A stretch of DNA of 64,000 nucleotides from Gilliamella apis (GTDB lineage Bacteria; Pseudomonadota; Gammaproteobacteria; Enterobacterales; Orbaceae), in the NCBI RefSeq assembly GCF_030758615.1, contig NZ_CP132381.1, positions 2,170,001 to 2,234,000 of the forward strand, given 5' to 3'. Below, one piece after another: positions 1 through 64,000 of the stretch. A model generated the notes under the pieces. That model was not told where the DNA came from, searched no databases, and worked only from the letters and a program-made list of their open reading frames with translations. Position 1 is the first letter of the stretch. Every line of letters starts with the position of its first letter. A program made the position numbers and the translations under genes.

Positions 1-620
1 TGACTGACTATATCATTAAAAATAGCACTTCGTGCCGCAGAAAGATAAAAGCTTCTTTTTTTACGGTCTTTAACTGAAATTTCACCATTGGCCCACTTTA
101 TTGCTTGATTAATATTATTTTGCTCACGTCCAAATCGTTGTTCGCCAAAATAATTAGGAACACCATGCTGTTTAATTAAGTCTAATTTTGATTCGACTTC
201 TTCTTTATCAGTCAAATTTCTTAAAGCAATTTTAAATCGGTTACCTTTTAAAGCCCCTATTTTCAATTTTTTATTATGCCGAGTAACCTGCAATATTTGA
301 CAGCCAGTTAAATCAAATTGTGAAAAATCTGGAGTATCTTGGCCAGGCATATGTAGACTAAACCATTGTTGGGTGACTGCTTGGCGATCTTTAAGGCCTG
401 CATAACTGACATTTTTCGCTGAAATGCCAACATATTTAGCTAACTGTTCAGCCACAAAGACTGTATTACAATCTTTCTTTTCAAGATAAACTAAAACATG
501 TTCACCTTCACCAGTTAAATCAAAACCTAGTTCTTCGATAACAATAAAATCTTCATATTGTTGCTTATATAAACCATAGCTTGTTGGTTTACCATAAAAA
601 TAATTGAGTTCTGCTAACAC
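1..620 (-). CDS. truD: tRNA pseudouridine synthase TruD (N-terminal part, cut by window edge)
   Basis: Pseudouridylates U13 of tRNA-Glu in the cytoplasm. The minus strand reads from a GTG at 620 to the window edge without a stop. The catalytic region is visible as the stretch [12 protein letters not shown], with the TruD catalytic Asp in GLKDR, followed by the QFD..GCQ and [13 protein letters not shown] motifs typical of the family. An in-frame TAA lies directly before the GTG, so no earlier start is possible. Only about 206 residues are inside the window; the C-terminal domain is missing. It follows ispF in the same direction, as in Escherichia coli (ftsB-ispD-ispF-truD). Confidence 0.95.
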
Positions 621-646
621 TTAATCGCCTATTGTCTAATTTGTCT

Positions 647-1120
647 CTATTTCTTTGCTAATAACACTACGGCTTCACAAGCTATACCTTCTTTACGGCC
701 AGTAAAACCCAATTGTTCAGTCGTCGTTGCTTTAACACTAATCTGATCAAAATGTACTTGCAAATCTTCAGCAATATTAACCCGCATTTGATCTACATGA
801 GGTCTCATTTTCGGTTCTTGTGCAATAATGGTCGTATCTAAATTAATTAATTTATAACCTTTAGATTGGATAATACCATACACTTCTTTCAATAATAATC
901 GGCTATCTATACCTTTGTATTTAGGATCTGTATCTGGAAACAATTTACCAATGTCTCCTAAAGCCAATGCACCAATCAAAGCATCAGTAATAGCATGTAA
1001 TACCACATCACCATCAGAATGAGCAACAAGACCAAACTGATAAGGGATTTTCACTCCAGCTAATGTAATTGGTCCTTCACCACCAAATTTATGGACATCA
1101 AACCCATGACCGATTCGCAT
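647..1120 (-). CDS. ispF: 2-C-methyl-D-erythritol 2,4-cyclodiphosphate synthase
   Basis: Fifth enzyme of the MEP isoprenoid pathway; cyclises CDP-methylerythritol 2-phosphate to MEcPP with release of CMP. The 157-residue protein has full family length. The zinc ligands are visible in GHGFDVH near residues 4-10 and in the His of [14 protein letters not shown] near residue 42; the C-terminal [10 protein letters not shown](K)EGIA motif is intact. The start ATG sits 12 bp after the ispD stop, so the two are translated from one message. Nothing is unusual for an essential housekeeping gene. Confidence 0.97.
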
Positions 1121-1132
1121 AATCTACCTATA

Positions 1133-1828
1133 TTAATTTTGATTAGTTAAATAAAATGATGCTAAGTTTAAATCTTCTGGTCGAGTAATTTTTATATTAT
1201 CTCGACGACATTCCACCAATAATGGATGACCACCACAATACTCTATAGCCGATGCTTCATCAGTAATTGCAATGTTATTTTTTAATGCTTCACTTAAACA
1301 CATTTTAAGTTCACCAGCATTAAATAATTGCGGCGTAGCAGCTCCCCATAAATAAGTTCGATCGATAGAGTGATCAATAACAGTTTGATTATCTCTATAA
1401 GCTTGTTTAATCGTATCACTTAGTGGTGTTGCTAATATTCCACCCTTATTTTCTTGTAATACTCGATTTATTAATTTTGTAATATCTTCATGAGTCACAC
1501 ATGGCCTTGCGGCATCATGAACTAAGGCCCATTGGTGATCATTAACTAAATTCAAACCAGCTAATACAGAATCAGCTCGAGTTTCACCGCCATAAGCCAC
1601 TTTAACATTGTCTTGCAAAGCGAGTTCAAGTGTATTAAAAAACTTATCTTCAGGACTGATGACCACCACTACACAGGAAATATTGGGATGAGTTAACAAT
1701 TTTTGTATAGTATGTTCCAATATTGTCATTGGACCAATTTTTAGATATTGTTTAGGTAATTGGCTTTTCATGCGACAACCCACTCCTGCCGCAGGAACGA
1801 TTGCGATAATATCACTATTATTTGTCAC
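1133..1828 (-). CDS. ispD: 2-C-methyl-D-erythritol 4-phosphate cytidylyltransferase
   Basis: Third enzyme of the MEP pathway; transfers CMP from CTP to MEP. The 231-residue product starts with the nucleotidyltransferase signature IVPAAGVGCRM..QLPKQYL (residues 10-28), followed by VHDAARPCV (about 103-111) and ATPLSDTIK. Length is normal. It lies between ftsB and ispF with 11-12 bp gaps on either side, the usual enterobacterial operon order. Confidence 0.97.
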   Translation of the reverse strand: MTNNSDIIAIVPAAGVGCRMKSQLPKQYLKIGPMTILEHTIQKLLTHPNISCVVVVISPEDKFFNTLELALQDNVKVAYGGETRADSVLAGLNLVNDHQWALVHDAARPCVTHEDITKLINRVLQENKGGILATPLSDTIKQAYRDNQTVIDHSIDRTYLWGAATPQLFNAGELKMCLSEALKNNIAITDEASAIEYCGGHPLLVECRRDNIKITRPEDLNLASFYLTNQN

Positions 1829-1839
1829 GTAATACCTTA

Positions 1840-2130
1840 TTATTTTGCTTTAGAATCAATAATTATTCGATAAAAATACTCATTGGCTTTAACCATACCT
1901 AAATGGTTGCGCGCTCTTTCTTCAATCGCTTCATAGCCTTTCTGCAAATCGTCAACTTCCGCAAACATCTGTTCGTTACGTGCTTTCAACATATCATTCT
2001 CTCGATGCAGATTCTGTAATATTTGCACATTTTCTTGATAATCATAAATGTTATTCTTCCCATACCACAATGAGTACTGTAAATAACCCAGCACTAGTAG
2101 TAATAAAAATGGAATTTTCCACCTAATCAT
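1840..2130 (-). CDS. ftsB: cell division protein FtsB
   Basis: Bitopic inner-membrane divisome protein that forms the FtsQ-FtsB-FtsL complex. The 96-residue protein has one N-terminal membrane segment (about residues 4-22, IPFLLLLVLGYLQYSLW), then a leucine-zipper-like coiled coil with heptad Leu/Ile (about 30-70), then the conserved EERARNHLGMV motif near residue 70. Position directly upstream of ispD is the standard arrangement. Confidence 0.95.
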   Translation of the reverse strand: MIRWKIPFLLLLVLGYLQYSLWYGKNNIYDYQENVQILQNLHRENDMLKARNEQMFAEVDDLQKGYEAIEERARNHLGMVKANEYFYRIIIDSKAK

Positions 2131-2151
2131 GAGTTTAATTTATCTCTTAAC

Positions 2152-2469
2152 TTAAATACATTTAACAGGTTTTGGTAAGCCTGCTAGTTTAGTTGCTTGT
2201 TTAGCTGGACCATCAGGAAATAACTTATATAAATAGCGACTATTGCCCTTTTCTGGACCAAATTTTTTTTCCATTGCTTTAACCAATGCTCGAATTGCCG
2301 GTGAAGTTTTATATTCTAAGTAAAAATCACGAACAAATAAAATCACTTCCCAGTGAGCATCAGTTAACTCTATAGATTCTAAAGTAGCTAATTCAGGTAC
2401 TAAATCAACAGTCCAATCCTGCCAATTTTTTAAATACCCTTTATCATCAGTGTCTATTTGATTTAACAT
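2152..2469 (-). CDS. tusE: sulfurtransferase TusE (DsrC family)
   Basis: Accepts sulfur from TusBCD and passes it to MnmA for 2-thiolation of U34 in tRNA. The 105-residue protein shows the DsrC/TusE core ([24 protein letters not shown]) and the conserved C-terminal arm ending PKPVKCI, whose penultimate Cys is the sulfur carrier. Full length for the family. It is the last backbone gene before the tRNA used as the phage attachment site. Confidence 0.93.
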
Positions 2470-2662
2470 TTTTCAAAACATAACTTAATATTTGCTGCGT
2501 ATTATACTCGATTAATAAGATTGCAACACTAGTTTTGGCGAGTAAACAATCTAGTTTTGCTGAATTTCGCCCGAATTTGGCGAAAATTAAAGCAGTCGAT
2601 AAAAAATATTAAATTTACTATTTACAAACAAGTCCGTCTCCTTTAATATTCACAGCCATTGC

Positions 2663-2750
2663 GGAAGTGTGGCTGAGCGGTTGAAAGCACCGGTCTTGAA
2701 AACCGGCGAGGGGCGACCCTCCCAGAGTTCGAATCTCTGCGCTTCCGCCA
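2663..2750 (+). tRNA. tRNA-Ser(UGA), prophage attachment target
   Basis: An 88-nt cloverleaf with GGAAGTG/CGCTTCC acceptor stem, anticodon TGA at 2697-2699 (7-nt loop CTTGAAA), a long variable arm (GCGAGGGGCGACCCTCCC region), the T-arm GTTCGAAT and an encoded CCA. The sequence closely follows enterobacterial serT. It remains intact after integration because the prophage end restores the 3' half. Confidence 0.97.
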
Positions 2751-2751
2751 T
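2691..2751 (+). other. attL core (61-bp repeat within tRNA-Ser)
   Basis: Identical over 61 bp to 56539-56599; it starts at CGGTCTTGAAAACCGG in the anticodon arm and runs one base past the CCA end. Flanking bases differ on both sides (CAC/AAT before, C/T after), which fixes the repeat length. Confidence 0.95.
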
Positions 2752-3063
2752 CTTCTTTCTTTTATTATCAAATAGTTACATCTAATCCATCAATTTCCAC
2801 AAACCTATCAAACAATCAAGCTTGTAATAAGTTGTAATATACAGTTGTAATATATTTGTCACTTTCCCTATCCTGACCTATTAAAAATCCCTCTTTAATA
2901 ACCATTAATTTATTACCTCAAATATAATTAAATAAAATAGCACAAAAAGTTAAAAATATCTCTTTACACTGTATGACAGATGTAATACTATAATCACATA
3001 GAAACAAACAACACTAACTTAGAGAGCCGAAGCGAAAATTCGAGAGAGGCGAAGGAGAAAAAA
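2752..3063. other. Non-coding left end with integrase arm-type sites
   Basis: No gene. Two tandem copies of GTTGTAATATA occur at 2831-2841 and 2844-2854, with a partial copy (TTGTAATAA) at 2822. The same motif forms a perfect 12-bp inverted repeat in front of attR (56419-56430 and 56489-56500), so these are most likely arm-type integrase binding sites. The 60 bp before 3064 are purine-rich with the repeated words GAGAG and GCGAA ahead of a GGAG ribosome binding site. Confidence 0.6.
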
Positions 3064-3270
3064 ATGACTAACTTAAACGAAGTTTTTGGAAGAAAAAATA
3101 ACGATGGAAATGTTGACATTCTATTCATCAATGATGGTGATAGAGTTACACGTTTGAATGTAGACGGTGTTTATCCAGTTGATTCTTCATTATCTACTAG
3201 ATATGAGCACGCTAGCGGAATTGTGTTAACCGTTGAGCAATGCGAAGCTCTCAATATTGAAATTGAATAA
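3064..3270 (+). CDS. Hypothetical protein (68 aa), attL-proximal cargo
   Basis: Small acidic cytoplasmic protein with no membrane segment or recognised domain. A GGAG ribosome binding site lies 8-11 bp before the ATG, and a strong rho-independent terminator follows directly, so it is a free-standing transcription unit of the type expected for lysogenic-conversion genes next to attL. Function cannot be stated from sequence. Confidence 0.6.
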   Translation: MTNLNEVFGRKNNDGNVDILFINDGDRVTRLNVDGVYPVDSSLSTRYEHASGIVLTVEQCEALNIEIE

Positions 3271-3272
3271 AT

Positions 3273-3293
3273 AAAGCCCGAAAGGGCTTTTTT
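3273..3293 (+). terminator. Rho-independent terminator after the 68-aa gene
   Basis: Stem AAAGCCC (3273-3279) / GGGCTTT (3284-3290) with loop GAAA, followed by TTT. Confidence 0.85.
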
Positions 3294-3302
3294 AGGTGAC
3301 AT

Positions 3303-3650
3303 ATGAAACAAATATCAAGAAACCCAAGTTTTACCCCTTCCCCTCAATTACGAAATGATTTAAATAGTAATTCTAACGGCGTTACATATAGATTAAATCA
3401 AATATGGGATAGGTACGAGTATATTATTAGAACGCAATCATTAGAGTTATCTATTGATGAAATTCATTTATTAAATTCGATTTTAAACGGGACATTTATT
3501 GATCCTGTATTAATTGATAATTTATATTCAGAAATCATTGATAGTGACGAATATTTAGCGGGCAATGAAATAGCTAAATCACTAGCCGACAAATTTAAAT
3601 CTGCTAACTATATGCAATTATTGGCTACAATTGAACGAATAAAAAAATGA
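3303..3650 (+). CDS. Hypothetical protein (115 aa)
   Basis: Soluble, acidic in its second half (IDEIHLL, IIDSDEYLAGNEIAKSLADKF), no recognised domain. Starts 10 bp after the terminator with AGGTGAC as ribosome binding site and overlaps the next gene by 4 bp (ATGA), so it is translationally coupled to the Myb/zinc-finger-like protein that follows. Role unknown; position next to attL suggests accessory cargo. Confidence 0.6.
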   Translation: MKQISRNPSFTPSPQLRNDLNSNSNGVTYRLNQIWDRYEYIIRTQSLELSIDEIHLLNSILNGTFIDPVLIDNLYSEIIDSDEYLAGNEIAKSLADKFKSANYMQLLATIERIKK

Positions 3651-4204
3651 AAAATTGGGCTACTGAAGAAGTCGAAATTTTAACGTTAAATTGTCATTTG
3701 CCTATTGCAGATTTGATGAAATTATTACCACGTAGATCATACAATGCGATATATAGCAAAATTCGCGCGCTTGATGATAACAATATAAAACCAATTCAAG
3801 CGAAATCCTTTTTTAATGAAAAAATAACCTCTCTTGCTGATGTTGATGAATATATCAAATATGATTTAATTCAATGTTTAGAATGTGGCAAATGGTTCCC
3901 TTTTCTGCCAGTTCATTTAAACAGAATTCATCAAATTGATTCAATTGATTATAGAATCAAACATGATTTACCTGCACAAACTCCGTTAGCTGGAGTTAAA
4001 TATAGAGAGATGCATCGAGCTAAAATGAATAAATTAATTGAAGATGGCATCGTTGTACACGAACATCTCAAAGATGCGATTGAAAAATCCAAATTCGCAG
4101 GTCGAGGGAAAAGAGCAACTTATGAATTAGACAGACAACGTGAAAATGTCACAAAAAATCAAATTTGGTTGAAATCACCTCGTACAAAAGTCGGGCATAA
4201 ATGA
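3647..4204 (+). CDS. Putative DNA-binding protein with SANT/Myb-like N-terminus and Ros/MucR-like zinc-binding segment
   Basis: The 185-residue protein opens with a helix-turn-helix resembling SANT/Myb-type phage regulators (WATEEVEILTLNCHL..LLPRRSYNAIYSKIRAL, residues 3-44). Its middle, about residues 75-110, has ECLECGKWF..LPVHLNRIH followed by YR and an LP-x-x-TPLAG-like stretch; this pattern of two Cys and two His plus a downstream YR resembles Ros/MucR regulators. The C-terminus is basic (GRGKRA). It is coupled to both neighbours by ATGA overlaps. I infer a transcription factor or HNH-accessory protein; the target is unknown. Confidence 0.55.
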   Translation: MKNWATEEVEILTLNCHLPIADLMKLLPRRSYNAIYSKIRALDDNNIKPIQAKSFFNEKITSLADVDEYIKYDLIQCLECGKWFPFLPVHLNRIHQIDSIDYRIKHDLPAQTPLAGVKYREMHRAKMNKLIEDGIVVHEHLKDAIEKSKFAGRGKRATYELDRQRENVTKNQIWLKSPRTKVGHK

Positions 4205-4446
4205 TAACAATCAAATACACTATACCGATTTATGTACGAATGACGCCCGACGATTACGAAAATGAAATCACGGGCGAATGCTACATTATCAACAGCGACG
4301 ACGAGCACAATTACGTGTTCTATCAAGATGATAAAACTATGTATGATATCGCAGATTTTGTGATGTTGTCGGATGCTGTAGAGTATTGTAAGTTGAAGAT
4401 TGATGCGATGGTTGTTAGCTCAATTCAGGCTTTGTTGGAAAAATAA
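4201..4446 (+). CDS. Hypothetical protein (81 aa)
   Basis: Small acidic protein, last gene of the three-gene attL-proximal cargo operon, coupled by ATGA overlap to the preceding gene. Its 3' end overlaps the 3' end of the convergent tail-fibre chaperone gene by about 32 bp, with no terminator between. No recognised domain. Confidence 0.5.
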   Translation: MITIKYTIPIYVRMTPDDYENEITGECYIINSDDEHNYVFYQDDKTMYDIADFVMLSDAVEYCKLKIDAMVVSSIQALLEK

Positions 4447-4951
4447 CGTTGATATCTGATGCGTCAATGCGATTCAATAAAACTCGATATTTTTTCCAAG
4501 CCTTTAGCCTTTCCTCGTCACCGTCTTCTGACATGTCGAGATCAATTGCATCTTGAAGAATAGATATATTTTCATTAGCTTCATTCAATAGTGAGCTTTT
4601 TAACATTTTGTTTTGTTTTATTTTAAATGCGTTTTGTTCATCTTCATCTAAAACCCATTTTTCGCCGTTCCATTTACAAAACTCAAAAGGTTCTAACTCA
4701 GTAAACCCACTCTTGATTTTACCCAGATAATCAATTTTATCCTGTACTTTGGTTTCGATACTGTAAACTGTTTTACCTCTGTTGTCCTCGACTAATCCCC
4801 ATTTACCATTTTTTTCGCATGGCCAATAACCATCTTTGAATTCAGGTGCTATTCGTAATGCATTGTCTGGCGGTAATGTGTCATCATTTGCTTCTAATTC
4901 ATGTGTGAATGGTTTTAGTTCATTTGTGTTATCGAAATAATAATTAATCAT
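4415..4951 (-). CDS. Tail fibre assembly chaperone (Tfa / caudoviral tail-fibre assembly family)
   Basis: Assists folding and trimerisation of the distal tail fibre and may remain on its tip. About 178 residues; typical features are INYYFDNTNEL at the start, the EFKDGYWPCEKNGKWGLVED segment, and the helical C-terminal region with QDAIDLD and LKAWKKYRVLLNRID that characterises the family. The ATG at 4951 is preferred over an in-frame TTG at 4963 because TTGGAG lies at the right distance. It begins 1 bp after the fibre stop codon, the usual fibre-chaperone pairing. Confidence 0.85.
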   Translation of the reverse strand: MINYYFDNTNELKPFTHELEANDDTLPPDNALRIAPEFKDGYWPCEKNGKWGLVEDNRGKTVYSIETKVQDKIDYLGKIKSGFTELEPFEFCKWNGEKWVLDEDEQNAFKIKQNKMLKSSLLNEANENISILQDAIDLDMSEDGDEERLKAWKKYRVLLNRIDASDINVIFPTKPELS

Positions 4952-4952
4952 A

Positions 4953-6539
4953 TTAAACTCCAAGATAAATAACAGGTGTCATACCAATATTTAAAGATCT
5001 GTTTTCGTTAGCTGTAGGAACGACTCTCGACGCATCAAAATCAAAAAACATATAGCGTAATTGTCGGGGATTCGTACTGGACGCAGAGCTTGCGAGATAG
5101 TCATCGCCAGCCGATAGTATTGATATTGCACCGTTTTTATCTCCAGTTTCGATTTTTGCGTGTCCAATCAGAGCTTTGTAATTACCAGAAGGTAAACCGC
5201 CCTTAATATTACGAATGGCATCATCTTCAGCGCTACCTACCTGCCGAGTAGTTCCATTAACCGCACGTTCAAAAAAACCACGTCCATCGGGCGCAAATGC
5301 TGACGGTACATTAATATATTGCTGACCGTTTATTGTTTTGATTGTTATTTGATGATCGCGCTTATAATTATTAGATAATCGATTTAAAACCTGCCCCTGT
5401 GGTGAATTTAGCAAATAGTTATCCCCGTTTCTGAAATACCATCCGAACGGTAATTCATTAGCACGAAACGGCATTAATCGAAACTCGCCGATAGGAATAT
5501 AATTAGATATATTTTGAGTAGTTATAAATTCAGTCCACGAATAATCGCCTGTATACGCAGCATTTTTTTCATCAGTTAACACTCCACGAAATTTTGCACG
5601 TCTGCTCAATATGTCAATTGCAATATCAGCAAATGAGTCGCTAACAGCAGACCGCATCACGTGACTGTAATTGAACGGTTTTTCACCTTTTGATTGCTGC
5701 TGTGTGAATAAAAAACCACTATATTGATTTTTTGTTTCATCGATAGATTCATCACCGAGCACATGTGAAACGCCGAGACCGAATGCTCGTTTAGTTAATA
5801 CTGGTTGACCGTTTATATATAATTCTCCAGTCATTGTATCGCCAGATTTTTTTACTAACGTCGATGTATCAATTGTAGACGCCCATTTTTTTGCGTTATC
5901 CTCTGAAGCTTTAGCTACTTTAGCTGAATTACTTGCATTAGATTCAGACGATTTAGCCGCTATTGCACTATCTACCGCTTGTTTAGCTGACTGAATAGCA
6001 TTGTCTGCGTTTGTTTTTGTTGTTACTGCGTTAGCATTAGATGTTGTGGCTGCATCAATTGCTGTTGCCGCTGATTTGTTAGCAGAGCTAGCAAAGTTTT
6101 TGGATTGTTCAACCAACTGTATTAGTTCTTTTTGTATCGAGTATTGAGATTTAATTGTAACAACTCGCCCATCAGGTGCGGTTAACGTCACCTCCCCCTC
6201 TCCTGTTAATACTGTCTGCCAGCCTTCCATTTGCTGTTGATAATAGTTGAGCATTTCAGATATCCGTAATGCCAACGATTCAATTGATAATTTTGGGGTA
6301 GTTGGTATTTCGTATTTTAAACCTGATTTTGTTTCGCCACTATATTGGGTGGCTAATGTTAATTCTGTATCAGATTGTACCGAGGCAATTTCGTGTATCT
6401 CAATTGTATTTTGAGTTTTTAATATCAGCATTTGTCCAGCACAAATGCCAATAAATGGATTTGTCCATTTAGTGCCCTCGCCAACTACTACATTACTGTT
6501 TTTTGTTACATTTACTGTACCTATTTTGTACCACGACAT
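4953..6539 (-). CDS. Tail fibre protein (528 aa)
   Basis: Receptor-binding fibre of the phage tail. The N-terminal 130 residues (MSWYKIGTVNVTKNSNVVVG, VLTGEGEVTLTAPDG) match the virion-anchoring type of lambdoid fibres. Residues about 140-230 are an Ala/Ser/Asn-rich coiled stalk. The C-terminal part carries TMTGELYINGQPVLTK and ends with a GRGFFERAVNG..RSLNIGMTPVIYLGV collar-like tip. The tip and the Tfa gene that follows are the region expected to vary with host range. Confidence 0.85.
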   Translation of the reverse strand: MSWYKIGTVNVTKNSNVVVGEGTKWTNPFIGICAGQMLILKTQNTIEIHEIASVQSDTELTLATQYSGETKSGLKYEIPTTPKLSIESLALRISEMLNYYQQQMEGWQTVLTGEGEVTLTAPDGRVVTIKSQYSIQKELIQLVEQSKNFASSANKSAATAIDAATTSNANAVTTKTNADNAIQSAKQAVDSAIAAKSSESNASNSAKVAKASEDNAKKWASTIDTSTLVKKSGDTMTGELYINGQPVLTKRAFGLGVSHVLGDESIDETKNQYSGFLFTQQQSKGEKPFNYSHVMRSAVSDSFADIAIDILSRRAKFRGVLTDEKNAAYTGDYSWTEFITTQNISNYIPIGEFRLMPFRANELPFGWYFRNGDNYLLNSPQGQVLNRLSNNYKRDHQITIKTINGQQYINVPSAFAPDGRGFFERAVNGTTRQVGSAEDDAIRNIKGGLPSGNYKALIGHAKIETGDKNGAISILSAGDDYLASSASSTNPRQLRYMFFDFDASRVVPTANENRSLNIGMTPVIYLGV

Positions 6540-6580
6540 ATTTATCCCCTTTGGTAGTTAAAATTTGTGCTATTTGATTT

Positions 6581-9500
6581 TTATTCTTTAGTAATAAATA
6601 AATTAATAGCATTCGGACATTGACCATAACCATCTGCTCTTAGCTGGAGTTTTGTGTTAGCGGGTAATCTAAAATACCACGCCGAACTATAGGATTTAGA
6701 CTTGTTGTAACTAGCTGTAACACTGATTTCAAATAAAGCTCTGCCTCTTTTAATAACTTTGCCATCTTCGCAAGTAAAATCGTTACAAGTAGCAATTGTA
6801 TAGATAGAGGTCTGCATCATATCACCCGAATTAGAGTGAACAATAACTGCAGGTGTGCTTATAACCCTGTTAAACGGCTCTGGCTCAACAGTTATTGAAC
6901 TGCCCGTAGGGAAATAAATAATTTTCGCAATATCACCCACTATTTGCTCTGCTGTTAATTTACCCCTAACTTGACAATTTTCATTGATAACAACGTTATT
7001 CATCTCTCCTGATGTCGCTTTAAGCCTTCCCGAAATATCAACATCAACAGCTTTTAACTTGCCGTTATCTCTTGATAATTGCCAACCAGATTTCCCATCT
7101 TGAAAATTATCAGATTGAATAACATTACTAATCTTTGCACTAGTAATTGATGCGTTTTTTATTTTTGCATCTGTTATTGTTCCATTACCTATAACAGCAT
7201 CATTAATAACAACTTGATTGCCTTGTGTTGTGAAAACCGTTTGAGGATTACCGTCAGCGGCATTCATGATTGAAAAACGGTCTTGTAAAAAGATAACATT
7301 TGACTGCATGCCGCTATTGGTATTTTCAACTCCCATCGTCATTCCAGCGACATACTGTTGACCTTTATTATCGACTTGAACTTTCATTGTTCGATATGCT
7401 GATAATTTGCCGTTAGTATCTTGAATTGCTTTTGATACATCACTAATATTCGCTGAAACATTATTAATATTAGTTTTTATTGTATTGATAGAGTTCGCTT
7501 GTGCGGTAATTTGTTCACCTTGCTGAGTAACGTTCGTTTTCATTTGACTAATAATTGTTGCATTATTTTTAGCATTATTATTAGCTGTGTCAGCAGATTT
7601 TTGAGCTTTATCTATTGATGATGATAATTGTGTCAATGTATTACTTTGTGATTCGATTAAATCGCCTTGTTTTTTAGTTGTCGTGTTTAATGCGTTAATA
7701 GCATTTGCATTTGCTGTAACATTCTTTTGTGTATCCGTAATGCTACTATTTAGTGTGTTAATCAAATCAGATTGAGTACTTAATTTTTCTCCTTGTTTTG
7801 ATGTGGTTTGTTTTAACTCATTTATATTGCTATTTGCGCCATCTAAATTTGATGACATTTCATTTAGCTTAATAGCAGTTGCTTCACTTTCACTGACAAT
7901 GAGCGCCCTAGTTTCTTTAATTTCTGCATTAGTTCCACCAAGCTCTTTTCGCCAGTTTTGTGCATTAATATCGTTCGCTAATGCATTTTCAATAATGGAT
8001 TTTGCATTTTCAACAGTTGATAATGCATTTTCAACTAACAGCTTTGATTGCTCGTTTAGTTCATCAGAATATTGCCCTATTAAATTTGCGTTATTATCGG
8101 TTTTATCTACTAATGAGTTCCAAGCGTCAGTTTCTTTGATTTCATTGAAAATATGGTCTGTTAACTCATTTGTGTTAGTGCTTGAAATACCTTTAACCCA
8201 ATCTGTCCAATCACTAACATTTCCAATTTTATCAACTAACCTCGCTCGGTAGAAAAATGTTTGTCCAATAGATAATCCAGTTTGTGAATAACTTTTACAA
8301 GGATATGTCACATTACTCAGTAATAACGCATCATCCTCATTTTCGTTAATTGAATATTGAATTTCTGTATGGCTCGTGTCACCACTGTCTTTTGGAAATG
8401 ACCAATTTAAATCAATACCGAATATCACATCATCTGAAGCAGTGAAATTAATAGGTTTATCAGGTTTTCCAACCTTACCTTTAATTGAGGTGGGTTCTGA
8501 ATAAGACCACGCTGATGAAACGTCAACCGCATTAATCGCTCGGACACGAACATCATAAACACCAGAATAAACACCGCTGACAGTAAAACTTGTTCCGTTA
8601 GTTTGTCCGACATTAATCCAGTTGCAATTATCCTTCCTCCATTGTGCAACGTAATTTGTAGCGCCATCCACTTTATCCCAACCAACTTCTAAAGAAGCCA
8701 CTGACAAACCTTGTGACACATAGCTACTTTCAGAAATAATGATATTTTTAGGCGCAGAAATAGCACTAGGCGGAGTCACGGTTATTGGTTTTGGCTCTAA
8801 CCTTACGCCGTCATCAATGTATTTAAATTTGTCAGGATCATGCTGAATCGCAGTAATAGTGAATTGTTGATTTTCTCTGGCTGATATACCCGTAACTCTA
8901 TAATACTGAATAGCAATGTTATCACTATCAATACACCAAACTGCGCCAGCGACAGGGAGAATTTTATAATTTGCGGTTACAGTGACTGTTCGTTTGTCAT
9001 CACTAATTGATTTTATAGTTCGACTTTGTGCAGTTCCATCGGGTAAATTAATTACCAGTCGATTGCCTGCCTCATAATCAACAGGTCTATCTAATGTAAT
9101 TTTTTTCCCATTTACTGCATGAATTCGCCCGCCATTTTCCTTTCCAGACCGTGATGGATCGGCAATACCAATGATACGAGCAGGCAGTGGAATATAACCG
9201 TCAAGACCAACTGTAAATGTCACAACACCATCTTTTACGTTAGAAAGCAATGCCCATCGACCTCGACGTTGAGCTTCACTTTGTGAAGTACAACCGATAG
9301 CAGTTAACTTCATGACGTTAACATCATAACGGCGCATTAAATCATGATCCCAGACGGCTTCGACATCATCACAATAATGATCGTCAGGATTTGAATATGC
9401 GACCATGCACGATGTGTAGCGATTTTTATAAGAGCCACCCGAATAAACAAAATCACCAATAACATTTGATGAATGATAAATAAAATCAGGTTCATCTTGC

Positions 9501-10612
9501 GGCATATCTGCTGTTAAATAGATTTGGTCGTTGCCCCAAAAGTTTATTCCTCGAAACGAAGCAATCAAATCTTTTAAGACTGTGTATGCGTCTCGTTGGC
9601 TTTGTATATACTCATTACAAGCAAACCGAGGTTCTTTACCTCCTCTGCCATCTGACACCATTTGATCACAATATTGCCCAAGTTGATAAATTGCCCATTT
9701 ATCAACCATTGTGGAATCAATCCTTAATCCCATCCCTGCTATCTCATCACGCATTAAATAATGAGCTAACCAAGCTGGATTATTCGTGTAATCCATTTTG
9801 AAAGTGCCATTCCATTCTCCCAAATAATTTCGAGATACAGGATCGTAATTATCTGGGATTTGCACCAATTTTCCTTTCAATTTGCATGTTATTTTTGGTA
9901 CAGACCCATTAAATTGACTTGCATCAAGTTCAATATAAAGTAGCGCTGTGTTTGGGTAACGTAATTTACTATCAATAATTTCAGCATAAGAAAAAACACC
10001 AAAATCGTTCACTAATTTACTTGATTTTGAATCAGGCGTTATTCGTCTAACACGAATTGTCCAACCTTCAATTGCTTTAGGGAGATTAATTCGGTGATCT
10101 CGTTGATATTCAGACATCGTTTTGCCATCGAATTTACCATTCACGACAGTTTCGAATGCGCTGCCATCAGTTGATAAATCTATAGCATAATGTGTAATAG
10201 TTCCGAGTGAATCGCCATTATCTTTATATTCGACATGAACGGGGAGGTTTAATTTAACTCTTATTGCATCAAGGTCTAAGTTAGAAAAAGATTGTACCCA
10301 AGGTTTGTTGGACTTTACTTTATAATTAGCTCTTAATTCATTGCTGACCTCAGGCATTCCTTGAATATAGTCTTGCGTTTGACTGCCATTACGAAATTCC
10401 CATTTGACGCCTTTAAAATTAAGAGAGCCGTCAGCATTTGCAAGTGGCGTGTTATCAATAAATATATTTTCTGCTGTTAATCCACCTTTTATTTCGCCTT
10501 CACTCAACGCGATTAAGGCTTTAAGCTTGGCGGTTGAAAGTAAATTGTCTGGCTGTTCGTAAGGCTTGTGTTGTTTCTTACTCCCACCTTTTTGACCTTC
10601 AATGATTTGCAT
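6581..10612 (-). CDS. Tail tip attachment / host specificity protein, lambda gpJ-like (1343 aa)
   Basis: Central tail-tip protein that contacts the host receptor. It opens with GGSKKQHKPYEQPDNLLS, as in lambda J. A baseplate-hub-like core is followed by two fibronectin type III-like modules (about residues 610-810; YVAQWRKDNCNWINVG, VYDVRVRAINAV). A long repetitive coiled coil follows (about 830-1080; repeated ANAINALNTT, KKQGDLIESQSN, QQGEQITAQANS units), then a C-terminal domain with VDISGRLKA..GEMNNVVINEN. Length is slightly above lambda J (1132 aa) because of the stalk. It follows gpI-like by 8 bp. Confidence 0.93.
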   Translation of the reverse strand: MQIIEGQKGGSKKQHKPYEQPDNLLSTAKLKALIALSEGEIKGGLTAENIFIDNTPLANADGSLNFKGVKWEFRNGSQTQDYIQGMPEVSNELRANYKVKSNKPWVQSFSNLDLDAIRVKLNLPVHVEYKDNGDSLGTITHYAIDLSTDGSAFETVVNGKFDGKTMSEYQRDHRINLPKAIEGWTIRVRRITPDSKSSKLVNDFGVFSYAEIIDSKLRYPNTALLYIELDASQFNGSVPKITCKLKGKLVQIPDNYDPVSRNYLGEWNGTFKMDYTNNPAWLAHYLMRDEIAGMGLRIDSTMVDKWAIYQLGQYCDQMVSDGRGGKEPRFACNEYIQSQRDAYTVLKDLIASFRGINFWGNDQIYLTADMPQDEPDFIYHSSNVIGDFVYSGGSYKNRYTSCMVAYSNPDDHYCDDVEAVWDHDLMRRYDVNVMKLTAIGCTSQSEAQRRGRWALLSNVKDGVVTFTVGLDGYIPLPARIIGIADPSRSGKENGGRIHAVNGKKITLDRPVDYEAGNRLVINLPDGTAQSRTIKSISDDKRTVTVTANYKILPVAGAVWCIDSDNIAIQYYRVTGISARENQQFTITAIQHDPDKFKYIDDGVRLEPKPITVTPPSAISAPKNIIISESSYVSQGLSVASLEVGWDKVDGATNYVAQWRKDNCNWINVGQTNGTSFTVSGVYSGVYDVRVRAINAVDVSSAWSYSEPTSIKGKVGKPDKPINFTASDDVIFGIDLNWSFPKDSGDTSHTEIQYSINENEDDALLLSNVTYPCKSYSQTGLSIGQTFFYRARLVDKIGNVSDWTDWVKGISSTNTNELTDHIFNEIKETDAWNSLVDKTDNNANLIGQYSDELNEQSKLLVENALSTVENAKSIIENALANDINAQNWRKELGGTNAEIKETRALIVSESEATAIKLNEMSSNLDGANSNINELKQTTSKQGEKLSTQSDLINTLNSSITDTQKNVTANANAINALNTTTKKQGDLIESQSNTLTQLSSSIDKAQKSADTANNNAKNNATIISQMKTNVTQQGEQITAQANSINTIKTNINNVSANISDVSKAIQDTNGKLSAYRTMKVQVDNKGQQYVAGMTMGVENTNSGMQSNVIFLQDRFSIMNAADGNPQTVFTTQGNQVVINDAVIGNGTITDAKIKNASITSAKISNVIQSDNFQDGKSGWQLSRDNGKLKAVDVDISGRLKATSGEMNNVVINENCQVRGKLTAEQIVGDIAKIIYFPTGSSITVEPEPFNRVISTPAVIVHSNSGDMMQTSIYTIATCNDFTCEDGKVIKRGRALFEISVTASYNKSKSYSSAWYFRLPANTKLQLRADGYGQCPNAINLFITKE

Positions 10613-10619
10613 AATTCAC

Positions 10620-11237
10620 CTATTGTTGATCTTCTGTATAAATACCAGCATTAATAAATGCACCACCAATTTCACGTTCACCAAGCAAAATAGGAACGGG
10701 ATAGCCAACGGAGTTAGTATTAACTGGTGCGCCAAATGCGTAATTGGGTTTATTTTCTGCGTGAGATGATGTGCCCGCATTAAATTTAGGCTGTGGGCTT
10801 AATGCTTGAACAACACCGCCAAGCATCATACTGATACCGATACCTGTTAAAATCGAAGTGGCAGAAATGGTAGCCGCTGTCATTGCTGCACCCCATGCTG
10901 CTAATGATGCCCCTGCTGTAAAAAATGCTGCAACTAATGCTATTGCGCCGATGACAATTTGCAACATCCCACCGCTTTTAGAACCCTGTGATACGGGCAT
11001 AATCATGTAGTTTTTACCATTCGCATTGATATCAAACTCATCAATACCAATATTTTTACCATCCACAAAAAAAGCAAACTTGACGCCGTTTAAGTGAGCG
11101 CTGGACATGTATTTTTCGAAACCTTTTTTTGTTGCGCATAATGCTCTCAATAACTCTTTAATATTTTGGACATCGTATTGATGATTTTTACCAAATTGTT
11201 TAGCCATTGCTCCTTTGAATGTTAAATTACTTAGCAT
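10620..11237 (-). CDS. Tail assembly protein, lambda gpI-like
   Basis: Tail-tip assembly factor, 205 residues when started at the ATG at 11237 (AGGAG 7 bp upstream), which overlaps the end of the gpK-like gene as in lambda. It has the ubiquitin-like N-terminal part (FVDGKNIGIDEFD), a glycine/alanine-rich central hydrophobic region (QIVIGAIALVAAFFTAGASL) and the C-terminal NSVGYPVPILLGEREIGG motif. A longer in-frame extension to 11354 exists but lies inside the gpK-like gene and has no ribosome binding site. Confidence 0.88.
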   Translation of the reverse strand: MLSNLTFKGAMAKQFGKNHQYDVQNIKELLRALCATKKGFEKYMSSAHLNGVKFAFFVDGKNIGIDEFDINANGKNYMIMPVSQGSKSGGMLQIVIGAIALVAAFFTAGASLAAWGAAMTAATISATSILTGIGISMMLGGVVQALSPQPKFNAGTSSHAENKPNYAFGAPVNTNSVGYPVPILLGEREIGGAFINAGIYTEDQQ

Positions 11238-11949
11238 CGAATCGCTCCTTGTTTCGCACAATGCGGACTGTTCTATCTCGAAAATATTTACCGTAGGGAG
11301 TTCGTGAGGATAATTGACCGTATGAATGGTGGAGAATGAGATTATCACCAACATAAAGAGCGGCGTGGTTGGTCACGTTTGAATTAAGTTTCATCATGAT
11401 AATGTCACCGATCTTAATGTCTTTTAAATCAACCTCAATAAATCCCTCAGCCTGCCAGTTGTCGTCGTAAATGTTTTCTTTTCCGTCTTCCCACCATTCA
11501 TGCGGAACCGAATAATTTTTGAGTGTGATATTGAATTCGCGTTGATAGTAGTCCATAATTAAAGCCCAACAATCGGCATAACCAAGTAACCATTGACGAC
11601 CTGTATAATCTCGATTAACTCGTGGTGAAATTGTGCAGAAATCACCCTCAGGATAAGACACAATGCCCCACTCAATGCCTGAATAATCACATTGAATACG
11701 GTCAAATTCAGACGGCACTAACATTGGTGAATCTGGGTGAGAATGAATTATCATGATAATTTCACCCTGCTTTTCAGCTTCTAATTGCTCATCGGGTGAA
11801 ATTAGAAAATGCTCTTTTGGATTATCTGACATGTTTTTACATGGTATAAATTTTTGTGTTTTGCCAGTGTCAACAATTAATCCGCAAGCCTCATTTGGAT
11901 ACTCGTTTTCAGCATGTTTCAAAATTGAATCAAATAATTTTTGTCGCAT
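11227..11949 (-). CDS. Tail assembly protein with JAB/MPN and NlpC/P60 domains, lambda gpK-like
   Basis: Bifunctional tail-tip peptidase that opens peptidoglycan during DNA entry. Residues 1-105 form a JAMM metallopeptidase (EACGLIV; IIHSHPD..PSEFD with the His-Ser-His and Asp of the motif). Residues 110-240 form an NlpC/P60 cysteine peptidase with catalytic Cys in GYADCWALIMDYY and His in NHAALYVGD. I start it at the ATG at 11949, 1 bp after the gpL-like stop; the longer frame to 12009 runs into gpL. Confidence 0.9.
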   Translation of the reverse strand: MRQKLFDSILKHAENEYPNEACGLIVDTGKTQKFIPCKNMSDNPKEHFLISPDEQLEAEKQGEIIMIIHSHPDSPMLVPSEFDRIQCDYSGIEWGIVSYPEGDFCTISPRVNRDYTGRQWLLGYADCWALIMDYYQREFNITLKNYSVPHEWWEDGKENIYDDNWQAEGFIEVDLKDIKIGDIIMMKLNSNVTNHAALYVGDNLILHHSYGQLSSRTPYGKYFRDRTVRIVRNKERFDAK

Positions 11950-11950
11950 A

Positions 11951-12685
11951 TTACTTACCTTGAAGATTAGCCGCGGGGAAACCACCGAACGGAAGAGGAT
12001 CATTACCATGCCTTGCTTTGCAATCTTTTAATAAACCACCGCATTCATCTTTTGCAGGGTCGTCTGTCGGCATTCCATCTTTATTAAAATAGTTATTACC
12101 GACATAATCACAACCTGTACCAGTTCGATACCAACCTCGCATACACCACGTACAAACAGTAGCGATTTGGCGAGTTGGAAGCTGCAAGTTTTGAATATCA
12201 AATGGTGAACAAAGTTCAAACTTGATTACCGTTTTGCTTTCTTCTTTCTTTTTATTAATAAAAAATAACTGCACTCGTTCTTGGAGCGGATCGGCTTGTG
12301 GATTACCTTCTTTCCAGTTATCCGAATCAAGATACTTAGCCATTGTGGTATGAATCTTGACTTTAGCTTGCACTAAATCATCATAATCAAGACAAAGCCG
12401 AGTTACTCTGCCATCAATATTACCTACGGATAGTTCTGGTGTCGGTTGTGAGCCTGTACTACTTAATTCGATACCGCTTAATTCATATGGGAACGGTAAA
12501 TACTCATTACCTTGCCAACGAATTGACGGTAAATTATCGGCAACAAAAGAAGCCCAACCTTCTGACGGTATGTTATGTGCGTGAAATCTTAAAACTTCAT
12601 CAAGTCCAAACTTAGTTCCGTCAACTTCTATGAGTTGTATTAACTGATTACCTTCAAGTGCTTGTAAATCTTGAGTTATAGACAT
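11951..12685 (-). CDS. Minor tail protein, lambda gpL-like (Fe-S)
   Basis: Tail-tip protein of 244 residues. The C-terminal half contains the cysteine set known to bind a [4Fe-4S] cluster in lambda gpL: FELCSPFD, ATVCTWCMRGW, TGCDYVG and DECGGLLKDCKARHG. The N-terminal half is a beta-rich tail-completion domain (LSGIELSSTGSQPTPELSVGN). It follows a terminator-like hairpin after gpM and precedes the gpK-like gene by 1 bp. Confidence 0.9.
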   Translation of the reverse strand: MSITQDLQALEGNQLIQLIEVDGTKFGLDEVLRFHAHNIPSEGWASFVADNLPSIRWQGNEYLPFPYELSGIELSSTGSQPTPELSVGNIDGRVTRLCLDYDDLVQAKVKIHTTMAKYLDSDNWKEGNPQADPLQERVQLFFINKKKEESKTVIKFELCSPFDIQNLQLPTRQIATVCTWCMRGWYRTGTGCDYVGNNYFNKDGMPTDDPAKDECGGLLKDCKARHGNDPLPFGGFPAANLQGK

Positions 12686-12705
12686 TTATTTTCTCCAAAT
12701 AATAA

Positions 12706-12727
12706 AAAAGCCCACATGTGTGGGCTT
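12706..12727 (-). terminator. Hairpin between gpM-like and gpL-like genes
   Basis: Stem AAGCCCACA/TGTGGGCTT followed on the minus strand by six T. It sits inside the late operon, so it probably attenuates rather than ends transcription, and Q antitermination would read through it. Confidence 0.7.
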
Positions 12728-12747
12728 GGTAGGAATTAATATGGTAA

Positions 12748-13086
12748 TTAAGGCGAATAGGATTGTACAAATTGAAACGATAGCGAAACAACTTTACCAC
12801 CAACAAATTCAGATTCGATTGATTTATTGACAACTCGATATAGCTTTTCCTCACCGTAGGGGTTTATCCACTTAAAAGATTCAATAATGTGCGAATTTAG
12901 AAATGCCCTAACTTTTGATATCTCCTCTTTTTCGCCTATATATGTTAACTCCCATGTTTCGCTGTTATTGTTAATTCCATTACTCGATAATTGAGTATAA
13001 CCATCACCGAAGCGAGCTTCATTGATGTTTTGTGAATCGGTACATTTCGGAGTGCCCATAGTGCGCCATATGAATTTATCTTCCAT
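12748..13086 (-). CDS. Minor tail protein, lambda gpM-like
   Basis: 112-residue tail-tip protein in the canonical H-M-L-K-I-J position, 4 bp after the tape-measure stop codon. Family-typical stretches are RFGDGYTQLSSNGINN near residue 25, ETWELTYIG and the C-terminal SLSFQFVQSYSP. No deviations. Confidence 0.88.
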   Translation of the reverse strand: MEDKFIWRTMGTPKCTDSQNINEARFGDGYTQLSSNGINNNSETWELTYIGEKEEISKVRAFLNSHIIESFKWINPYGEEKLYRVVNKSIESEFVGGKVVSLSFQFVQSYSP

Positions 13087-13090
13087 AAAG

Positions 13091-16000
13091 TTACCTATTT
13101 AACAGAATATATAAATCGCCACCTGGTGATGTAGATTTTTGAAGAGCTTCACCTATATTTTTTTGGATAATCGGTTTAATCTGCGCTTCAAGTGCTCTTC
13201 CATCAATATTGCCAGTCTGTGCTTGTGAAGTGCTATTAGACTGCATATTAATCGCAACGTTTGTAGTCACATTAATAGCGCTTGATGAATTATTTGGTTT
13301 ACTAGTAAACGCTATAGGTGAAGCTGGGCTAAGATTGACGCCTCCCCCATTAGCATAACCATGCTGAGCTTCTCTCATTAATGCATATAAATTTGCTACG
13401 CCAAGACGTTTAGTCGCCTCTTTTGTAAAAACGAATTCGCCTTTATGTACAATGCCAGCTGGTTGATATTTATTGCCAATTCCAGTAAACCCACCAGGTT
13501 CGTCGCTATAACCGACGCCCCCACCGTTAGCATAACCATCAATTACTCCACCAGTATAAGCTTGCTGATACCCCCCTGTGGCGGCTCCAGACCCTCCCAT
13601 GCCCATCCACTTCATTGATGTTTGAATAGCCTGTGCAACTAATAACTTATTAATAATTTCAATAATGTTAGTTAAAATGGATTTAGTTAATGATTTGAAA
13701 TCCATTTTCCCTGTTGTTACTAATTCAGTTAATGAATGACTAATTGAGTTCATAGCATTATTAGCAACATCACGAAATCCCTTGAATACATTTTGTCCAT
13801 CTTCCGCAAATTCACACATTCCCACTTTCAAACCAGTTAGCCAATCACCTTGATTTTGGTCTTCCAATTGCCAGCTTTGTTGTAGTGCCTCTTTTGCCTT
13901 GTTGTATTCCTCAGTAACCTTAGCTATTTCATTCGGATTACTTGTTCCTTTCAATGCAATATCACGTTGAGCATTTAACTCTGACATTTCATTGTAACGA
14001 CCTGCGTTTTTAGAAGTCATTCCGAAGGTAGCCTGTTCAGCTTGAGATTTTGCAACTAAATTAGTTGAATATTCCTGCATTTTACGAAGCGCTTTTGTTG
14101 CTTCGTATTGTGCAATTTCTTCACTTAAAGCCGCATTTTTCGCTTGTTGAGCTAACAACGCCTCTTTGTGACCTAAAATATACTTTTCCTGTGCAGTAAG
14201 TTTGCTTTTATCGGTTTTGCTCTCCAGCACCTCGATTTGCGCTTGTAAATCAAAGTATTTTTTACGCTCAGATGTGATAGTGTTGACTGTTAATGATTGT
14301 TCACGTAATGATTTAAGCTGATTCATCAAGCTGATTTCTTGCTGTCTTGATGATTGAAGCTGGTCTGTTGTTGATGCTCTGCTAGCGCCATTTTTTAGAT
14401 GGCGAGCCTTGATTGCTTTTGCGATATATTTAATGTCCTGCTCTGAAGCATAATTTGGACTATTTGGTCCAAACATTTCATTATTTATTTTTGCGGCTGC
14501 TTCCATATCTTTTATTTCTGCATCCGCTCGTTGTCGGGGAGTCATCTTCATTTGAGAGTAGTAATAAAACGGACTTTTTTTTGGGTTTGTAGCTTTGTCT
14601 AAATTCTCTTGTTGAAGTTTTAACCACTCAACTTGAAGCGCTGCATTCCCAGCTTTCGCTGCTATCTCAACTAATGAATCAATAAACGATTTTAATTTGT
14701 CTGAACCGTTGTTTGATGTTACATATAATCGACTAACCTCTTCAATTAACTTGTTAATTTTTTCAGTAGCTTGCAGTGAATCTGTCTCTGCCCGTATCTC
14801 AGCCATTTGTTCAAGTATGCTTTGAGCTTGTTCTTTTGTTGTACCGAAGTAAATCGCATAGTTTTCTATTTTGGCTTTTATACCTTCCACGCTTCTTACA
14901 GTAAGAGCATCTGTTGATTTAAGCAAAGAATTCAAATCTTTTCCGTTTGCTTTGATCTCTTGAATCGCTACCAGAACACTATCTAATCCAGTTTTTTCGC
15001 TAAGTGAGCTTAGTCTTGTCACAGTTTCCTTACCTGCGTCTTCAAGGCTTTTTAACCCATCCTGTAGTTCTTTTTTCGCACTAGATACTACTGTTTTTAG
15101 ATCTTTTTCACTCGATTTAAGTGCTGCCTGAACTAAAAATTTATTTTTTTTGAGTAATTTCATCATGTCGTCAGACAGAAAAAATTTTCCAGTCTGTTTA
15201 TCTTTTGACATAACAGTATTTAGTCGCTCTTGCGCGGCCGCTAATTGTTCTGTTGCGTTCTCCGTTTCAAACAATTTTGGAATCATACTGCCGAGTAAGC
15301 CGACCATCGCTGAAATACCAATATTTAAAGGGTTTAGCGATGTTAATAGCGTGCTAAAAGTGTTGCCGACACCATTTTTCATGATCATCGACATGCCAGA
15401 ATTCCGCAATCCTGAAAAGTTACCTTGCATTAATTGCGTCTGCATAATAGCGGCTTGATGCGTTGCCGCTCTTGTTGTATTCTCGTAATTTTTAGTGGCA
15501 TTAGAAGCTTGCGCAATTTTTTTAATATAAATGTCAGCAGAAGAACTCACACCGAGTTGAGCGGCCTGATAACTCAATAACTGTTGTTTCGTTAAATTTT
15601 GGGTTGCCAATTGCGCTTTTAGTTTATTGATAAAGTCAGTTTTGGCTTTAGTTGCGAGTGTTTCTGCGATTGTTACTTCTTTTTGTTTTACTGCAACATC
15701 AGATAGCAATTGATTATAATTGTTGATATCAAGAGTACCTGCTTTATATGAAGCCCTTACCTGCCCAGTTATTTTCTCTAGCTCTTTTGATGCGGTACTG
15801 ACATTTTTTAATCCGTCAATTTGATTTCTATAGCTGGTATAAAGCCTATCACCAGATTCAACAAGTTGTTTTCTAGCTGTCGCCAGCTTTCGTTCCTGTT
15901 CTGCCGCAATTCTAGAAGCTTTAGCACCTTTAACTGCATTCTGATAAACACGCTCAAAATCTTTTAATTCTTCATCGGTTACATTTAGTGAACGTTTTTT

Positions 16001-16132
16001 TGCGGCAGTTAATTCATCTGTAGCTGATGCCGCATCTTCTGCTTTTTTACTAAATGCATCTAATTTTCTGCTTGCTTCGTCAACGCTTTGTGTATTGATT
16101 TCAAGTGTTAGTGATGTAATTGCTTCTGCCAT
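13091..16132 (-). CDS. Tail tape measure protein, lambda gpH-like (1013 aa)
   Basis: Sets tail length and takes part in DNA delivery. Long coiled-coil protein: N-terminal helical part (TSLTLEINTQSVDEASRKLDAF), a hydrophobic patch near residues 250-290 (LLTSLNPLNIGISAMVGLLGS), extended coiled coil to about 760, then the lambda-tail C-terminal domain (DWLTGLKVGMCEFAEDGQNV; FKSLTKSILTNIIEIINKLLVAQAI) and the Gly-rich GGVIDGYANGGGV segment with AGIVHKGEFVFTKEATKRLG. Two I-E spacers carried by this same prophage match the gene, at 14802-14833 and 15544-15575. Translation starts just downstream of a terminator that ends the upstream moron transcript. Confidence 0.93.
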   Translation of the reverse strand: MAEAITSLTLEINTQSVDEASRKLDAFSKKAEDAASATDELTAAKKRSLNVTDEELKDFERVYQNAVKGAKASRIAAEQERKLATARKQLVESGDRLYTSYRNQIDGLKNVSTASKELEKITGQVRASYKAGTLDINNYNQLLSDVAVKQKEVTIAETLATKAKTDFINKLKAQLATQNLTKQQLLSYQAAQLGVSSSADIYIKKIAQASNATKNYENTTRAATHQAAIMQTQLMQGNFSGLRNSGMSMIMKNGVGNTFSTLLTSLNPLNIGISAMVGLLGSMIPKLFETENATEQLAAAQERLNTVMSKDKQTGKFFLSDDMMKLLKKNKFLVQAALKSSEKDLKTVVSSAKKELQDGLKSLEDAGKETVTRLSSLSEKTGLDSVLVAIQEIKANGKDLNSLLKSTDALTVRSVEGIKAKIENYAIYFGTTKEQAQSILEQMAEIRAETDSLQATEKINKLIEEVSRLYVTSNNGSDKLKSFIDSLVEIAAKAGNAALQVEWLKLQQENLDKATNPKKSPFYYYSQMKMTPRQRADAEIKDMEAAAKINNEMFGPNSPNYASEQDIKYIAKAIKARHLKNGASRASTTDQLQSSRQQEISLMNQLKSLREQSLTVNTITSERKKYFDLQAQIEVLESKTDKSKLTAQEKYILGHKEALLAQQAKNAALSEEIAQYEATKALRKMQEYSTNLVAKSQAEQATFGMTSKNAGRYNEMSELNAQRDIALKGTSNPNEIAKVTEEYNKAKEALQQSWQLEDQNQGDWLTGLKVGMCEFAEDGQNVFKGFRDVANNAMNSISHSLTELVTTGKMDFKSLTKSILTNIIEIINKLLVAQAIQTSMKWMGMGGSGAATGGYQQAYTGGVIDGYANGGGVGYSDEPGGFTGIGNKYQPAGIVHKGEFVFTKEATKRLGVANLYALMREAQHGYANGGGVNLSPASPIAFTSKPNNSSSAINVTTNVAINMQSNSTSQAQTGNIDGRALEAQIKPIIQKNIGEALQKSTSPGGDLYILLNR

Positions 16133-16149
16133 TGTTTTCTCCAGACATA

Positions 16150-16172
16150 AAAAAACCCACTCATGGTGGGTT
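16150..16172 (-). terminator. Terminator between lipoprotein moron and tape-measure gene
   Basis: AACCCAC/TGGTGGGTT hairpin followed by seven T on the minus strand, immediately ahead of the tape-measure ribosome binding site. It insulates the moron from the tail genes. Confidence 0.8.
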
Positions 16173-16202
16173 AATTTAATTTCGATTATCTTAAATAATT
16201 AA

Positions 16203-16643
16203 TTATTCTTTAATTCGCTCACAAACTAATTTATCTTTAATTTTACTTATTGGTTTATTATTTTTATCGATAGTTGTATATATCGCGGTCATGCTAAAAC
16301 TATCGTTGGATAGATATTCAATCTTTTGAGACCTTTGTCTGTCATCTACCGTATACTCAGGTCTTTTGTAGAAATCTTCTAGGTTAAAAGGCATTAAATT
16401 ATCTTTAGATGAAGATAAATTCCAAAAAAGCTGTCCATCCTTTTTGATAAAGATGTATTTATATTCACCAATTTCAGGTTCACTAAAATCTTGTAGCTTA
16501 CCATTCTTTGATTCTGCTTCTTGTGTGCTAACTGTGCAATTCCACTCACCAAGCAACATCTCCTCGGTTATTTTCTTCCCGCCTTCATCACCACAGCCAG
16601 ACAATGCAAAACAAGCTAACCCCAATAACGCAATTCTTTTCAT
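16203..16643 (-). CDS. Moron-encoded lipoprotein, copy 1
   Basis: 146-residue secreted lipoprotein: signal peptide with hydrophobic core LGLACFAL and lipobox LSGC, lipidated at about Cys16. The mature part starts with ITEEMLLGEWNC and has two conserved-looking tracts, EAESKNGKLQDF and QKIEYLSNDSF. It is about 80% identical by eye to the lipoprotein at 21436-21867, so it is an in-phage duplication. It has its own promoter cassette and terminator. A surface role such as superinfection exclusion or serum/host interaction is plausible but unproven. Confidence 0.75.
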   Translation of the reverse strand: MKRIALLGLACFALSGCGDEGGKKITEEMLLGEWNCTVSTQEAESKNGKLQDFSEPEIGEYKYIFIKKDGQLFWNLSSSKDNLMPFNLEDFYKRPEYTVDDRQRSQKIEYLSNDSFSMTAIYTTIDKNNKPISKIKDKLVCERIKE

Positions 16644-16664
16644 TCCATTCTCCTTTTTTGGGTA

Positions 16665-16693
16665 ATGGTATGTTATTTAAGGATTCGGAGCAA
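16665..16693 (-). promoter_or_regulatory. Moron promoter cassette, copy 1
   Basis: -35 TTGCTC (16688-16693), 17-bp spacer, -10 TACCAT (16665-16670) on the minus strand. The surrounding about 35 bp are repeated almost exactly at 18965-18993 and 22498-22526, each time just upstream of a secreted or membrane moron and just downstream of a terminator. Confidence 0.7.
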
Positions 16694-16716
16694 TAAAAAA
16701 CCGCACAAGGCGGTTT
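16694..16716 (-). terminator. Terminator of type I-F mini-array 1
   Basis: AAACCGC/GCGGTTT stem (16698-16704 / 16710-16716) followed by a T run on the minus strand; it lies 6 bp beyond the last array repeat. Confidence 0.8.
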
Positions 16717-16722
16717 GTGTGA

Positions 16723-16870
16723 ATTTTTAGCTACCTACACGGCAGTAAACGATATTGAATCAGCACGATTAATTATCGAAAATTTCTAAACTACCTACTC
16801 GGTAGTAAACTTGTACCAAGCATTAATTTGGTGTGAGCATGATTTCTAAACTACCTACTCGGTAGTAAAC
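16723..16870 (-). CRISPR. Type I-F-like CRISPR mini-array 1 (3 repeats, 2 spacers)
   Basis: 28-nt repeats at 16723-16750 (degenerate), 16783-16810 and 16843-16870 (the last two identical). Spacers at 16751-16782 and 16811-16842 are both exactly 32 nt. On the minus strand the repeat begins GTTTACTACCG and ends TTTAGAAA, with an inverted core CTACC/GGTAG, closely matching the known I-F repeat that starts GTTCACTGCCG and ends CTTAGAAA. The degenerate repeat is at the leader-distal end, as usual. No cas gene occurs in the window. Spacer 16751-16782 encodes, on the plus strand, a peptide DIESARLIIE like a segment of the antirepressor at 17009. Confidence 0.9.
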
Positions 16871-16876
16871 TAGAAC

Positions 16877-16882
16877 ATTATA
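16877..16882 (-). promoter_or_regulatory. -10 box abutting I-F mini-array 1
   Basis: Perfect TATAAT on the minus strand, 6 bp before the first repeat. The 30 bp after the array (16871-16900) are identical to those after mini-array 2 (19112-19141), so this is a shared minimal leader. No convincing -35 hexamer is seen. Confidence 0.6.
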
Positions 16883-16931
16883 CACAATAAACTTTGTTCA
16901 GAAAAAGAATAATAACCAATTTGTAGCTAAA

Positions 16932-17002
16932 AACCCTTTTTTTACACCCATTTATAATTGTTTGATTTTAAATAAATTATATTTGTCGGTAAAAAAAGGG
17001 TT
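16932..17002. repeat. 14-bp perfect inverted repeat flanking 43 AT-rich bases
   Basis: AACCCTTTTTTTAC at 16932-16945 and its exact complement at 16989-17002, directly downstream of the antirepressor stop codon. It could act as a bidirectional terminator or be the edge of an inserted cassette. Confidence 0.6.
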
Positions 17003-17008
17003 AACTAA

Positions 17009-17833
17009 TTAATGATGTCTAATTACAGGCAATACATTATTCCATTTGTCTATTATATTTTTTGCGTTAATATGCGCTGTTTCTCGCTCAATAATTAATT
17101 TTGCACTATGTAAATTTCGTTTGTACTCGATTGCCATTGAGTGAAACGCACTGACAAAACTAGAATCTAATGCTCGTAATGCAGGTTCTACTAATTCTAT
17201 TTGAGAACGCATTCTATCTGCTACTTTATAAAGCCAAGCTAAGTCGTACCAATCTTCATCAGATAATCCATTTCGAGCATGTACACCACCAAGCCATTGA
17301 ATAGCTTCATCGAATTTGCTAGCAGGCAAATCTTGGTAACGTGGTATCTTAAATTGCTGATAGAATTTAGTGTAAATTGCTTGGTGATGTTCACCTGTTC
17401 GATATGAACGCTCATTGACCGCTTGTTTGATCGCCTGCTGTTGTTCAACTGAAATAGTATTAGGGTATTGTTGAGCAACTTTCGGCATGAAATGATTATA
17501 TAGAACATCGAAGCATTCTAACTGGTATTGTTTTAAAAGTGGTTTAATTTGTGGATTAACTCTGCTTAATTCGATTCCTGCAAGCCAACCATTTAAATAA
17601 CCTAACGGTAAACATAAAACTTCTCTGTTTTTACCGTCTTTTGCAACTACCTTTATCATACAGGCAGTTGAGTTAAGTATCTCATTTCTTTTAATTCTTT
17701 GACGTTGAGCTTCCCAGTCTAAACCTATATTTTCACAAATCGGCTTAATGGCAATATATGGTTTATTTTCGTGGTTGAGTACGATTAAAGATTGATTGTG
17801 AAACTGAATTGTTTCTAGTTTTGTGTTGTTCAT
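17009..17833 (-). CDS. Phage antirepressor (P22_AR_N / ORF6C-like)
   Basis: 274 residues. The N-terminal 120 residues match the P22-antirepressor N-terminal type (IQFHNQSLIVLNHENKPYIAIKPICENIGLDW..QRQRIKRNE, LPLGYLNGWLAGI, ECFDVLYNHF). The middle (about 135-200) looks like an ORF6C-type domain (EQQQAIKQAVNERSYRTG). The C-terminus has HSAKLIIERETAHIN. Such proteins bind the prophage repressor and trigger induction. Its 5' region holds C4-like complementary RNA elements (17884-18034), the known mode of control for P1/P7 Ant. A spacer of the adjacent I-F array appears to derive from a homologue of this gene. Confidence 0.82.
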   Translation of the reverse strand: MNNTKLETIQFHNQSLIVLNHENKPYIAIKPICENIGLDWEAQRQRIKRNEILNSTACMIKVVAKDGKNREVLCLPLGYLNGWLAGIELSRVNPQIKPLLKQYQLECFDVLYNHFMPKVAQQYPNTISVEQQQAIKQAVNERSYRTGEHHQAIYTKFYQQFKIPRYQDLPASKFDEAIQWLGGVHARNGLSDEDWYDLAWLYKVADRMRSQIELVEPALRALDSSFVSAFHSMAIEYKRNLHSAKLIIERETAHINAKNIIDKWNNVLPVIRHH

Positions 17834-17883
17834 TTCTACATCCTTTGAGTTTTATTTTTATATCCCCCATGTTGATTGAGGGC

Positions 17884-18034
17884 GATCGGGTGCTTCAACA
17901 CTGCTCAAAGTCAGCCTGCTTAGTTTCCTTGCGGTTTTGTATTTAGCACGCCACCCGATCATAAAATCTGGACATAAAAATGCCGCTTATCTTTCGGGCG
18001 CGGTTTCCGCTTTGAGATGGTGTGTTGAAGCACC
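17884..18034 (-). ncRNA. C4-like antisense RNA region upstream of the antirepressor
   Basis: On the minus strand a stem GATCGGGTG/CACCCGATC (17952-17960 / 17884-17892) encloses about 60 nt. Two segments inside the leader are complementary to each other over two blocks: GGTGCTTCAACAC (18022-18034) pairs with 17889-17901, and CTCAAAG (18010-18016) pairs with 17904-17910. Paired a/a' and b/b' blocks before an antirepressor are the hallmark of P1/P7 c4 RNA. Family membership is inference; a covariance-model search was not run. Confidence 0.5.
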
Positions 18035-18067
18035 TTTTTAGAATATATATTAATTTAATAAGAAAAG

Positions 18068-18178
18068 TCAACTATTATTAATAGGCGCCAAGAGGTTCGA
18101 AAGCCTACAAAGAAAGGCTGGAGTTATTCCTCTTACGAGTATTGTATTCCTCACCCTCTCGGCATAGATTTTAGGCAT
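18068..18178 (-). CDS. Possible 36-aa leader ORF between C4-like elements
   Basis: ATG at 18178 to TGA, basic peptide (MPKIYAERVRNTILVRG at the start). It sits between the two C4-like elements in the place occupied by icd in the P1 c4-icd-ant operon. No Shine-Dalgarno sequence is visible, so it may only be part of a structured leader. Confidence 0.25.
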   Translation of the reverse strand: MPKIYAERVRNTILVRGITPAFLCRLSNLLAPINNS

Positions 18179-18340
18179 AAAAAAATCACACTGCGGGGTG
18201 AATTCCGTCTTTGTAAGGTTTCGACACCTTGTAGTAAAATATATATCTAATGTAAATTAATGTCAATAATGCAAATAAGACTTAAGATGGTTTTCGAGGT
18301 TATTGTCATCGTGACAACATCTTAGATCGCTCAATGGGCG

Positions 18341-18416
18341 ATCGGGAGCTCAAAACTGCAACGAGTCAGCGGACGTATTCCCATTAAAGGTGTTATATTA
18401 GTTGCACTCCCGATCA
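18341..18416 (-). ncRNA. Second C4-like structured element
   Basis: Nested stems GATCGGGAG (18341-18349) / CTCCCGATC (18408-18416) and TGCAAC (18358-18363) / GTTGCA (18402-18407). The outer GATCGGG/CCCGATC stem, the AGTCAGC word and the flanking ATAAAA..TTGGA sequence are shared with the first element 450 bp away, so the two are diverged copies. It lies just after the stop of the 18461 gene. Confidence 0.45.
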
Positions 18417-18460
18417 TAAAAGTTGGATGCAAAAACCGCTAATATTAAGTTAATTGTTCT

Positions 18461-18934
18461 TTAATTTGAGCATTCTTTTTCTAAGTTTTCGTACGCTTTT
18501 TTATAGCCGGCTAAAGGAAATTTTAAATCTACTGTAGATTTAGATCCAACTCTAATAATGAACTTTTTAGCATCCTGAATTTCTTTATTTAAAAAATCTT
18601 TTTGATTAGTTATTAATACGCCATTTTTTATCTCCCATTCCATCTCTACTGGAGCTTTTTTGTCTGCTCTGAAAATAACCTTAATTAGCCCATCCTCATA
18701 ACCTTTCAGATTATTATCGACGGAGAATGGAGTAATAACGACTAAATCACAACCAACTGTAAAAAAAGCGCTACTTATTGAAGTGCTGTCTGATACATAA
18801 ACTGAAGTCATTGACACTTTTTTTTCATCTGTTATTGGATCAGTGTTGATTCTAACACTCCATTCCTTATACTTAATTTCTTTGGCAAATACAAAAAGTG
18901 GAAATAACAACAAACACAACATAATCTTCTTCAT
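18461..18934 (-). CDS. Secreted moron protein (157 aa)
   Basis: Cleavable signal peptide (MKKIMLCLLLFPLFVFA), then a beta-rich periplasmic protein (WSVRINTDPITDEKKVSM) with two Cys in the mature part (VGCDLVVI and LEKECSN) that could form a disulfide. Driven by moron promoter copy 2. Related in layout to periplasmic proteins that interfere with later infections, but I recognise no family and state no function. Confidence 0.65.
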   Translation of the reverse strand: MKKIMLCLLLFPLFVFAKEIKYKEWSVRINTDPITDEKKVSMTSVYVSDSTSISSAFFTVGCDLVVITPFSVDNNLKGYEDGLIKVIFRADKKAPVEMEWEIKNGVLITNQKDFLNKEIQDAKKFIIRVGSKSTVDLKFPLAGYKKAYENLEKECSN

Positions 18935-18964
18935 ACCATTCCCTTAATCTTTGAGTTTTTTGTA

Positions 18965-18993
18965 ATGGTATGTTATTTAAGGATTCGGAGCAA
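18965..18993 (-). promoter_or_regulatory. Moron promoter cassette, copy 2
   Basis: Same -35 TTGCTC (18988-18993), 17-bp spacer and -10 TACCAT (18965-18970) as copy 1. Confidence 0.7.
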
Positions 18994-19016
18994 TAAAAAA
19001 CCACGCGAAGGTGGTT
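18994..19016 (-). terminator. Terminator of type I-F mini-array 2
   Basis: AACCAC/GTGGTT stem (18999-19004 / 19011-19016) followed by six T on the minus strand, 7 bp after the array. Confidence 0.8.
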
Positions 19017-19023
19017 GGTGTGA

Positions 19024-19111
19024 ATTTTTAGCTACCTACACGGTAGTGAACTAAAGGAAAATGGAGTATTTTTTTATATCAGATTTCTAAACTACCTACA
19101 CGGCAGTGAAC
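19024..19111 (-). CRISPR. Type I-F-like CRISPR mini-array 2 (2 repeats, 1 spacer)
   Basis: 28-nt repeats at 19024-19051 (degenerate, leader-distal) and 19084-19111, enclosing one 32-nt spacer (19052-19083). The intact repeat on the minus strand starts GTTCACTGCCG, identical to the canonical I-F start, so it is closer to the chromosomal I-F type than array 1. Array, leader and terminator have the same layout as array 1, so one is a duplicate of the other with exchanged spacers. It lies 43 bp from the I-E array. Confidence 0.85.
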
Positions 19112-19117
19112 TAGAAC

Positions 19118-19123
19118 ATTATA
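19118..19123 (-). promoter_or_regulatory. -10 box abutting I-F mini-array 2
   Basis: TATAAT on the minus strand 6 bp before the repeat, in the 30-bp sequence shared with array 1. Confidence 0.55.
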
Positions 19124-19154
19124 CACAATAAACTTTGTTCAAAAACCGATTGCA

Positions 19155-19488
19155 TAATTTATCCCTATGTATATAGGGAACAGAAGTTATCAAGCAGCGC
19201 AACTCGGTGTGAGTTCGGTTTATCCCTATGTGTATAGGGAACACTATCTACATCGTAACCCGTTTTGTGCTATGTGCGGTTTATCCCTATGTGTATAGGG
19301 AACACTCACATTTAAATTCGCTATCGTGACCGGTATACGGTTTATCCCTGTATGCACAGGGAACACTCCATCTGTTCTAAAATGCTTTGAGCTTGTTCCG
19401 GTTTATCCCTATATGTATAGGGAACACGGATCAATCTAGAGCTGAAAGAGGAACAGGCTCGGTTTATCCCTATATGTATAGGGAACAC
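19155..19488 (-). CRISPR. Type I-E-like CRISPR array (6 repeats, 5 spacers)
   Basis: 29-nt repeats at 19155-19183 (degenerate), 19216-19244, 19277-19305, 19338-19366, 19399-19427 and 19460-19488; five spacers of exactly 32 nt between them (61-nt period). On the minus strand repeats run GTGTTCCC..GGGATAAACCG, the I-E consensus ends. The stem bases vary with compensation (CCCTATAC..CATAGGG versus CCCTGTGC..ACAGGG), which argues for a selected hairpin. The degenerate repeat is leader-distal. Spacer 19184-19215 matches 15544-15575 (28/32) and spacer 19367-19398 matches 14802-14833 (27/32), both in the tape-measure gene. No cas genes are present. Confidence 0.97.
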
Positions 19489-19492
19489 TCTT

Positions 19493-19498
19493 ATTATA
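19493..19498 (-). promoter_or_regulatory. -10 box abutting the I-E array
   Basis: TATAAT on the minus strand, 4 bp before the leader-proximal repeat, within an AT-rich leader (19489-19544). Confidence 0.55.
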
Positions 19499-19544
19499 AC
19501 CTATTGTTTTATAATTGAAATAATTAGTTAAAAATTTCTACCAA

Positions 19545-19578
19545 TCCCCTTATAACTTTAATTATTGTTACAAGGGGA
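19545..19578 (-). terminator. Hairpin separating the 61-aa gene from the CRISPR leader
   Basis: TCCCCTTATAAC (19545-19556) pairs with GTTACAAGGGGA (19567-19578) with one mismatch. On the minus strand it is followed by an AT-rich run containing ATTTTT about 15 bp on. Likely stops transcription of the 19584 gene before the array. Confidence 0.5.
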
Positions 19579-19583
19579 ATCAT

Positions 19584-19769
19584 TTAAACTTTTTCAGAAT
19601 CTTTTACTAAATGTAATGCGTAGTTAACCAGATCCTGTATTACCCAAAACGCATTAGATTTGTCCTCATCCTCAGCTGTATTGCTCCCAAGAATATAAGC
19701 CAGAGACTTAGCTTGACCCAGATTTTTAACTATCATTTCGTAGTTGTCACCATCAATTACAAATTTCAT
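19584..19769 (-). CDS. Small acidic protein (61 aa) between CRISPR array and antirepressor
   Basis: Acidic protein (NTAEDEDKSNAFWVIQDLVN) with predicted helices and no membrane segment. It lies between the I-E leader and the immI-like module and shares the upstream ATTTCTACATCCT word with the leader of the antirepressor at 17833. No family recognised. Small acidic phage proteins include anti-CRISPRs and antirepressor partners, but nothing here demonstrates either. Confidence 0.5.
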   Translation of the reverse strand: MKFVIDGDNYEMIVKNLGQAKSLAYILGSNTAEDEDKSNAFWVIQDLVNYALHLVKDSEKV

Positions 19770-19837
19770 GCTGCTATCCTCGTTCTGTTCATTTCTACAT
19801 CCTCAATTAGCCCCCAAAAGGGGCTTGTTGTAATTGG

Positions 19838-20605
19838 TTAGTGTGCTGTTAGCATTTGTGAAAGTTTCGCCAAACCTTTAGGTGTAACTAACACTTGTTC
19901 TACTATTTTTTCACTACCATCACTTCTTGAGACTGTAGTAATCTTATGTTCAAGCAATCCTTGTTTAACTTTATCTTGATAGCCTAACCAATGATGGACA
20001 CCTGTTCGTTTGTAGATCCACCCCATAGCATGTAACTCTTGAAAAAACTTTTTAGGCTGAACTTGCAAATGTTTAGCTGTGTCTGTAACACACATACTGC
20101 CCTCCGTTTTAGTCGCTATACGATCAAATGCGGCAACAGTTGGCTTCATTTCTTCGACTTGAGATCCTAATGTTTTATTTTCAAGTGAGAGTCGTTCATT
20201 TTCTTCTTCGGCTTTAATAACCATTAAAGCGAGTTCTTTATTGGTTGGAATTCTTACTTGAGGTTGCTTGTTTGCTTCTTCCAGTTCATAAAGTCTATCA
20301 ATGACCGCTGTTCTGCGCTTGATATCATATCCAGTAATTAATATTTCAGTATATCGTCTAGATATGTGGTATTCCCAAGCATTCGGGTTATTAAAATCGT
20401 ATTGATTACAGCTAACATGTTGATTTGTAAGGTAACTCAGATTTGAGTTACGGACGTAATCAGAATCTTGACCACCAAGCAACGCCACTAAAATAGCTCT
20501 TATATCTCGACAAACATTATCATGTCGTTTATTGGTTAAAGACGCTATTTCACGACTAGACATCGTTAATTGACTTTTGTGTAATACTGATATATCATTT
20601 TTCAT
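19838..20605 (-). CDS. Antirepressor with Rha-like N-terminus and KilAC (ANT) C-terminus, immI-like
   Basis: The N-terminal part (LTMSSREIASLTNKRHDNVCRD; AWEYHISRRYTEILITGYD) is the Rha regulatory type. The C-terminal about 110 residues (MKPTVAAFDRIATKTEGSMC; KKFFQELHAMGWIYKR) are the KilAC/ANT domain of P22-type antirepressors. I start it at the ATG at 20605 because AAGAGGA lies 9 bp upstream; an in-frame ATG at 20692 overlaps the arc-like gene and has no such site. The start region is covered by a predicted antisense RNA. Expected role: inactivate repressor upon induction or superinfection. Confidence 0.85.
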   Translation of the reverse strand: MKNDISVLHKSQLTMSSREIASLTNKRHDNVCRDIRAILVALLGGQDSDYVRNSNLSYLTNQHVSCNQYDFNNPNAWEYHISRRYTEILITGYDIKRRTAVIDRLYELEEANKQPQVRIPTNKELALMVIKAEEENERLSLENKTLGSQVEEMKPTVAAFDRIATKTEGSMCVTDTAKHLQVQPKKFFQELHAMGWIYKRTGVHHWLGYQDKVKQGLLEHKITTVSRSDGSEKIVEQVLVTPKGLAKLSQMLTAH

Positions 20606-20678
20606 AGATTTGATTCCTCTTTGCTGTGGGATTAATGATTGAACCTCAACATTTGCCGATGTTGGGGTTTTTGTTTTT
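20605..20678 (+). ncRNA. Predicted sar-like antisense RNA over the antirepressor start
   Basis: Plus-strand promoter TTGACT (20570-20575), 17 bp, TATCAT (20593-20598) predicts a start near 20605, the antirepressor start codon. An 11-bp stem AACCTCAACAT/ATGTTGGGGTT (20642-20652 / 20659-20669), followed by TTTGTTTTT, ends the transcript in the arc-ant gap. The roughly 72-nt RNA is complementary to the antirepressor ribosome binding site, the same arrangement and size as P22 sar RNA. Confidence 0.65.
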
Positions 20679-20861
20679 CTAGATGTTTGCATTTTTTACC
20701 TCTCTTTGTTTAATTTTCTTTTCTTTATGTTCTGCTAAAGCTTCAACTATCACAAAGTTTAGCGATTGTCGGCTACATTCAGCCTCTTTCTCGTACCATT
20801 CCCTTAAATCATCAGGCATTCTTGTCGGGAACGGTTTAATTTTGCTTACTTCATGAATCAA
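20679..20861 (-). CDS. Arc-like ribbon-helix-helix repressor
   Basis: 60 residues. The core KPFPTRMPDDLREWYEKEA, then SRQSLNFVIVEALAEHK, is the Arc/MetJ-type ribbon-helix-helix: a beta strand with basic and aromatic residues, then two helices. An AGGAGG site lies 8 bp before the ATG. It is co-transcribed with the antirepressor, as arc-ant in P22, and would repress that operon. The paralogous Mnt-like gene is divergent, 121 bp away. Confidence 0.82.
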   Translation of the reverse strand: MIHEVSKIKPFPTRMPDDLREWYEKEAECSRQSLNFVIVEALAEHKEKKIKQREVKNANI

Positions 20862-20910
20862 AATGATCCTCCTTTTTTGTGTTTACATTTATTTTACAAG
20901 CTTATTTTGG

Positions 20911-20954
20911 ATCATAATGATTCAGTTGTCAATACTTCTTATAAAAACTATATT
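20911..20954 (+). promoter_or_regulatory. Promoter of the Mnt-like gene with ribbon-helix-helix operator
   Basis: -35 TTGTCA (20926-20931), 17 bp, -10 TATATT (20949-20954). The palindrome ATCATAATGAT (20911-20921) sits next to the -35 box, and ATGATCC near 20866 repeats a half of it. These fit operator half-sites for the Arc/Mnt-like pair. Confidence 0.55.
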
Positions 20955-20982
20955 ATTGCAATGAGTCAAAAGGAATCACACT

Positions 20983-21384
20983 ATGAACACAATAAAACCT
21001 TTTCCAACAAGATTGCCATCAGATTTGAGAAGTTATTTAGAGGACAAAGCGAATACAAATAAAAGAAGTTTGAATAATGAGTTAGTTGATCGGCTTGAGG
21101 TCACAAAAGTTATTGAAACGATAACCCATTCAGATTTACGTGAAATCATAAATGACATATTAAAACTTGATAGCTATAAAAATGAGCTTGAGTGTACTAG
21201 AAATGAACTTATTAAATTAAAAGATTCATACGATTCATTAAAAAGCGAATTAGCAAAAGCATTTTCTCTTTCTGGTGACACAAACGAAGATATTGTTAGA
21301 ATGAAAATGGAGCGAGCATTGAATCATATAACTTCTGGAGTAGAAGAACTTAGAACCATTTTTCCTCAAAAAAATAACCAATAA
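20983..21384 (+). CDS. Mnt-like ribbon-helix-helix repressor
   Basis: 133 residues. The N-terminus KPFPTRLPSDLRSYLEDKA, then KRSLNNELVDRLE, is the same ribbon-helix-helix core as the Arc-like protein. A long predicted coiled coil follows (about 65-115), as expected for Mnt-type tetramerisation, here longer than P22 Mnt (82 aa). Divergent from arc-ant, so gene order mnt / arc-ant matches P22 immI. Ends at a bidirectional terminator. Confidence 0.8.
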   Translation: MNTIKPFPTRLPSDLRSYLEDKANTNKRSLNNELVDRLEVTKVIETITHSDLREIINDILKLDSYKNELECTRNELIKLKDSYDSLKSELAKAFSLSGDTNEDIVRMKMERALNHITSGVEELRTIFPQKNNQ

Positions 21385-21404
21385 AAAACCCTCTAAGAGG
21401 GTTT
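21383..21404. terminator. Bidirectional terminator
   Basis: AAACCCTCT/AGAGGGTTT stem (21386-21394 / 21396-21404) with A-run before and T-rich end, serving the Mnt-like gene and the convergent lipoprotein gene. Confidence 0.8.
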
Positions 21405-21435
21405 AAACTGATTTTATAGTCGATAGAAAATTATC

Positions 21436-21867
21436 TTATTCTTTAATTCGCTCACAAACTAATTTATCTTTTGTTTTACTGGTTGGTTTATTGTTTTTAT
21501 CGATGGTTGCAGTTACATCAGTCATTCTAAAACTATCGTTAGATAGATATTCAATCTTTTGCGATATTTGTCTGTCATCTACCGTATACTCAGTTTTTTT
21601 GTAAATATCTTCCAGATTAAAAGGAAATAAATGATCTACATGTTCAGATAAACCCCAAAAAAGCTGCCCATCCTTTTTGATAAAGATGTATTTATATTCA
21701 CCAATTTCAGGATCACCAAAATCTTGTAACTTACCATTCTTTGATTCTGCTTCTTGTGTGCTAAGTTTACAATTCCATTCACCAAGCAACATCTCCTCAG
21801 TTATTTTTTTTTCTTCACAACCAAATAATGTTAATCCAATTAAACTTATTAACAATAAATTTTTCAT
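21436..21867 (-). CDS. Moron-encoded lipoprotein, copy 2
   Basis: 143-residue paralogue of the lipoprotein at 16203: signal peptide with lipobox TLFGC, then ITEEMLLGEWNC and nearly the same sequence to the shared C-terminus DKLVCERIKE. Differences cluster in the middle (NLSSSKDNLMPF versus GLSEHVDHLFPF), which could mark a variable binding surface. It follows the membrane-anchored gene at 21901 with a 33-bp gap and probably shares its promoter. Confidence 0.72.
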   Translation of the reverse strand: MKNLLLISLIGLTLFGCEEKKITEEMLLGEWNCKLSTQEAESKNGKLQDFGDPEIGEYKYIFIKKDGQLFWGLSEHVDHLFPFNLEDIYKKTEYTVDDRQISQKIEYLSNDSFRMTDVTATIDKNNKPTSKTKDKLVCERIKE

Positions 21868-21900
21868 ATCACGTCCTATTCTTAGTTGCTTTAAAAACTG

Positions 21901-22476
21901 TTATTCATTTATGATTCTAAGTTTATTGTTTAATAAATAATCTATTTTATCCCAAAAATTAGATTTATTTAGCTCTTTGTGCTTAATGGTTTCTGGGAAC
22001 ATTAACAATAAATCCGTCCCCGAATATCTTTCTACGTTAAATGTAATAGCTTCTAGCTTTGGTAAGTAAAAACCATAATTATCAGCATGGATTACGCTAA
22101 ATTCACACAGTACAAGAGATTCAGGATTTATGTTAAATATTTTTTGGTCATCATAATCCAGTAGTACGTTATAATTATATAGACTTAAAAGTTTTTTATT
22201 GTAATCTTGTTCATACAATCCAAATTTCTTCTTAGAAATATATTTTTTCAGTTCATCATCATTAGCTTTTTTAATTATGACCGTTATTTTTTTAGGAGAA
22301 TAAAATGACTCTGAATTAATGCTTTTTTTTATTATTGATGAACAATATTCTGCGGACTTGTAATATAGCAAATCATCATCGTGAACATATCTAGTAATAT
22401 GATTAAAAATGATAATGCATCCTATGGCTGCTAGTATCACAATTAAAGCGACACACCTCAAAATAAACTTTTTCAT
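21901..22476 (-). CDS. Membrane-anchored hypothetical moron protein (191 aa)
   Basis: One N-terminal membrane segment (about residues 5-26, ILRCVALIVILAAIGCIIIF), then a lysine-, asparagine- and tyrosine-rich periplasmic domain. Driven by moron promoter copy 3 and followed by lipoprotein copy 2. No recognised family. Likely part of a two-gene conversion unit. Confidence 0.6.
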   Translation of the reverse strand: MKKFILRCVALIVILAAIGCIIIFNHITRYVHDDDLLYYKSAEYCSSIIKKSINSESFYSPKKITVIIKKANDDELKKYISKKKFGLYEQDYNKKLLSLYNYNVLLDYDDQKIFNINPESLVLCEFSVIHADNYGFYLPKLEAITFNVERYSGTDLLLMFPETIKHKELNKSNFWDKIDYLLNNKLRIINE

Positions 22477-22497
22477 ACCATCTCCTTTTTTTGGGTA

Positions 22498-22526
22498 ATG
22501 GTATGTTATTTAAGGGTTCGGAGCAA
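22498..22526 (-). promoter_or_regulatory. Moron promoter cassette, copy 3
   Basis: -35 TTGCTC (22521-22526), 17 bp, -10 TACCAT (22498-22503) on the minus strand, same flanks as copies 1 and 2. Confidence 0.7.
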
Positions 22527-22550
22527 TAAAAAACCACCCGCAGGTGGTTT
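22527..22550 (-). terminator. Terminator after the Septu-like pair
   Basis: AAACCACC/GGTGGTTT stem (22531-22538 / 22543-22550) followed by a T run on the minus strand. Confidence 0.8.
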
Positions 22551-22577
22551 AATTGAATTTGGTTGGTTAACGATAAG

Positions 22578-23303
22578 TTATCTAGAGTCTAGGGCTATTT
22601 TTTTGCAGGTTTCATACATTTCATTAAGATCATCATCCCATAAGTCATTATCGATTAAAACTTGTTTGATTATTTTTGTATCTTTGTTATTAAGCAAAGT
22701 AAAAGCGAGAAAAGCAGAAAAAGCTTTATCTGGTTGGCAAAGCTGTAATGTTGTACTTATACCATTTCTAACTAATATAATATCATCTATGTTACGAGCT
22801 AATTTAATCATATCTCGGTTTATATTTTTACATACATTAAATATGGCTAAAACCAATCTTTCATCATTTAAATCTAAACAGTCTATAGTTTTTTGACCTT
22901 TAGAATCCTCACCGCCTTTAGCGTACAAATAATAATTTTCTATAGATAAATATAGTTTAGGATCTTCTTCATAAGGGTTAATAATTGGAGTAGCAACAAC
23001 ATCTAAATTTCTTTTTTTCTTGTTACATCTTTCGCATGATGGTAATAAATTGTTCCAATCTACAACATTGTCTGGATATAAGCTTTTGCATTTAAAATGC
23101 TCAACTTCCATGTATGAATCTTCAATCTGTAATTGGCATTCACAATAAGCGCATTTAAAGTTACTACTTTTTAACAAATACTCTATTATTTCAGTATGTT
23201 TCCATACGGTAGATTTTTGGTTTAATTTAAACTTTTCAGTTAATTCTTTAACTTTTTCCTCCTTTAAATAAGGAGGTTTATCCCCTTTCTCTAGCTTAAT
23301 CAT
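22578..23303 (-). CDS. ptuB: HNH endonuclease, PtuB-like (Septu)
   Basis: 241 residues. Near residues 55-100 it has a zinc-stabilised HNH core: CAYCECQL, then MEVEHFKCKS, then NLLPSCERCNKKK, i.e. two CxxC pairs with the catalytic His in EVEHF. PtuB of Septu systems is an HNH nuclease of this size and is always encoded beside the PtuA ATPase. Here it starts 3 bp after the ATPase stop codon in the same direction. Expected role: cleave nucleic acid when the ATPase senses infection. The gene symbol is by architecture only. Confidence 0.7.
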   Translation of the reverse strand: MIKLEKGDKPPYLKEEKVKELTEKFKLNQKSTVWKHTEIIEYLLKSSNFKCAYCECQLQIEDSYMEVEHFKCKSLYPDNVVDWNNLLPSCERCNKKKRNLDVVATPIINPYEEDPKLYLSIENYYLYAKGGEDSKGQKTIDCLDLNDERLVLAIFNVCKNINRDMIKLARNIDDIILVRNGISTTLQLCQPDKAFSAFLAFTLLNNKDTKIIKQVLIDNDLWDDDLNEMYETCKKIALDSR

Positions 23304-23306
23304 GGA

Positions 23307-24467
23307 TTAACCCTTAAGCGCATCCAATTGCATTTTAAAAAGGGCTCTTAAAGGGTATGTAGGATGAAGTATTTGATCTAATTTATCATAGGCGTCTGCA
23401 GCAGCTTTTACGTCTTTATTTTTAAGAGCATTATCAAATTTCTTTTTAATATCTTCATATAATTGTGTTCGAAGGTCTTTCATTCCCATCACATCGGTAA
23501 GAATTTCTTCTATCGTCCATCCTTTAAAGCCATGTGGGGCGATATCTAAGGTTCTTTTTTCTAAATGACCATTTTCTCCTGATAAAGCTATAACTTCGTT
23601 CGCTTCGGCGGTTTGAATAACGTGAGGGCTATGCGTACTGATGATAAATTGGGCTTTCGGAAATGTTTTTGTAAGAACGCTGCAAACTTTACCTTGCCAT
23701 TCAGGATGAAGGTGTAACTCTATCTCATCAATTAGAATAATTCCATTAAAGTCTGATGCTAAAACATTGTTGTTTTGGAATCGATATTCAATTTCTTTAA
23801 TTATGCCCAATAAAATAAATAAAATAGACCTAAATCCAGAAGATAAAAGCTCAAAATATATTTCTCCTGTAGGTGTTTTTACAATTATCTCATTTTGAGT
23901 AGTAGTTTTATAAAATGTAACCTTATTATCAAGTAACGAAAAACAGCTTATTGCTAATTTAATGTTTTCTTGTTGAACATCAGTTAAATTATTAACATGC
24001 GCGCTATGCAAATATCTAGAAACAAACCATTGTTTTATATCATCATTATCTAAACCTTCAGAGTTTTGCGATGTTCTATTGGTAACGTCTGGGTCTGAAT
24101 TAATACTACTTTCTCGCCTATATTTAAAAACGCGATTAACTTTTAAATATAGTAAATTGAAATTTGCATTTTCATCATCATTAACAGATTCCCATTTTGT
24201 ATAGGTAAGATTTGTATATTTTTTCTTTATTGGTCGCGAAATTATTTTTCCATCTACTGAGCTTTTTATGCATCCTTGTTCAAAACCTGATTTAACACTA
24301 ATAGATATCGGTTCATAACCTGAAAACAATGATGCAATTGAATCCAAAATATTTGTTTTACCTATTCCGTTTTCACCGCAAATAATATTTAAATTGGGGT
24401 CAAAACTATCTAACGACAAGCTAGATATACCGCCAACATTTTCTATTTTTAGTGATTCAATTTTCAT
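23307..24467 (-). CDS. ptuA: OLD/RecF-like AAA ATPase, PtuA-like (Septu)
   Basis: Walker A ICGENGIGKTNILDSI (about residues 28-43), an ABC-type signature region (LLSSGFRSILFILLG), Walker B GIILIDEIELHLHP and a His switch (ISTHSPHVI), then a short C-terminal helical tail. No Toprim domain follows, which separates it from OLD nucleases and fits PtuA. The ATG at 24467 is chosen because AGGA lies about 7 bp before it and the protein then begins MKIESLKIENVGG as family members do; a weaker in-frame ATG exists at 24563. Paired with the HNH gene downstream. Confidence 0.72.
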   Translation of the reverse strand: MKIESLKIENVGGISSLSLDSFDPNLNIICGENGIGKTNILDSIASLFSGYEPISISVKSGFEQGCIKSSVDGKIISRPIKKKYTNLTYTKWESVNDDENANFNLLYLKVNRVFKYRRESSINSDPDVTNRTSQNSEGLDNDDIKQWFVSRYLHSAHVNNLTDVQQENIKLAISCFSLLDNKVTFYKTTTQNEIIVKTPTGEIYFELLSSGFRSILFILLGIIKEIEYRFQNNNVLASDFNGIILIDEIELHLHPEWQGKVCSVLTKTFPKAQFIISTHSPHVIQTAEANEVIALSGENGHLEKRTLDIAPHGFKGWTIEEILTDVMGMKDLRTQLYEDIKKKFDNALKNKDVKAAADAYDKLDQILHPTYPLRALFKMQLDALKG

Positions 24468-24601
24468 TGCATTATCCTGTTTATTTTTATCGTCAGAATA
24501 ATAGCATAATATTTCGATAAGTTGATCATTAAATAACCTCTTAAAGGTGATGGATTTTTTCATATTATTAATAAACCAAGAAGAAATTAGAGGGTTATAG
24601 A

Positions 24602-24669
24602 ATCTCAGTCTTCATAATGAAGACGCAGGTTTCATTACTTCGTCACGCATGATACGGTTATACTGAGAT
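24602..24669 (-). other. Structured leader upstream of the Septu-like operon
   Basis: ATCTCAGT (24602-24609) and its complement ACTGAGAT (24662-24669) enclose a small hairpin CTTCA/TGAAG (24610-24622). The 230-bp gap 24564-24798 has no gene. It could be a regulatory leader for ptuA; no reverse transcriptase is nearby, so a retron RNA is not supported. Confidence 0.4.
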
Positions 24670-24798
24670 CCTCACTACAAACCAATATTCTTACAAATGG
24701 GCGCATTGAAACATAAAGCTGTCCATTATGCTCAATGGCTTGGATTGTTGTTGGTGACTGATGGGTGACTTTTCAAATGTTACCCTTTAAACTAACAA

Positions 24799-25415
24799 TT
24801 ATTTTGATTTGTGCATTAATTTCAGGGCTTCACTTTCCATTATTTGAATGTCGTTAAAAATAGTTTCACTTTCTGCAATATTGTTGATCTTCATAACCCA
24901 TTCCATACAGTTATAATCAAGACCTAACACTCCACTCATGCTCGTTCGCCACTGCGTAGACATGGCTTTAAACAACTTGAAAGCATCCAAATTGTCTTGC
25001 CATATCTCTACATATTCATCATCGTAATCCGATTCAGTTAACCCGAAAGCCGCCAGCTCTTCTTTTGACGGCTCAGGGGTATATAGTGCAGTAACGAGCG
25101 CTATTAGTTTTTTTCTCGTACGCCGAATAATTCACGAGAATAAGTTTTGATTATTGCGCTGCCAGATGCTGGATAGTTTTGGAGGAGTGTATCAAGATTA
25201 GCCTCATTAAACTCATCATCTAAACTCCAGCCTGTGATGATTTTCAATAGATAACTAACCAGAGGCTTGCCTTTAAACTCGGTTTCAAAATTTTCCAGTT
25301 CTTTGGGAATATAGTGTTTGAACGTAAATTCGATTTCACCGTCCTCTTGCCCAGCTCGTGGAATTAAAACTTTGCATTTAAAAGTTGGCTCTGCAACTAA
25401 TTTAAATTTTGCCAT
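24799..25415 (-). CDS. Tail assembly chaperone GT fusion via -1 frameshift
   Basis: The 25104-25415 frame reaches a slippery heptamer A AAA AAC (minus strand, 25113-25107) directly before its TAA stop. A -1 slip enters an open frame that continues LIALVTALYTPEP..KEELAAFGL to 24799 and carries a DUF1799-like tail domain. The fusion would be about 205 residues. Lambda-type phages make G and GT in exactly this way in this gene position, and the ratio controls tail assembly. Confidence 0.85.
25104..25415 (-). CDS. Tail assembly chaperone G-like (unshifted product)
   Basis: 103 residues (MAKFKLVAEPTFKCKVLIPR; FTFKHYIPKELENFE; ITGWSLDDEFNEANL), the usual G-type chaperone that coats the tape measure. 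Lies between the tail tube gene and, 8.6 kb away, the tape measure. In most siphophages the tape-measure gene follows within tens of bases; the gap here is occupied by the accessory block. Confidence 0.85.
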   Translation of the reverse strand: MAKFKLVAEPTFKCKVLIPRAGQEDGEIEFTFKHYIPKELENFETEFKGKPLVSYLLKIITGWSLDDEFNEANLDTLLQNYPASGSAIIKTYSRELFGVREKN

Positions 25416-25425
25416 TATTTAGTCC

Positions 25426-26085
25426 TTATTTATCTTTGTAGAAAGTGATTGCCGGTGATTCAACTGTCATGCTGATTTTTACAGTTTCAATCTCATTAAT
25501 TGTGGTCGCTGGGGTTGGGTCAAAAGAAACGCGAACAGCATCATAACGAGTTTCTTTTGCTTTCGGAACATACATTTTCATTGCGACAACTTCATTGGTA
25601 AGGTCCAATTCCTCTAATAATGGATAAATAGGTAGAGAACTGTCATGTGCAATGGTAAAACTTTTGCTTTTAGCTGATTTGATTGTCGGTAATTGTCGCT
25701 CTGTGTCATCATCTAAAAACTGTATTTGAGTAAATTGTTGTTCACCACCTTCAGTTGCAACTTCTTTAATTTGAGGTAAGCGCTCCCATGCGGTAACTTT
25801 AGTTAAAGTGCCCTTTCCTTCTCCCTCTGGAAATGATTTGGTATCGCTAGTATTAATATTACCAAGCGTAACATCCGTATTATTAACTTTAGTCACCTTA
25901 GCTACTGCATTATTAATTTTTGACCATCCAGATGTGATAATAACTTCATCGCCAACCGCTAACCCATGATTAGCTTTTAATGTCGCTACAGCCTCCTTAG
26001 CATTTGAAATAGTTTCAAATTCCAATGCTGTATCTTTTGATTTTTGCACGTAAACACGTGAACCGTTAGGTAATGCAAATGCCAT
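25426..26085 (-). CDS. Major tail (tube) protein, gpV-like
   Basis: 219 residues starting MAFALPNGSRVYVQKSK from the ATG at 26085, which has GGAGAA 6 bp upstream; the longer frame has no such site. The N-terminal part has a beta-rich SH3-like insertion (VGDEVIITSGWSKI), and the C-terminal part is a tube-type fold (FTIAHDSSLPIYPLLEELD; ESPAITFYK). Polymerises around the tape measure. Confidence 0.82.
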   Translation of the reverse strand: MAFALPNGSRVYVQKSKDTALEFETISNAKEAVATLKANHGLAVGDEVIITSGWSKINNAVAKVTKVNNTDVTLGNINTSDTKSFPEGEGKGTLTKVTAWERLPQIKEVATEGGEQQFTQIQFLDDDTERQLPTIKSAKSKSFTIAHDSSLPIYPLLEELDLTNEVVAMKMYVPKAKETRYDAVRVSFDPTPATTINEIETVKISMTVESPAITFYKDK

Positions 26086-26098
26086 ATAAATTCTCCAA

Positions 26099-26503
26099 TT
26101 AAATTGTGTCAGCACGGTAATTCATGCTGATTGGTATTGTGTAAGTGGTTTTATCTGTAATAGCTGGATAGGCGCTTGGTACAGAATTGATGTAAAGTGA
26201 AAAGGTACCTTTTTTTAATTCAAGGTTAAGTTGAAAATGCTTGATTATTGATTCTACTATTTGCTGAGAACGTGATTTGCCAGTGTTAATAGGTGCAACA
26301 ACACTAACTTGATAAACTCCTTTATAAATCCGTGATTCGCCGTCTAAATCAAAGCAGGTTGTAATAGCTGGCAGAATATTAGATTTAAGGTAAATTTCAT
26401 CGTTGGGTGTTGCTGCTATGTTCTTGTAGACAATCTGTAAATTCAGTTGATTAGCGATAGTATAAAGGTGTGATTCAAGCAATTCAGAGATTGTTGAAAT
26501 CAA
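26099..26503 (-). CDS. Tail terminator protein, gpU-like (DUF4128 type)
   Basis: 134 residues, order between the gp10-like and tube proteins as expected for the terminator that caps the tail tube. Segments LPAITTCFDLDGESRIYKGVYQ and TTYTIPISMNYRAD fit the family. The start codon is TTG: GGAGG lies 8 bp upstream and no ATG or GTG alternative is placed as well. Confidence 0.75.
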   Translation of the reverse strand: MISTISELLESHLYTIANQLNLQIVYKNIAATPNDEIYLKSNILPAITTCFDLDGESRIYKGVYQVSVVAPINTGKSRSQQIVESIIKHFQLNLELKKGTFSLYINSVPSAYPAITDKTTYTIPISMNYRADTI

Positions 26504-26506
26504 GTG

Positions 26507-26956
26507 TTAACCTCCTTTTGCGGCGTTGTCGAAATGAGCTTGAGCGTTTAAGGCGGCAATTCTAACGATGCCGTTAGGCGCTTGTTTAGAGTGTCCAAAT
26601 TCTAATCTCACACTATAAGGTAAGTTGTTAGTAAAGTAGATTGACTGAATGCCATAAGTATACCGTCCAATTTGCTCGATACCATCTTTTAGCGTGTCCA
26701 TTCCTGATGGATCAACTCTATCTAGTTCAACAGATGCAGGCACATTAAAGGTAACTTGCCAGTTGCCACGAAAACGCCCACCAACATAGCCTTTGGGTGC
26801 ATAACCTAGCCATAATTCAGGCTGTCCAACTGGTGACATTCTGATAATGTCTTGCAATATTTTGATACTAGCCTTTTTAACTACAAGCTCATTTTTTGCT
26901 TTCGCTTTATCTACAAACGCATTGATAGACAATAGAAAATTTTGACTATTCGACAT
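26507..26956 (-). CDS. Minor tail / tail-completion protein, HK97 gp10 or gpZ-like
   Basis: 149 residues (ILQDIIRMSPVGQPELWLG; GRFRGNWQV; NNLPYSVRLEFGHSKQAPNGIV), the signature of the gp10/Z family that joins head and tail. Stop codon 3 bp before the TTG start of the terminator gene; start 1 bp after the preceding stop. Confidence 0.8.
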   Translation of the reverse strand: MSNSQNFLLSINAFVDKAKAKNELVVKKASIKILQDIIRMSPVGQPELWLGYAPKGYVGGRFRGNWQVTFNVPASVELDRVDPSGMDTLKDGIEQIGRYTYGIQSIYFTNNLPYSVRLEFGHSKQAPNGIVRIAALNAQAHFDNAAKGG

Positions 26957-27310
26957 TTAAGCTTTCCTTAGCTGTGATTTATAGCATATAAGAACATCAG
27001 CAGGTTTTACTGGATTTGGCTGTTTAATCAGATATTTTTCACCGTCGATAGTTACTAAATCATTTATATTCAGTTCGGTATCGGCAGAAAATACCATTTG
27101 AATATCTCCAGACTGAATAACTGTTCCGTCAATCTCAATCGGGTTATAATTGGTTTTTATGCCTATCGCGGTGAACATGACGCTTTCTGTCACAACTTCT
27201 TTACCGTTTACAATAGAGACCTTGCCTTTTCTGTGTACGCGGTATTTTTCGCCGTATTTTGCAAGTAGCCTTGATGTGGTGCTCAATGAGCGACCATATA
27301 AAGTACCCAT
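26957..27310 (-). CDS. Head-tail connector / stopper-like protein (117 aa)
   Basis: Small beta-rich protein (YRVHRKGKVSIVNGKEVVTE; SGDIQMVFSADTELNINDLV; GEKYLIKQPNPVKPADVLI). Position between the adaptor-like and gp10-like proteins and its size fit a head-closure (stopper) protein. Overlaps the preceding gene by 1 bp (TAATG-type). Confidence 0.65.
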   Translation of the reverse strand: MGTLYGRSLSTTSRLLAKYGEKYRVHRKGKVSIVNGKEVVTESVMFTAIGIKTNYNPIEIDGTVIQSGDIQMVFSADTELNINDLVTIDGEKYLIKQPNPVKPADVLICYKSQLRKA

Positions 27311-27789
27311 TACCCCCTCTCAGCAATGCAATTTATAGAAAATCCCTCACCTATTACCAACCCTCTAAGAGTTGATATAACGGCAGGATATCGTGGTATA
27401 AAGCCTGATTTATCTATAGCGTAAGTAACACTTAGTGCTCCAGCTATTGATTCAGATTGAATTGGCGCATCTCTAACACTGGAAAGTAAATCACCTGCAA
27501 TAGCTTCAATAGCTAGCATGCATTGTGCTTTTACAACCTGAACTGGAATAACACCGCTAGGTAAAAGGTAACCGTCTAGCACAATATCTTTTCTTGGAAA
27601 AGACAAAGGCTGTTCAAGCTTAGCTTTTTTACCCACCCAATTAATCCCATTCAAGTAGTCCATAGCTTTAATAAGTAAGGATTCTTTATTGTCAGGTAAA
27701 GTAATGCCTCTAGCCTGAGCGAATGCTTCTAACTCTTCAATGCTTGCATAACTGTTAAAGTCGCTAGAATTAGGATCGGTGTTTATCAT
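27310..27789 (-). CDS. Head-tail adaptor protein (DnaT-like connector family)
   Basis: 159 residues, helical: an N-terminal SDFNSYASIEELEAFAQARG motif and a helix-rich body (LLIKAMDYLNGINWVG; KAQCMLAIEAIAGDLL). This type is often annotated as DnaT-like single-strand DNA-binding protein, but its invariant place after the capsid gene marks it as the adaptor between portal and tail. Confidence 0.75.
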   Translation of the reverse strand: MINTDPNSSDFNSYASIEELEAFAQARGITLPDNKESLLIKAMDYLNGINWVGKKAKLEQPLSFPRKDIVLDGYLLPSGVIPVQVVKAQCMLAIEAIAGDLLSSVRDAPIQSESIAGALSVTYAIDKSGFIPRYPAVISTLRGLVIGEGFSINCIAERG

Positions 27790-27805
27790 TCATAGCCTCC
27801 AAAAT

Positions 27806-27821
27806 AAGGGCTTGCGCCCTT
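27806..27821 (-). terminator. Short hairpin between capsid and adaptor genes
   Basis: AAGGGC/GCCCTT with TTGC loop and a short T-rich end on the minus strand; a weak attenuator that would favour capsid over connector expression. Confidence 0.45.
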
Positions 27822-28848
27822 ACTCTTGACCATTATCTTTTTTAGTTTCTCCATCTTCTCCATCTTTTTCAGCTTTTGTGGCTTTTCCAGCTTTCCTGTT
27901 CAGAGTTGGAGCTTCTAATTTAATTAAAACACCAGCCGTAGATTTATCGCTGTCAAAATGTTTCTTCCAGTTTTCTTTATCGCTAAGTTTTGCTAAATCA
28001 GGATTATCACCTTTTGACGTATCCCAGCTATAACCTAGTAAATCGATATTTACTGTGCCCTCAGCGCGATAAGCTATAACTAAGTTTTCTTGGTCATTAA
28101 CGTCATATGAACGGAATCCCGGAGCTTGTGATTCAGTAATTTTTACGGCATTAGCGACTAAGCCAAGAATAGCATCGACAGGCACGCAATCTGTTACAAG
28201 AACAGGTTTACCTAATGTTCCGGGTTGACCTCCATATACAACAACTCCCGCTTCTTCATGGATTTTATTGCTTATTGCCTGATCAATGATCTCGAAGTAG
28301 GTCGTTGAATGCATAACAAATAAAGAAACTCGTTCAAATTTATCTCCATATTTGCGCAAGCCTTTAGTTAAGGTTTTTTTACCGTCAGTCGCGATATCCG
28401 CAGTAGTTATCATTGATGGGTTAGATTCAATTGCCGCAATCAAAGAATGAATGGCGTATTTAACATAGCCTTCTGTAGTTGCGTCAGCAACATCAATACC
28501 GACTACTTCGGAAAACTCTGACACATCACGACCTCGCCGCTTAAATGCTTCCTCTGTGGTTTCATACGGTCCATACGCCCACGGGACTTTTACACTTACA
28601 GTTTCGCCGGCTCCAATTTTTTTGCCTTGCTTTTTGTTAGTTGAGTTAACGTCACGAGATTCAATTGTTCCTCCCACTTTATAGAATGCTCGTTTACGGA
28701 AATCTCCTTCAATCAGTTCGTTATCGATTAAAATTGCACCATTAGATGCAGTATTGAAAACTTCTAAATTATCTTGGCGACGTTCTAAAAAAGCAGTTTG
28801 CGCCAAGTCGTTATAGATGATTAAATCATTGTTTATAGTTGTTGCCAT
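27820..28848 (-). CDS. Major capsid protein
   Basis: 342 residues directly after the scaffold gene. Stretches ITTADIATDGKKTLTKGLRK, FVMHSTTYFEIIDQAI and LGKPVLVTDCVPV are typical of HK97-fold capsids without a prohead protease. The C-terminal about 35 residues are a Lys/Glu-rich tail (KAGKATKAEKDGEDGETKK) beyond the usual fold, possibly surface exposed. Confidence 0.88.
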   Translation of the reverse strand: MATTINNDLIIYNDLAQTAFLERRQDNLEVFNTASNGAILIDNELIEGDFRKRAFYKVGGTIESRDVNSTNKKQGKKIGAGETVSVKVPWAYGPYETTEEAFKRRGRDVSEFSEVVGIDVADATTEGYVKYAIHSLIAAIESNPSMITTADIATDGKKTLTKGLRKYGDKFERVSLFVMHSTTYFEIIDQAISNKIHEEAGVVVYGGQPGTLGKPVLVTDCVPVDAILGLVANAVKITESQAPGFRSYDVNDQENLVIAYRAEGTVNIDLLGYSWDTSKGDNPDLAKLSDKENWKKHFDSDKSTAGVLIKLEAPTLNRKAGKATKAEKDGEDGETKKDNGQE

Positions 28849-28862
28849 TATTTAGCTTCCTC

Positions 28863-29633
28863 TTATTCTTTTGGTAATTTTAAATATGCTTGTTGACCGT
28901 ATTTTTGGATGTAATTATGTTTTTCCAAACTGGTCATCTTTGAACGGACTAAATTAGAACCGCCAGACTTATGACCGCCACCTCCAGTGCCTTCAGCTTT
29001 TGGGAATAAATGCGGTGCATTATCTTTTAATGATTCAACCCATTCTTGTGGTGTTAAAGGGGTTTTACCATCTTTGCCAAGTAAAGGTTCACCATCTTGT
29101 CCTACTGCGACAGCCTCGCCATCATCGCTTAAAACAAACATGCCCTTAGCACGTAAACTTATATCTTCTAATGCCTCTGGTAACGCACCTGCTTTTAATG
29201 CGGCACTAGTCATTTTGTTGCTCAGAACGATTGAACTATATTTCTCAGCTTTCTTTTGTGCGTTATCAGCTTTTTCTTGTTCTGCTTTAAGTTTTTTATC
29301 GAACTCGTTTCTATAACGCTCTGTTCGTTTACTTAAAACTTCATCAATTTTTCCTGCTGAAATTAGTTTGGCTTCTTCATCATCTGAAAATCGCTGTAAG
29401 ATAGCTTTGACCGCATCAGGGTCGATACCTTCAAACTGTTTAAGTTTTTCTGTCGTATCTTTTAGCTTTCCTAATAATTCGCTGTTTTTGTTCTTTAAAC
29501 CTAGCGTTTTTTCATCAGAAGCTTTATCAATCATCGCTTGAATTTCTGGCGAAATTGAAGAGCTTCCACTGCCTGCTTCTCCGCCTTCTTCTGCTTGTGA
29601 ATAAAACTTTCGATTAATTTTTTGTAATAACAT
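28863..29633 (-). CDS. Capsid scaffolding protein
   Basis: 256 residues, highly charged and helical. It has the helix-rich ASDEKTLGLKNKNSELLGKL, KLKQFEGIDPDAVKAIL and KKLKAEQEKADNAQKKAEK stretches common in phage scaffolds, then a Gly-rich linker and a basic C-terminus that would bind the capsid protein. Starts with GGGGAC before the ATG. Confidence 0.8.
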   Translation of the reverse strand: MLLQKINRKFYSQAEEGGEAGSGSSSISPEIQAMIDKASDEKTLGLKNKNSELLGKLKDTTEKLKQFEGIDPDAVKAILQRFSDDEEAKLISAGKIDEVLSKRTERYRNEFDKKLKAEQEKADNAQKKAEKYSSIVLSNKMTSAALKAGALPEALEDISLRAKGMFVLSDDGEAVAVGQDGEPLLGKDGKTPLTPQEWVESLKDNAPHLFPKAEGTGGGGHKSGGSNLVRSKMTSLEKHNYIQKYGQQAYLKLPKE

Positions 29634-29663
29634 GATGTCCCCTTAGGATCGTTTTTTTAAAAT

Positions 29664-29687
29664 AAAAAAGGCCGCATATAGCGACCT
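29664..29687 (-). terminator. Imperfect terminator before the scaffold gene
   Basis: AAGGCCGC/GCGACCTT stem followed by T5-6 on the minus strand, after the 29707 gene. Confidence 0.55.
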
Positions 29688-29706
29688 TAAATTGGATTGT
29701 TTTAAT

Positions 29707-29892
29707 TTATTTGTGTTTTACTTTCTGATTTTCGAGTTTATTTATTACTGAGCTCATACTCATTGACATCATACGCTTGATTGGTACGCTTGATTCTTTA
29801 TCGATCAATGCTTGAATCTGCTCCAATATATCATCAGCCCACGGCTTATTTTGAATCAATTCATGTACTTTTCTAAGATTATCGTTTGTCAT
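29707..29892 (-). CDS. Hypothetical small protein after the MuF-like gene
   Basis: About 61 residues from the ATG at 29892 (TTG at 29910 also possible). Helical and Lys-rich C-terminus, SMSMSSVINKLENQKVKHK. It overlaps the 3' end of the MuF-metallopeptidase gene and ends at a terminator. In polymorphic toxins this position is used by immunity genes, which is a hypothesis only. Confidence 0.5.
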   Translation of the reverse strand: MTNDNLRKVHELIQNKPWADDILEQIQALIDKESSVPIKRMMSMSMSSVINKLENQKVKHK

Positions 29893-31609
29893 GTTTTTTA
29901 AACCACTCAAGTATTAATGGATGGATACGGTTTTTTGATTTTTCATCACCTAACATATATAAAGCGAAACTTTCAGAAAATAACTCTTCATTTGAATCAG
30001 ATGAATAATAACTGAGCACATAAGCCCATTTATCATTATATGCAGTTTGAGTTATTTGAGATAGATATCGTTCATCTTGGTAATATAAATAATGTCCAAA
30101 CTCATGAGCTATCGTACCTTTAATACTTTGAACTGAAGCATAAGGTAGGACATCTAAGTTAGAAATTATTTTAGCTAACTGTTTTTTATCTGGTGATAAA
30201 GCAAGTTCATGGATAACTACATCTTTATACCCAAGCATAGCTGCATTTTCTGCAATTGCATCCCATTCGTTTGCATCTAACATCCACGATGCCATATGGA
30301 TAGAATTTTGGGATATATAATAGGCTCCTGCTGCACTATCTGAAAAATCCTCTTTTGTCCCAAGCCATGATAATTTAGGTAAATTAAACCGTCTAATAAT
30401 ATCTGACGATATTTCTGCAACTTCTTTCGCACTTTCTAATGAAGTTCCCTTAGGGAATTGAACGCTATCAGCTATCTTTTTCTTTACCATCCAATTTTCA
30501 ATATCTTCAATCGTTTTTAAGTTAACGGTTGAATCAACAATGCATTCTCTATTTTTTAACTGTTCAAGCGTTAATAAATGCCCGTCACGAGTAAAGAAAT
30601 TTTCTGGTGCTATCTCACCATTCCTCAACAATCTTGCTCTTTCTACACCCAAAATTTGCTCTTGCCTTTCTTTTGATTGTGCTTGTAACCACTCAAGATA
30701 GGAGGTTTTAGCAGGTACTTGCCCATCCATTGACGCTCTTGTACCACTTGGTGCTTCGTCAATATTAATTCCTAATTCTCTATAGCTTTTTAGAATGAAG
30801 GTCTCAACTGAGCGACAACAAAAGTGTAGTTTGCCCGGTCCATCGCCATATGGAATGATGTGCCCTATCGGCTTGTTATCTAGTGTGTACTCTTTTAAAT
30901 CACGAATCATGCACATTGGCGTAGTGCTAGTATCAAGCGTTGATAGCCATTGTTTACCTTTGATTATATCGCTATTAGCATTTCCAAATGATTCACGAGC
31001 AATAGCCGCAGTGTGAGAGACAGCAGAACGAATTACAGATGACACATTTCGCTTACTAGCCTCTAATATACCGTCTCTATAATTATTCTTTTTTGTCCCC
31101 CTTACGCGCCTAATTATTTGCTCAGTAGTTTCACCTGTTGCATAACCTGTCCGAACGGCGTTAGCTACTCGTTTAAGTCTATCATCCTCGATATTGCTCG
31201 CCCATTCAGATAATAACCGCCCCTGAAAGGGTTTAGCTTTAACGGCCGTAAATATCTGATTTGGTGATATTTGCATTAGCGGATACTTGCTTTTAACAAT
31301 ATCAGGTAACAATGATTCGAATAATGAATATTGATAGTTGCTTTCATGCTCGCTAAGTGAATTCAATTCACCAAATAAGTAATCAGTGATAGATTTAAGA
31401 GATTTAGAGCTTGCTAACATGGATTCAAGACGAGATATTTTAAAATCACTCGGTGATAGGTCTTCTAGTGCAACGTAAAGTTGCGCTGTTAACTCTTTGT
31501 CAACAATATCCAGTAATTTCAGTGATTCTCTGATTAGATTATTCTCATAGCCAACAAGATTGACCCGATGATAAATAGCTTCATTGCGGAGCTTTTTATT
31601 GATTGTCAT
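29879..31609 (-). CDS. MuF-type minor head protein fused to an HExxH metallopeptidase-like domain
   Basis: 576 residues. Residues about 85-290 are the Mu F / SPP1 gp7-like head morphogenesis domain (RTGYATGETTEQIIRRVRGT; GKQWLSTLDTSTTPMCMIRD; HFCCRSVETF). A linker and helical stretch follow. The last about 90 residues contain HEFGHYLYYQDERY with a downstream ELFSESFALY, i.e. zinc ligands His-His-Glu of the gluzincin type. MuF proteins with exchangeable C-terminal enzymatic domains are known as phage-borne polymorphic toxins packaged in the virion. It sits after the portal gene, as usual. Confidence 0.8.
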   Translation of the reverse strand: MTINKKLRNEAIYHRVNLVGYENNLIRESLKLLDIVDKELTAQLYVALEDLSPSDFKISRLESMLASSKSLKSITDYLFGELNSLSEHESNYQYSLFESLLPDIVKSKYPLMQISPNQIFTAVKAKPFQGRLLSEWASNIEDDRLKRVANAVRTGYATGETTEQIIRRVRGTKKNNYRDGILEASKRNVSSVIRSAVSHTAAIARESFGNANSDIIKGKQWLSTLDTSTTPMCMIRDLKEYTLDNKPIGHIIPYGDGPGKLHFCCRSVETFILKSYRELGINIDEAPSGTRASMDGQVPAKTSYLEWLQAQSKERQEQILGVERARLLRNGEIAPENFFTRDGHLLTLEQLKNRECIVDSTVNLKTIEDIENWMVKKKIADSVQFPKGTSLESAKEVAEISSDIIRRFNLPKLSWLGTKEDFSDSAAGAYYISQNSIHMASWMLDANEWDAIAENAAMLGYKDVVIHELALSPDKKQLAKIISNLDVLPYASVQSIKGTIAHEFGHYLYYQDERYLSQITQTAYNDKWAYVLSYYSSDSNEELFSESFALYMLGDEKSKNRIHPLILEWFKKHDKR

Positions 31610-31612
31610 AAA

Positions 31613-32995
31613 CTACCCCGTAAACTGAGGTTCTGTATCCTTTAGTTCTTGCTTAACTAGTTCAGGATCGGCACTAGGGTCAATGATATCGATTTTTTGC
31701 ATCGCTCTAATCATATCTTCGTATCTAATTGCTCCAGATTGCCATGAACTAACAATGGCTGTAATCATTCCTGCATCAGCAACTTTAGAAATAAATTCTT
31801 GATTGATTGTATAAGTAACATCATCGCCATTTAATCCAAGATATTGGGCGCACCATCTTAGAGCAGTTGTATAAGCTTCTGAAATATTAGAGCAACAAAT
31901 GCCAAGTACCGATGTTGATGCTGTTTGATCTCCATTGGCTTGAGTAGCTGTTTTTACCGATGAGTTTTGCTCAATTAACCTTGCGCCGAGAGCTACCATG
32001 TAATTGCGCTTGTCATCCATGCCCTCTTTCGCTAATGAGTTAGGTTGCGCTTGAGCATAGATAAAACTACCACCCTGAGGTAACATTAATGGAGTACGAG
32101 AGCCTATTTTGACCCCGTTTTGTTCCAAATGATCTCGCCACCCTTCATCAAGCCCACTAATAGCTGGTTGCACTTGCCCACAGAAAAATAAGCTGTCCTC
32201 ATAATCAGCGCTATTCCGATAATGTCCTAAATTGATTTCAATTAGTGAAGATAACGGCGAATCATCTATTGTTTGGTCGTTACTTTGTGCTCCTACAAAA
32301 GTAAAAGGTATTTCATCCCAATGCTCACGACCTTTAGGTTTTGGAAGATAATTAGAACTAATTTCAAATGGTCCGCTGTTATTTTCTCCTGCTCGACGCC
32401 AAACACGACATATAAATTTATTATCCTCTATTGCTAATTCTCTATACTGAGTTATGTCTTTAAAACCATAATCTTCAGGTTCTTCGACAACCTCACGTAA
32501 AACGACTAAAACAAGTTTATCTTTACCATTAATGCGCTTGGTTCGCCAATTAATGATATCCTCTGCCTTATAAACCAAAATCATTGCCTCATTAGAATCA
32601 TCGGAGTAATCAACATATAACCCATGCCTTCCAACCTCTAACACTGATTCAAGAGTAGCCTGTGATTGTTGGTAAATACTTGTTCCTGCACCATCAGCAT
32701 TCGTTTTAAGGTATTCTAACTTATCAGGAATGCTAACCGTTGGGTCTTTTCGAAATGCCATTCCAATTAACCCTATTTTAGTATTACCAGTAATATTATA
32801 AAAAACAGCTCGCTTGATATAATCTTGGTTTCGTCGCTTATTTCGTTCGCTTTCATCGGTAGGATCGAGAAAAGGTAAATATTTATTTCTTTTTGATTTA
32901 ACTATTTCAGCACCAGCACAAACATCTCGCATTGTTTCCCAATGTATTGATGCCTGTTTATGCTCAGGTCGAATGAATGTAATATCATGTTTCAT
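31613..32995 (-). CDS. Portal protein (DUF4055 type)
   Basis: 460 residues. DUF4055-like markers are HWETMRDVCAGAEIVKSK, KIGLIGMAFRKDPTV, GLYVDYSDD, the EIPFTFVGAQSND stretch and SLLEINLGHYRNSADYE-like SSLIEINLGHYRNSADYE. Forms the dodecameric DNA channel of the head. Overlaps terminase by 1 bp and is followed by MuF 3 bp later. Confidence 0.88.
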   Translation of the reverse strand: MKHDITFIRPEHKQASIHWETMRDVCAGAEIVKSKRNKYLPFLDPTDESERNKRRNQDYIKRAVFYNITGNTKIGLIGMAFRKDPTVSIPDKLEYLKTNADGAGTSIYQQSQATLESVLEVGRHGLYVDYSDDSNEAMILVYKAEDIINWRTKRINGKDKLVLVVLREVVEEPEDYGFKDITQYRELAIEDNKFICRVWRRAGENNSGPFEISSNYLPKPKGREHWDEIPFTFVGAQSNDQTIDDSPLSSLIEINLGHYRNSADYEDSLFFCGQVQPAISGLDEGWRDHLEQNGVKIGSRTPLMLPQGGSFIYAQAQPNSLAKEGMDDKRNYMVALGARLIEQNSSVKTATQANGDQTASTSVLGICCSNISEAYTTALRWCAQYLGLNGDDVTYTINQEFISKVADAGMITAIVSSWQSGAIRYEDMIRAMQKIDIIDPSADPELVKQELKDTEPQFTG

Positions 32996-34512
32996 TAGAA
33001 TGTTGTATCCATTTTAATAGTGTAAGCTGGTCTACGTCTATTACGATTAGCCACAGCAAAATATCTAAACGCATCCGCGCCGTGCGATGTGTGATCATGT
33101 AGCGGTTTATCTCGCCAACAGCCGTTTTTATCATCCCATGCTTTTCTATAGGCTTCTAAATTAGCAATACCCTGTTCGCATTTGCTTGAATCAAATGCAC
33201 AAAGAGGAAGAATTTCACGAACTGATTCGATACCATCATCAACGCCTAACCTTGGAGCCACATTAAATTTAATGCTGTATTTTTCACCGTCAATTTCATA
33301 GCCTTCTTTTGCTATCTGTTTACGGCTCTTACCATCACCCGATAATTCACGATTATCAATATCGTGCGGTGCCCAGTGCTCAGCATATTCATAGCCAAGT
33401 TTTTGTGATTTATCCTTAAGAACTTTCATGTAGTGCCTGAGACCCTCACCACTATTTTCGTAGTAGTCGATGATGTGAAATTCTTCACCCACTTTACGCA
33501 CAAACCAAATAGCGGTTGAATCACCGATACCCAAGTCCCAATAGGTATAAACAGGTAAATGGCTATTATCAGGTAGTACGGTAATGCGTTTTTCTTTGTA
33601 TAGTTCTCTGAATTGCCTTGCATAGTAAGCACCCTCGATTGATTGCTCAAATGCTTCACTTGGAATAGATGGATATTCACGCTTCATATCATCACCCAGT
33701 GTTTTCTCTTTAGCGTGATACCAAGCTTTTTGCTCTTCTGTTAAATTAATGTTGTGTTTTGATTTAAGTTTGTCGAAATAATCAACTAACCTTTGCGGCA
33801 GTTTTTCAACAGGCTTGATTGCATATAAAGGATTTTTCCACCACGAAAAGAAGAAAAATTTCCAGTCAAGCGCAGATAAAGACTTACTTAAAATAAACGC
33901 CTTTTCCGCAGTGTTACAGTAATCATAGAAATAACCAGCTTTACCTTCGGCTGTGCTTTCTATAGTTATGAAGCAATTTGTTGCTACAGCCTCAAAAGCA
34001 CCTGTGACAATCTCTCTTGCTTTATCGGGAAATTTAGCACAGATTTTACCGAACTCAGAAACATGTAAATATTTTAATGTGCCACCACGAAATGAAGTGT
34101 TTACATAAACAGAGCCACCATTATTAAAAACTAATTCACGAGCGGCATCATTTTTTGCTGGGTTGGCTTGTTTAATTATTTCAGGTAGGTTGTCATAGGC
34201 AAATTTAACCTTTTCTCTAAACAGCCTTTTTGCATCTTCAAGATTGTGAGCAATTAATGCGCATTTGTCAGATTGAAATAATGCGGCGTCTAACTGAATA
34301 ATACATACTTCGGTAGTAAAACCGAGTTGGCGAGCTTTTAAAATGATATTCCTTGTATGCATCCCGTTAAAATACTCGAGTTGCTCAGGTGTCATTTTGA
34401 ATTTAATTTTCTTACCTGTTTTATCTGTTATGTAATACAAATGATTTAAGCGCCAGAATCTATCTTTGAGGTTCTTTTTTAATTCATCAAAGTATTGTTT
34501 CGATTCTGCCAT
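32995..34512 (-). CDS. Terminase large subunit
   Basis: 505 residues: packaging ATPase and nuclease. The ATPase region has LKARQLGFTTEVCII in place of a classical Walker A (about residues 57-71) and a C-terminal motif FITIESTAEGK. The nuclease part starts with TYWDLGIGDSTAIWFV (acidic Asp of motif I) and ends with HDHTSHGADAFRYFAV. Full length; pairs with the small subunit 1 bp upstream. Confidence 0.9.
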   Translation of the reverse strand: MAESKQYFDELKKNLKDRFWRLNHLYYITDKTGKKIKFKMTPEQLEYFNGMHTRNIILKARQLGFTTEVCIIQLDAALFQSDKCALIAHNLEDAKRLFREKVKFAYDNLPEIIKQANPAKNDAARELVFNNGGSVYVNTSFRGGTLKYLHVSEFGKICAKFPDKAREIVTGAFEAVATNCFITIESTAEGKAGYFYDYCNTAEKAFILSKSLSALDWKFFFFSWWKNPLYAIKPVEKLPQRLVDYFDKLKSKHNINLTEEQKAWYHAKEKTLGDDMKREYPSIPSEAFEQSIEGAYYARQFRELYKEKRITVLPDNSHLPVYTYWDLGIGDSTAIWFVRKVGEEFHIIDYYENSGEGLRHYMKVLKDKSQKLGYEYAEHWAPHDIDNRELSGDGKSRKQIAKEGYEIDGEKYSIKFNVAPRLGVDDGIESVREILPLCAFDSSKCEQGIANLEAYRKAWDDKNGCWRDKPLHDHTSHGADAFRYFAVANRNRRRPAYTIKMDTTF

Positions 34513-35034
34513 TTAATTTGCCTCGTCGGATATCTCCTTCATTAGTGACGCCATTTCATCAGCCATGTTAACTGTAGTTTCGGTCTTCTCTTTAAATGCT
34601 TGCACACTTATATGTTTACCTAACAATTCAAGATTCTTTGTTTTATCTGGCCACTTAATTTTTTTCATAATCGCTTCAGTGTCCCCACTTCCAATAATGG
34701 CGATATCCAATCCTGATAATGTTGTTCGCCATGTTCTCGGCCATTCTTTAATTGGGAGGAAGTCACCCGATGGAGCGAGGATGTCTAATATATCCATCTG
34801 GTCAATCTCAACTAATCGCTTTAGTACATAGTCGGCATCTATCTTATTGCGGTCATTGCGCTGTTGCTTTAACTCCATGATATAACCTTGCACCATAACA
34901 TTTGATAACAACCTGCTACTCTGTTCTTGTGCCGAGCTTTCCTTATATCCAGCCCTTATTGCTGCCTGTGTCGCGTTTAAATCGATTAGATACTCACGAC
35001 AAAACAGCTCCTGTTTGTCTGTGAGCTTTGTCAT
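34513..35034 (-). CDS. Terminase small subunit
   Basis: 173 residues from the ATG at 35034: MTKLTDKQELFCREYLID..ATQAAIRAGYKESSA, the Terminase_2 helix-turn-helix DNA recognition domain, then an oligomerisation region. The longer frame upstream overlaps a terminator and is unlikely. Confidence 0.9.
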   Translation of the reverse strand: MTKLTDKQELFCREYLIDLNATQAAIRAGYKESSAQEQSSRLLSNVMVQGYIMELKQQRNDRNKIDADYVLKRLVEIDQMDILDILAPSGDFLPIKEWPRTWRTTLSGLDIAIIGSGDTEAIMKKIKWPDKTKNLELLGKHISVQAFKEKTETTVNMADEMASLMKEISDEAN

Positions 35035-35051
35035 ATGTTTCCCTTTAGATA

Positions 35052-35073
35052 TAAAAAGCCGCACTAAGCGGCT
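35052..35073 (-). terminator. Terminator between KilA-N and terminase genes
   Basis: AGCCGC/GCGGCT stem (35057-35062 / 35068-35073), five T on the minus strand; overlaps the KilA-N stop codon. Confidence 0.8.
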
Positions 35074-35765
35074 ATTCTTTGCTGTTCATCAAATAACTGT
35101 ATGATGTGATTGCGTTTGAATAATTCCATTAACCTTAATTTCCTTTCTTCAAATTCCATACCTAATTGGATAAAAGTAGTATTAGCTCTTTGAAGATCGG
35201 TAATGCATTTAATCTGACATGGGGTTAAATAATCTCGAATAGATTCGTTTTTGTTAATGTCATGATGCACTTTAAATTTGGCGGATGTCATGCCTAGCGC
35301 TATACGATTGATTAAATCAGCTTCATTACTAAAGTGGTAATACTTAACTTCCTTTCCTTGATGCTCCTTCTCAAATTTTATTGCATCAGTCATTGGCTTA
35401 TATTCAACCTTTGCTAATTCTCTTAATCGTTGGCGTTGATAATCTTGTTGGATTACTTTATCAAATGTTCTAATTACGTGAAGATGAAACCTTGCATTAA
35501 TCCACATTGCATACGCATAAACTAATTCTTTGCATACATATGTACCTCGATAATTACCACCATTTATAACCTCAATTGCTTTTTGTCCACTCCTCATATC
35601 TGAGGAGTCCTCCAATTCTTGGATTAGTTCTTGAGTAGAATCAAGGCGTAACCAGTTTGATGGCTGTTTACTTTTATCATTTCCACTAGCTTTATGTATA
35701 TCATTGATACAAAATAGCCCTTTTTTATCTTGTTTTATTGCAGTATTTAAAATTGTAATATTCAT
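35064..35765 (-). CDS. KilA-N domain protein (antirepressor-like)
   Basis: About 233 residues. KilA-N DNA-binding domain at residues 10-110: CINDIHKASG, QPSNWLRLDST, EVINGGNYRGTYVCKELVYAYAMWI, FHLHVIRTFD. The C-terminal part is a helical phage-specific extension. The ATG at 35765 is preferred (GGAG 6-9 bp upstream). Lies between lysis and packaging genes with its own terminators and structured leader, so it is an independently regulated unit. Confidence 0.8.
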   Translation of the reverse strand: MNITILNTAIKQDKKGLFCINDIHKASGNDKSKQPSNWLRLDSTQELIQELEDSSDMRSGQKAIEVINGGNYRGTYVCKELVYAYAMWINARFHLHVIRTFDKVIQQDYQRQRLRELAKVEYKPMTDAIKFEKEHQGKEVKYYHFSNEADLINRIALGMTSAKFKVHHDINKNESIRDYLTPCQIKCITDLQRANTTFIQLGMEFEERKLRLMELFKRNHIIQLFDEQQRIAA

Positions 35766-36383
35766 GGTATTCTCCATTAGAAATGAGTTTTAGTCACACA
35801 GGGAACCAGTCAAGAGAGGTAACCATGAAAACCATCTGGTGCCCTCTAAAACTCATTCCTAAGTGGCTCTTGTTGTTAATTGCCGTGTGATGGCATTATG
35901 ATTGGTTGAAAAGTGAATTGGGTTTGTGGATTACAAACATTTTAGGCACAAAAAAACCACCGATTAGGTGGCTATATGTTTTTTAGATACAAAAAAACCG
36001 CTCTAGGCGGTTTATTGGCAATATATATATTTGTATTAAAATTTAACCCAAAAAGTTGACGTTTGCAAACACCAAAATTAAATTATTTTTTAAATCATTT
36101 AAAAACAATTGATTATTTAAAAGACCCTGTCGTGAAAATACTCGATACCGAATACAAACAGAGGAACAGGGCACGGTTACTGTAGCTAGATGATTTTCAA
36201 TGTACGGGCTCGCATCTAGCCTTGCTTTACGCCAGCGAGAGTTATTGTATACATTCATGATTTTATTTAAATATTTGAAAATTATTGACACATTAGTCAC
36301 ATAATTGATTAATTTGACTATGCACCACTACTTATTCCGAATAACATACCATCATTCAAAAATTATTTATTGCGAAGTTTAAA
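35766..36383. other. Non-coding interval with structured KilA-N leader and two terminators
   Basis: No well supported gene. A perfect 12-bp inverted repeat AATGAGTTTTAG (35782-35793) / CTAAAACTCATT (35846-35857) with an inner ACCAG/CTGGT stem forms the KilA-N leader. A plus-strand 21-codon hydrophobic ORF (35825-35890) lies inside it. Two minus-strand terminators follow: CCACC/GGTGG (35957-35971) and AAACCGC/GCGGTTT (35995-36013). A minus-strand frame at 36043-36300 is open but has no ribosome binding site. Confidence 0.55.
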
Positions 36384-36626
36384 ATGATTAGTGATCATAA
36401 ACAAATCAACTTTAATCAATATTATGAAATAAGAGATTGGTTAATTAAAAACAAATATAGCGGTAGCAGATCAAATCGCAGATATTTGCGGGATGTCTTA
36501 GCTCCCATAATAAAATGGCATTTTAATAAAACCAGCGCACAGCATTTAACATGGGAAGAACTTGATGAATATCACGAAAAATTCCCATCACTTTTTGAAG
36601 ATTTGGAAAAATTAGATAACAATTAA
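36384..36626 (+). CDS. Hypothetical protein (80 aa)
   Basis: Soluble, basic N-terminal half and acidic C-terminus (TWEELDEYHEKFPSLFEDLE). It is oriented against the late genes and is therefore probably expressed in the lysogen. An 11-bp inverted repeat GTCATCAAATG/CATTTGATGAC after the stop may terminate it. No family recognised. Confidence 0.5.
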   Translation: MISDHKQINFNQYYEIRDWLIKNKYSGSRSNRRYLRDVLAPIIKWHFNKTSAQHLTWEELDEYHEKFPSLFEDLEKLDNN

Positions 36627-36726
36627 AAATATGTCATCAAATGTGTTAGTTAACATTGATAAGGTAGCTAAATTCATTTGATGACTTCTCTTATTTCCCT
36701 TTTTCATTTATTTTCCCTTTAAATAT

Positions 36727-36747
36727 AAAAAAACCGCAATTAAGCGG
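36727..36747 (-). terminator. Terminator of the 36781 membrane gene
   Basis: CCGC/GCGG short stem with AATTAA loop, followed by a seven-T run on the minus strand. Confidence 0.6.
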
Positions 36748-36780
36748 CAAATAATGATCAAGTTTAATTTCAAGCCATTG

Positions 36781-37209
36781 CTAATAAATTAAAATTGTTT
36801 CAAGTACGTCCAAAAAAGATATATTATCTACACAATATGATTTAGAGTGATTAGATAAAAATACAAACAGGAAAAGAAGTAACGTATAAAAAACAATTGT
36901 ACATACTCTATGTTTTTTTAAAAATCCTAATGGTATTTCTAATAGTTTTAGTTGTTTTGGTAGCTTTAGTAGTTTTTCCTCTCTTCGTTGTCCTGGATCA
37001 CGATTGTATAAAATAAAAAAATAAGGAATTAAATAGAATAGAATAAAAAGCATCCAATGCTTACTAAATTTCAAACAAATTGGAATAGAAAACAACGTAC
37101 CACAAAAATACACAGACAGGTACAATACCATTTTTATAAAAAAATTATATACTAATAAATCTTTCCATATATTAAACGATAATTTCATAAAAGACCATAA
37201 GCATTTCAT
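36781..37209 (-). CDS. Hypothetical membrane protein (142 aa)
   Basis: Starts at the ATG at 37209 with GGAGCG upstream. Three to four hydrophobic segments (FFIKMVLYLSVYFCGTLF; WMLFILFYLIPYFFILY; CTIVFYTLLLFLFVFL) around a basic cytoplasmic loop (RREEKLLKLPKQLK). Located at the end of the lysis region as a late cargo gene; a superinfection-exclusion role is possible but unsupported. Confidence 0.55.
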   Translation of the reverse strand: MKCLWSFMKLSFNIWKDLLVYNFFIKMVLYLSVYFCGTLFSIPICLKFSKHWMLFILFYLIPYFFILYNRDPGQRREEKLLKLPKQLKLLEIPLGFLKKHRVCTIVFYTLLLFLFVFLSNHSKSYCVDNISFLDVLETILIY

Positions 37210-37290
37210 TAATACGCTCCTATTTAATAATAATTTACATGGCAACATACATTTCTAGTATTATCTATTAAATCATAAAATTTATTAACA

Positions 37291-37539
37291 TTATTTACTA
37301 ATCTCTCTTATCGCCCTTTTATCGCCATTACACTGCCTCAACTCGTTCAATAATTCAGCGTACAGAACTGGACATTGTCCCCAAGTGATTCTCTTATCAA
37401 TATGAGGCTCGTTATTTGGCTGTGTTAATGATGCAGGAATATTGCATTGATAAACGTACTCAGTTTTTACCGTTCCGCATCCAGTCAGAAATATTGCTGG
37501 GCATAAAATCATTAGCACATTGATTATTTTTAAGCGCAT
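37291..37539 (-). CDS. o-spanin Rz1-like outer-membrane lipoprotein
   Basis: 82 residues with lipoprotein signal peptide and lipobox LTGCGTV, nested out of frame with the 3' end of the Rz-like gene. Together they fuse inner and outer membrane in the last step of lysis. The mature part (EYVYQCNIPASLTQP) is typical of the Rz1-type lipoproteins of P2/lambda relatives. Confidence 0.85.
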   Translation of the reverse strand: MRLKIINVLMILCPAIFLTGCGTVKTEYVYQCNIPASLTQPNNEPHIDKRITWGQCPVLYAELLNELRQCNGDKRAIREISK

Positions 37540-37780
37540 CTTTCATTTGCTCTTGAAGTTGTTTAATTGACATAGCGTCTTGAGCTTTTTCTTGCTCTCG
37601 TTGCGCTATGATTTGATTGTTTTTAGCAATATCTTGTTTCAACTGTTCGATTTTTCTAGATAGTTCAGCTTTATCTTTTTTGAGCTGCTTATTCTCTTGA
37701 TAATTGTTGTAACCGAAATAGACAGCTAGCACAAAACCAACGACAATTAATGCGATACCTAATATTTTTGATTTATTCAT
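37460..37780 (-). CDS. i-spanin Rz-like protein
   Basis: 106 residues from the ATG at 37780: N-terminal membrane anchor (GIALIVVGFVLAVYFGYN) and a long periplasmic coiled coil (KDKAELSRKIEQLKQDIAKN). Embedded with Rz1 in the usual overlapping layout. Confidence 0.85.
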   Translation of the reverse strand: MNKSKILGIALIVVGFVLAVYFGYNNYQENKQLKKDKAELSRKIEQLKQDIAKNNQIIAQREQEKAQDAMSIKQLQEQMKDALKNNQCANDFMPSNISDWMRNGKN

Positions 37781-37881
37781 TAGTGAATACCTAAAAATAA
37801 CGAAACAAATAAAAACCAACCCCAACCACGAATACCACCGATAGCCAGAATTGCAGCTATAGCAAAACATGCGAAAAACAT
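37780..37881 (-). CDS. Small membrane protein (33 aa) in the lysis cassette
   Basis: ATG at 37881 with GGGAG 8 bp upstream, stop codon overlapping the Rz start (TAATG). The product is nearly all hydrophobic (FFACFAIAAILAIGG, then WGWFLFVSLFLG), one or two membrane segments. Its 5' end overlaps the endolysin 3' end. Start and stop signals and tight coupling support a real gene; an antiholin or second holin role is a guess. Confidence 0.65.
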   Translation of the reverse strand: MFFACFAIAAILAIGGIRGWGWFLFVSLFLGIH

Positions 37882-38381
37882 AATTCTTTCTCCCGTTCTC
37901 GACGTTTAACTAACCCATTTAAAACTACTCCGTTGGATTTATTCCAACGAGGAAACTCATTACATGCAGCTCGATAATTTCCGTTATTCAGGTATTTAAA
38001 CATTGTAGAGGTGCGCATTTTGGTACAGCCCACATTGAACGTGATTGAGGTTACTGCATCAAATACTGGTTGAGGTAAATGAAACCCGTTAGCGTGTCGA
38101 TTGACACATTGCTCCGCTGTTTTGATATCATCTACCCAGCGTCTAGCGATTTCCTCGTCTGTATAGCGTTTTTGCTCGACGTTGCCAGTTGAACCAATTC
38201 CAACGGTTAGGATATTTGCAGGACAATAATAGGGCTCTCTAATGCAGGATTCGGCATTGCCTATTAACTCTAACCCTGCTCTGCTCGTCCTAATTTCATC
38301 TGAGTAATTTGTTAGAACAATACCGATAATAGCTGAAACACTACAAATCGCAGTCGTGGTGATTTTTCTCATATTTCGCAT
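37857..38381 (-). CDS. SAR endolysin (GH24 lysozyme)
   Basis: 174 residues. The N-terminal signal-arrest-release segment (TTTAICSVSAIIGIVLTNY) is weakly hydrophobic and Ser/Thr-rich, allowing Sec export without holin. The catalytic part has GNAESCIREPYYCPANILTVGIGSTG-type residues: Glu in NAE, Cys in place of the usual Asp (YYC), Thr in GSTG, as in other Cys-type SAR lysozymes. Overlaps the holin gene. Confidence 0.88.
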   Translation of the reverse strand: MRNMRKITTTAICSVSAIIGIVLTNYSDEIRTSRAGLELIGNAESCIREPYYCPANILTVGIGSTGNVEQKRYTDEEIARRWVDDIKTAEQCVNRHANGFHLPQPVFDAVTSITFNVGCTKMRTSTMFKYLNNGNYRAACNEFPRWNKSNGVVLNGLVKRREREKELCFSHVLL

Positions 38382-38565
38382 AGTATTGCTCTCTCAAATT
38401 TTTTTTATGATAAAAATCTCTGCGTTTGTAAATCCAATTAATGATAAATGTGGCTATTGATATAATAATACCGATAATAATAGCGATATCATTTAGACTC
38501 AGAACTCCAAACATAGAGCATGTGACTCCCCAAAAATAGGAAATAGGTGACGTGTATTTATCCAT
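38341..38565 (-). CDS. Holin (pinholin type)
   Basis: 74 residues with two membrane segments (ISYFWGVTCSMFGVLSLNDIA region and IIIGIIISIATFIINWIY) and a charged C-terminus (KRRDFYHKKNLREQ). First gene of the lysis cassette, overlapping the endolysin. Triggers membrane depolarisation and release of the SAR endolysin. Confidence 0.82.
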   Translation of the reverse strand: MDKYTSPISYFWGVTCSMFGVLSLNDIAIIIGIIISIATFIINWIYKRRDFYHKKNLREQYYAKYEKNHHDCDL

Positions 38566-38790
38566 ATGAATTTACGATTGTTTAGTTAATAGAGTGACAG
38601 CGTACTAGCTAATGATTAGTAGTGTGTGTGTCTAGCGTTGCTGTCTATACTGTGAAACCTCAGAATCGAGGCGTTAAATAAAAATAGCAACCAGCGAAAA
38701 TATAGTGTTTGCGATGAATTAATGCTGATTGCATGAAATTGGGCATAAAAACACCGCAATTAAGCGGTTAGTTATGTAAATTTAAACTAG

Positions 38791-39525
38791 TTAATTAAAT
38801 TTTGAAAAATACATATCTTTATAATATTTTGTTAATCTAGCGATAATTTTTTTATGATAAATATTCTTAATTTGGTTGAATTGATTTATTTCAGACTTCT
38901 TTATTATTAATTTCTTAAAAAAAGCGGACAGCATAATAAGAATTACCATTGCTAACATGTAATAAAAATAATTAAAAAAAAATTCTTGAGAATGGTTAAT
39001 AATATTTGAGATTGACATCACAAAAAAAAACAAAGATTCGATTAAAAAAGCTAAACTAAAAATGAAATATATTAAATTTGTAAATTTAATTTCTTTTTTA
39101 TTTATTAATATATCTTTGCCTTGAAATTTTAAATATGGATATAAACGCTTAAATTTATTATATGGGAAAACATGTTTTGATTCGTTACTTAATTCATAAA
39201 AATAAAGCGCTTGTTGTCTATCTCTACACTGCGTTAATTCAATTTTAAGCATGATTGACAGTTCTTTCTCTGATTCCGAAATCAAATCTTTATCTAGCTT
39301 GGCGACTGATAAAACCTGTAATAGGCTGTTTTTGTATTTATTAAGTATTTTTTCTGAAATAAACGATGTGATAGGCATTATCGCTTTTGTGAAAAACGAT
39401 AATATAAAAAACAATAATATAATTATTGTTTCCAACGCAAATGGTAATTTTCTAACATATTCGGCTAATAAATCATTCATTCTGGTTACATCCTCCGGTG
39501 ATATTTGAGGATATAATTTAAACAC
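38791..39525 (-). CDS. Hypothetical membrane protein (244 aa)
   Basis: Hydrophobic segments near residues 32-50 (TIIILLFFILSFFTKAI), 150-172 and 185-203, enclosing a cytoplasmic region with SESEKELSIML and CRDRQQALYFYELS. Placed between the lysis genes and the nuclease gene, with a terminator-like hairpin downstream (CCGCAATTAAGCGG near 38754). The 225 bp on to the holin gene hold no other gene. Unknown function; phage-exclusion membrane proteins look like this. Confidence 0.55.
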   Translation of the reverse strand: MFKLYPQISPEDVTRMNDLLAEYVRKLPFALETIIILLFFILSFFTKAIMPITSFISEKILNKYKNSLLQVLSVAKLDKDLISESEKELSIMLKIELTQCRDRQQALYFYELSNESKHVFPYNKFKRLYPYLKFQGKDILINKKEIKFTNLIYFIFSLAFLIESLFFFVMSISNIINHSQEFFFNYFYYMLAMVILIMLSAFFKKLIIKKSEINQFNQIKNIYHKKIIARLTKYYKDMYFSKFN

Positions 39526-39537
39526 AAAATAATCAAA

Positions 39538-40233
39538 TTAATTACATTTTTCGGTAATGAACTTGTTGTCATTACCCTGAATTCGTTCTATTTGTCGATT
39601 TCTATCACATTCCCAGCCTTCGGGCGGGTACATCTCATTCCACGCTGTCATCAACTTACTTTCAGAATCTGATAAATTGATATTATATTTATCACGCATA
39701 TAAAAATATGCGCGTGCAATCATGCCTCGAATTTCGTCACGAGGTTGAAATTTTCGCTCTTTAAAATCTACAGCTGATTGACATTGCCCGTACTGAGTAA
39801 ATTCTTTTGTAAATTGTGAGTAGCGATAATTAGATCGGTCACCGTTTACTTCTCCAATCGCAGGCTGTAAGTTATGTAAATCACCTTCCATTGCATTAAA
39901 AGTTACATCCTTTTTACACTCTTTGCGACCACCGTCACGCCAGCATTGCAAGTGTCTACCAAAGTTTTCGGCTGGCATAACATGTTCCCACTCGATGCGA
40001 GATGCGCGCGCCTCATTTTTTCTCGGTGTATAACCGCATTTACTGAAATCTACAGAACCTTTTTTACCGTCAAATGAAAACTCGCAACCGCAATAGAATG
40101 TGGTTTGTTCTGGATTTGATTTATAGATTTTAACTAAATTAGTTTTAGCATTATTGAAATTTTGCTGATATGCAAATGTAGCAGTAGAAAATAAACAAAA
40201 AGCTAATAAAAAGTAATTCTTCAAGGACTTCAT
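39538..40233 (-). CDS. Periplasmic endonuclease I (EndA/Vvn family)
   Basis: 231 residues. Signal peptide (NYFLLAFCLFSTATFA), then the EndA fold: YCGCEFSF, RIEWEHVMPAENFG with the catalytic His of the beta-beta-alpha-metal site, and DLHNLQPAIGEVNGDRSNY with the metal-binding Asn. Even cysteine number for disulfides. Degrades double-stranded DNA in the periplasm. In a prophage it may block incoming phage DNA or recycle host DNA; the context (late region, minus strand) fits a conversion gene. Confidence 0.85.
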   Translation of the reverse strand: MKSLKNYFLLAFCLFSTATFAYQQNFNNAKTNLVKIYKSNPEQTTFYCGCEFSFDGKKGSVDFSKCGYTPRKNEARASRIEWEHVMPAENFGRHLQCWRDGGRKECKKDVTFNAMEGDLHNLQPAIGEVNGDRSNYRYSQFTKEFTQYGQCQSAVDFKERKFQPRDEIRGMIARAYFYMRDKYNINLSDSESKLMTAWNEMYPPEGWECDRNRQIERIQGNDNKFITEKCN

Positions 40234-40280
40234 TTAAACCAGTAAGACTAAAAAAATATTTAAATTTTTGAATAAATAAG

Positions 40281-40309
40281 TTGATTTTTAAAGTAGGTTA
40301 ACCTATAAT
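40281..40309 (+). promoter_or_regulatory. Promoter of the Ibs-like toxin gene
   Basis: TTGATT (40281-40286), 17 bp, TATAAT (40304-40309); predicted start near 40316. Confidence 0.7.
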
Positions 40310-40334
40310 TATAACCATCAACAGGGAGTTGATA

Positions 40335-40470
40335 AAGTAAACCCTCAGCTTTCGATGAGGGCTTAAGGAGAAGTAAAATGAAATCTAAAATACTCATTTT
40401 AATTCTGCTACTTTTGATAAGCTCGCCAGCATTCTAAAGTAGTTCAAAGGAGAGGGAAACCTCTCCGATG
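40335..40470 (-). ncRNA. Sib-like antisense RNA (antitoxin)
   Basis: Minus-strand promoter TTGATT (40500-40505), 17 bp, TATATT (40477-40482) predicts a start near 40470. Hairpin CCCTCA/TGAGGG (40342-40361), followed on the minus strand by TTTACTTT, ends it near 40335. The roughly 136-nt RNA covers the entire toxin frame and its ribosome binding site, the size and layout of E. coli Sib RNAs. Confidence 0.65.
40378..40437 (+). CDS. Ibs-like type I toxin (19 aa)
   Basis: Encodes MKSKILILILLLLISSPAF. This is the length and pattern of E. coli IbsC (MMRLVIILIVLLLISFSAY): basic start, continuous Ile/Leu membrane helix, LLLIS and a small-aromatic end. AAGGAG lies 6-8 bp before the ATG and a strong promoter lies upstream. 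An antisense RNA with its own promoter and terminator covers it. Ibs peptides depolarise the inner membrane when the Sib RNA is absent. Identification rests on resemblance and locus layout. Confidence 0.7.
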   Translation: MKSKILILILLLLISSPAF

Positions 40471-40514
40471 ACCTTAAATATAACAACTATGTATTTAAAA
40501 ATCAAGGTGATTGT

Positions 40515-40703
40515 ATGGTATTAACTAGAGCCGAGATTCAAAGAAAAAGCGACGAAAAAAGAGGCATGAAAACAAAAGGCTTTAAGCTTCATGTCGATGA
40601 TATTGTTTTAATCGAAGAAGCAAGTAATAAATTAAATGTATCGCAGTCGCAATTGATTATTGATGCAATTAAATTTTATCTTGAAAACAAAAAAGCCTCA
40701 TGA
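40515..40703 (+). CDS. Ribbon-helix-helix regulator (62 aa)
   Basis: A strand-helix-helix core: KTKGFKLHVDDIVLIEEASN, then SQSQLIIDAIKFYLENK. The basic N-terminus (RAEIQRKSDEKRG) would contact DNA. GGTGAT lies before the ATG, and a terminator overlaps the 3' end. Lies between the Sib-like promoter and Q, on the opposite strand to Q, so it is expressed in the lysogen; its operator may be the GCGCATTTGCGC palindrome near 40770. Confidence 0.7.
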   Translation: MVLTRAEIQRKSDEKRGMKTKGFKLHVDDIVLIEEASNKLNVSQSQLIIDAIKFYLENKKAS

Positions 40704-40717
40704 GAGGCTTTCTTTTT
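40693..40717 (+). terminator. Terminator after the ribbon-helix-helix gene
   Basis: AAGCCTC/GAGGCTT stem (40693-40699 / 40704-40710) followed by TCTTTTT. Confidence 0.8.
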
Positions 40718-40815
40718 AACTTGACTGTATTTTATGCGCTTTAAACCGCATCTTGCACCAATTATATATGCGCATTTGCGCAAAGTCCAGTATTTTAATA
40801 ACACTTTTTTGAATT

Positions 40816-41169
40816 TTATGCCGCTTTTTTGAAAAAATCGTAAATATTACCTCTTATAAACATTTCCGCCTGATTTAATAAATTAATAATATCATGAGGT
40901 CTTTTCCCGATCGCCTTGGCTTGAGCATTACAAGAAATATTACGCAAATAATAAGCAGTTAATACAATCCATTGTGAATAATTATCAGATTTGAGGGTTA
41001 ACACAGCATTATCAACAATCTCTGCCTCTTCTTCGGTTAAATACTGACGATAATCAAAATCTCTAGGTGCACCTTCAATGCCAGCAGATTTCGACGGATA
41101 CTCAGTTCCCATTCTTTTTAAAATGCGTGTATTCTTCCACGCTGTCAGAATATCTTTAGTTTCTCTCAT
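40816..41169 (-). CDS. Late antiterminator Q-like protein
   Basis: 117 residues in the Q position, last gene of the O-P-Nin operon and just ahead of the lysis region. The segments VLTLKSDNYSQWIVLTAYYLRN and NLLNQAEMFIRGNIYDFF resemble the short Q-like antitermination family. Acts on RNA polymerase paused at the late promoter so that the many terminators of the late operon are read through. Confidence 0.72.
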   Translation of the reverse strand: MRETKDILTAWKNTRILKRMGTEYPSKSAGIEGAPRDFDYRQYLTEEEAEIVDNAVLTLKSDNYSQWIVLTAYYLRNISCNAQAKAIGKRPHDIINLLNQAEMFIRGNIYDFFKKAA

Positions 41170-41522
41170 TACGCCCCCAATTTACTTATAGATAATTCTA
41201 TTCTGCCACCCTTGATAACTTCTTTTCTTTCACTGTGTAATACATCTATTTGCTCATCATCCAAAATGACACCGCTATGAATTAATGCATCAAAAATAGC
41301 CTTATTTATATTATCTAGGTCTCGTTTTCTTCTATCTGGCATATAAGCTTTAATTTCAACCATTACCCTTTCAGATAACTTCTTATTAGCTTTATTCTGC
41401 AATACGATAGCTATAACGGCGTTTCTAAATTTAATGCCGTCAGGTTTAATGTATCTTCGCTTTCCTGCCGTTCCCCAATAATGATTAACCGTTGGAGGAT
41501 AAGGAAGTGTTAGTGTAATCAT
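41169..41522 (-). CDS. Holliday junction resolvase RusA
   Basis: 117 residues. Starts LTLPYPPTVNHYWG and carries the catalytic acids in RKRDLDNINKAIFDAL (Asp pair) and VILDDEQIDVL, as in RusA. Resolves recombination intermediates during phage replication. Overlaps both neighbours by 1-4 bp. Confidence 0.9.
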   Translation of the reverse strand: MITLTLPYPPTVNHYWGTAGKRRYIKPDGIKFRNAVIAIVLQNKANKKLSERVMVEIKAYMPDRRKRDLDNINKAIFDALIHSGVILDDEQIDVLHSERKEVIKGGRIELSISKLGA

Positions 41523-41821
41523 GCTTTCATTACCCCTATTTTCCCTCGCCTTGCTAACTGAATAATTGTTAATACTATTGCTTTATCCAATAAAATTCGT
41601 CTTTCTTCTCTTGTTAATTCTTTACCGTTATCAATCTGATAATGACATTGATTACACAATGCGGCACATGCACAGTCATCCGTTTTCATACCCATTCCCT
41701 TGCCTTCATTTCTATGCGCAGGCTGAGTTTGACAATAACAACCACATAAGACGCAATATTCTATTGATTTAACAGCATCGAGCCATTTTGAGTTTCGATA
41801 AATAACCTGTTTTATCATCAT
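41519..41821 (-). CDS. HNH-like zinc-binding recombination-region protein (DUF1364 type)
   Basis: 100 residues: CVLCGCYCQTQPAHRNEG, CAALCNQCHYQIDNGKEL. Paired cysteines and histidines form a treble-clef fold like the DUF1364 proteins of the nin region. Coupled to NinB and RusA by overlaps. Possible nuclease or DNA-structure binding role. Confidence 0.75.
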   Translation of the reverse strand: MMIKQVIYRNSKWLDAVKSIEYCVLCGCYCQTQPAHRNEGKGMGMKTDDCACAALCNQCHYQIDNGKELTREERRILLDKAIVLTIIQLARRGKIGVMKA

Positions 41822-42261
41822 GCCACCTTTGATAACTGGTCTTTGTACTGTTCTGCTAGTTGTATAGCCTCCAACGCATCATTACTAAATTTAACGCCAT
41901 TTTCCGCACCAAATTGTTCAGCACATGTCACCACGTCAGCAAATTCTTTTTTATTCATTTTGCGAGTTGATAGCCCCATAAACACCAGCCCACCACCAAT
42001 ACCTTTAAAACATTTTTGCCCGTGTAAATTGGCGGTAATTAGATGCTTCCATTCTTCAGCAGTTAGCTGCTCTCCGTTCCAGTTAACCTGTTTTGCTATA
42101 TCATTTAAAACAGCCCACATCATGCGATTTTGTGCTAGTGTTCGCTTGTCTTCATCAATCACAATTCTTAGAGGGTGTTCACTATCAACTGGTAATTGGC
42201 TTATTACGTCAATCGCTGTAGTGCGCGCTAGTTCATGTGTTAATCTGATTTCTTTTATCAC
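41818..42261 (-). CDS. Recombination protein NinB
   Basis: 147 residues, family-typical segments KRTLAQNRMMWAVLNDIA, GEQLTAEEWKHLITANL and GLSTRKMNKKEFADVV. Binds single-stranded DNA and takes part in RecF-pathway-like recombination in lambda. Standard nin-region position between P and RusA. Confidence 0.88.
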   Translation of the reverse strand: MIKEIRLTHELARTTAIDVISQLPVDSEHPLRIVIDEDKRTLAQNRMMWAVLNDIAKQVNWNGEQLTAEEWKHLITANLHGQKCFKGIGGGLVFMGLSTRKMNKKEFADVVTCAEQFGAENGVKFSNDALEAIQLAEQYKDQLSKVA

Positions 42262-42333
42262 TTAGTCACTCTCCAGATGACAAATGCAAAAAAAACTAAT
42301 AGCGCTATATAAAATATTGTTTTATCACTCATA

Positions 42334-42522
42334 CTAAACCGTCACGCACTGAAAATTACGTACCTCAACATCAACTTTAGTGTTGCCGAATGAGTTTTTA
42401 ACTGTAGCCAGCGTGTTAATTAAACCTTTTTCTGTGAGTTTTGAATCACGATGCAATACGATTGTTCCCCACGCTTGCCAACCCTTTTTTACTTCTGCTG
42501 TTATTTGATATTTTCTAGCCAT
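42334..42522 (-). CDS. Hypothetical protein (62 aa)
   Basis: Basic small protein (VKKGWQAWGTIVLHRDSKLT), probably beta-rich, in the nin region between NinB and P. Overlaps the preceding gene by about 22 bp. No family recognised. Confidence 0.5.
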   Translation of the reverse strand: MARKYQITAEVKKGWQAWGTIVLHRDSKLTEKGLINTLATVKNSFGNTKVDVEVRNFQCVTV

Positions 42523-42722
42523 TTTTTTATTAACTCCCTCAATTTATTCCTTTCTTCATCAGTAAATTTCTTTACTCTTTCTGATAACTCATATTTAATT
42601 TTTGCTACATTTGCGCCGCGTTTTCGGATTTCTGTCACATGGTCATACGCTATTTTGTCCAACATGTGATATTGACCGAGTGAGCAGTGATTAACTAGCA
42701 GCTTTCGCATAACTAAAACCAA
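42501..42722 (-). CDS. Hypothetical small protein (about 69-73 aa)
   Basis: Charged helical protein (AKIKYELSERVKKFTDEERN..LRELIKKWLENIK). Start is uncertain: ATG at 42722 overlaps the P-like gene, or ATG at 42710. Lies in the replication-nin operon; DNA or partner unknown. Confidence 0.5.
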   Translation of the reverse strand: MVLVMRKLLVNHCSLGQYHMLDKIAYDHVTEIRKRGANVAKIKYELSERVKKFTDEERNKLRELIKKWLENIK

Positions 42723-43374
42723 ATCGTCGTTTTATTTCTTCAAGCTTGGATAACTGCATTTCATTTGATAGCGGCCTTTCTTCGATTTTTTTAGGTAAAG
42801 CCTTGTTAGGCGTTGGGATTACATAGCCTTTCATTATTTTTTTTGCCATTTCGGCAATCATTTTTTCCGCTCTTAACTGTAATTTTTCTATCCCTAAATT
42901 TTCATCTTGCATTATTCGGTGGAGATCATTTATCAACCAATAATTAGCATCACTTCCGTAATCGTAATCGCAAAAATCATCAAATCCTTTGTATTTACCA
43001 AATTCAATAACCGCTTTAGTCAAACTTTCTGCGGTTGGTAGTCCATATTCCTCTACTAATCCTTTTTCACACCACCCGATAAATTGCCCTACCGATGGCA
43101 TAAACGGATTACTTTGTTGTCTGGCTATACGCATACCTGCATTAATCATTGCTGGATTGATGCCATTTTCAATAAAACCAATTATCCATTGACGTTTAAT
43201 TGAACTCTCATCATTGTTATTTAAAGTGTGGAACATCGCAGGACATGCCGCTTTAAGCTGTTTAAATAATTTATTTACAATCTCGGCAACTTGTTCTTTC
43301 TGCTGTTGTTTATTTGAATCATCAGCAATACTAACAGGCTTGAACTGCGGAACTAATTCGGTGATATTTTTCAT
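42691..43374 (-). CDS. Replication protein P-like
   Basis: 227 residues. The helicase-loader type of lambda P: LVPQFKPVSIADDSN, FKQLKAACPAMFH, KRQWIIGFIENGI, ARQQSNPFMPSVGQFIGWCE. Recruits host DnaB to the origin bound by O. Starts 1 bp into the stop codon of O, as in lambda. Confidence 0.85.
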   Translation of the reverse strand: MKNITELVPQFKPVSIADDSNKQQQKEQVAEIVNKLFKQLKAACPAMFHTLNNNDESSIKRQWIIGFIENGINPAMINAGMRIARQQSNPFMPSVGQFIGWCEKGLVEEYGLPTAESLTKAVIEFGKYKGFDDFCDYDYGSDANYWLINDLHRIMQDENLGIEKLQLRAEKMIAEMAKKIMKGYVIPTPNKALPKKIEERPLSNEMQLSKLEEIKRRFGFSYAKAAS

Positions 43375-44093
43375 TAAAACATTTCTCCATTAAGATCATT
43401 TATCCACGAAGTGTCACTAACAGGGCTTCCTGTGGTTAGGGCGTTTTTTAGTGGAAAAAGACCTTGCCAACCGTTCATAATGGATCGGTTTATCATGGCT
43501 TCGGGGTTTTCTTGTTCCTCTAACATTTGGGATTGTTTTATCCACGATTGTGGTTGTAGTTTTTTACCTAACGAATTTCTGTAATCAATCCAGTTACACC
43601 AAACATCCAAACTCACATTTTGAGGTTTGACAGAAATCGGATCAAAAACAGTATTTCTTTTTTTTGTAATATTGTTTTTTATATTGTCTTTTGTAGAGTG
43701 ACATTTTTTGTTACTGGTGGTAGGTACATTTTTTGTCACTGGTTCAGTGCATTTTTTGCTACTAGTAGCATTTTTTGTACCTGCATTTTTTGTTACTGGT
43801 TCGGACAGCTCTAAAACTAGTGAATATTCAGTTATTCCACCATTATTTTTAATGGTATTAATTAACCCTAAATTAGCTAATTCAGTTAGAGCTGTGTAAA
43901 TAGTCCGCTTGTCCTTAATTCCTAAATAATCCATAAATTGTGAAGCACTAATTTTGTCGCTACTTTTACCCCAGCCAGTAGTTTTACGAGTTATTAATAG
44001 ATAACAGCGCAACGCATTGGCTGACATTTTCGCCATTAACTCATCAACGACAGCGTTAGGAACTTGAAAGGAATTAGCTATAAACTGACTCAT
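43374..44093 (-). CDS. Replication initiator O-like, containing the origin
   Basis: 239 residues. The N-terminal winged-helix DNA-binding domain (NSFQVPNAVVDELMAKMSANALRC; TRKTTGWGKSSDKISASQF; IKDKRTIYTALTELANLGL) is of the phage O type. The central part is repetitive (EPVTKNAGTKN, SKKCTEPVTKNVPTTSNKKC) because five iterons are encoded there. The C-terminal part binds P. The repeats and the protein that binds them share one gene, as in lambda. Confidence 0.88.
   Translation of the reverse strand: MSQFIANSFQVPNAVVDELMAKMSANALRCYLLITRKTTGWGKSSDKISASQFMDYLGIKDKRTIYTALTELANLGLINTIKNNGGITEYSLVLELSEPVTKNAGTKNATSSKKCTEPVTKNVPTTSNKKCHSTKDNIKNNITKKRNTVFDPISVKPQNVSLDVWCNWIDYRNSLGKKLQPQSWIKQSQMLEEQENPEAMINRSIMNGWQGLFPLKNALTTGSPVSDTSWINDLNGEMF
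43701..43800. repeat. Replication origin iterons inside O
   Basis: Five direct repeats of (A/G)CATTTTTTGTTACTGGT at 43701-43718, 43726-43743, 43749-43766, 43768-43782 (short) and 43783-43800. Spacing and location correspond to the lambda ori. Confidence 0.8.
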
Positions 44094-44317
44094 TACTCAC
44101 CTCTCATCGAATATTCAGCGTATTGAACGCCATTCTTATGGACTAAGCGGCTATCAATATCAAAACCAGCTTTTTTAAGATCATAGATGCGAGCACCCAA
44201 TCTAAAACAGCCATATAGATTCAACGCCTGTAATGGGTTAATTGTCTTGCCACTCTGCAAATGAATTAATATTCGATCGCATTGGCTCAGTGTTTTTTTA
44301 GTTCTTAATGTGCCCAT
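44093..44317 (-). CDS. Winged-helix small phage protein (74 aa)
   Basis: RILIHLQSGKTINPLQALNL, then GCFRLGARIYDLKKAGFDI, is the helix-turn-helix-wing pattern common in small proteins next to phage O genes. The C-terminus KNGVQYAEYSMRGE forms the wing. Overlaps O by 1 bp. Likely DNA-binding accessory factor. Confidence 0.7.
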   Translation of the reverse strand: MGTLRTKKTLSQCDRILIHLQSGKTINPLQALNLYGCFRLGARIYDLKKAGFDIDSRLVHKNGVQYAEYSMRGE

Positions 44318-44322
44318 ATTTA

Positions 44323-44772
44323 TTATTTCTTATGTAAATTAATTGTATTTTCTGATAGCGTTCTATTAAGCTTGTTAGCGATATCTGTTTTATGCCTAAT
44401 GTCCTTTGCTTCTTGTTCATCTATAACACCATCGTCTGCAATGGCATCATGGATTGCTGTTGCTACAGCACCATTTGCTTTTGCGGCTTCAAGACTCATC
44501 ATGTATAGGTCGAAATTTTCGAGCTGTTCTGCTTTCATTTTAGTTACAACTAGACAACCAGCCTGTTCAGCATAAAACTCAGCAACTAGCGCGGTTTTAC
44601 TTAAATTTTGCAAAGCCAGCAGTTCATCACCACTAAAAAACCTTGTGCCTTTGTTTTCATACCTGCAATCATTAAACGCTGATATTGATAATCCTAGATA
44701 ACTTGCGGCCACTTCTACTCCACCATCAATACGATTGAGCAAGTCGTTAATTAATTTTTTCTTATTACCCAT
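44323..44772 (-). CDS. CII-like regulator (Phage_CP76 / YmfL type)
   Basis: 149 residues: a helix-turn-helix start (VEVAASYLGLSISAFNDCRY), ALQNLSKTALVAEFYAEQAG, and a C-terminal helical region. This is the layout of the CII-like phage_CP76 family found after Cro. Would activate integrase and repressor promoters during the lysogeny decision. Confidence 0.75.
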   Translation of the reverse strand: MGNKKKLINDLLNRIDGGVEVAASYLGLSISAFNDCRYENKGTRFFSGDELLALQNLSKTALVAEFYAEQAGCLVVTKMKAEQLENFDLYMMSLEAAKANGAVATAIHDAIADDGVIDEQEAKDIRHKTDIANKLNRTLSENTINLHKK

Positions 44773-44822
44773 ATTTATTAGCCTTTCATTTGGGTTACAT
44801 TATTAAAATTTTGTTTGTATTA

Positions 44823-45023
44823 TTAATCCCATACATCAGGACGTAGTTCATTCTTTGACACGTTACCTGAAGTGTATAATTCGATTTTTTTTGCAACATG
44901 TATTGGGATTTTGGCTGCTCCCGATTCCATCTGACGCAAAAAAGACTTAGACACACCGACTTTTTCGGCAAGTTGACTTTTACCACCCCGAGGAAGTTTG
45001 GATAAATATTCTGATAGCTTCAT
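44823..45023 (-). CDS. Cro-like repressor (YdaS type)
   Basis: 66 residues with a helix-turn-helix (KSQLAEKVGVSKSFLRQMESG) and the YdaS-like end IELYTSGNVSKNELRPDVW. Divergent from the CI gene with operators between. First gene of the rightward-equivalent early operon (here minus strand). Confidence 0.85.
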   Translation of the reverse strand: MKLSEYLSKLPRGGKSQLAEKVGVSKSFLRQMESGAAKIPIHVAKKIELYTSGNVSKNELRPDVWD

Positions 45024-45033
45024 TTTACCTCTA

Positions 45034-45116
45034 AAGTTTAGTTAAAATTAAACTTGGTTTATTTAACACTAAACCAAAAGTAAAGTAAAGTTTATTTTTT
45101 GCTTGTTTAGCAATTA
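45034..45116. promoter_or_regulatory. CI/Cro operator region
   Basis: Adjacent inverted repeats: AAGTTTA/TAAACTT (45034-45055) and TTGGTTTA/TAAACCAA (45054-45077), with a further GTTTAG/CTAAA pair around 45104-45122. The shared half-site is close to AGTTTAGT, which also occurs at 46125-46181 ahead of the other early operon. Confidence 0.7.
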
Positions 45117-45146
45117 CTAAATAAAATATAAAAAACAGGAGATGCT

Positions 45147-45824
45147 ATGAACAGAAACGAACTAAAAAATCTTAGAGCTAAAAATTTAAAACAATGGTTT
45201 TTAAATAAAACAATACCGCAAAAAGAAAAAAGCTATATTTCACAGTTAATTAGTGGTAAGGCTTCTTTTGGCGAGAAATCAGCTCGTCGTTTAGAGTCTG
45301 ATTATGGTATGCCCCCGTTTTATTTGGATAAATCAAACATCGATGATTCAAGTAAAATTGATAACGTTTATGACAATGACAATAAAAATAACAATTATGT
45401 AATAGAAGTTTTAAATATAACAGCAAGTGCAGGACATGGTTTTTTGAATAACGATATAATAGAAGTTATAAAATGTATCGAATATGATAATGATCAAGCA
45501 AAAACATTATTTAATGGTATGCCATCTAGTAACCTAAAGGTAATAAATGTTTCTGGTGATTCGATGCAAGGCACATTTGAATGTGGAGATGCTATTTATA
45601 TAGACATTACAGTAAATCAATTCCAAAGTGACGGTATATATGTGTTTACGTTTGGTAATGGATTGTATGTAAAACGACTTCAAATGATAAAAAATAAACT
45701 CGTTGTGTTATCTGATAACAAACAATATAGAGATTGGGAGATAACAACTGATGAATTTGATCAGTTGTATATACATGGAAAAGTAATGTTAAGTCAATCA
45801 ATGATGCTCAGAAAACATGGTTGA
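45147..45824 (+). CDS. CI-like repressor with S24/LexA peptidase
   Basis: 225 residues. N-terminal helix-turn-helix (KEKSYISQLISGKASFGEKSARRLE), a low-complexity Asp/Asn linker, the self-cleavage site NITASAGHG (Ala-Gly near residue 93), catalytic Ser in VSGDSMQGTFECGD and Lys in GLYVKRLQM. SOS-inducible prophage repressor. GGAGA lies 6 bp before the ATG. Confidence 0.93.
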   Translation: MNRNELKNLRAKNLKQWFLNKTIPQKEKSYISQLISGKASFGEKSARRLESDYGMPPFYLDKSNIDDSSKIDNVYDNDNKNNNYVIEVLNITASAGHGFLNNDIIEVIKCIEYDNDQAKTLFNGMPSSNLKVINVSGDSMQGTFECGDAIYIDITVNQFQSDGIYVFTFGNGLYVKRLQMIKNKLVVLSDNKQYRDWEITTDEFDQLYIHGKVMLSQSMMLRKHG

Positions 45825-46478
45825 TATGGCCGTATTGTCATAATTATTTTTATTAAACGAAATTCATGGCTTTTAATATTAATCAATATAAAGCCGATAA
45901 TCTATATACAGTAATAGCTTACTAATATCAAATATAATAATAGCACCCTCAAATATCCCTCTTTTTTTAAAGTTTTAATATAGTTAAAAATAACAATATA
46001 CACATAAAAATTTAGAACACACCATCTATAAAAACCAATTACAGCTCAAAAAACAACCAATCAAACAATTATTTTTAATTTTTAACTTATTGATTTAATA
46101 AGGAAAAATAATCTAACACACAAAAAGTTTAGTGTTTATTAAATTATTTACTTTACTTATGGTTTATTATTTACTAAACTTGATCACATCAAAACAAATC
46201 AACTTACCAACAAGTTGTTAGCTCTTTAAAAATTAGCAAAGTCGGATTTAGTTAACCGCTAATAGTGTTAGCGGCACTGTTATTACTGTTTAGACCCTAG
46301 CGTAAAAAATCGCCCGAACTTGTCGAGAAGACCTTTCGATAACTTACGGAAAAAGGCAACACTGGCGAAAGGTTAACTGAGGCGCAAAAACTCTGCTCTA
46401 GAGATAACTGAGCATTCAAATCAAAGCCCATTTAAACAAGTGGGCTTGAGTTTGAATGGATAAAAGGATGGATTAGCT
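45825..46478. other. Early leftward control region: operator pair, boxA-like site and leader
   Basis: No gene. Operator-like inverted repeat AAGTTTAGT (46125-46133) / ACTAAACTT (46173-46181). GCTCTTTAAAAATT (46221-46234) resembles boxA of nut sites. Several hairpins follow, including GCCGCTAA/TTAGCGGC-type around 46257-46273 and AAGCCCATTT/AAGTGGGCTT near 46422-46446. No N-like protein was recognised, so antitermination is inference. Confidence 0.5.
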
Positions 46479-46760
46479 ATGAAAACTTTAGATCAACAAG
46501 TGGCGAATAATCACGAAAGAGCATATTGCAACATGATGAGAACAACGACTGCTAAAGATAAAAGAGATGCAGAAATCAACTCATTAGCAAAATCATTACG
46601 CAAAGATATGAGTGATGATGATTATTTTAAGATGGAAAATATCATTTTAGAGATCTTCGGTGAAAAATATATCGATTCTGATGGCGTCGAAGAAGCGCTT
46701 GAAACACTATTTAATATAAAAGCAACTAGCTTAATCAACAATCAAAAAGCCTGTTACTAG
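46479..46760 (+). CDS. Hypothetical early protein (93 aa)
   Basis: Acidic helical protein (KDKRDAEINSLAKSLRKDMS; VEEALETLFNIKA). First gene of the plus-strand early operon behind a long leader, and ended by its own terminator (stem AAAGCCTG/CAGGCTTT near 46746-46771). The position corresponds to N or kil-type genes, but no arginine-rich motif is visible. Confidence 0.6.
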   Translation: MKTLDQQVANNHERAYCNMMRTTTAKDKRDAEINSLAKSLRKDMSDDDYFKMENIILEIFGEKYIDSDGVEEALETLFNIKATSLINNQKACY

Positions 46761-46799
46761 CAGGCTTTTTAAAGCAACATTAGCAACGGAATAAACAGC

Positions 46800-47441
46800 A
46801 TGAATACTTATCATAAATATGCACCAAATGTTTTTTTGGCAAAATGTTCTGAGCAACACAACAAAGGCGACATTATTGAGGTAACCACTAAATACGGTAA
46901 AGATAATGAATCGATTGTGTTTAATCTTGTATTTGAAAAAGATGGATTTTTCTACTATTCAATAGTGCGAGCTGACGGATTTAATGTTCAAGAACGAGCT
47001 AAGCGTAAAGCTGAAAAATATGATGAATGGGCTTTATCTGCTCATAAAAAAAGTAGCGCATATATGAAGGCTTCACAAGAAGGAGCCGAATTTTTAAGAC
47101 TTGCTGAGCCAATTAAAATTGGACATCACAGCGAAAAACGACATAGAGCGCTCATTGTTCGAAATTGGGATAGAGTCGGTAATGCGGTGAAAATGACTAA
47201 AAAAGCCGAAGAACACGAAAGAAAAGCCGAATACTGGGAGAAAAAGCAAGATGTTATCAATCTTTCAATGCCTGAATGCATCGAGTATTACAGCTACAAA
47301 TTAGAAAAAGCAAAAGAATATCATCAAGGCTTAAAAAGCGGTAAATACCCCAAACAACACATGTACTCATTAACATACGCAAAGAAAGATGTGAATGAGC
47401 AACAAAAAAACTACGATTTAGCGATTAAGTTGTGGGGATAA
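46800..47441 (+). CDS. DUF3560-like protein (213 aa)
   Basis: The central part matches the DUF3560 pattern: KAEKYDEWALSAHKKSSAYM, EPIKIGHHSEKRHRALIVRNW, KAEEHERKAEYWEKK. Mostly helical and charged, cytoplasmic. Common in phage and plasmid early regions with no known activity. A terminator (CCCTC/GAGGG, 47500-47522) follows. Confidence 0.7.
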   Translation: MNTYHKYAPNVFLAKCSEQHNKGDIIEVTTKYGKDNESIVFNLVFEKDGFFYYSIVRADGFNVQERAKRKAEKYDEWALSAHKKSSAYMKASQEGAEFLRLAEPIKIGHHSEKRHRALIVRNWDRVGNAVKMTKKAEEHERKAEYWEKKQDVINLSMPECIEYYSYKLEKAKEYHQGLKSGKYPKQHMYSLTYAKKDVNEQQKNYDLAIKLWG

Positions 47442-47534
47442 AAGTTAAGGCTTGGCGCCTGCCTCGAAAGCGCTGTTTATTTACTACCTACATCCTTTGC
47501 CCTCTTTTGAGGGCTTTTTTAGAGGGTTAAAACA

Positions 47535-47774
47535 ATGAATTACACAGAATGGAAACAAGAATATTTAGAACTTTTGATTAAGCTAATAAAACAACATGAG
47601 TATTCAAAAAATTACACGCAAGATTACATAGATGAACTGGTGATTGAATTACTAGAACGTAGTGGGTTTGATGCTAATTTCGGGCACTGGGAAGTAACAC
47701 TACCAGAACAGGCAGTCAAAGAAAGTTTTGAATTATGGTTAATAGATTATTTCGAGGAAGAAAGCAATGATTAA
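47535..47774 (+). CDS. Hypothetical protein (79 aa)
   Basis: Acidic helical protein (YTEWKQEYLELLIKLIKQHE; ELWLIDYFEEESND). Follows a terminator and overlaps the next gene by 8 bp. No recognised family. Confidence 0.55.
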   Translation: MNYTEWKQEYLELLIKLIKQHEYSKNYTQDYIDELVIELLERSGFDANFGHWEVTLPEQAVKESFELWLIDYFEEESND

Positions 47775-48432
47775 TGAACAAGTTATTGAACGATTGAAGA
47801 AAGGTGATTGGTATGTTGAGTGCAAGGCTGAACAAGATGCTGATTTAGTTTTACAAGCTTGTGATGAGGCGAGAATAAAATGGCGTGATGGTGATAAAGC
47901 AACGGAATATAAACCATCTAACTACCCAGTAGATATTGGTTTTTGTGGTGAGGACAATAGGATAACTCACGCCATAAAATATTATAAGGAAAGTAAGAAC
48001 GAAAACATCACCGATTGGTTCTTTAATGCCATAAAAAATAATGACAGCAAATTAATACCACAGAACGCAGAGCAAGAGCATATGGTGCAAATTCTGTTAG
48101 CTATAATGCAAAAAATTCCTGTTGAGGTTAATATTGGTGGTGAATGGGGAACATCGACCATTTTATTCCCTGACATGGGTTATGAATACCGTATAAAACC
48201 AACACCAACACCTATCCCTGTTTCTCGTAAGACATGGAAGAAAATAAATAAAGAATTTCGATTCATAGTTATGGATAAAAATGAGCACTTTTATCATTGC
48301 AAAAAAGCGCCTAAAAGATTTGATGGGGCGTGGCTTCTATCTGAAGTTGACCACGTAAAAAGTCCTCTTATTTTTGATTCTAACGGTATTAACTGGGAAA
48401 CATCATTAACAGAACGACCAGAGGATATATAG
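47767..48432 (+). CDS. Hypothetical protein (221 aa)
   Basis: Two-part protein: N-terminal acidic region (LKKGDWYVECKAEQDADLVL) and a C-terminal part with FPDMGYEYRIKPTPTPIPVSRK. The second is a short module that recurs in phage early proteins dealing with substrate display (xYRIKP). Cytoplasmic; function unknown. Confidence 0.55.
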   Translation: MINEQVIERLKKGDWYVECKAEQDADLVLQACDEARIKWRDGDKATEYKPSNYPVDIGFCGEDNRITHAIKYYKESKNENITDWFFNAIKNNDSKLIPQNAEQEHMVQILLAIMQKIPVEVNIGGEWGTSTILFPDMGYEYRIKPTPTPIPVSRKTWKKINKEFRFIVMDKNEHFYHCKKAPKRFDGAWLLSEVDHVKSPLIFDSNGINWETSLTERPEDI

Positions 48433-48609
48433 ATGAACAGCATACCTATCGATCATGTCGGCTGTAATGTTCGACAAACAGACCGAATGGCAATCAATTA
48501 TGAGTTAACGAAGGGCGAACAAATTTACGCCCTTTTTTGTGTCCTTTTAACAACGTTCGGCGGTTTATTTATGTTGTTTCAATGGATGATTAGAGAGGCT
48601 TTAAGGTGA
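48433..48609 (+). CDS. Small membrane protein (58 aa)
   Basis: ATG directly after the preceding TAG. One membrane segment near the C-terminus (IYALFCVLLTTFGGLFMLFQW), soluble N-terminus. Too short for routine gene callers but placed without gaps in the operon. Confidence 0.5.
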   Translation: MNSIPIDHVGCNVRQTDRMAINYELTKGEQIYALFCVLLTTFGGLFMLFQWMIREALR

Positions 48610-48612
48610 TTT

Positions 48613-48774
48613 ATGGAATGGGAAGAAGTATACAATTCATTATCAACTAAAGAAAAATTAATAATTGATATAGCTGAAGCGCACAGGGTTGATTTAATAA
48701 AATTAGCTAATTTACAAGTCCAAAAACAAGAAAATGACACATATTCAAATGAGGTTCGATATGGTAGAGATTAG
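48613..48774 (+). CDS. Hypothetical protein (53 aa)
   Basis: Charged helical peptide (VYNSLSTKEKLIIDIAEAHR) starting 3 bp after the preceding stop and overlapping the start of the Sak4-like gene. Coupling suggests it is translated; no function visible. Confidence 0.45.
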   Translation: MEWEEVYNSLSTKEKLIIDIAEAHRVDLIKLANLQVQKQENDTYSNEVRYGRD

Positions 48775-49636
48775 AAAGGCGGTTAGGAAAAAGGCAAAAT
48801 TAAGATTGGGTATGGCTGCTCCGAGCGGTGCTGGCAAAACATATTCATCATTATTATTAGCATTTGGATTGGGTCAAAAAGTGGGGTTAATTGACACGGA
48901 ACAAGGTAGCGGTGATTTATATGCTGACTTGGGAGACTATGACATTATTCAAATTCAAGCGCCCTACACTATTGATAAATATTTACAAGCAATTAAGGCG
49001 TTCGAGCAAGCTAATTATGACGTAATTATTATTGATAGCCTTTCCCATGCTTGGGCTGGTGATGGTGGCTTATTGGATAAGCAAGGGAAAATCGCAGATA
49101 GCGGCAAGGGGAATGGCTACACAGCTTGGAGAACTATTACGCCAGAGCACAATGCGCTTGTTAATACAATGCTAGCAAGTCCATGTCATATCATTGCTAC
49201 AATGAGAAGCAAGCAGGATTACGTTCTACAAGACAACGGTAATGGTAAACAAGCACCTAAAAAGGTCGGTTTAGCTCCAGTTCAGCGTGACGGAATGGAA
49301 TATGAGTTTACGGTAATGTTTGATATTGATATTAATCACAATGCTACCGCAACAAAAGACAGAACGCGTCTATTTGATGGGAACATATTCAAGATAACAT
49401 CTCAAACTGGCGAACAATTACTGGAATGGCTAAATGATGGTGTATCCAAAGAGATGGCGGAGCTAAACAACTTCAAAGAAAAAGCAAACAATGCTCAAAA
49501 TATTAATGAGCTAAAAATCGCATTTCAAACGGCATATAAAAATTTGATGGGTTTTCCTGAACAAGAAGAAGCAAAAAGCATTTATGACAAATTAAAGGAA
49601 AAATTCACTACGGAGGAAGAAAATGCAACAGTTTAA
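48761..49636 (+). CDS. Sak4-like RecA-family single-strand annealing ATPase
   Basis: 291 residues from the ATG at 48761 (GAGG upstream). Walker A MAAPSGAGKTYSSLLLA (about residues 19-35), DTEQGSGDLYAD, Walker B YDVIIIDSLSHAWAG and an ATMRSKQDYVL motif are typical of AAA_24/Sak4 phage recombinases. It is encoded with an exonuclease and SSB, the partners such annealases require. Drives recombination-dependent replication and phage mosaicism. Confidence 0.82.
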   Translation: MVEIRKAVRKKAKLRLGMAAPSGAGKTYSSLLLAFGLGQKVGLIDTEQGSGDLYADLGDYDIIQIQAPYTIDKYLQAIKAFEQANYDVIIIDSLSHAWAGDGGLLDKQGKIADSGKGNGYTAWRTITPEHNALVNTMLASPCHIIATMRSKQDYVLQDNGNGKQAPKKVGLAPVQRDGMEYEFTVMFDIDINHNATATKDRTRLFDGNIFKITSQTGEQLLEWLNDGVSKEMAELNNFKEKANNAQNINELKIAFQTAYKNLMGFPEQEEAKSIYDKLKEKFTTEEENATV

Positions 49637-50303
49637 TATTTATTTCGATATCGAAACTATACCCACTCAATCAGAACACCTAAAAAATCACGTACAAACA
49701 AATTTAACTCCTCCAGCAAATTACAAGAAGCAAGAATCAATCGATTTATGGATTAAAGAAAACAAAGATTTAGCCTACCGAAAAACCGCCTTAAATGGTG
49801 GTTTTGGTCAGATTGTTTGTATTGGTTACGCAATAAATGATGATCCTGTCAAAACTATTTATTTTGATGATTGGGCAACATCAGAGGTAAAAATCTTAAA
49901 AGAATTTTTTAATGATTTAATAGAGCTTTATAAACCTAACCGTGATATTCCACCTCGATTTATCGGTCATAATATAGAAAATTTTGACCTGCGCTTTATT
50001 TATCAACGTGCAATCGTTTTAGGTGTAAATCCTCCATCAATTCTACCACTTAATAGTAAATCATTTAATGATATGCATATATTTGACACTATGACGGAGT
50101 GGGCAGGAAAGCGAAATTATGTATCACTTAATGAAGTGTGCCTGTCTCTCAATATTCCGCCAAAAGATAATGAGATTGATGGTTCTATGGTTTGGGATTT
50201 TGTGCAAGCAGGCAACTTAAAACGGGTTGCGGACTACTGCGGTGATGATGTCGAAAAGGTTCGTGCTATTCATAAGCGTTTGACTTTTCAAGATACTAAG
50301 TAG
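49623..50303 (+). CDS. DnaQ/PolB-type 3'-5' exonuclease
   Basis: 226 residues. Exo I motif FDIETIPT (Asp, Glu), Exo II HNIENFDLRFI, and a C-terminal YCGDDVEKVRAIH with the Exo III Asp. RNase H-like fold similar to predicted 3'-5' exonucleases of PolB type found with Sak4. Overlaps the ATPase by 14 bp. Confidence 0.85.
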   Translation: MQQFNIYFDIETIPTQSEHLKNHVQTNLTPPANYKKQESIDLWIKENKDLAYRKTALNGGFGQIVCIGYAINDDPVKTIYFDDWATSEVKILKEFFNDLIELYKPNRDIPPRFIGHNIENFDLRFIYQRAIVLGVNPPSILPLNSKSFNDMHIFDTMTEWAGKRNYVSLNEVCLSLNIPPKDNEIDGSMVWDFVQAGNLKRVADYCGDDVEKVRAIHKRLTFQDTK

Positions 50304-50321
50304 TTTCACTAGGATTTAATT

Positions 50322-50504
50322 ATGGCTAAATTTACAGGCACGTTTGTGCAAGTTGTAGAGTATGTATATAAGTTTGACGTTGAAGCAAACACAGAAGAAG
50401 ATGTTCGCAAAGAAATTAAACGTTATCCTTTTAGTTATTTAAATATTGGTTGCCCGATCAATGAACAAGCGCGTGTTGTTGAAGAGATTAAATTTGACGA
50501 GTAA
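50322..50504 (+). CDS. Hypothetical protein (60 aa)
   Basis: Small beta-alpha protein (TGTFVQVVEYVYKFDVEANTEEDV), single-domain, acidic. Between exonuclease and SSB, in the recombination operon. Unknown. Confidence 0.5.
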   Translation: MAKFTGTFVQVVEYVYKFDVEANTEEDVRKEIKRYPFSYLNIGCPINEQARVVEEIKFDE

Positions 50505-50508
50505 TAGC

Positions 50509-50772
50509 ATGATTACAGTAGAAGAATGGCAAAAGCTAAAGGTTGGTGATGTAGTGTGGCTTGCATCTCAAGAAGTTGTAGAACCGATGAGATTGATTAT
50601 ATCAAAAATCACAGAACATAGGTTCTATTGTGGTAAAAGTTGTTTTGATAAAAAGCATTATATATTTTTTATGAGTCTATCTGATGTAATTCAGGCTGTG
50701 AATTTTCGTTTGAAAATTCAAATAGAAAAAATACAAGCTCAAATAAAATCTAATTTAAATATGAAGGAATAA
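50509..50772 (+). CDS. Hypothetical protein (87 aa)
   Basis: Starts at the ATG at 50509, 2 bp after a TAA-TAG stop area of the previous gene. Beta-rich N-terminus (EWQKLKVGDVVWLASQE) resembling SH3-like small phage proteins, helical end. Precedes SSB by a few bases. Unknown. Confidence 0.5.
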   Translation: MITVEEWQKLKVGDVVWLASQEVVEPMRLIISKITEHRFYCGKSCFDKKHYIFFMSLSDVIQAVNFRLKIQIEKIQAQIKSNLNMKE

Positions 50773-50775
50773 GTG

Positions 50776-51156
50776 ATGTCTATTAATACAATGACAGTAA
50801 CAGGTAATGCAGGTGCAAATGCTGAATTACGTTACACACAACAAGGTACAGCTATTGGTGAATTTAATTTACCTGTTAAGCAAGGATTCGGTGATAATCA
50901 AAAAACATCGTGGGTTAAGTGTGTGCTATGGGGAAAAGTAGCTGAAGCATATGCTCCAAACATCAAAAAAGGTGATTTACTAGTTGTTAGTGGTGAGTTT
51001 TATGTCGAAGAATGGACTAAGGACGGCGTGACACATATCAAACCTTGCTTGCGAGTAAATCAAATTCAGCCGACTAAAAAGCTTGATATTCAAGCCCAGC
51101 AACAAGCACAAGCGCAAGAGCAAGAAGAACCACTAGAGGACGATATACCTTTTTAA
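50776..51156 (+). CDS. ssb: Single-stranded DNA-binding protein
   Basis: 126 residues: OB fold (TMTVTGNAGANAELRYTQQGTA, WVKCVLWGKVAEAYAPNIKKG), a Gln-rich linker and the acidic tip DDIPF that recruits partner proteins. ATG at 50776 preferred over GTG three bases earlier. Partner of the Sak4-like protein. A terminator ACCGCTC/GAGCGGT-type with T6 follows (51178-51202). Confidence 0.93.
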   Translation: MSINTMTVTGNAGANAELRYTQQGTAIGEFNLPVKQGFGDNQKTSWVKCVLWGKVAEAYAPNIKKGDLLVVSGEFYVEEWTKDGVTHIKPCLRVNQIQPTKKLDIQAQQQAQAQEQEEPLEDDIPF

Positions 51157-51217
51157 ATCAAATATTTAACTAAACATAACCGCTCTTGTAGCGGTTTTTT
51201 AATATCTGGAGAACAAA

Positions 51218-51637
51218 ATGAGTTATACAGAATTACATACAGGTACATTAACACCAGTTAAAACTATCAACAACCATCAAGGATTTATCGATTTTGTTTA
51301 TGAAAATGAATTAACAGGTTATTTAGCATCATCTATAGAAATTTATTTAGATGATGACGGTATAACAGATGTGACAACTGAAAAATCGCCAATGTTACTA
51401 TGTGCATCTAATGATATGAATGGATTGCCTAAATATTGTTTTTATAAAAATGTAATCTACAGATTTGATAATTACGTTGCAGAGGAGTGCTGCTATGGTA
51501 ATAAATTCATTAAAAATTACGATGGTTCTATTGATTTTGTTAGCATGTTTTATAACGGTGGAACAGTTTTTGAGGAGGAGCTACAAGACGGGTTAGATGA
51601 ATTATTGAACAAGGAAAACAAAGATGAATATAGATAG
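51218..51637 (+). CDS. Hypothetical protein (139 aa)
   Basis: Acidic protein with LTGYLASSIEIYLDDDGITD and a cluster of Tyr/Cys (EECCYGNKFIKNYDG). Starts behind a terminator, overlaps the next gene by 14 bp. No family recognised. Confidence 0.5.
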   Translation: MSYTELHTGTLTPVKTINNHQGFIDFVYENELTGYLASSIEIYLDDDGITDVTTEKSPMLLCASNDMNGLPKYCFYKNVIYRFDNYVAEECCYGNKFIKNYDGSIDFVSMFYNGGTVFEEELQDGLDELLNKENKDEYR

Positions 51638-51848
51638 TAGCGTTTACGATATAACCATAGAGTTTGGCAAATTAAATTGTGGTGATTCATTTATCTATAT
51701 GAATCATCTGTACATAAAATCTAAAGCATTGCACTCTGGACCAACAGAATATCATGCAGTTAGATTGTGTGATGGCGAGGCAAAATACCTAATGGAAATT
51801 GAGAGTGTTAAATTAGTTAAAGCAAAAGCCGTTCGGGACAATGGCTAA
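51624..51848 (+). CDS. Hypothetical protein (74 aa)
   Basis: Small beta-rich protein (EFGKLNCGDSFIYMNHLYIK), similar in type to phage proteins that bind small metabolites or other phage proteins; the CDGEAKYL end is unremarkable. Unknown. Confidence 0.5.
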   Translation: MNIDSSVYDITIEFGKLNCGDSFIYMNHLYIKSKALHSGPTEYHAVRLCDGEAKYLMEIESVKLVKAKAVRDNG

Positions 51849-51880
51849 CCACCCTAACCTATCCAAATCAAGGAAAAATT

Positions 51881-52105
51881 ATGACGGATGATAAACGTTT
51901 AAAACGATTTGAACGAAATATGTCAAAAATAAATGACGAAAAATTAGATTACGAAACTGTAGACAATGAATGGATTCAAATAAAAACAATTTGGGGTGAA
52001 ATGCTATTCAATCCCTACTCTAATCATTTCATTCTAGAAAGCAAACGAATATATGGCAATGCCTCAAATATGATTATGCATTTAAATATTAATAAAATGA
52101 TATAG
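51881..52105 (+). CDS. Hypothetical protein (74 aa)
   Basis: Charged protein (KRLKRFERNMSKINDEKLDY) with AAGGA before the ATG. No recognised domain; part of the early plus-strand operon. Confidence 0.45.
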   Translation: MTDDKRLKRFERNMSKINDEKLDYETVDNEWIQIKTIWGEMLFNPYSNHFILESKRIYGNASNMIMHLNINKMI

Positions 52106-52114
52106 GTAACAATT

Positions 52115-52714
52115 ATGACACTACCAACACTAGAACAATTTTTAAATGACGTTAAAAATCACGAGTTAACTATTCATAAAAATAATGGAGTTTATCGGCA
52201 TCTAACATTTAAAAACCCTAATGATTGCAATCAATATTTTAATATTACTACGTTTCCTGACTATCTAATAATTACTGGAGATATGGGCGCATTAGTGTTT
52301 TCACGACTACATGACATGTTTGATTTTTTTCGGTCTGATGATTTAAAAATAAACCCTGATTACTGGGCTGAAAAAATTCGATCAACATCATGGGATGCAA
52401 GAATTGAAAGCTACTCAGAATTTGACACAGATAAAGTCAAGGAAAATGCAAAAATATATTTAAATAAGTACATACAAGACAATAATCTATCAGAAGACGA
52501 TAAAGAGGACTTGCTAGAAGAATTTAAGTTTGAAATCTTATATTCAGAGGATGAATATGAAATAGTCGAAGCGATCAGGAATTTTAGTTTTAAAGACTTT
52601 AAATTTGACGAGTTTTGGGAATCTGATTACAGAGAATTCACAGGTCACTACATCTGGCTCTGTTACGCAATCGTTTGGGGTATAAAGAAATTTGATGATG
52701 CAACAAGTGAGTAA
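52115..52714 (+). CDS. Hypothetical protein (199 aa)
   Basis: Acidic protein with LTFKNPNDCNQYFNITTFPDY, ITGDMGALVFSRLHDMFDFF and HYIWLCYAIVWGIKKFD. This pattern recurs in prophage early regions and is poorly characterised. Directly upstream of the first methyltransferase. Confidence 0.55.
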   Translation: MTLPTLEQFLNDVKNHELTIHKNNGVYRHLTFKNPNDCNQYFNITTFPDYLIITGDMGALVFSRLHDMFDFFRSDDLKINPDYWAEKIRSTSWDARIESYSEFDTDKVKENAKIYLNKYIQDNNLSEDDKEDLLEEFKFEILYSEDEYEIVEAIRNFSFKDFKFDEFWESDYREFTGHYIWLCYAIVWGIKKFDDATSE

Positions 52715-52719
52715 CAGTC

Positions 52720-53466
52720 ATGGAGTACAATTTACTGAATGGGGATTGTCTAGAATTAATGGAGGCAATTCCTGATGATAGTATTGATATGGTGCTATGC
52801 GATCCCCCGTACGGCACAACCAAATGCAAATGGGACACGACTCTAAATCTCGGTAAGCTTTGGAATCATATTAACAGAATAACGAAAGACAATGCGGTAG
52901 TATGTCTATTCTCAGCTCAACCATTCACCAGCGTATTAATAAATAGCAATTTAAAAAATTACCGAACTGAATGGATATGGGAAAAAACTACAGCTACTGG
53001 TTTTTTAAATGCAAAAATCCAACCGTTGCGTGCTCACGAAAATATTATTGTATTTTATCGCAAAAAACCAACATATAACCCACAAATAACACATGGACAC
53101 CCTCGAAAAACTGCATCAAGAAAAAATGTTAATTCAGAGTGTTATGGCGATGCAATAAAAATGCAACATTATGATTCAACGAGCAGGTATCCGCGTGATG
53201 TTATTATTTTTCCAAGTGACAAGCAGTTGATTAGTTTACACCCAACTCAAAAGCCAGTCTCGTTGTGTGAATATTTTATAAAAACATATTCAAATGAAAA
53301 CGATGTAATACTCGATTTCACAATGGGTAGTGGGACCACTGGTATAGCCTGTTTAAATATGAATCGTAAATTTATTGGAATTGAAAAAGACGATAAATAT
53401 TTTGAGTTAGCAAAATCCCGAATTGAGCAATATCGTAATCAATTAGAGATAAAAAGGACGGCGTAG
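52720..53466 (+). CDS. DNA methyltransferase (beta class, N4C/N6A)
   Basis: 248 residues. Catalytic motif IV DPPYGTTKCKWD near residue 28 precedes the AdoMet site (motif I, LDFTMGSGTTGIACLN near 195), which is the order of beta-class enzymes. NTP-binding or target region in between (PRKTASRKN). No restriction partner is adjacent, so it is an orphan phage methylase that probably shields phage DNA from host restriction. Confidence 0.88.
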   Translation: MEYNLLNGDCLELMEAIPDDSIDMVLCDPPYGTTKCKWDTTLNLGKLWNHINRITKDNAVVCLFSAQPFTSVLINSNLKNYRTEWIWEKTTATGFLNAKIQPLRAHENIIVFYRKKPTYNPQITHGHPRKTASRKNVNSECYGDAIKMQHYDSTSRYPRDVIIFPSDKQLISLHPTQKPVSLCEYFIKTYSNENDVILDFTMGSGTTGIACLNMNRKFIGIEKDDKYFELAKSRIEQYRNQLEIKRTA

Positions 53467-53467
53467 T

Positions 53468-53764
53468 ATGTACAAAATAACATTACTTGAACCCAAACCA
53501 CAGCATTTATCAGAATTACCGTCAGGTGCATTTTTTGTATGTCATCCAAGTAATGATAGTTGCATTTTAATGTTGTTAAATTACTCACAAAGCCTATGTG
53601 AAAAATTAGGCATCACAACTAAAAAATTTGATGAACTATTTCTAATCTGTAATGTGGAAACGGGCGATATTGAGTGTCTGGAGAAGGCAAAAGAAGCATC
53701 TATGCAAGTTTATCCTATTGAGCCAACCGCTGAAAGTTTGGTTTATAAATTAGTGTTAAAGTAG
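53468..53764 (+). CDS. Hypothetical protein (98 aa)
   Basis: Starts 1 bp after the methyltransferase stop. Beta-rich (LPSGAFFVCHPSNDSCILML). Small phage protein of unknown role between the methyltransferase and the repeat protein. Confidence 0.45.
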   Translation: MYKITLLEPKPQHLSELPSGAFFVCHPSNDSCILMLLNYSQSLCEKLGITTKKFDELFLICNVETGDIECLEKAKEASMQVYPIEPTAESLVYKLVLK

Positions 53765-53775
53765 GAATGATTATC

Positions 53776-54564
53776 ATGACAGACAATAAAAAATATGAAT
53801 TAACCGACGATTCAATACAATGGTCTAGCGGGACTCTATATAGAATTAGAGCACTGCGAGATTTTGGAAATGTCAAAAAAGGAGCATTGGGCGGATTTGT
53901 GCAGAGCGAAGCAAACCTGTCTCATTATGGTGATTCTTGGGTGTATGGCGATGCTAAAGTTTATGAACGTGCACGTGTGATAGAAAATGCTAAGGTTATG
54001 CGCAATGCGAAGGTATATGGCAAAGCGATTATAAGTAAAAGCGCCTTAGTGAGCAAGGATGCGCAAGTATTTGAACGAGCAATAATAGCTGATTTTGCAT
54101 CGGTGAATGGACGCGCATTTGTCAGTGGAAAGGCTATTATAAAAGATCACGCTGAAATATCCGATCACGCATGGATAGATGAAAATGCCATTGTAAGCAG
54201 ACATTCGTTTGTTGGTGGAATTACGTACGTATCTCACAATGCTGAAATAGCAGTAGGCACGCCTGAATCATTTTTAGAAACCAAAGCCTTTATACATGGC
54301 GATGCATTAATTTCTGATCCAAACGATGTATTAGTTATTGGACCAATAGGATCACGAAACGATATTCTAACAGTATATCGCAGTAAGCGAGGTGGTATCG
54401 AAGTAAGCTTAGGGTGCTATCATGGAACTATTAGCGAGTTTACTCATTACGCTTGCGAGAGATATCGGAATAATGATTTATATTTGGATCAATACATAGC
54501 GACTATCTCATTTATAAAGCAGTTTTTCAAGATAAATGAAGGTGGGAAAAATCATGAAAAATAA
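53776..54564 (+). CDS. Hexapeptide-repeat (left-handed beta-helix) phage protein
   Basis: About 262 residues. N-terminal YRIRALRDFGNVKKGALGGFV is the YdcK-like start, followed by many hexapeptide turns (VYGDAKVYERARVIENAKVM; AIISKSALVSKDAQVF; AWIDENAIVS). C-terminal non-repeat domain (TVYRSKRGGIEVSLGCYHGT). Such proteins are frequent in prophages and plasmids with no proven activity. ATG at 53776 chosen for its AGGA spacing. Confidence 0.75.
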   Translation: MTDNKKYELTDDSIQWSSGTLYRIRALRDFGNVKKGALGGFVQSEANLSHYGDSWVYGDAKVYERARVIENAKVMRNAKVYGKAIISKSALVSKDAQVFERAIIADFASVNGRAFVSGKAIIKDHAEISDHAWIDENAIVSRHSFVGGITYVSHNAEIAVGTPESFLETKAFIHGDALISDPNDVLVIGPIGSRNDILTVYRSKRGGIEVSLGCYHGTISEFTHYACERYRNNDLYLDQYIATISFIKQFFKINEGGKNHEK

Positions 54565-55168
54565 ATACAAAATAATTTACTGCGATCCCCCTTGGCAGTA
54601 TAAAAACCAGAAAACACGAGCCGCAACAAACAATCACTACCCCACCCTCTCAATCCAAGACCTTAAATCACTAAACATAAAATCATTAGCAGATGATAAC
54701 AGCGTGTTGATCATGTGGTATACAGATACATTCGCTAAAGAGGCGATCGAACTGTCAAAAGCGTGGGGATTTAAAGTTAAGAAGATGAAGCTTTTTACAT
54801 GGGTTAAACTCAATAAAAACTATCGTCAGAACATTACTAACAGCATGAAAAAACTAGGTTGTATGAATGCTAATGATGTATTTAATTTAATCAGTGATCA
54901 ACTGAGGTTTGGCATGGGTAATTATACTCGTGCTAATAGTGAAGATTGTTTGATTGCAGTAAAAGGGAAAGGCGTTAGGCGCATCAATAACTCGGTAAGT
55001 CAAATCATTTTAGCGCCAATCGGTCGGCATAGTGAAAAACCACAAGAGGCAAGGGATCGGTTGGAGCTGTTATATGGTGATATCCCACGTATTGAGCTAT
55101 TTGCTCGTCAAAACGTGGATGGTTGGCACTCATGGGGCAATGAGTGTAAAAATGATATTCAATTATAA
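54554..55168 (+). CDS. MT-A70 family adenine methyltransferase
   Basis: 204 residues. Motif IV CDPPWQYKNQ at the start, then HYPTLSIQDLKSL and VLIMWYTDTF, NYTRANSEDCLIAVKGKG, and GRHSEKPQEARDRLELLYGD: the phage MT-A70 layout. Second DNA methyltransferase of the prophage and of a different class from the one at 52720. Overlaps the preceding gene by 11 bp. Confidence 0.88.
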   Translation: MKNKYKIIYCDPPWQYKNQKTRAATNNHYPTLSIQDLKSLNIKSLADDNSVLIMWYTDTFAKEAIELSKAWGFKVKKMKLFTWVKLNKNYRQNITNSMKKLGCMNANDVFNLISDQLRFGMGNYTRANSEDCLIAVKGKGVRRINNSVSQIILAPIGRHSEKPQEARDRLELLYGDIPRIELFARQNVDGWHSWGNECKNDIQL

Positions 55169-55180
55169 AGAGGTACTATT

Positions 55181-55399
55181 ATGGGCGAATCAATCATATT
55201 AACTGAAAATGAATTAAAATCGTTAACCGGCTACATGATAGCGAGCAAACAAATAAGATGGTTAGAAAATAATAATATTAGTCATTATGTTAATGGAGCA
55301 CAAAAACCAGTAGTGTTACGCTCAACACTAACTGGGGGTCAAAATTCAAGTAATAACATAACGGTAATTAGTAAAAAACCTAATTTTGAGGCGCTGTAG
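55181..55399 (+). CDS. DUF4224-like protein, probable excision partner
   Basis: 72 residues: LTENELKSLTGYMIASKQIRWL is the DUF4224 signature. These small proteins precede tyrosine integrases of this type and may serve as excisionase. Stop codon 2 bp before the integrase start. Confidence 0.75.
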   Translation: MGESIILTENELKSLTGYMIASKQIRWLENNNISHYVNGAQKPVVLRSTLTGGQNSSNNITVISKKPNFEAL

Positions 55400-55401
55400 C
55401 A

Positions 55402-56418
55402 ATGGGCAGAAGTCGAAAAGATAAAGCCGATAATAGATTGCCAGAGCGTGTGTATAAAAACAAATATTCTTACGTTTACCAACCGAGACAAGGTAAAAAA
55501 GTTACATTATGTCCGATTAGCGCAAGTATGGCTGAATTATGGGCTAAATATAATAATGAAATCGCAAAAACACATTACAAACTAACCTTTTCTAAGCTGT
55601 GGGCGTTGTTCTTAGATAGCGCCTACTTTTCAGAATTAGCACCGAGAACGCAAAAGGACTATCAGCAACATAGTAAAAAATTGCTAAAAGTATTTGGTAA
55701 TGTTGATCCTGATAACATTAAACCAGAGGATATATGGAGGTATTTAGATTTAAGAGGGAAACAAAGCAAAACCCAAGCTAATCACGAAAAGTCCAGTATG
55801 TCACGTGTTTATAGTTGGGGATATGAGCGCGGTTATGTTAAAGGTAATCCTTGTCAGGGAATTTCTAAGCTAAAGGTTAAGGCTAGAGATAAATATGCTG
55901 AGGACGACGAATATTACACAATATTAGAAATCGCAAGACCGTCAGTTAGGATCGCTATGGAAATCGCATATCTATGCGCCATGCGAGTGAGTGATATCCT
56001 AAAAATTCGGTATTCACAAATACTAGATGAAGGATTGTTTGCTAAACAGGGGAAAACAGGCGTAAAACAAATAAAACTATGGACAGATAGATTAAAAGAT
56101 GTTTTTGAATATGCCCGCGAACATTTCCCACCTAATGATAAGGATTCATTTTTGATATTAAATTCAAATGGCGTTGAGTACAGCTATAAAAATTTTAACG
56201 AGCATTGGAACGAAGACAAAAAGGAGGCTGAAAAAATTTTAGGTAAAGAAATTACTTTCACATTTCACGATTTAAAAGCTAAAGGCATTTCTGATTTTGA
56301 GGGAGCGACTAAAGATAAACAAATGTTTAGTGGACATAAAACAGAATCGCAAGTGCTCGTATATGATCGCAAGGTCAAAAAATCCCCTACTTTAAACCTG
56401 CCAAAAGTGACAAAATAG
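55402..56418 (+). CDS. int: Tyrosine integrase
   Basis: 338 residues. N-terminal arm-binding domain (GRSRKDKADNRLPERVYK), core-binding domain (about 60-150), and catalytic domain with Arg in AMRVSDILKIR, Lys in KQGKTGVKQ, a box II HDLKAKG (Lys where HxxR usually has Arg), His in FSGHKTE and the nucleophile Tyr in VYDRKV. Lies 120 bp from attR and catalyses tRNA-Ser insertion. Box II deviation is common in this subgroup. Confidence 0.92.
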   Translation: MGRSRKDKADNRLPERVYKNKYSYVYQPRQGKKVTLCPISASMAELWAKYNNEIAKTHYKLTFSKLWALFLDSAYFSELAPRTQKDYQQHSKKLLKVFGNVDPDNIKPEDIWRYLDLRGKQSKTQANHEKSSMSRVYSWGYERGYVKGNPCQGISKLKVKARDKYAEDDEYYTILEIARPSVRIAMEIAYLCAMRVSDILKIRYSQILDEGLFAKQGKTGVKQIKLWTDRLKDVFEYAREHFPPNDKDSFLILNSNGVEYSYKNFNEHWNEDKKEAEKILGKEITFTFHDLKAKGISDFEGATKDKQMFSGHKTESQVLVYDRKVKKSPTLNLPKVTK

Positions 56419-56500
56419 GTTGTAATATACGGAAATATAAAACTGTAACCCATTGCATTAAAACGGTTTCTATCACATAAAAACCACTGTATATTACAAC
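56419..56500. repeat. Integrase arm-type inverted repeat at attR
   Basis: GTTGTAATATAC (56419-56430) and its exact complement (56489-56500). Same 11-12-bp word as two direct copies by attL (2831-2854). Confidence 0.65.
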
Positions 56501-56538
56501 TTTTTTCTGTAATTGATTGATTTATAATAAATTATAAT

Positions 56539-56599
56539 CGGTCTTGAAAACCGGCGAGGGGCGACCCTCCCAGAGTTCGAATCTCTGCGCTTCCGCCAT
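56539..56599 (+). other. attR core (61-bp repeat)
   Basis: Exact copy of 2691-2751; the 5' half of the tRNA is absent here, so this is the displaced original 3' tRNA end. Confidence 0.95.
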
Positions 56600-56854
56600 T
56601 TATTTTTATGGCAGAATCCACTGCAATGTAATAGAATCCACTAGAATCTTGGTAGTCATGAGGTTACGTGGATTTTTTTATTTCCACTTTTTCATTAATC
56701 TTATGCTCATCCCGAGTAAATCATTTCAATCCACGCTTAGAACTTGTACCAAAACATCTACCTAAAAATACTGGACTGTTTTGTATTTTTTATTAAATGC
56801 GCCTATCTCGTTCTACATAATTCAACACATTAAAAAAATGTTGGGGGATTATTC

Positions 56855-57112
56855 ATGGCAAGGCTAATTGAAAAACTGACAGCTTTATCTGTGAAAAAAA
56901 TAAATACAGCTGATTGTTATAGTGATGAAGGTGGACTTTGGCTTTGCGTTAGTCATGCGGGAGCCAAATCTTGGATTTTTCGTGTTAATTTAAAAAAGAG
57001 CGCATTGAATCAGACTTGGCGCTACACATACTGTTTCTTTGTCAGAAGTAAGAGAAGAAGCGCGCAACTGTCGAAAGTTGTTAAGTGAAAAAACAGTTGA
57101 AGAAAACAAGGA
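56855..57112 (+). pseudogene. P4-type integrase remnant (truncated, frameshifted)
   Basis: The N-terminal arm domain of a P4-family integrase is readable: MARLIEKLTALSVKKI, then YSDEGGLWLCVSHAGAKSW. A frameshift near 57025 is evident because another frame continues VSLSEVREEARNCRKLLSE as expected. The catalytic part is missing. It marks a second, older element that used the same tRNA-Ser site. The 125 bp that follow contain no gene. Confidence 0.75.
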
Positions 57113-57215
57113 TGGTTATATTTATTTGGACGTAAAGTGATTGATCGACAAACAAGCCATCACATATTTAAAGTGTTTAACATAACCGCACTATCATTAA
57201 GACAAAAAATATAGA

Positions 57216-57986
57216 TTATATAAACTCTAATATATCACCAGTAGACATTTTTTTTGAATTTAATATTTTTTCTGCAATTTTACCTGTACAATGACATGTA
57301 TAAAAATTAGTCGTATTTGTTTTTTTTAAAATTCTAAGCACGAATGGTAATTTTAATACAGAAAGCCCATTAAAATGTAATCCACCAACTATTGCATAAA
57401 CTCTTTTATCCCCAGTTATTCTGATAGCTTTATTTATATGTTTCTTCAAACCAGCATGATTGCATCCGGTAATAATGACTAATCCCTTTTCTGAACAATA
57501 AACTAAACTAGAATCATCATTAATATAGTCTAACCTTATTTTATTATCAGTTTTAATAATTCCTGTGGGTAATTTGCATCCACCAACATCACCAAGAAAT
57601 ACCATTTTTTTTGTTAACCAAATAGCTTCTGTTGTTAACTTTATATCAAATTTTGTTTTCAATTTTTCCAAGGATAACCTGCCATCCGATCGAATTTTTA
57701 GTGGATTGATGGCATATCTTTTTTCTAATGCATCAGGATGCGCTATTAGCGTTATTTTTTCTAATGCATCCTGATTTATATTTACATGTTTTATTCCACC
57801 AGAATGATCATAATGACCGTGTGATAAAACTATATAAGTTATGTTATTTAGAGTTAAATTTTCACTCCATTCAGATCCACAATCCATTAGAATTTTTGTA
57901 TTATCATCTTCAATATAAAAACTAACACCTTTATTGGGGCTTAATTTGAAGCCTCTAATATCATTAATTAATAATTTTATTTTCAT
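57216..57986 (-). CDS. MBL-fold metallohydrolase
   Basis: 256 residues. Metal-binding motif LSHGHYDHSGG (about residues 53-63), further ligands ITGCNHAGL and the C-terminal GGLHFNG and YTCHCTGK histidines. This resembles the COG1237-type MBL proteins annotated as methyl-transfer or pterin-related synthases in other genomes. The start overlaps the stop of the preceding 56-codon ORF by ATGA. Substrate cannot be named. Confidence 0.8.
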   Translation of the reverse strand: MKIKLLINDIRGFKLSPNKGVSFYIEDDNTKILMDCGSEWSENLTLNNITYIVLSHGHYDHSGGIKHVNINQDALEKITLIAHPDALEKRYAINPLKIRSDGRLSLEKLKTKFDIKLTTEAIWLTKKMVFLGDVGGCKLPTGIIKTDNKIRLDYINDDSSLVYCSEKGLVIITGCNHAGLKKHINKAIRITGDKRVYAIVGGLHFNGLSVLKLPFVLRILKKTNTTNFYTCHCTGKIAEKILNSKKMSTGDILEFI

Positions 57987-58153
57987 ATACTACTCAAAAC
58001 ATGATTTTCCAAAAAAACTAACAAGCATGGTAAATTGAGATTTCCAAAGAAAGAAGTAGCAGCTCCATACCCATTTAATACATTATCCAATGAACAAAGA
58101 GGGAAAACTCCAATATGAGATATATAATTATCAAAAATTTTATTTGATGTCAC
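57983..58153 (-). pseudogene. Gene fragment (56 codons, GTG start) coupled to the MBL gene
   Basis: Open frame from GTG at 58153, which is the codon directly after the TAA of the fragment at 58154 and in the same reading frame. Ends in an ATGA overlap with the MBL gene. Contains hydrophobic GYGAATSFFGNLNLPCLLVF. Most simply, one older gene was split by a nonsense mutation. Confidence 0.4.
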
Positions 58154-58495
58154 TTAATATCTTATTGCTCTACATGTTGCTGCATTTCCTGTTGCACATG
58201 TAGGCTTATTATTTTTAATAACCAGAAAATTCTCCCCACCGACTTCCATAAAAACGTCTTGGTTTGATTTTCTGAAAGCAGGATTGGATGTTATTTTGCT
58301 TTTTATATCTCTTTTAAATCTATCGGCCATATTTTTTTCACTAACATAGAATGATTTTATATCTACTTTAGAATCTTTTTTTATTTTTCTTATTAATTTA
58401 TTCACATATATAGGCATAACGTAAGGCGATACAGCTTGTTTTCTATAGTGATTAGAGCCATCAATTTCTTCTCCGTCACTTTTTCCATGTAAAAA
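58154..58495 (-). pseudogene. Degenerate gene fragment of unknown family
   Basis: Frame open from 58495; an internal ATG at 58417 gives 87 residues ending KPTCATGNAATCRAIRY. Upstream residues (GKSDGEEIDGSNHYRKQ) continue the frame before that ATG, so the coding sequence once extended further. The CATGNAA end faintly recalls the active-site region of ketosynthases but the rest does not, so I make no assignment. Confidence 0.4.
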
Positions 58496-58867
58496 TCATG
58501 TATTTCCATTTCTAATATAAGAACAGTGATATTTTTTTAGTCAGAAATGATGCTAAACACAGTCGTAAGTCATGAATTTTATCCTCTAATAGATATATGT
58601 TGGGTGAGCATGTATCAATTCAAAGGTTATTTAATTGAATAAACTAGCTATATTAGATCTCTCATTCTTTTTTTTAAATGAAAATAATTGTCAAGGAATA
58701 AATAACCATTTGAAATATAAAGAGTTAAATAAATCAATAATTTTATTTTATAAAATGAAGTCAGCTTATTTGTTCAAGACAATATTAGTCACCCATTTAT
58801 ATAATGTCGTTAACTTTTCACAATCTAATAACCAAACAAGAGATGGAGTAACATAATAAAAAATAAT
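58496..58867. other. Degenerate AT-rich interval
   Basis: About 80% AT with short open frames only (for example plus strand 58635-58856, no ribosome binding site and no recognisable domain). I see no gene I can support. Confidence 0.4.
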
Positions 58868-58963
58868 ATGGAAGTGGCTATGTCTGTGAATTTTTTACTC
58901 GGTTGTGAGGGTAATTATATTACGGGTCAAACTCTAGTTATTGATGGTGGAATGTCTGCTTAA
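58868..58963 (+). pseudogene. C-terminal remnant of an SDR/FabG-type reductase
   Basis: 31 codons reading MEVAMSVNFLLG, then YITGQTLVIDGGMSA: the universal C-terminal motif of short-chain dehydrogenases of the FabG/EntA kind. The catalytic YxxxK and cofactor regions are gone. Indicates a lost biosynthetic gene. Confidence 0.7.
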
Positions 58964-59032
58964 TGAAACAGTATTTTGTGATGCTGTTCATAGAAGCAAT
59001 GATTAAAATAAAAGATGTAAATGGAGTGTACG

Positions 59033-60208
59033 ATGGAAAACAACACCGATGGCCGACAATTCAATGGTTTAACACGATATAAAAAATTGATTATTTTATC
59101 TGTTATTTTCCTTGTTTCAGGGATAGGATATTTCATTTTTTGGTACATGTTTTCTCGGTTTACAGAATCTACAGATAATGCGTATGTTATGGGAAATCAA
59201 ATTCCAATTCATACTCAAATAAGCGGAGGAATCTCCTCCATTTACGTTGATGATAATGACTTTGTAAGAAAAAAAGATGTTATCGCTCAATTAGAATCAA
59301 TTGATGCTGAAAATAATTTTAGTTATGCAAAAAATGAATTAGCCAAGGTAATAAGAGAAATTCAACAGATCAAACTGACAACTGAAAAATTGTCAGCAAG
59401 TATTCAATTAAAGCAAGCGACATTAGATAAATTAGAAAAAGATTTAGCTCGGAGAGAAGGCCTTTGGTCTCGTAATGCTATTTCAAAAGAAGAAATAGAG
59501 CATGCTAGGCAAGATGTATTAATTGCGTTAAATGACTTAAAAATTTCCAAGCAAGAGTTAGAAATTAATAATGCCCTATTAATGCAGAATTCATTATTAG
59601 AACAACCACGTATTCAGCAAGCTATTTCTAAACTAAAGGAAGCTTGGCTTAACTTAAAACGAGTAACAATTGTTTCCCCTGTCACTGGATATGTTTCGAG
59701 GCGCCAAGTCCAAGTTGGAACACAGGTTAATAGAGGAGAACGATTATTAGTTATTGTTCCTTTGGATCAAGTTTGGGTAGAAGCTAACTTTAAAGAAGTT
59801 CAATTAAAACACATTCGAATAGGACAAAAAGTTAAGTTAACTAGTGATTTTTATGGAGATGATATTAAATTCGACGGGGTGATTACAGGAATTGCTATGG
59901 GAACGGGAAGTGCATTTTCGTTATTACCAGCACAAAATGCAACAGGAAATTGGATTAAAGTAGTTCAGCGTTTACCTGTTCGTATTGAATTGAATAAAGA
60001 GCAACTTAAGGAATATCCATTACGGGTAGGGTTATCTATGTATGTAACAGTAGATACCAGTGATGTAAGTGGAAAATTACTTACTGATATTTCACCTCAA
60101 GAAATTAAATATCAAACAGATGTACTTGCTTACGACTTAGATGAATTCGAGCAACTAGTACGAGAAATTATGCAAAATAACTTAATTTTAGAGAGTAATA
60201 TTCAGTGA
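59033..60208 (+). CDS. EmrA-type membrane fusion protein
   Basis: 391 residues from the ATG at 59033 (TGGAG 7 bp before). One membrane segment (LIILSVIFLVSGIGYFIFWY), lipoyl/barrel halves (NQIPIHTQISGGISSIYVDD; VSPVTGYVSRRQVQVGTQVN), a coiled-coil hairpin between them, then the beta-barrel domain (VEANFKEVQLKHIRIGQKV). Couples the DHA2 pump to an outer-membrane channel. Overlaps the pump gene by 4 bp. Confidence 0.88.
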   Translation: MENNTDGRQFNGLTRYKKLIILSVIFLVSGIGYFIFWYMFSRFTESTDNAYVMGNQIPIHTQISGGISSIYVDDNDFVRKKDVIAQLESIDAENNFSYAKNELAKVIREIQQIKLTTEKLSASIQLKQATLDKLEKDLARREGLWSRNAISKEEIEHARQDVLIALNDLKISKQELEINNALLMQNSLLEQPRIQQAISKLKEAWLNLKRVTIVSPVTGYVSRRQVQVGTQVNRGERLLVIVPLDQVWVEANFKEVQLKHIRIGQKVKLTSDFYGDDIKFDGVITGIAMGTGSAFSLLPAQNATGNWIKVVQRLPVRIELNKEQLKEYPLRVGLSMYVTVDTSDVSGKLLTDISPQEIKYQTDVLAYDLDEFEQLVREIMQNNLILESNIQ

Positions 60209-61746
60209 ATCATAAAATGTCACCATTATATCTATCAGGTGCAAAATTAATTGGGCTTATTGTTGCATTGGCAACAGTGGCCTTCTTACAAATTTTAGAT
60301 TTAACAATTGCCAATGTAGCTCTCTCTACTATTGCTGGAAACCTAGGAACATCAAGTAGTCAAGCAACATGGGTAATTACATCATTTGCCGTATCCAATG
60401 CCATTTCAATTCCTTTATCTGGATGGCTAGCTAAGTACTTTGGGGAAGTTAAATTATTTTTGTTTTCAATTTTTTTGTTTGTTTTAGCCTCTTGGCTATG
60501 TGGTGTCTCTAACAGCCTTGAAATGTTAATTATTTCACGAGTACTACAAGGTGCGGTTTCTGGACCAATTATTCCTCTTTCTCAAAGCTTATTATTAGCT
60601 AACTCTCCAGATTCCAAAAAAAATATGTCTTTAGCAATATGGTCGATGACTATTATTATTGCTCCCGTCTGCGGACCTATTTTGGGTGGATGGATAAGTG
60701 ACAATTTATTTTGGGGCTGGATTTTTTTACTAAATGTGCCAATTGGTCTAATAGCATGGATAAGTATTAGAATATTATTAAAAGGACGAGAAACAGAAAT
60801 AAGTAAATCTCGAATAGATACTATCGGGCTTGCTTTATTAATATTTGGTGTTGGTAGTTTACAGCTTATTTTAGATAGAGGAAAAGAACTGGATTGGTTT
60901 AATTCATCTGAAATTATTATTTTATCTGTGATAGCGTTAGTAACACTTTCTTTTTTTGTTCTTTGGGAAATGACATCGAATCATCCTATTGTTGATCTAT
61001 CTTTATTTAGATCAAGAAATTTTACAGTAGGGACGATTTGCATAAGTTTGGCATTTTTGCTACATATAGGGACATTAGTTATGCAACCACAGCTATTACA
61101 ACGAGTTTTTGGTTATACTGCAACGTGGGCAGGATTAGCATTGTCTCCCATCGGTTTAGTTCCTATTGTTCTTGCTCCAATAGTCGGCCGTTTTGTTCCT
61201 TATTTAGATATGAGGAAGCTTGTGACTTTTGGTTTCATTGTTTTTGCTTTGTGCTTTTTTTGGAGAGCTTACTCGTTTGAGCCTAATATGGATTTTTCGA
61301 GTTCTGCATGGCCCCAATTCTTTCAAGGATTTGCGATAGCTTGCTTTGTTATGCCTTTGAATATAATAATTTTAACTGATATACCTTCTCACAAGTTAGC
61401 GGCAGCAGGAAGTTTATTTAATTTTTTTAGAACATTATCTACTTCCATTGGTACTTCTTTAACAAATTCATTATGGGAACATCGTGAAGCAATTCATCAC
61501 AACCAACTAACTGATCTAATGAATCAAAATATACAAACGCTAGAATACACTTATCAGCAGTTTCAGTTGCAAGGTTTGTCTGAAACTCAAGTTTCGGCAA
61601 AACTAGCACAAAATATTACTAATCAAGGGCTGGTAATCGCAACCAACGAAATTTTTTGGCTATATGGAATTATTTTTCTACTATTAATCATAGTTGTTTG
61701 GTTTGCAAAATCAACTATTACATCAAAGAATGAAATAGAAAAATAG
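60205..61746 (+). CDS. EmrB-type MFS efflux pump (DHA2, 14 TM)
   Basis: 513 residues with 14 predicted membrane segments. Motif ILDLTIANVAL in TM1, GWLAKYFGEVKLF (motif A), and SRVLQGAVSGPIIPLSQSLL (motif B/C region) mark the DHA2 drug/H+ antiporters. Ends with a basic tail. Intact, although the island around it is decayed, so it is probably under selection. Substrate unknown; efflux of a toxic compound or secondary metabolite is expected. Confidence 0.9.
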   Translation: MNHKMSPLYLSGAKLIGLIVALATVAFLQILDLTIANVALSTIAGNLGTSSSQATWVITSFAVSNAISIPLSGWLAKYFGEVKLFLFSIFLFVLASWLCGVSNSLEMLIISRVLQGAVSGPIIPLSQSLLLANSPDSKKNMSLAIWSMTIIIAPVCGPILGGWISDNLFWGWIFLLNVPIGLIAWISIRILLKGRETEISKSRIDTIGLALLIFGVGSLQLILDRGKELDWFNSSEIIILSVIALVTLSFFVLWEMTSNHPIVDLSLFRSRNFTVGTICISLAFLLHIGTLVMQPQLLQRVFGYTATWAGLALSPIGLVPIVLAPIVGRFVPYLDMRKLVTFGFIVFALCFFWRAYSFEPNMDFSSSAWPQFFQGFAIACFVMPLNIIILTDIPSHKLAAAGSLFNFFRTLSTSIGTSLTNSLWEHREAIHHNQLTDLMNQNIQTLEYTYQQFQLQGLSETQVSAKLAQNITNQGLVIATNEIFWLYGIIFLLLIIVVWFAKSTITSKNEIEK

Positions 61747-61762
61747 TTGGTTGGGTAAGTAC

Positions 61763-62242
61763 TTAATTAATAACAAGATTATAATATTTTGAAAAATAAA
61801 AATGAACTTCAAAAACTTTATTGATGGGATTATCTACATGCAATGTACATGTTTTTTCTTTGTTTATACCTATGCAAAAAATATCTTCATATGAAAGTAT
61901 AATACCAATTGAGCTAAACGCCTTATATAAACTCTCTTGGGCTGAAAATACTAAAGTAATGTAATGTGTTATGTCCATTATGATATCACTGGGAGTAGGA
62001 CATTTTAGGATCGTTTGACTTAAATCAATTGCTTTTTGAGTGGACATTATTTTTTCTATATCAACTCCTATGCTTTCAACCTCATTTGAGTGTTTTATTG
62101 TAACCACAGTTACAAAATTATTAGATTGAGATATTGAACCAGCTATGTTTTTAGGCCATAAAACGGCTCCGTTGGAACTTTTTAGTCTCCAGTAATATTC
62201 TCCATCACGCAATAAGTTTTCTAATGCCGTAGCTGAACACAT
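61763..62242 (-). pseudogene. EntD-like 4'-phosphopantetheinyl transferase, N-terminally truncated
   Basis: The frame actually continues upstream of the ATG at 62242 (VRRKIEFLASR..) to a stop near 62285, but the first about 50 residues of the EntD family are lost. Visible motifs: GAVLWPKNIAGSISQS, VGVDIEKIM-like SIGVDIEKIMS with the metal-binding Asp and Glu, and FSAQESLYKAF, where the usual Lys of the KES motif is Gln and the usual His of SISH is Gln. Probably inactive. It belonged to a siderophore or polyketide/fatty-acid type pathway. Confidence 0.72.
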
Positions 62243-62579
62243 TCTACTAGCTAAGAACTCTATTTTTCTTCTTACTGGAAATTATTGAACATCTTTTTTT
62301 AATTTTAATGGTAAATCATCAAAATTATTAATATTAAAATTATCTACTGAAAATGGCAAAAAGATTGCGAAATATTTTGAGATCCTATAATAAAATTTTT
62401 GGTGATAGGTTTAAAATAGCCAAAAATACGTTTGTATTGTTCTTGATTAACTTTATATATGATATGTGTTATCCTTTAGTTAGTTTTAGTTAATCGAATT
62501 ACGTATATATAGTCTTTACATATGGTTTATGTTACTGTTTTTGATGACAAGGATGTTTATTTAGCAAGGATAAAATATC
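62243..62579. other. Intergenic region between PPTase remnant and AraC gene
   Basis: AT-rich. Contains the truncated 5' end of the PPTase frame up to about 62285 and, near the right end, the AraC ribosome binding site AAGGA (about 62566). No further gene. Confidence 0.5.
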
Positions 62580-63398
62580 ATGTTAGACAATGATTTGTTA
62601 GTTAAAGTGCACCGACAAAATTTATCTACATTGCTTTTTATAAACAATATCACGACGGATTGGCATCGTCACCCTTCTCTTCAATTGACAATATCATTGC
62701 ACAATATGTCTTTTGAACTAGAAACACCAGATGAAAAAAAAGATGTGTTTGGTTTTATTATTCAATCAAATGTTCCTCATAAACTGAGCGCACCAGATGT
62801 CTGTTGTATTAATTTGCTTATTGACCCAGAAAATCCCTATTATCACTTATTATCGCATTTTACTGAAACTAATCCTGTTTATTTTCTAACTAAAGAAGAA
62901 GCATTAAAAATTGCCAGTTATTTTATGAAATCTGTTACGATTAGCCAACCATTTGATCTTTATCACGTCTATAAGTTATTACGTGAGTCAGATCCTAATT
63001 GTTCATGTGATCAAGATAACCGCATTAATAAAGCAGTCTCCATTATTTCATCATTACCCATAAAGCAAATTTCATCGAGGGAAATCGCCGAAAAAATACA
63101 CCTTTCTGAAAGTCGCTTTCTTCATCTTTTTCGTTCTGAGTTGGGTATTAATTTCAGGGGTTATCTATTGTGGAAAAGATTACAGGATGTAATTGATACA
63201 CTCGACTCCCCTACAACACTGACAAAATTAGCCAATGATATGGGATTTTCTGATTCGGCTCATTTTAGCAGAACATGTTTATCTAGTTTGGGGCTGAGAC
63301 CATCACAACTGAAACGAGCTTTAATAATTGATAATAAAGACACTATATGCGGAAAACATTACTGTTTGTACAGCGTATTTCAGGCATTACATACCTAA
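62580..63398 (+). CDS. AraC-family transcriptional regulator
   Basis: 272 residues. The C-terminal two helix-turn-helix segments are intact: QISSREIAEKIHLSESRFLHLFRSELG and TTLTKLANDMGFSDSAHFSRTC, followed by LGLRPSQLKRA. The N-terminal sensor half begins LLFINNITTDWHRHPSLQLTISL, cupin-like. Likely regulates the efflux pair. Encoded convergently with nothing downstream. Confidence 0.88.
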   Translation: MLDNDLLVKVHRQNLSTLLFINNITTDWHRHPSLQLTISLHNMSFELETPDEKKDVFGFIIQSNVPHKLSAPDVCCINLLIDPENPYYHLLSHFTETNPVYFLTKEEALKIASYFMKSVTISQPFDLYHVYKLLRESDPNCSCDQDNRINKAVSIISSLPIKQISSREIAEKIHLSESRFLHLFRSELGINFRGYLLWKRLQDVIDTLDSPTTLTKLANDMGFSDSAHFSRTCLSSLGLRPSQLKRALIIDNKDTICGKHYCLYSVFQALHT

Positions 63399-64000
63399 AA
63401 TACACTGTATTATCGTTTATATACTACTAACTGAATATAAGATTCTTCATTTCAGAAATATTGACCAAAGATTGCATTTGATTAATCGCAATACCATTGA
63501 GCTGTATCAAGCGTTCGCAAGCACTTATACCTTGATGAATTAAGACTGAGTTAATACTTTCCAAATTAGATAAAATGACTAATTGCTCTTTTGAATCATT
63601 ATGTAAACAATTAACAATGCATCCGAATATGGAAAAAATACACTTGATAAATATTGAAGATAGTATGTTACATTTTCATATTGAGTACAAAACTAGAGGA
63701 ACACCTATTCCTCATACACATCGTTATTATGATAAAAAATTAAATTTAATCAATATACGTTTAACCGAGAATATAACTATATAAAAAATATATATTTGCA
63801 AGTATTCTATCTGGAATTTTTTGGTAAAGAAATAACTGATTTCAGGATAAGTCATTTTTATTGTAGTGTTAGTTATCTTTCTTCCCTGTAGTATCACTTC
63901 ATCATTTATTTGTAAAAATAATTGAGGAGTGTATACCATCAAATTAATATTTGGGGATTAATAAAGCACTCTCGTTTGGATGATTATGGATAAAGGAGTT
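63399..64000. other. Right window end, no confident gene
   Basis: A 69-codon plus-strand ORF (63575-63784, starting MTNCSFESLCKQLTMHP) has no clear ribosome binding site and no recognisable domain, and a 71-codon minus-strand ORF overlaps its end. Codon use of both is as AT-rich as the spacer. I cannot support either as a gene. Confidence 0.35.

Follow-up and report, generated by a model that had tools for sequence, protein, structure and literature searches.

What do CRISPR arrays do inside a prophage when two of their spacers match that prophage's own tape-measure gene? A first-pass annotation raised this question for the window, a 64-kb stretch of the 2.71-Mb, single-contig genome of a strain of Gilliamella, a bee gut bacterium. 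The window holds a prophage of 53.9 kb, which spans from a tRNA-Ser repeat to its integrase-side copy and encodes head and tail proteins, an antirepressor and a repressor. The attL site (2691..2751, plus strand) overlaps the tRNA-Ser gene (2663-2750), of which it comprises the 3′ part. It is a 61-bp exact repeat of attR (56539..56599, plus strand), located beside the integrase gene (55402..56418, plus strand; PHROG integrase, E 2e-46). The arrays are thus within a provirus, with a 61-bp att repeat on either side. They lie on its minus strand amid phage genes, between the tape-measure gene (13091..16132, minus strand; PHROG tail length tape measure, E 3.2e-102), which contains both self-matching sites, and an antirepressor gene. 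Three copies of the small RNA family sRNA-Xcc1 (RF02221, 64.5-72.6 bits) are found inside the prophage between two I-F arrays, at 17876-17960, 18079-18163 and 18332-18415 on the minus strand. A pair of small lipoprotein-like ORFs that look alike by eye (16203-16643 and 21436-21867, minus strand) adjoins the array region. The tape-measure protein has seven relatives in IMG/VR, and matches, many of them partial, occur in 12 of the 35 genus genomes including the source strain. A single-sequence search of genome_contigs with this protein confirmed nothing, and an alignment search of the same set returned two Gilliamella contigs.

The eight spacers counted by the annotation were recovered, five in one type I-E array and three in two type I-F arrays. 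The I-E array (19155..19488, minus strand) consists of six repeats of 29 nt, the leader-distal one degenerate, and five spacers of 32 nt. It runs straight into I-F array 1 (19024..19111, minus strand), which has two repeats, one of them above the Rfam CRISPR-DR4 cut-off, and a single spacer (19052-19083). I-F array 2 (16723..16870, minus strand) has three repeats and two spacers (16751-16782 and 16811-16842). A terminator-like hairpin follows each I-F array on the minus strand (18999..19016 and 16698..16716, respectively), and the array region contains five such hairpins against 1.9 expected. A promoter scan of the region gave no excess (10 against 11.9 expected); by reading, the I-E leader and both I-F leaders each hold a TATAAT shortly upstream of the first repeat. 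The Cas3, Cas7e, Cas8e and Cas7f models placed nothing in the window, and on these models no cas gene accompanies the arrays. By spacer number the I-F arrays (one and two) agree with the one-or-two convention for mini-arrays while the I-E array (five) does not, but that limit is a convention of size, not of mechanism.

The two self-matching sites were confirmed. Spacer 19184-19215, read in the crRNA sense on the minus strand, matches 15544..15575 on the plus strand at 28/32, with mismatches at positions 17, 20, 23 and 32, so that the first 16 nt are perfect, and the site is preceded by AAG. Spacer 19367-19398 matches 14802..14833 on the minus strand at 27/32, with the first 17 nt perfect and AAA preceding. 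The best of 400 mononucleotide shuffles reached 25/32 anywhere in the window, and did so once. All differences but the last codon had been described as synonymous. This holds for spacer 19367, where the last codon changes Ala to Asp and the other three differences are silent; for spacer 19184 all four are synonymous, the last (TTG/TTA, Leu) included. Synonymous differences are as expected of a diverged homologue. The most plausible reading of the imperfect self site is that a sibling's version of the gene was sampled, from which the prophage's own has diverged.

A better-fitting sibling site was found for one of the two spacers. Spacer 19184..19215 (minus strand) matches the tape-measure gene of the sibling phage G038 (the record of L018), whose tape-measure protein is 82% identical, at 31/32 with an AAG flank. 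For spacer 19367..19398 (minus strand) the best site is the prophage's own tape-measure gene (27/32), the siblings giving 25-26/32. The proposed origin of both spacers in a close homologue of this gene is supported for 19184; the source of 19367 was not found. A seed match of the latter in L084 was rejected, the full spacer falling below 23/32 there. Tape-measure matches of 32/32 with AAG had been predicted in siblings; the AAG match in G038, at 31/32, comes close, and no tape-measure match was perfect. The only perfect match of a prophage spacer was that of spacer 19245..19276 (minus strand) to an HNH endonuclease gene (32/32, AAG) of L060, a different Gilliamella phage with other terminase, portal and capsid families, which is the same contig as G020:C26 of a genus genome. 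Among four other genus contigs with the L060 capsid, this spacer matches one at 30/32 (CTA) and one at 27/32 (AAA), and no site of at least 24/32 was present in the remaining two. The I-F spacer 19052..19083 (minus strand) matches the 6.7-kb phage fragment L085 at 31/32 with CC. Its site is in ORF 494-952, whose product resembles by eye that of 16203-16643 of the prophage and which is matched by mini-array spacers of two phages. Spacer 19428..19459 (minus strand) matches a decayed-looking element in G020, beside a tRNA-like sequence, at 30/32 with a CTG flank.

No target was found for spacer 19306..19337 (minus strand) or for the I-F spacers 16751 and 16811, and four of the eight prophage spacers had no site of at least 28/32 other than their own copy. 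With up to three mismatches, spacers 19306 and 16811 were found in 44 genomes at their own places only, and seeds of 20-22 nt from 19306, 19428, 16811 and 16751 had no match in viral_contigs. Comparison of 16640-19600 with phage and plasmid records gave no high-identity match covering a spacer among the best 20 of 32 and the best 10 of 62 listed.

The targeting is reciprocal. A G038 I-E spacer matches 17807..17838 (minus strand), at the start of antirepressor gene 17009-17833 (PHROG anti-repressor), at 32/32 with ATG. The same spacer matches G036 and G037 at 32/32, and G038's own copy of the site at 26/32. A G038 I-F spacer matches 19689..19720 (plus strand) at 32/32 with CC, inside a 61-aa ORF (19584-19769, minus strand) and 200 bases from the I-E array; it also matches L085 at 31/32 with CC, and the next G038 I-F spacer matches L085 at 32/32 with CC. 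These two perfect return matches, together with those of the prophage spacers to G038 (31/32, AAG) and L085 (31/32, CC), agree with the annotation's view that the arrays are aimed at sibling phages, and they show related viruses among the targets. The window and G038 have no spacer in common, indicating that spacer turnover has occurred.

Comparable arrays recur in related phages. I-F mini-arrays were found in G038, G039, G041, G021:C22 and G016:C131, and G038 also carries an I-E array. In G016:C131, one mini-array spacer has sites in G039 and G040, at 28/32 with CC. Of 19 candidate mini-array spacers, two of them doubtful (the L015 pair and the first G038 I-F unit), eight matched a place outside arrays at 28/32 or better. 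The records searched include three, L060, L085 and L092, that were brought in by spacer matches, and without these the count is four; the best of 300 shuffles reached 25/32. For the other 11 of the 19, no site of at least 28/32 other than their own copy was found. At the thresholds used, no array was detected in G040, in G036 (a fragment) or in the second related prophage of the source genome. I-E-like pairs in L015/L017 (G035, G037) were set aside as doubtful remnants, their repeats scoring 23/29 and 21/29 with no leader likeness. The decayed third prophage of the source genome keeps one I-E and one I-F repeat, the I-E repeat being directly followed by an I-F leader-like stretch and then the I-F repeat (L049 10180-10278; G000:C1, ~1.81 Mb).

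AAG and ATG are canonical flanks for type I-E and CC for type I-F. To these can be added the flanks used by the chromosomal arrays of the genus, for which 257 spacers were collected from 20 Gilliamella Cas loci (12 of 23 Cas7f places and 8 of 20 Cas7e places), some two-repeat arrays that look like chance or decay being kept. The best target per spacer in 14 phage or prophage records was tallied by hand. Seven chromosomal I-E spacers had at least 30 matches, flanked by AAG (five), GAG (one) and AAA (one); two I-F spacers reached this level, both with CC. The mini-array flanks agree with these chromosomal spacers (AAG in 5/7 for I-E, CC in 2/2 for I-F). Two chromosomal I-E spacers of G015 match the source prophage itself, at 32/32 and 33/33, both with AAG, and the source strain holds one spacer in its chromosomal I-F array against G038 (31/32, CC).

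The I-E leader (19489..19538, minus strand; 50 nt compared) is 39/50 identical to the host chromosomal I-E leader, 41/50 to the sequence upstream of a lone chromosomal I-E repeat and 42/50 to that of the sibling G038, and in each comparison none of 500 shuffles scored as high. An unrelated upstream sequence (L015) was at chance level (300 of 500 shuffles). The lone repeat, with its host-like leader, is followed by one spacer and then a decayed repeat (L003 1501-1591; G000:C1:1655578). Both I-F leaders of the prophage resemble both host I-F leaders, a likeness equalled by 0 to 2 of 500 shuffles, and the G038 I-F upstream sequence is not host-like (57 and 326 of 500). The I-F leaders of G039, G041, G021 and G016 are 47-50/50 alike among themselves and resemble the host's at a level close to chance (128 to 402 of 500 shuffles). 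Against the prophage leader at 16843 they gave 2, 2, 3 and 17 of 500 shuffles, respectively, and they are farther from the leader at 19084 (67, 67, 91 and 114 of 500).

The repeats also resemble those of host systems: an I-E repeat is 28/29 identical to the source strain's array, and one I-F repeat is 28/28 identical to a chromosomal repeat in G015. Stem pairing is preserved in 94.3% of stem cells across 14 distinct I-F repeats and in 93.7% across nine distinct I-E repeats, both sets including host repeats, the I-F set one weak single G038 repeat and the I-E set two doubtful L015 repeats. Of 500 shuffles, 0 (I-F) and 3 (I-E) equalled these values; when the register was slid, pairing fell to 50.0% and 63.5% at most, respectively. 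Changes on both sides occurred at 2/5 I-F pairs and 1/7 I-E pairs. Some compensatory changes in the stems may thus have taken place, but the covariation is suggestive only, because shuffles often reached the same counts of both-side changes (226 for I-F and 435 for I-E of 500) and of further pair types (488 and 492 of 500). Counted from the leader end, the first and second I-E repeats are identical, the third differs, the fourth and fifth are identical and the last is degenerate. This pattern fits repeat duplication within blocks, with recombination or drift between blocks, and the spacers may have arrived by either route.

Could the arrays work in the strain that carries them? Its I-E system appears reduced to Cas3e and a four-repeat array standing alone (L012). 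The Cas7e and Cas8e models found nothing in this strain; both models were positive in only 2 of 14 control genomes, and this negative result leans on the Cas7e model finding 20 of the 35 genus genomes. The chromosomal I-E remnant without Cascade genes (L012 3389-6434, G000:C1) is followed by ATPase genes that weakly resemble defence families. In the I-F locus cas6f, cas7f, cas5f, cas3f and cas1f are present and cas8f is split over two ORFs, one matching the N-terminal and the other the C-terminal part of the model (L011 5749-7129, G000:C1). The two chromosomal I-F arrays hold an identical 32-nt spacer between differing repeats (L011 2817-2848 and 15404-15435). Judging from these gene contents, probably neither array type works in the source strain, and the self site is probably harmless there. 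It had been proposed that the first site would self-target. In the source strain this is unlikely, given the split cas8f and the failure to find Cas7e or Cas8e; a host whose I-E system is complete could see it occur. For type I-E, an AAG flank and a perfect first 16 nt are compatible with interference or primed acquisition, and some of either at the self site is plausible in such a host.

Taken together, the prophage carries a leader-bearing I-E array and two I-F arrays, which it quite likely uses, through the Cas proteins of whatever host it enters, to exclude the Gilliamella phages that it targets. Each array would be transcribed from its own leader, and the transcript would be cut by host Cas6e or Cas6f. 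The crRNA would be loaded on host Cascade, the loaded host complexes would exclude rival phages from the lysogen, and new spacers may be inserted next to the leader by host Cas1-Cas2. Weighing against this reading are the CTG flank at the site of spacer 19428, the 11 of 19 candidate spacers lacking a good target elsewhere, the related prophages in which no array was detected and the unlike I-F upstream sequence of G038.

A less probable account, to which we give a small but real chance, makes the arrays passengers, fragments of host arrays picked up through recombination and carried without use in interference. The incomplete-looking machinery of the source strain, the decayed remnants in its broken related prophage, the doubtful ones in G035 and G037, and the half of the spacers (4/8) with no target outside the prophage would all suit such cargo. 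Mere cargo does not readily explain why mini-arrays recur in G038, G039, G041, G021 and G016, why leader and repeat stems have been preserved, or why the window and G038, which hold no common spacer, target each other. The repeats might instead act as RNA anti-CRISPR decoys that bind host Cas6 and Cas7, the spacers being incidental; phage-borne single repeats do so on type I-F (PMC10651486), and weak single repeats are present in G038. This is very unlikely for arrays of 2 to 6 regularly spaced repeats, not solitary ones, whose 32-nt spacers match rivals with valid flanks. That the self-matching spacers bind the prophage's own tape-measure gene weakly, without cutting, and so regulate it is hardly credible. 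In its favour are an AAG flank and 16 perfect initial nt at the 28/32 site; against it are a better sibling site (31/32), synonymous differences as in a diverged homologue, and a source strain in which Cas7e and Cas8e were not found.

If exclusion of rival phages through host Cas is accepted, why two subtypes? Markers in the 35 genus genomes form a mosaic (11 I-E only, 12 I-F only, nine both and three neither), with five of the 35 genomes less than 90% complete and marker presence not equal to a working system, the source strain being counted as I-F. Because of this mosaic, we tentatively suggest, as a possibility that the balance of evidence does not yet favour, that dual-subtype cassettes hedge on host machinery in a conflict among Gilliamella phages of one family, host-like leaders letting Cas1-Cas2 update the memory against siblings. 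If so, a phage with both arrays could be armed in 32 of the 35 genomes, against 20 or 21. With valid flanks, named phage pairs, an I-E leader resembling the host's and two subtypes, the arrays make phage-phage CRISPR conflict directly testable in a bee-gut genus, and likewise spacer gain by phages via host Cas1-Cas2. The arrays also carry a warning for host prediction, in which prophage-located spacers can be mistaken for host immunity.

Among known systems, the arrays are best read as belonging with virus-borne mini-CRISPR arrays for phage-phage exclusion. Among the titles and abstract openings listed, no report of mini-arrays in Gilliamella phages appeared, nor did one in the consulted passages of bee-phage papers. 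Mini-arrays for virus-virus exclusion were described in archaeal viruses (2019, PMC6858448) and have been reported in prophages. The archaeal arrays share with the prophage the lack of cas genes, host-like leaders, mutual spacers between related viruses, own target copies that differ and some targets near the arrays, and two-way targeting has been described for two archaeal viruses. They differ in having one or two spacers per array and in belonging to non-lytic viruses, whereas here a bacterial prophage carries up to five spacers and two subtypes side by side. The phage and prophage mini-arrays of Faure et al. 2019, known here through citing papers (PMC6858448, PMC7099407, PMC11656645), are likewise cas-less and target related phages. 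Their leaders are given as absent (PMC6858448) or unlike the host's (PMC7099407), both citing the 2019 survey, in contrast to the host-like I-E and I-F leaders of the prophage. Spacers of bacterial phage mini-arrays are reported to be acquired probably by recombination. The arrays in Clostridioides difficile prophages (PMC6079278) share the prophage location and a proposed action against related competing phages; they are of type I-B, and the sections consulted note no reciprocal targeting between named phages. The Racr RNAs (PMC10651486) are also phage-encoded CRISPR repeats that would act through host Cas proteins, but are solitary repeats, whereas the prophage has arrays with targeting spacers. 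What is unusual here is that bacterial temperate phages combine the two subtypes with leaders like the host's, arrays of up to five spacers and targeting in both directions.
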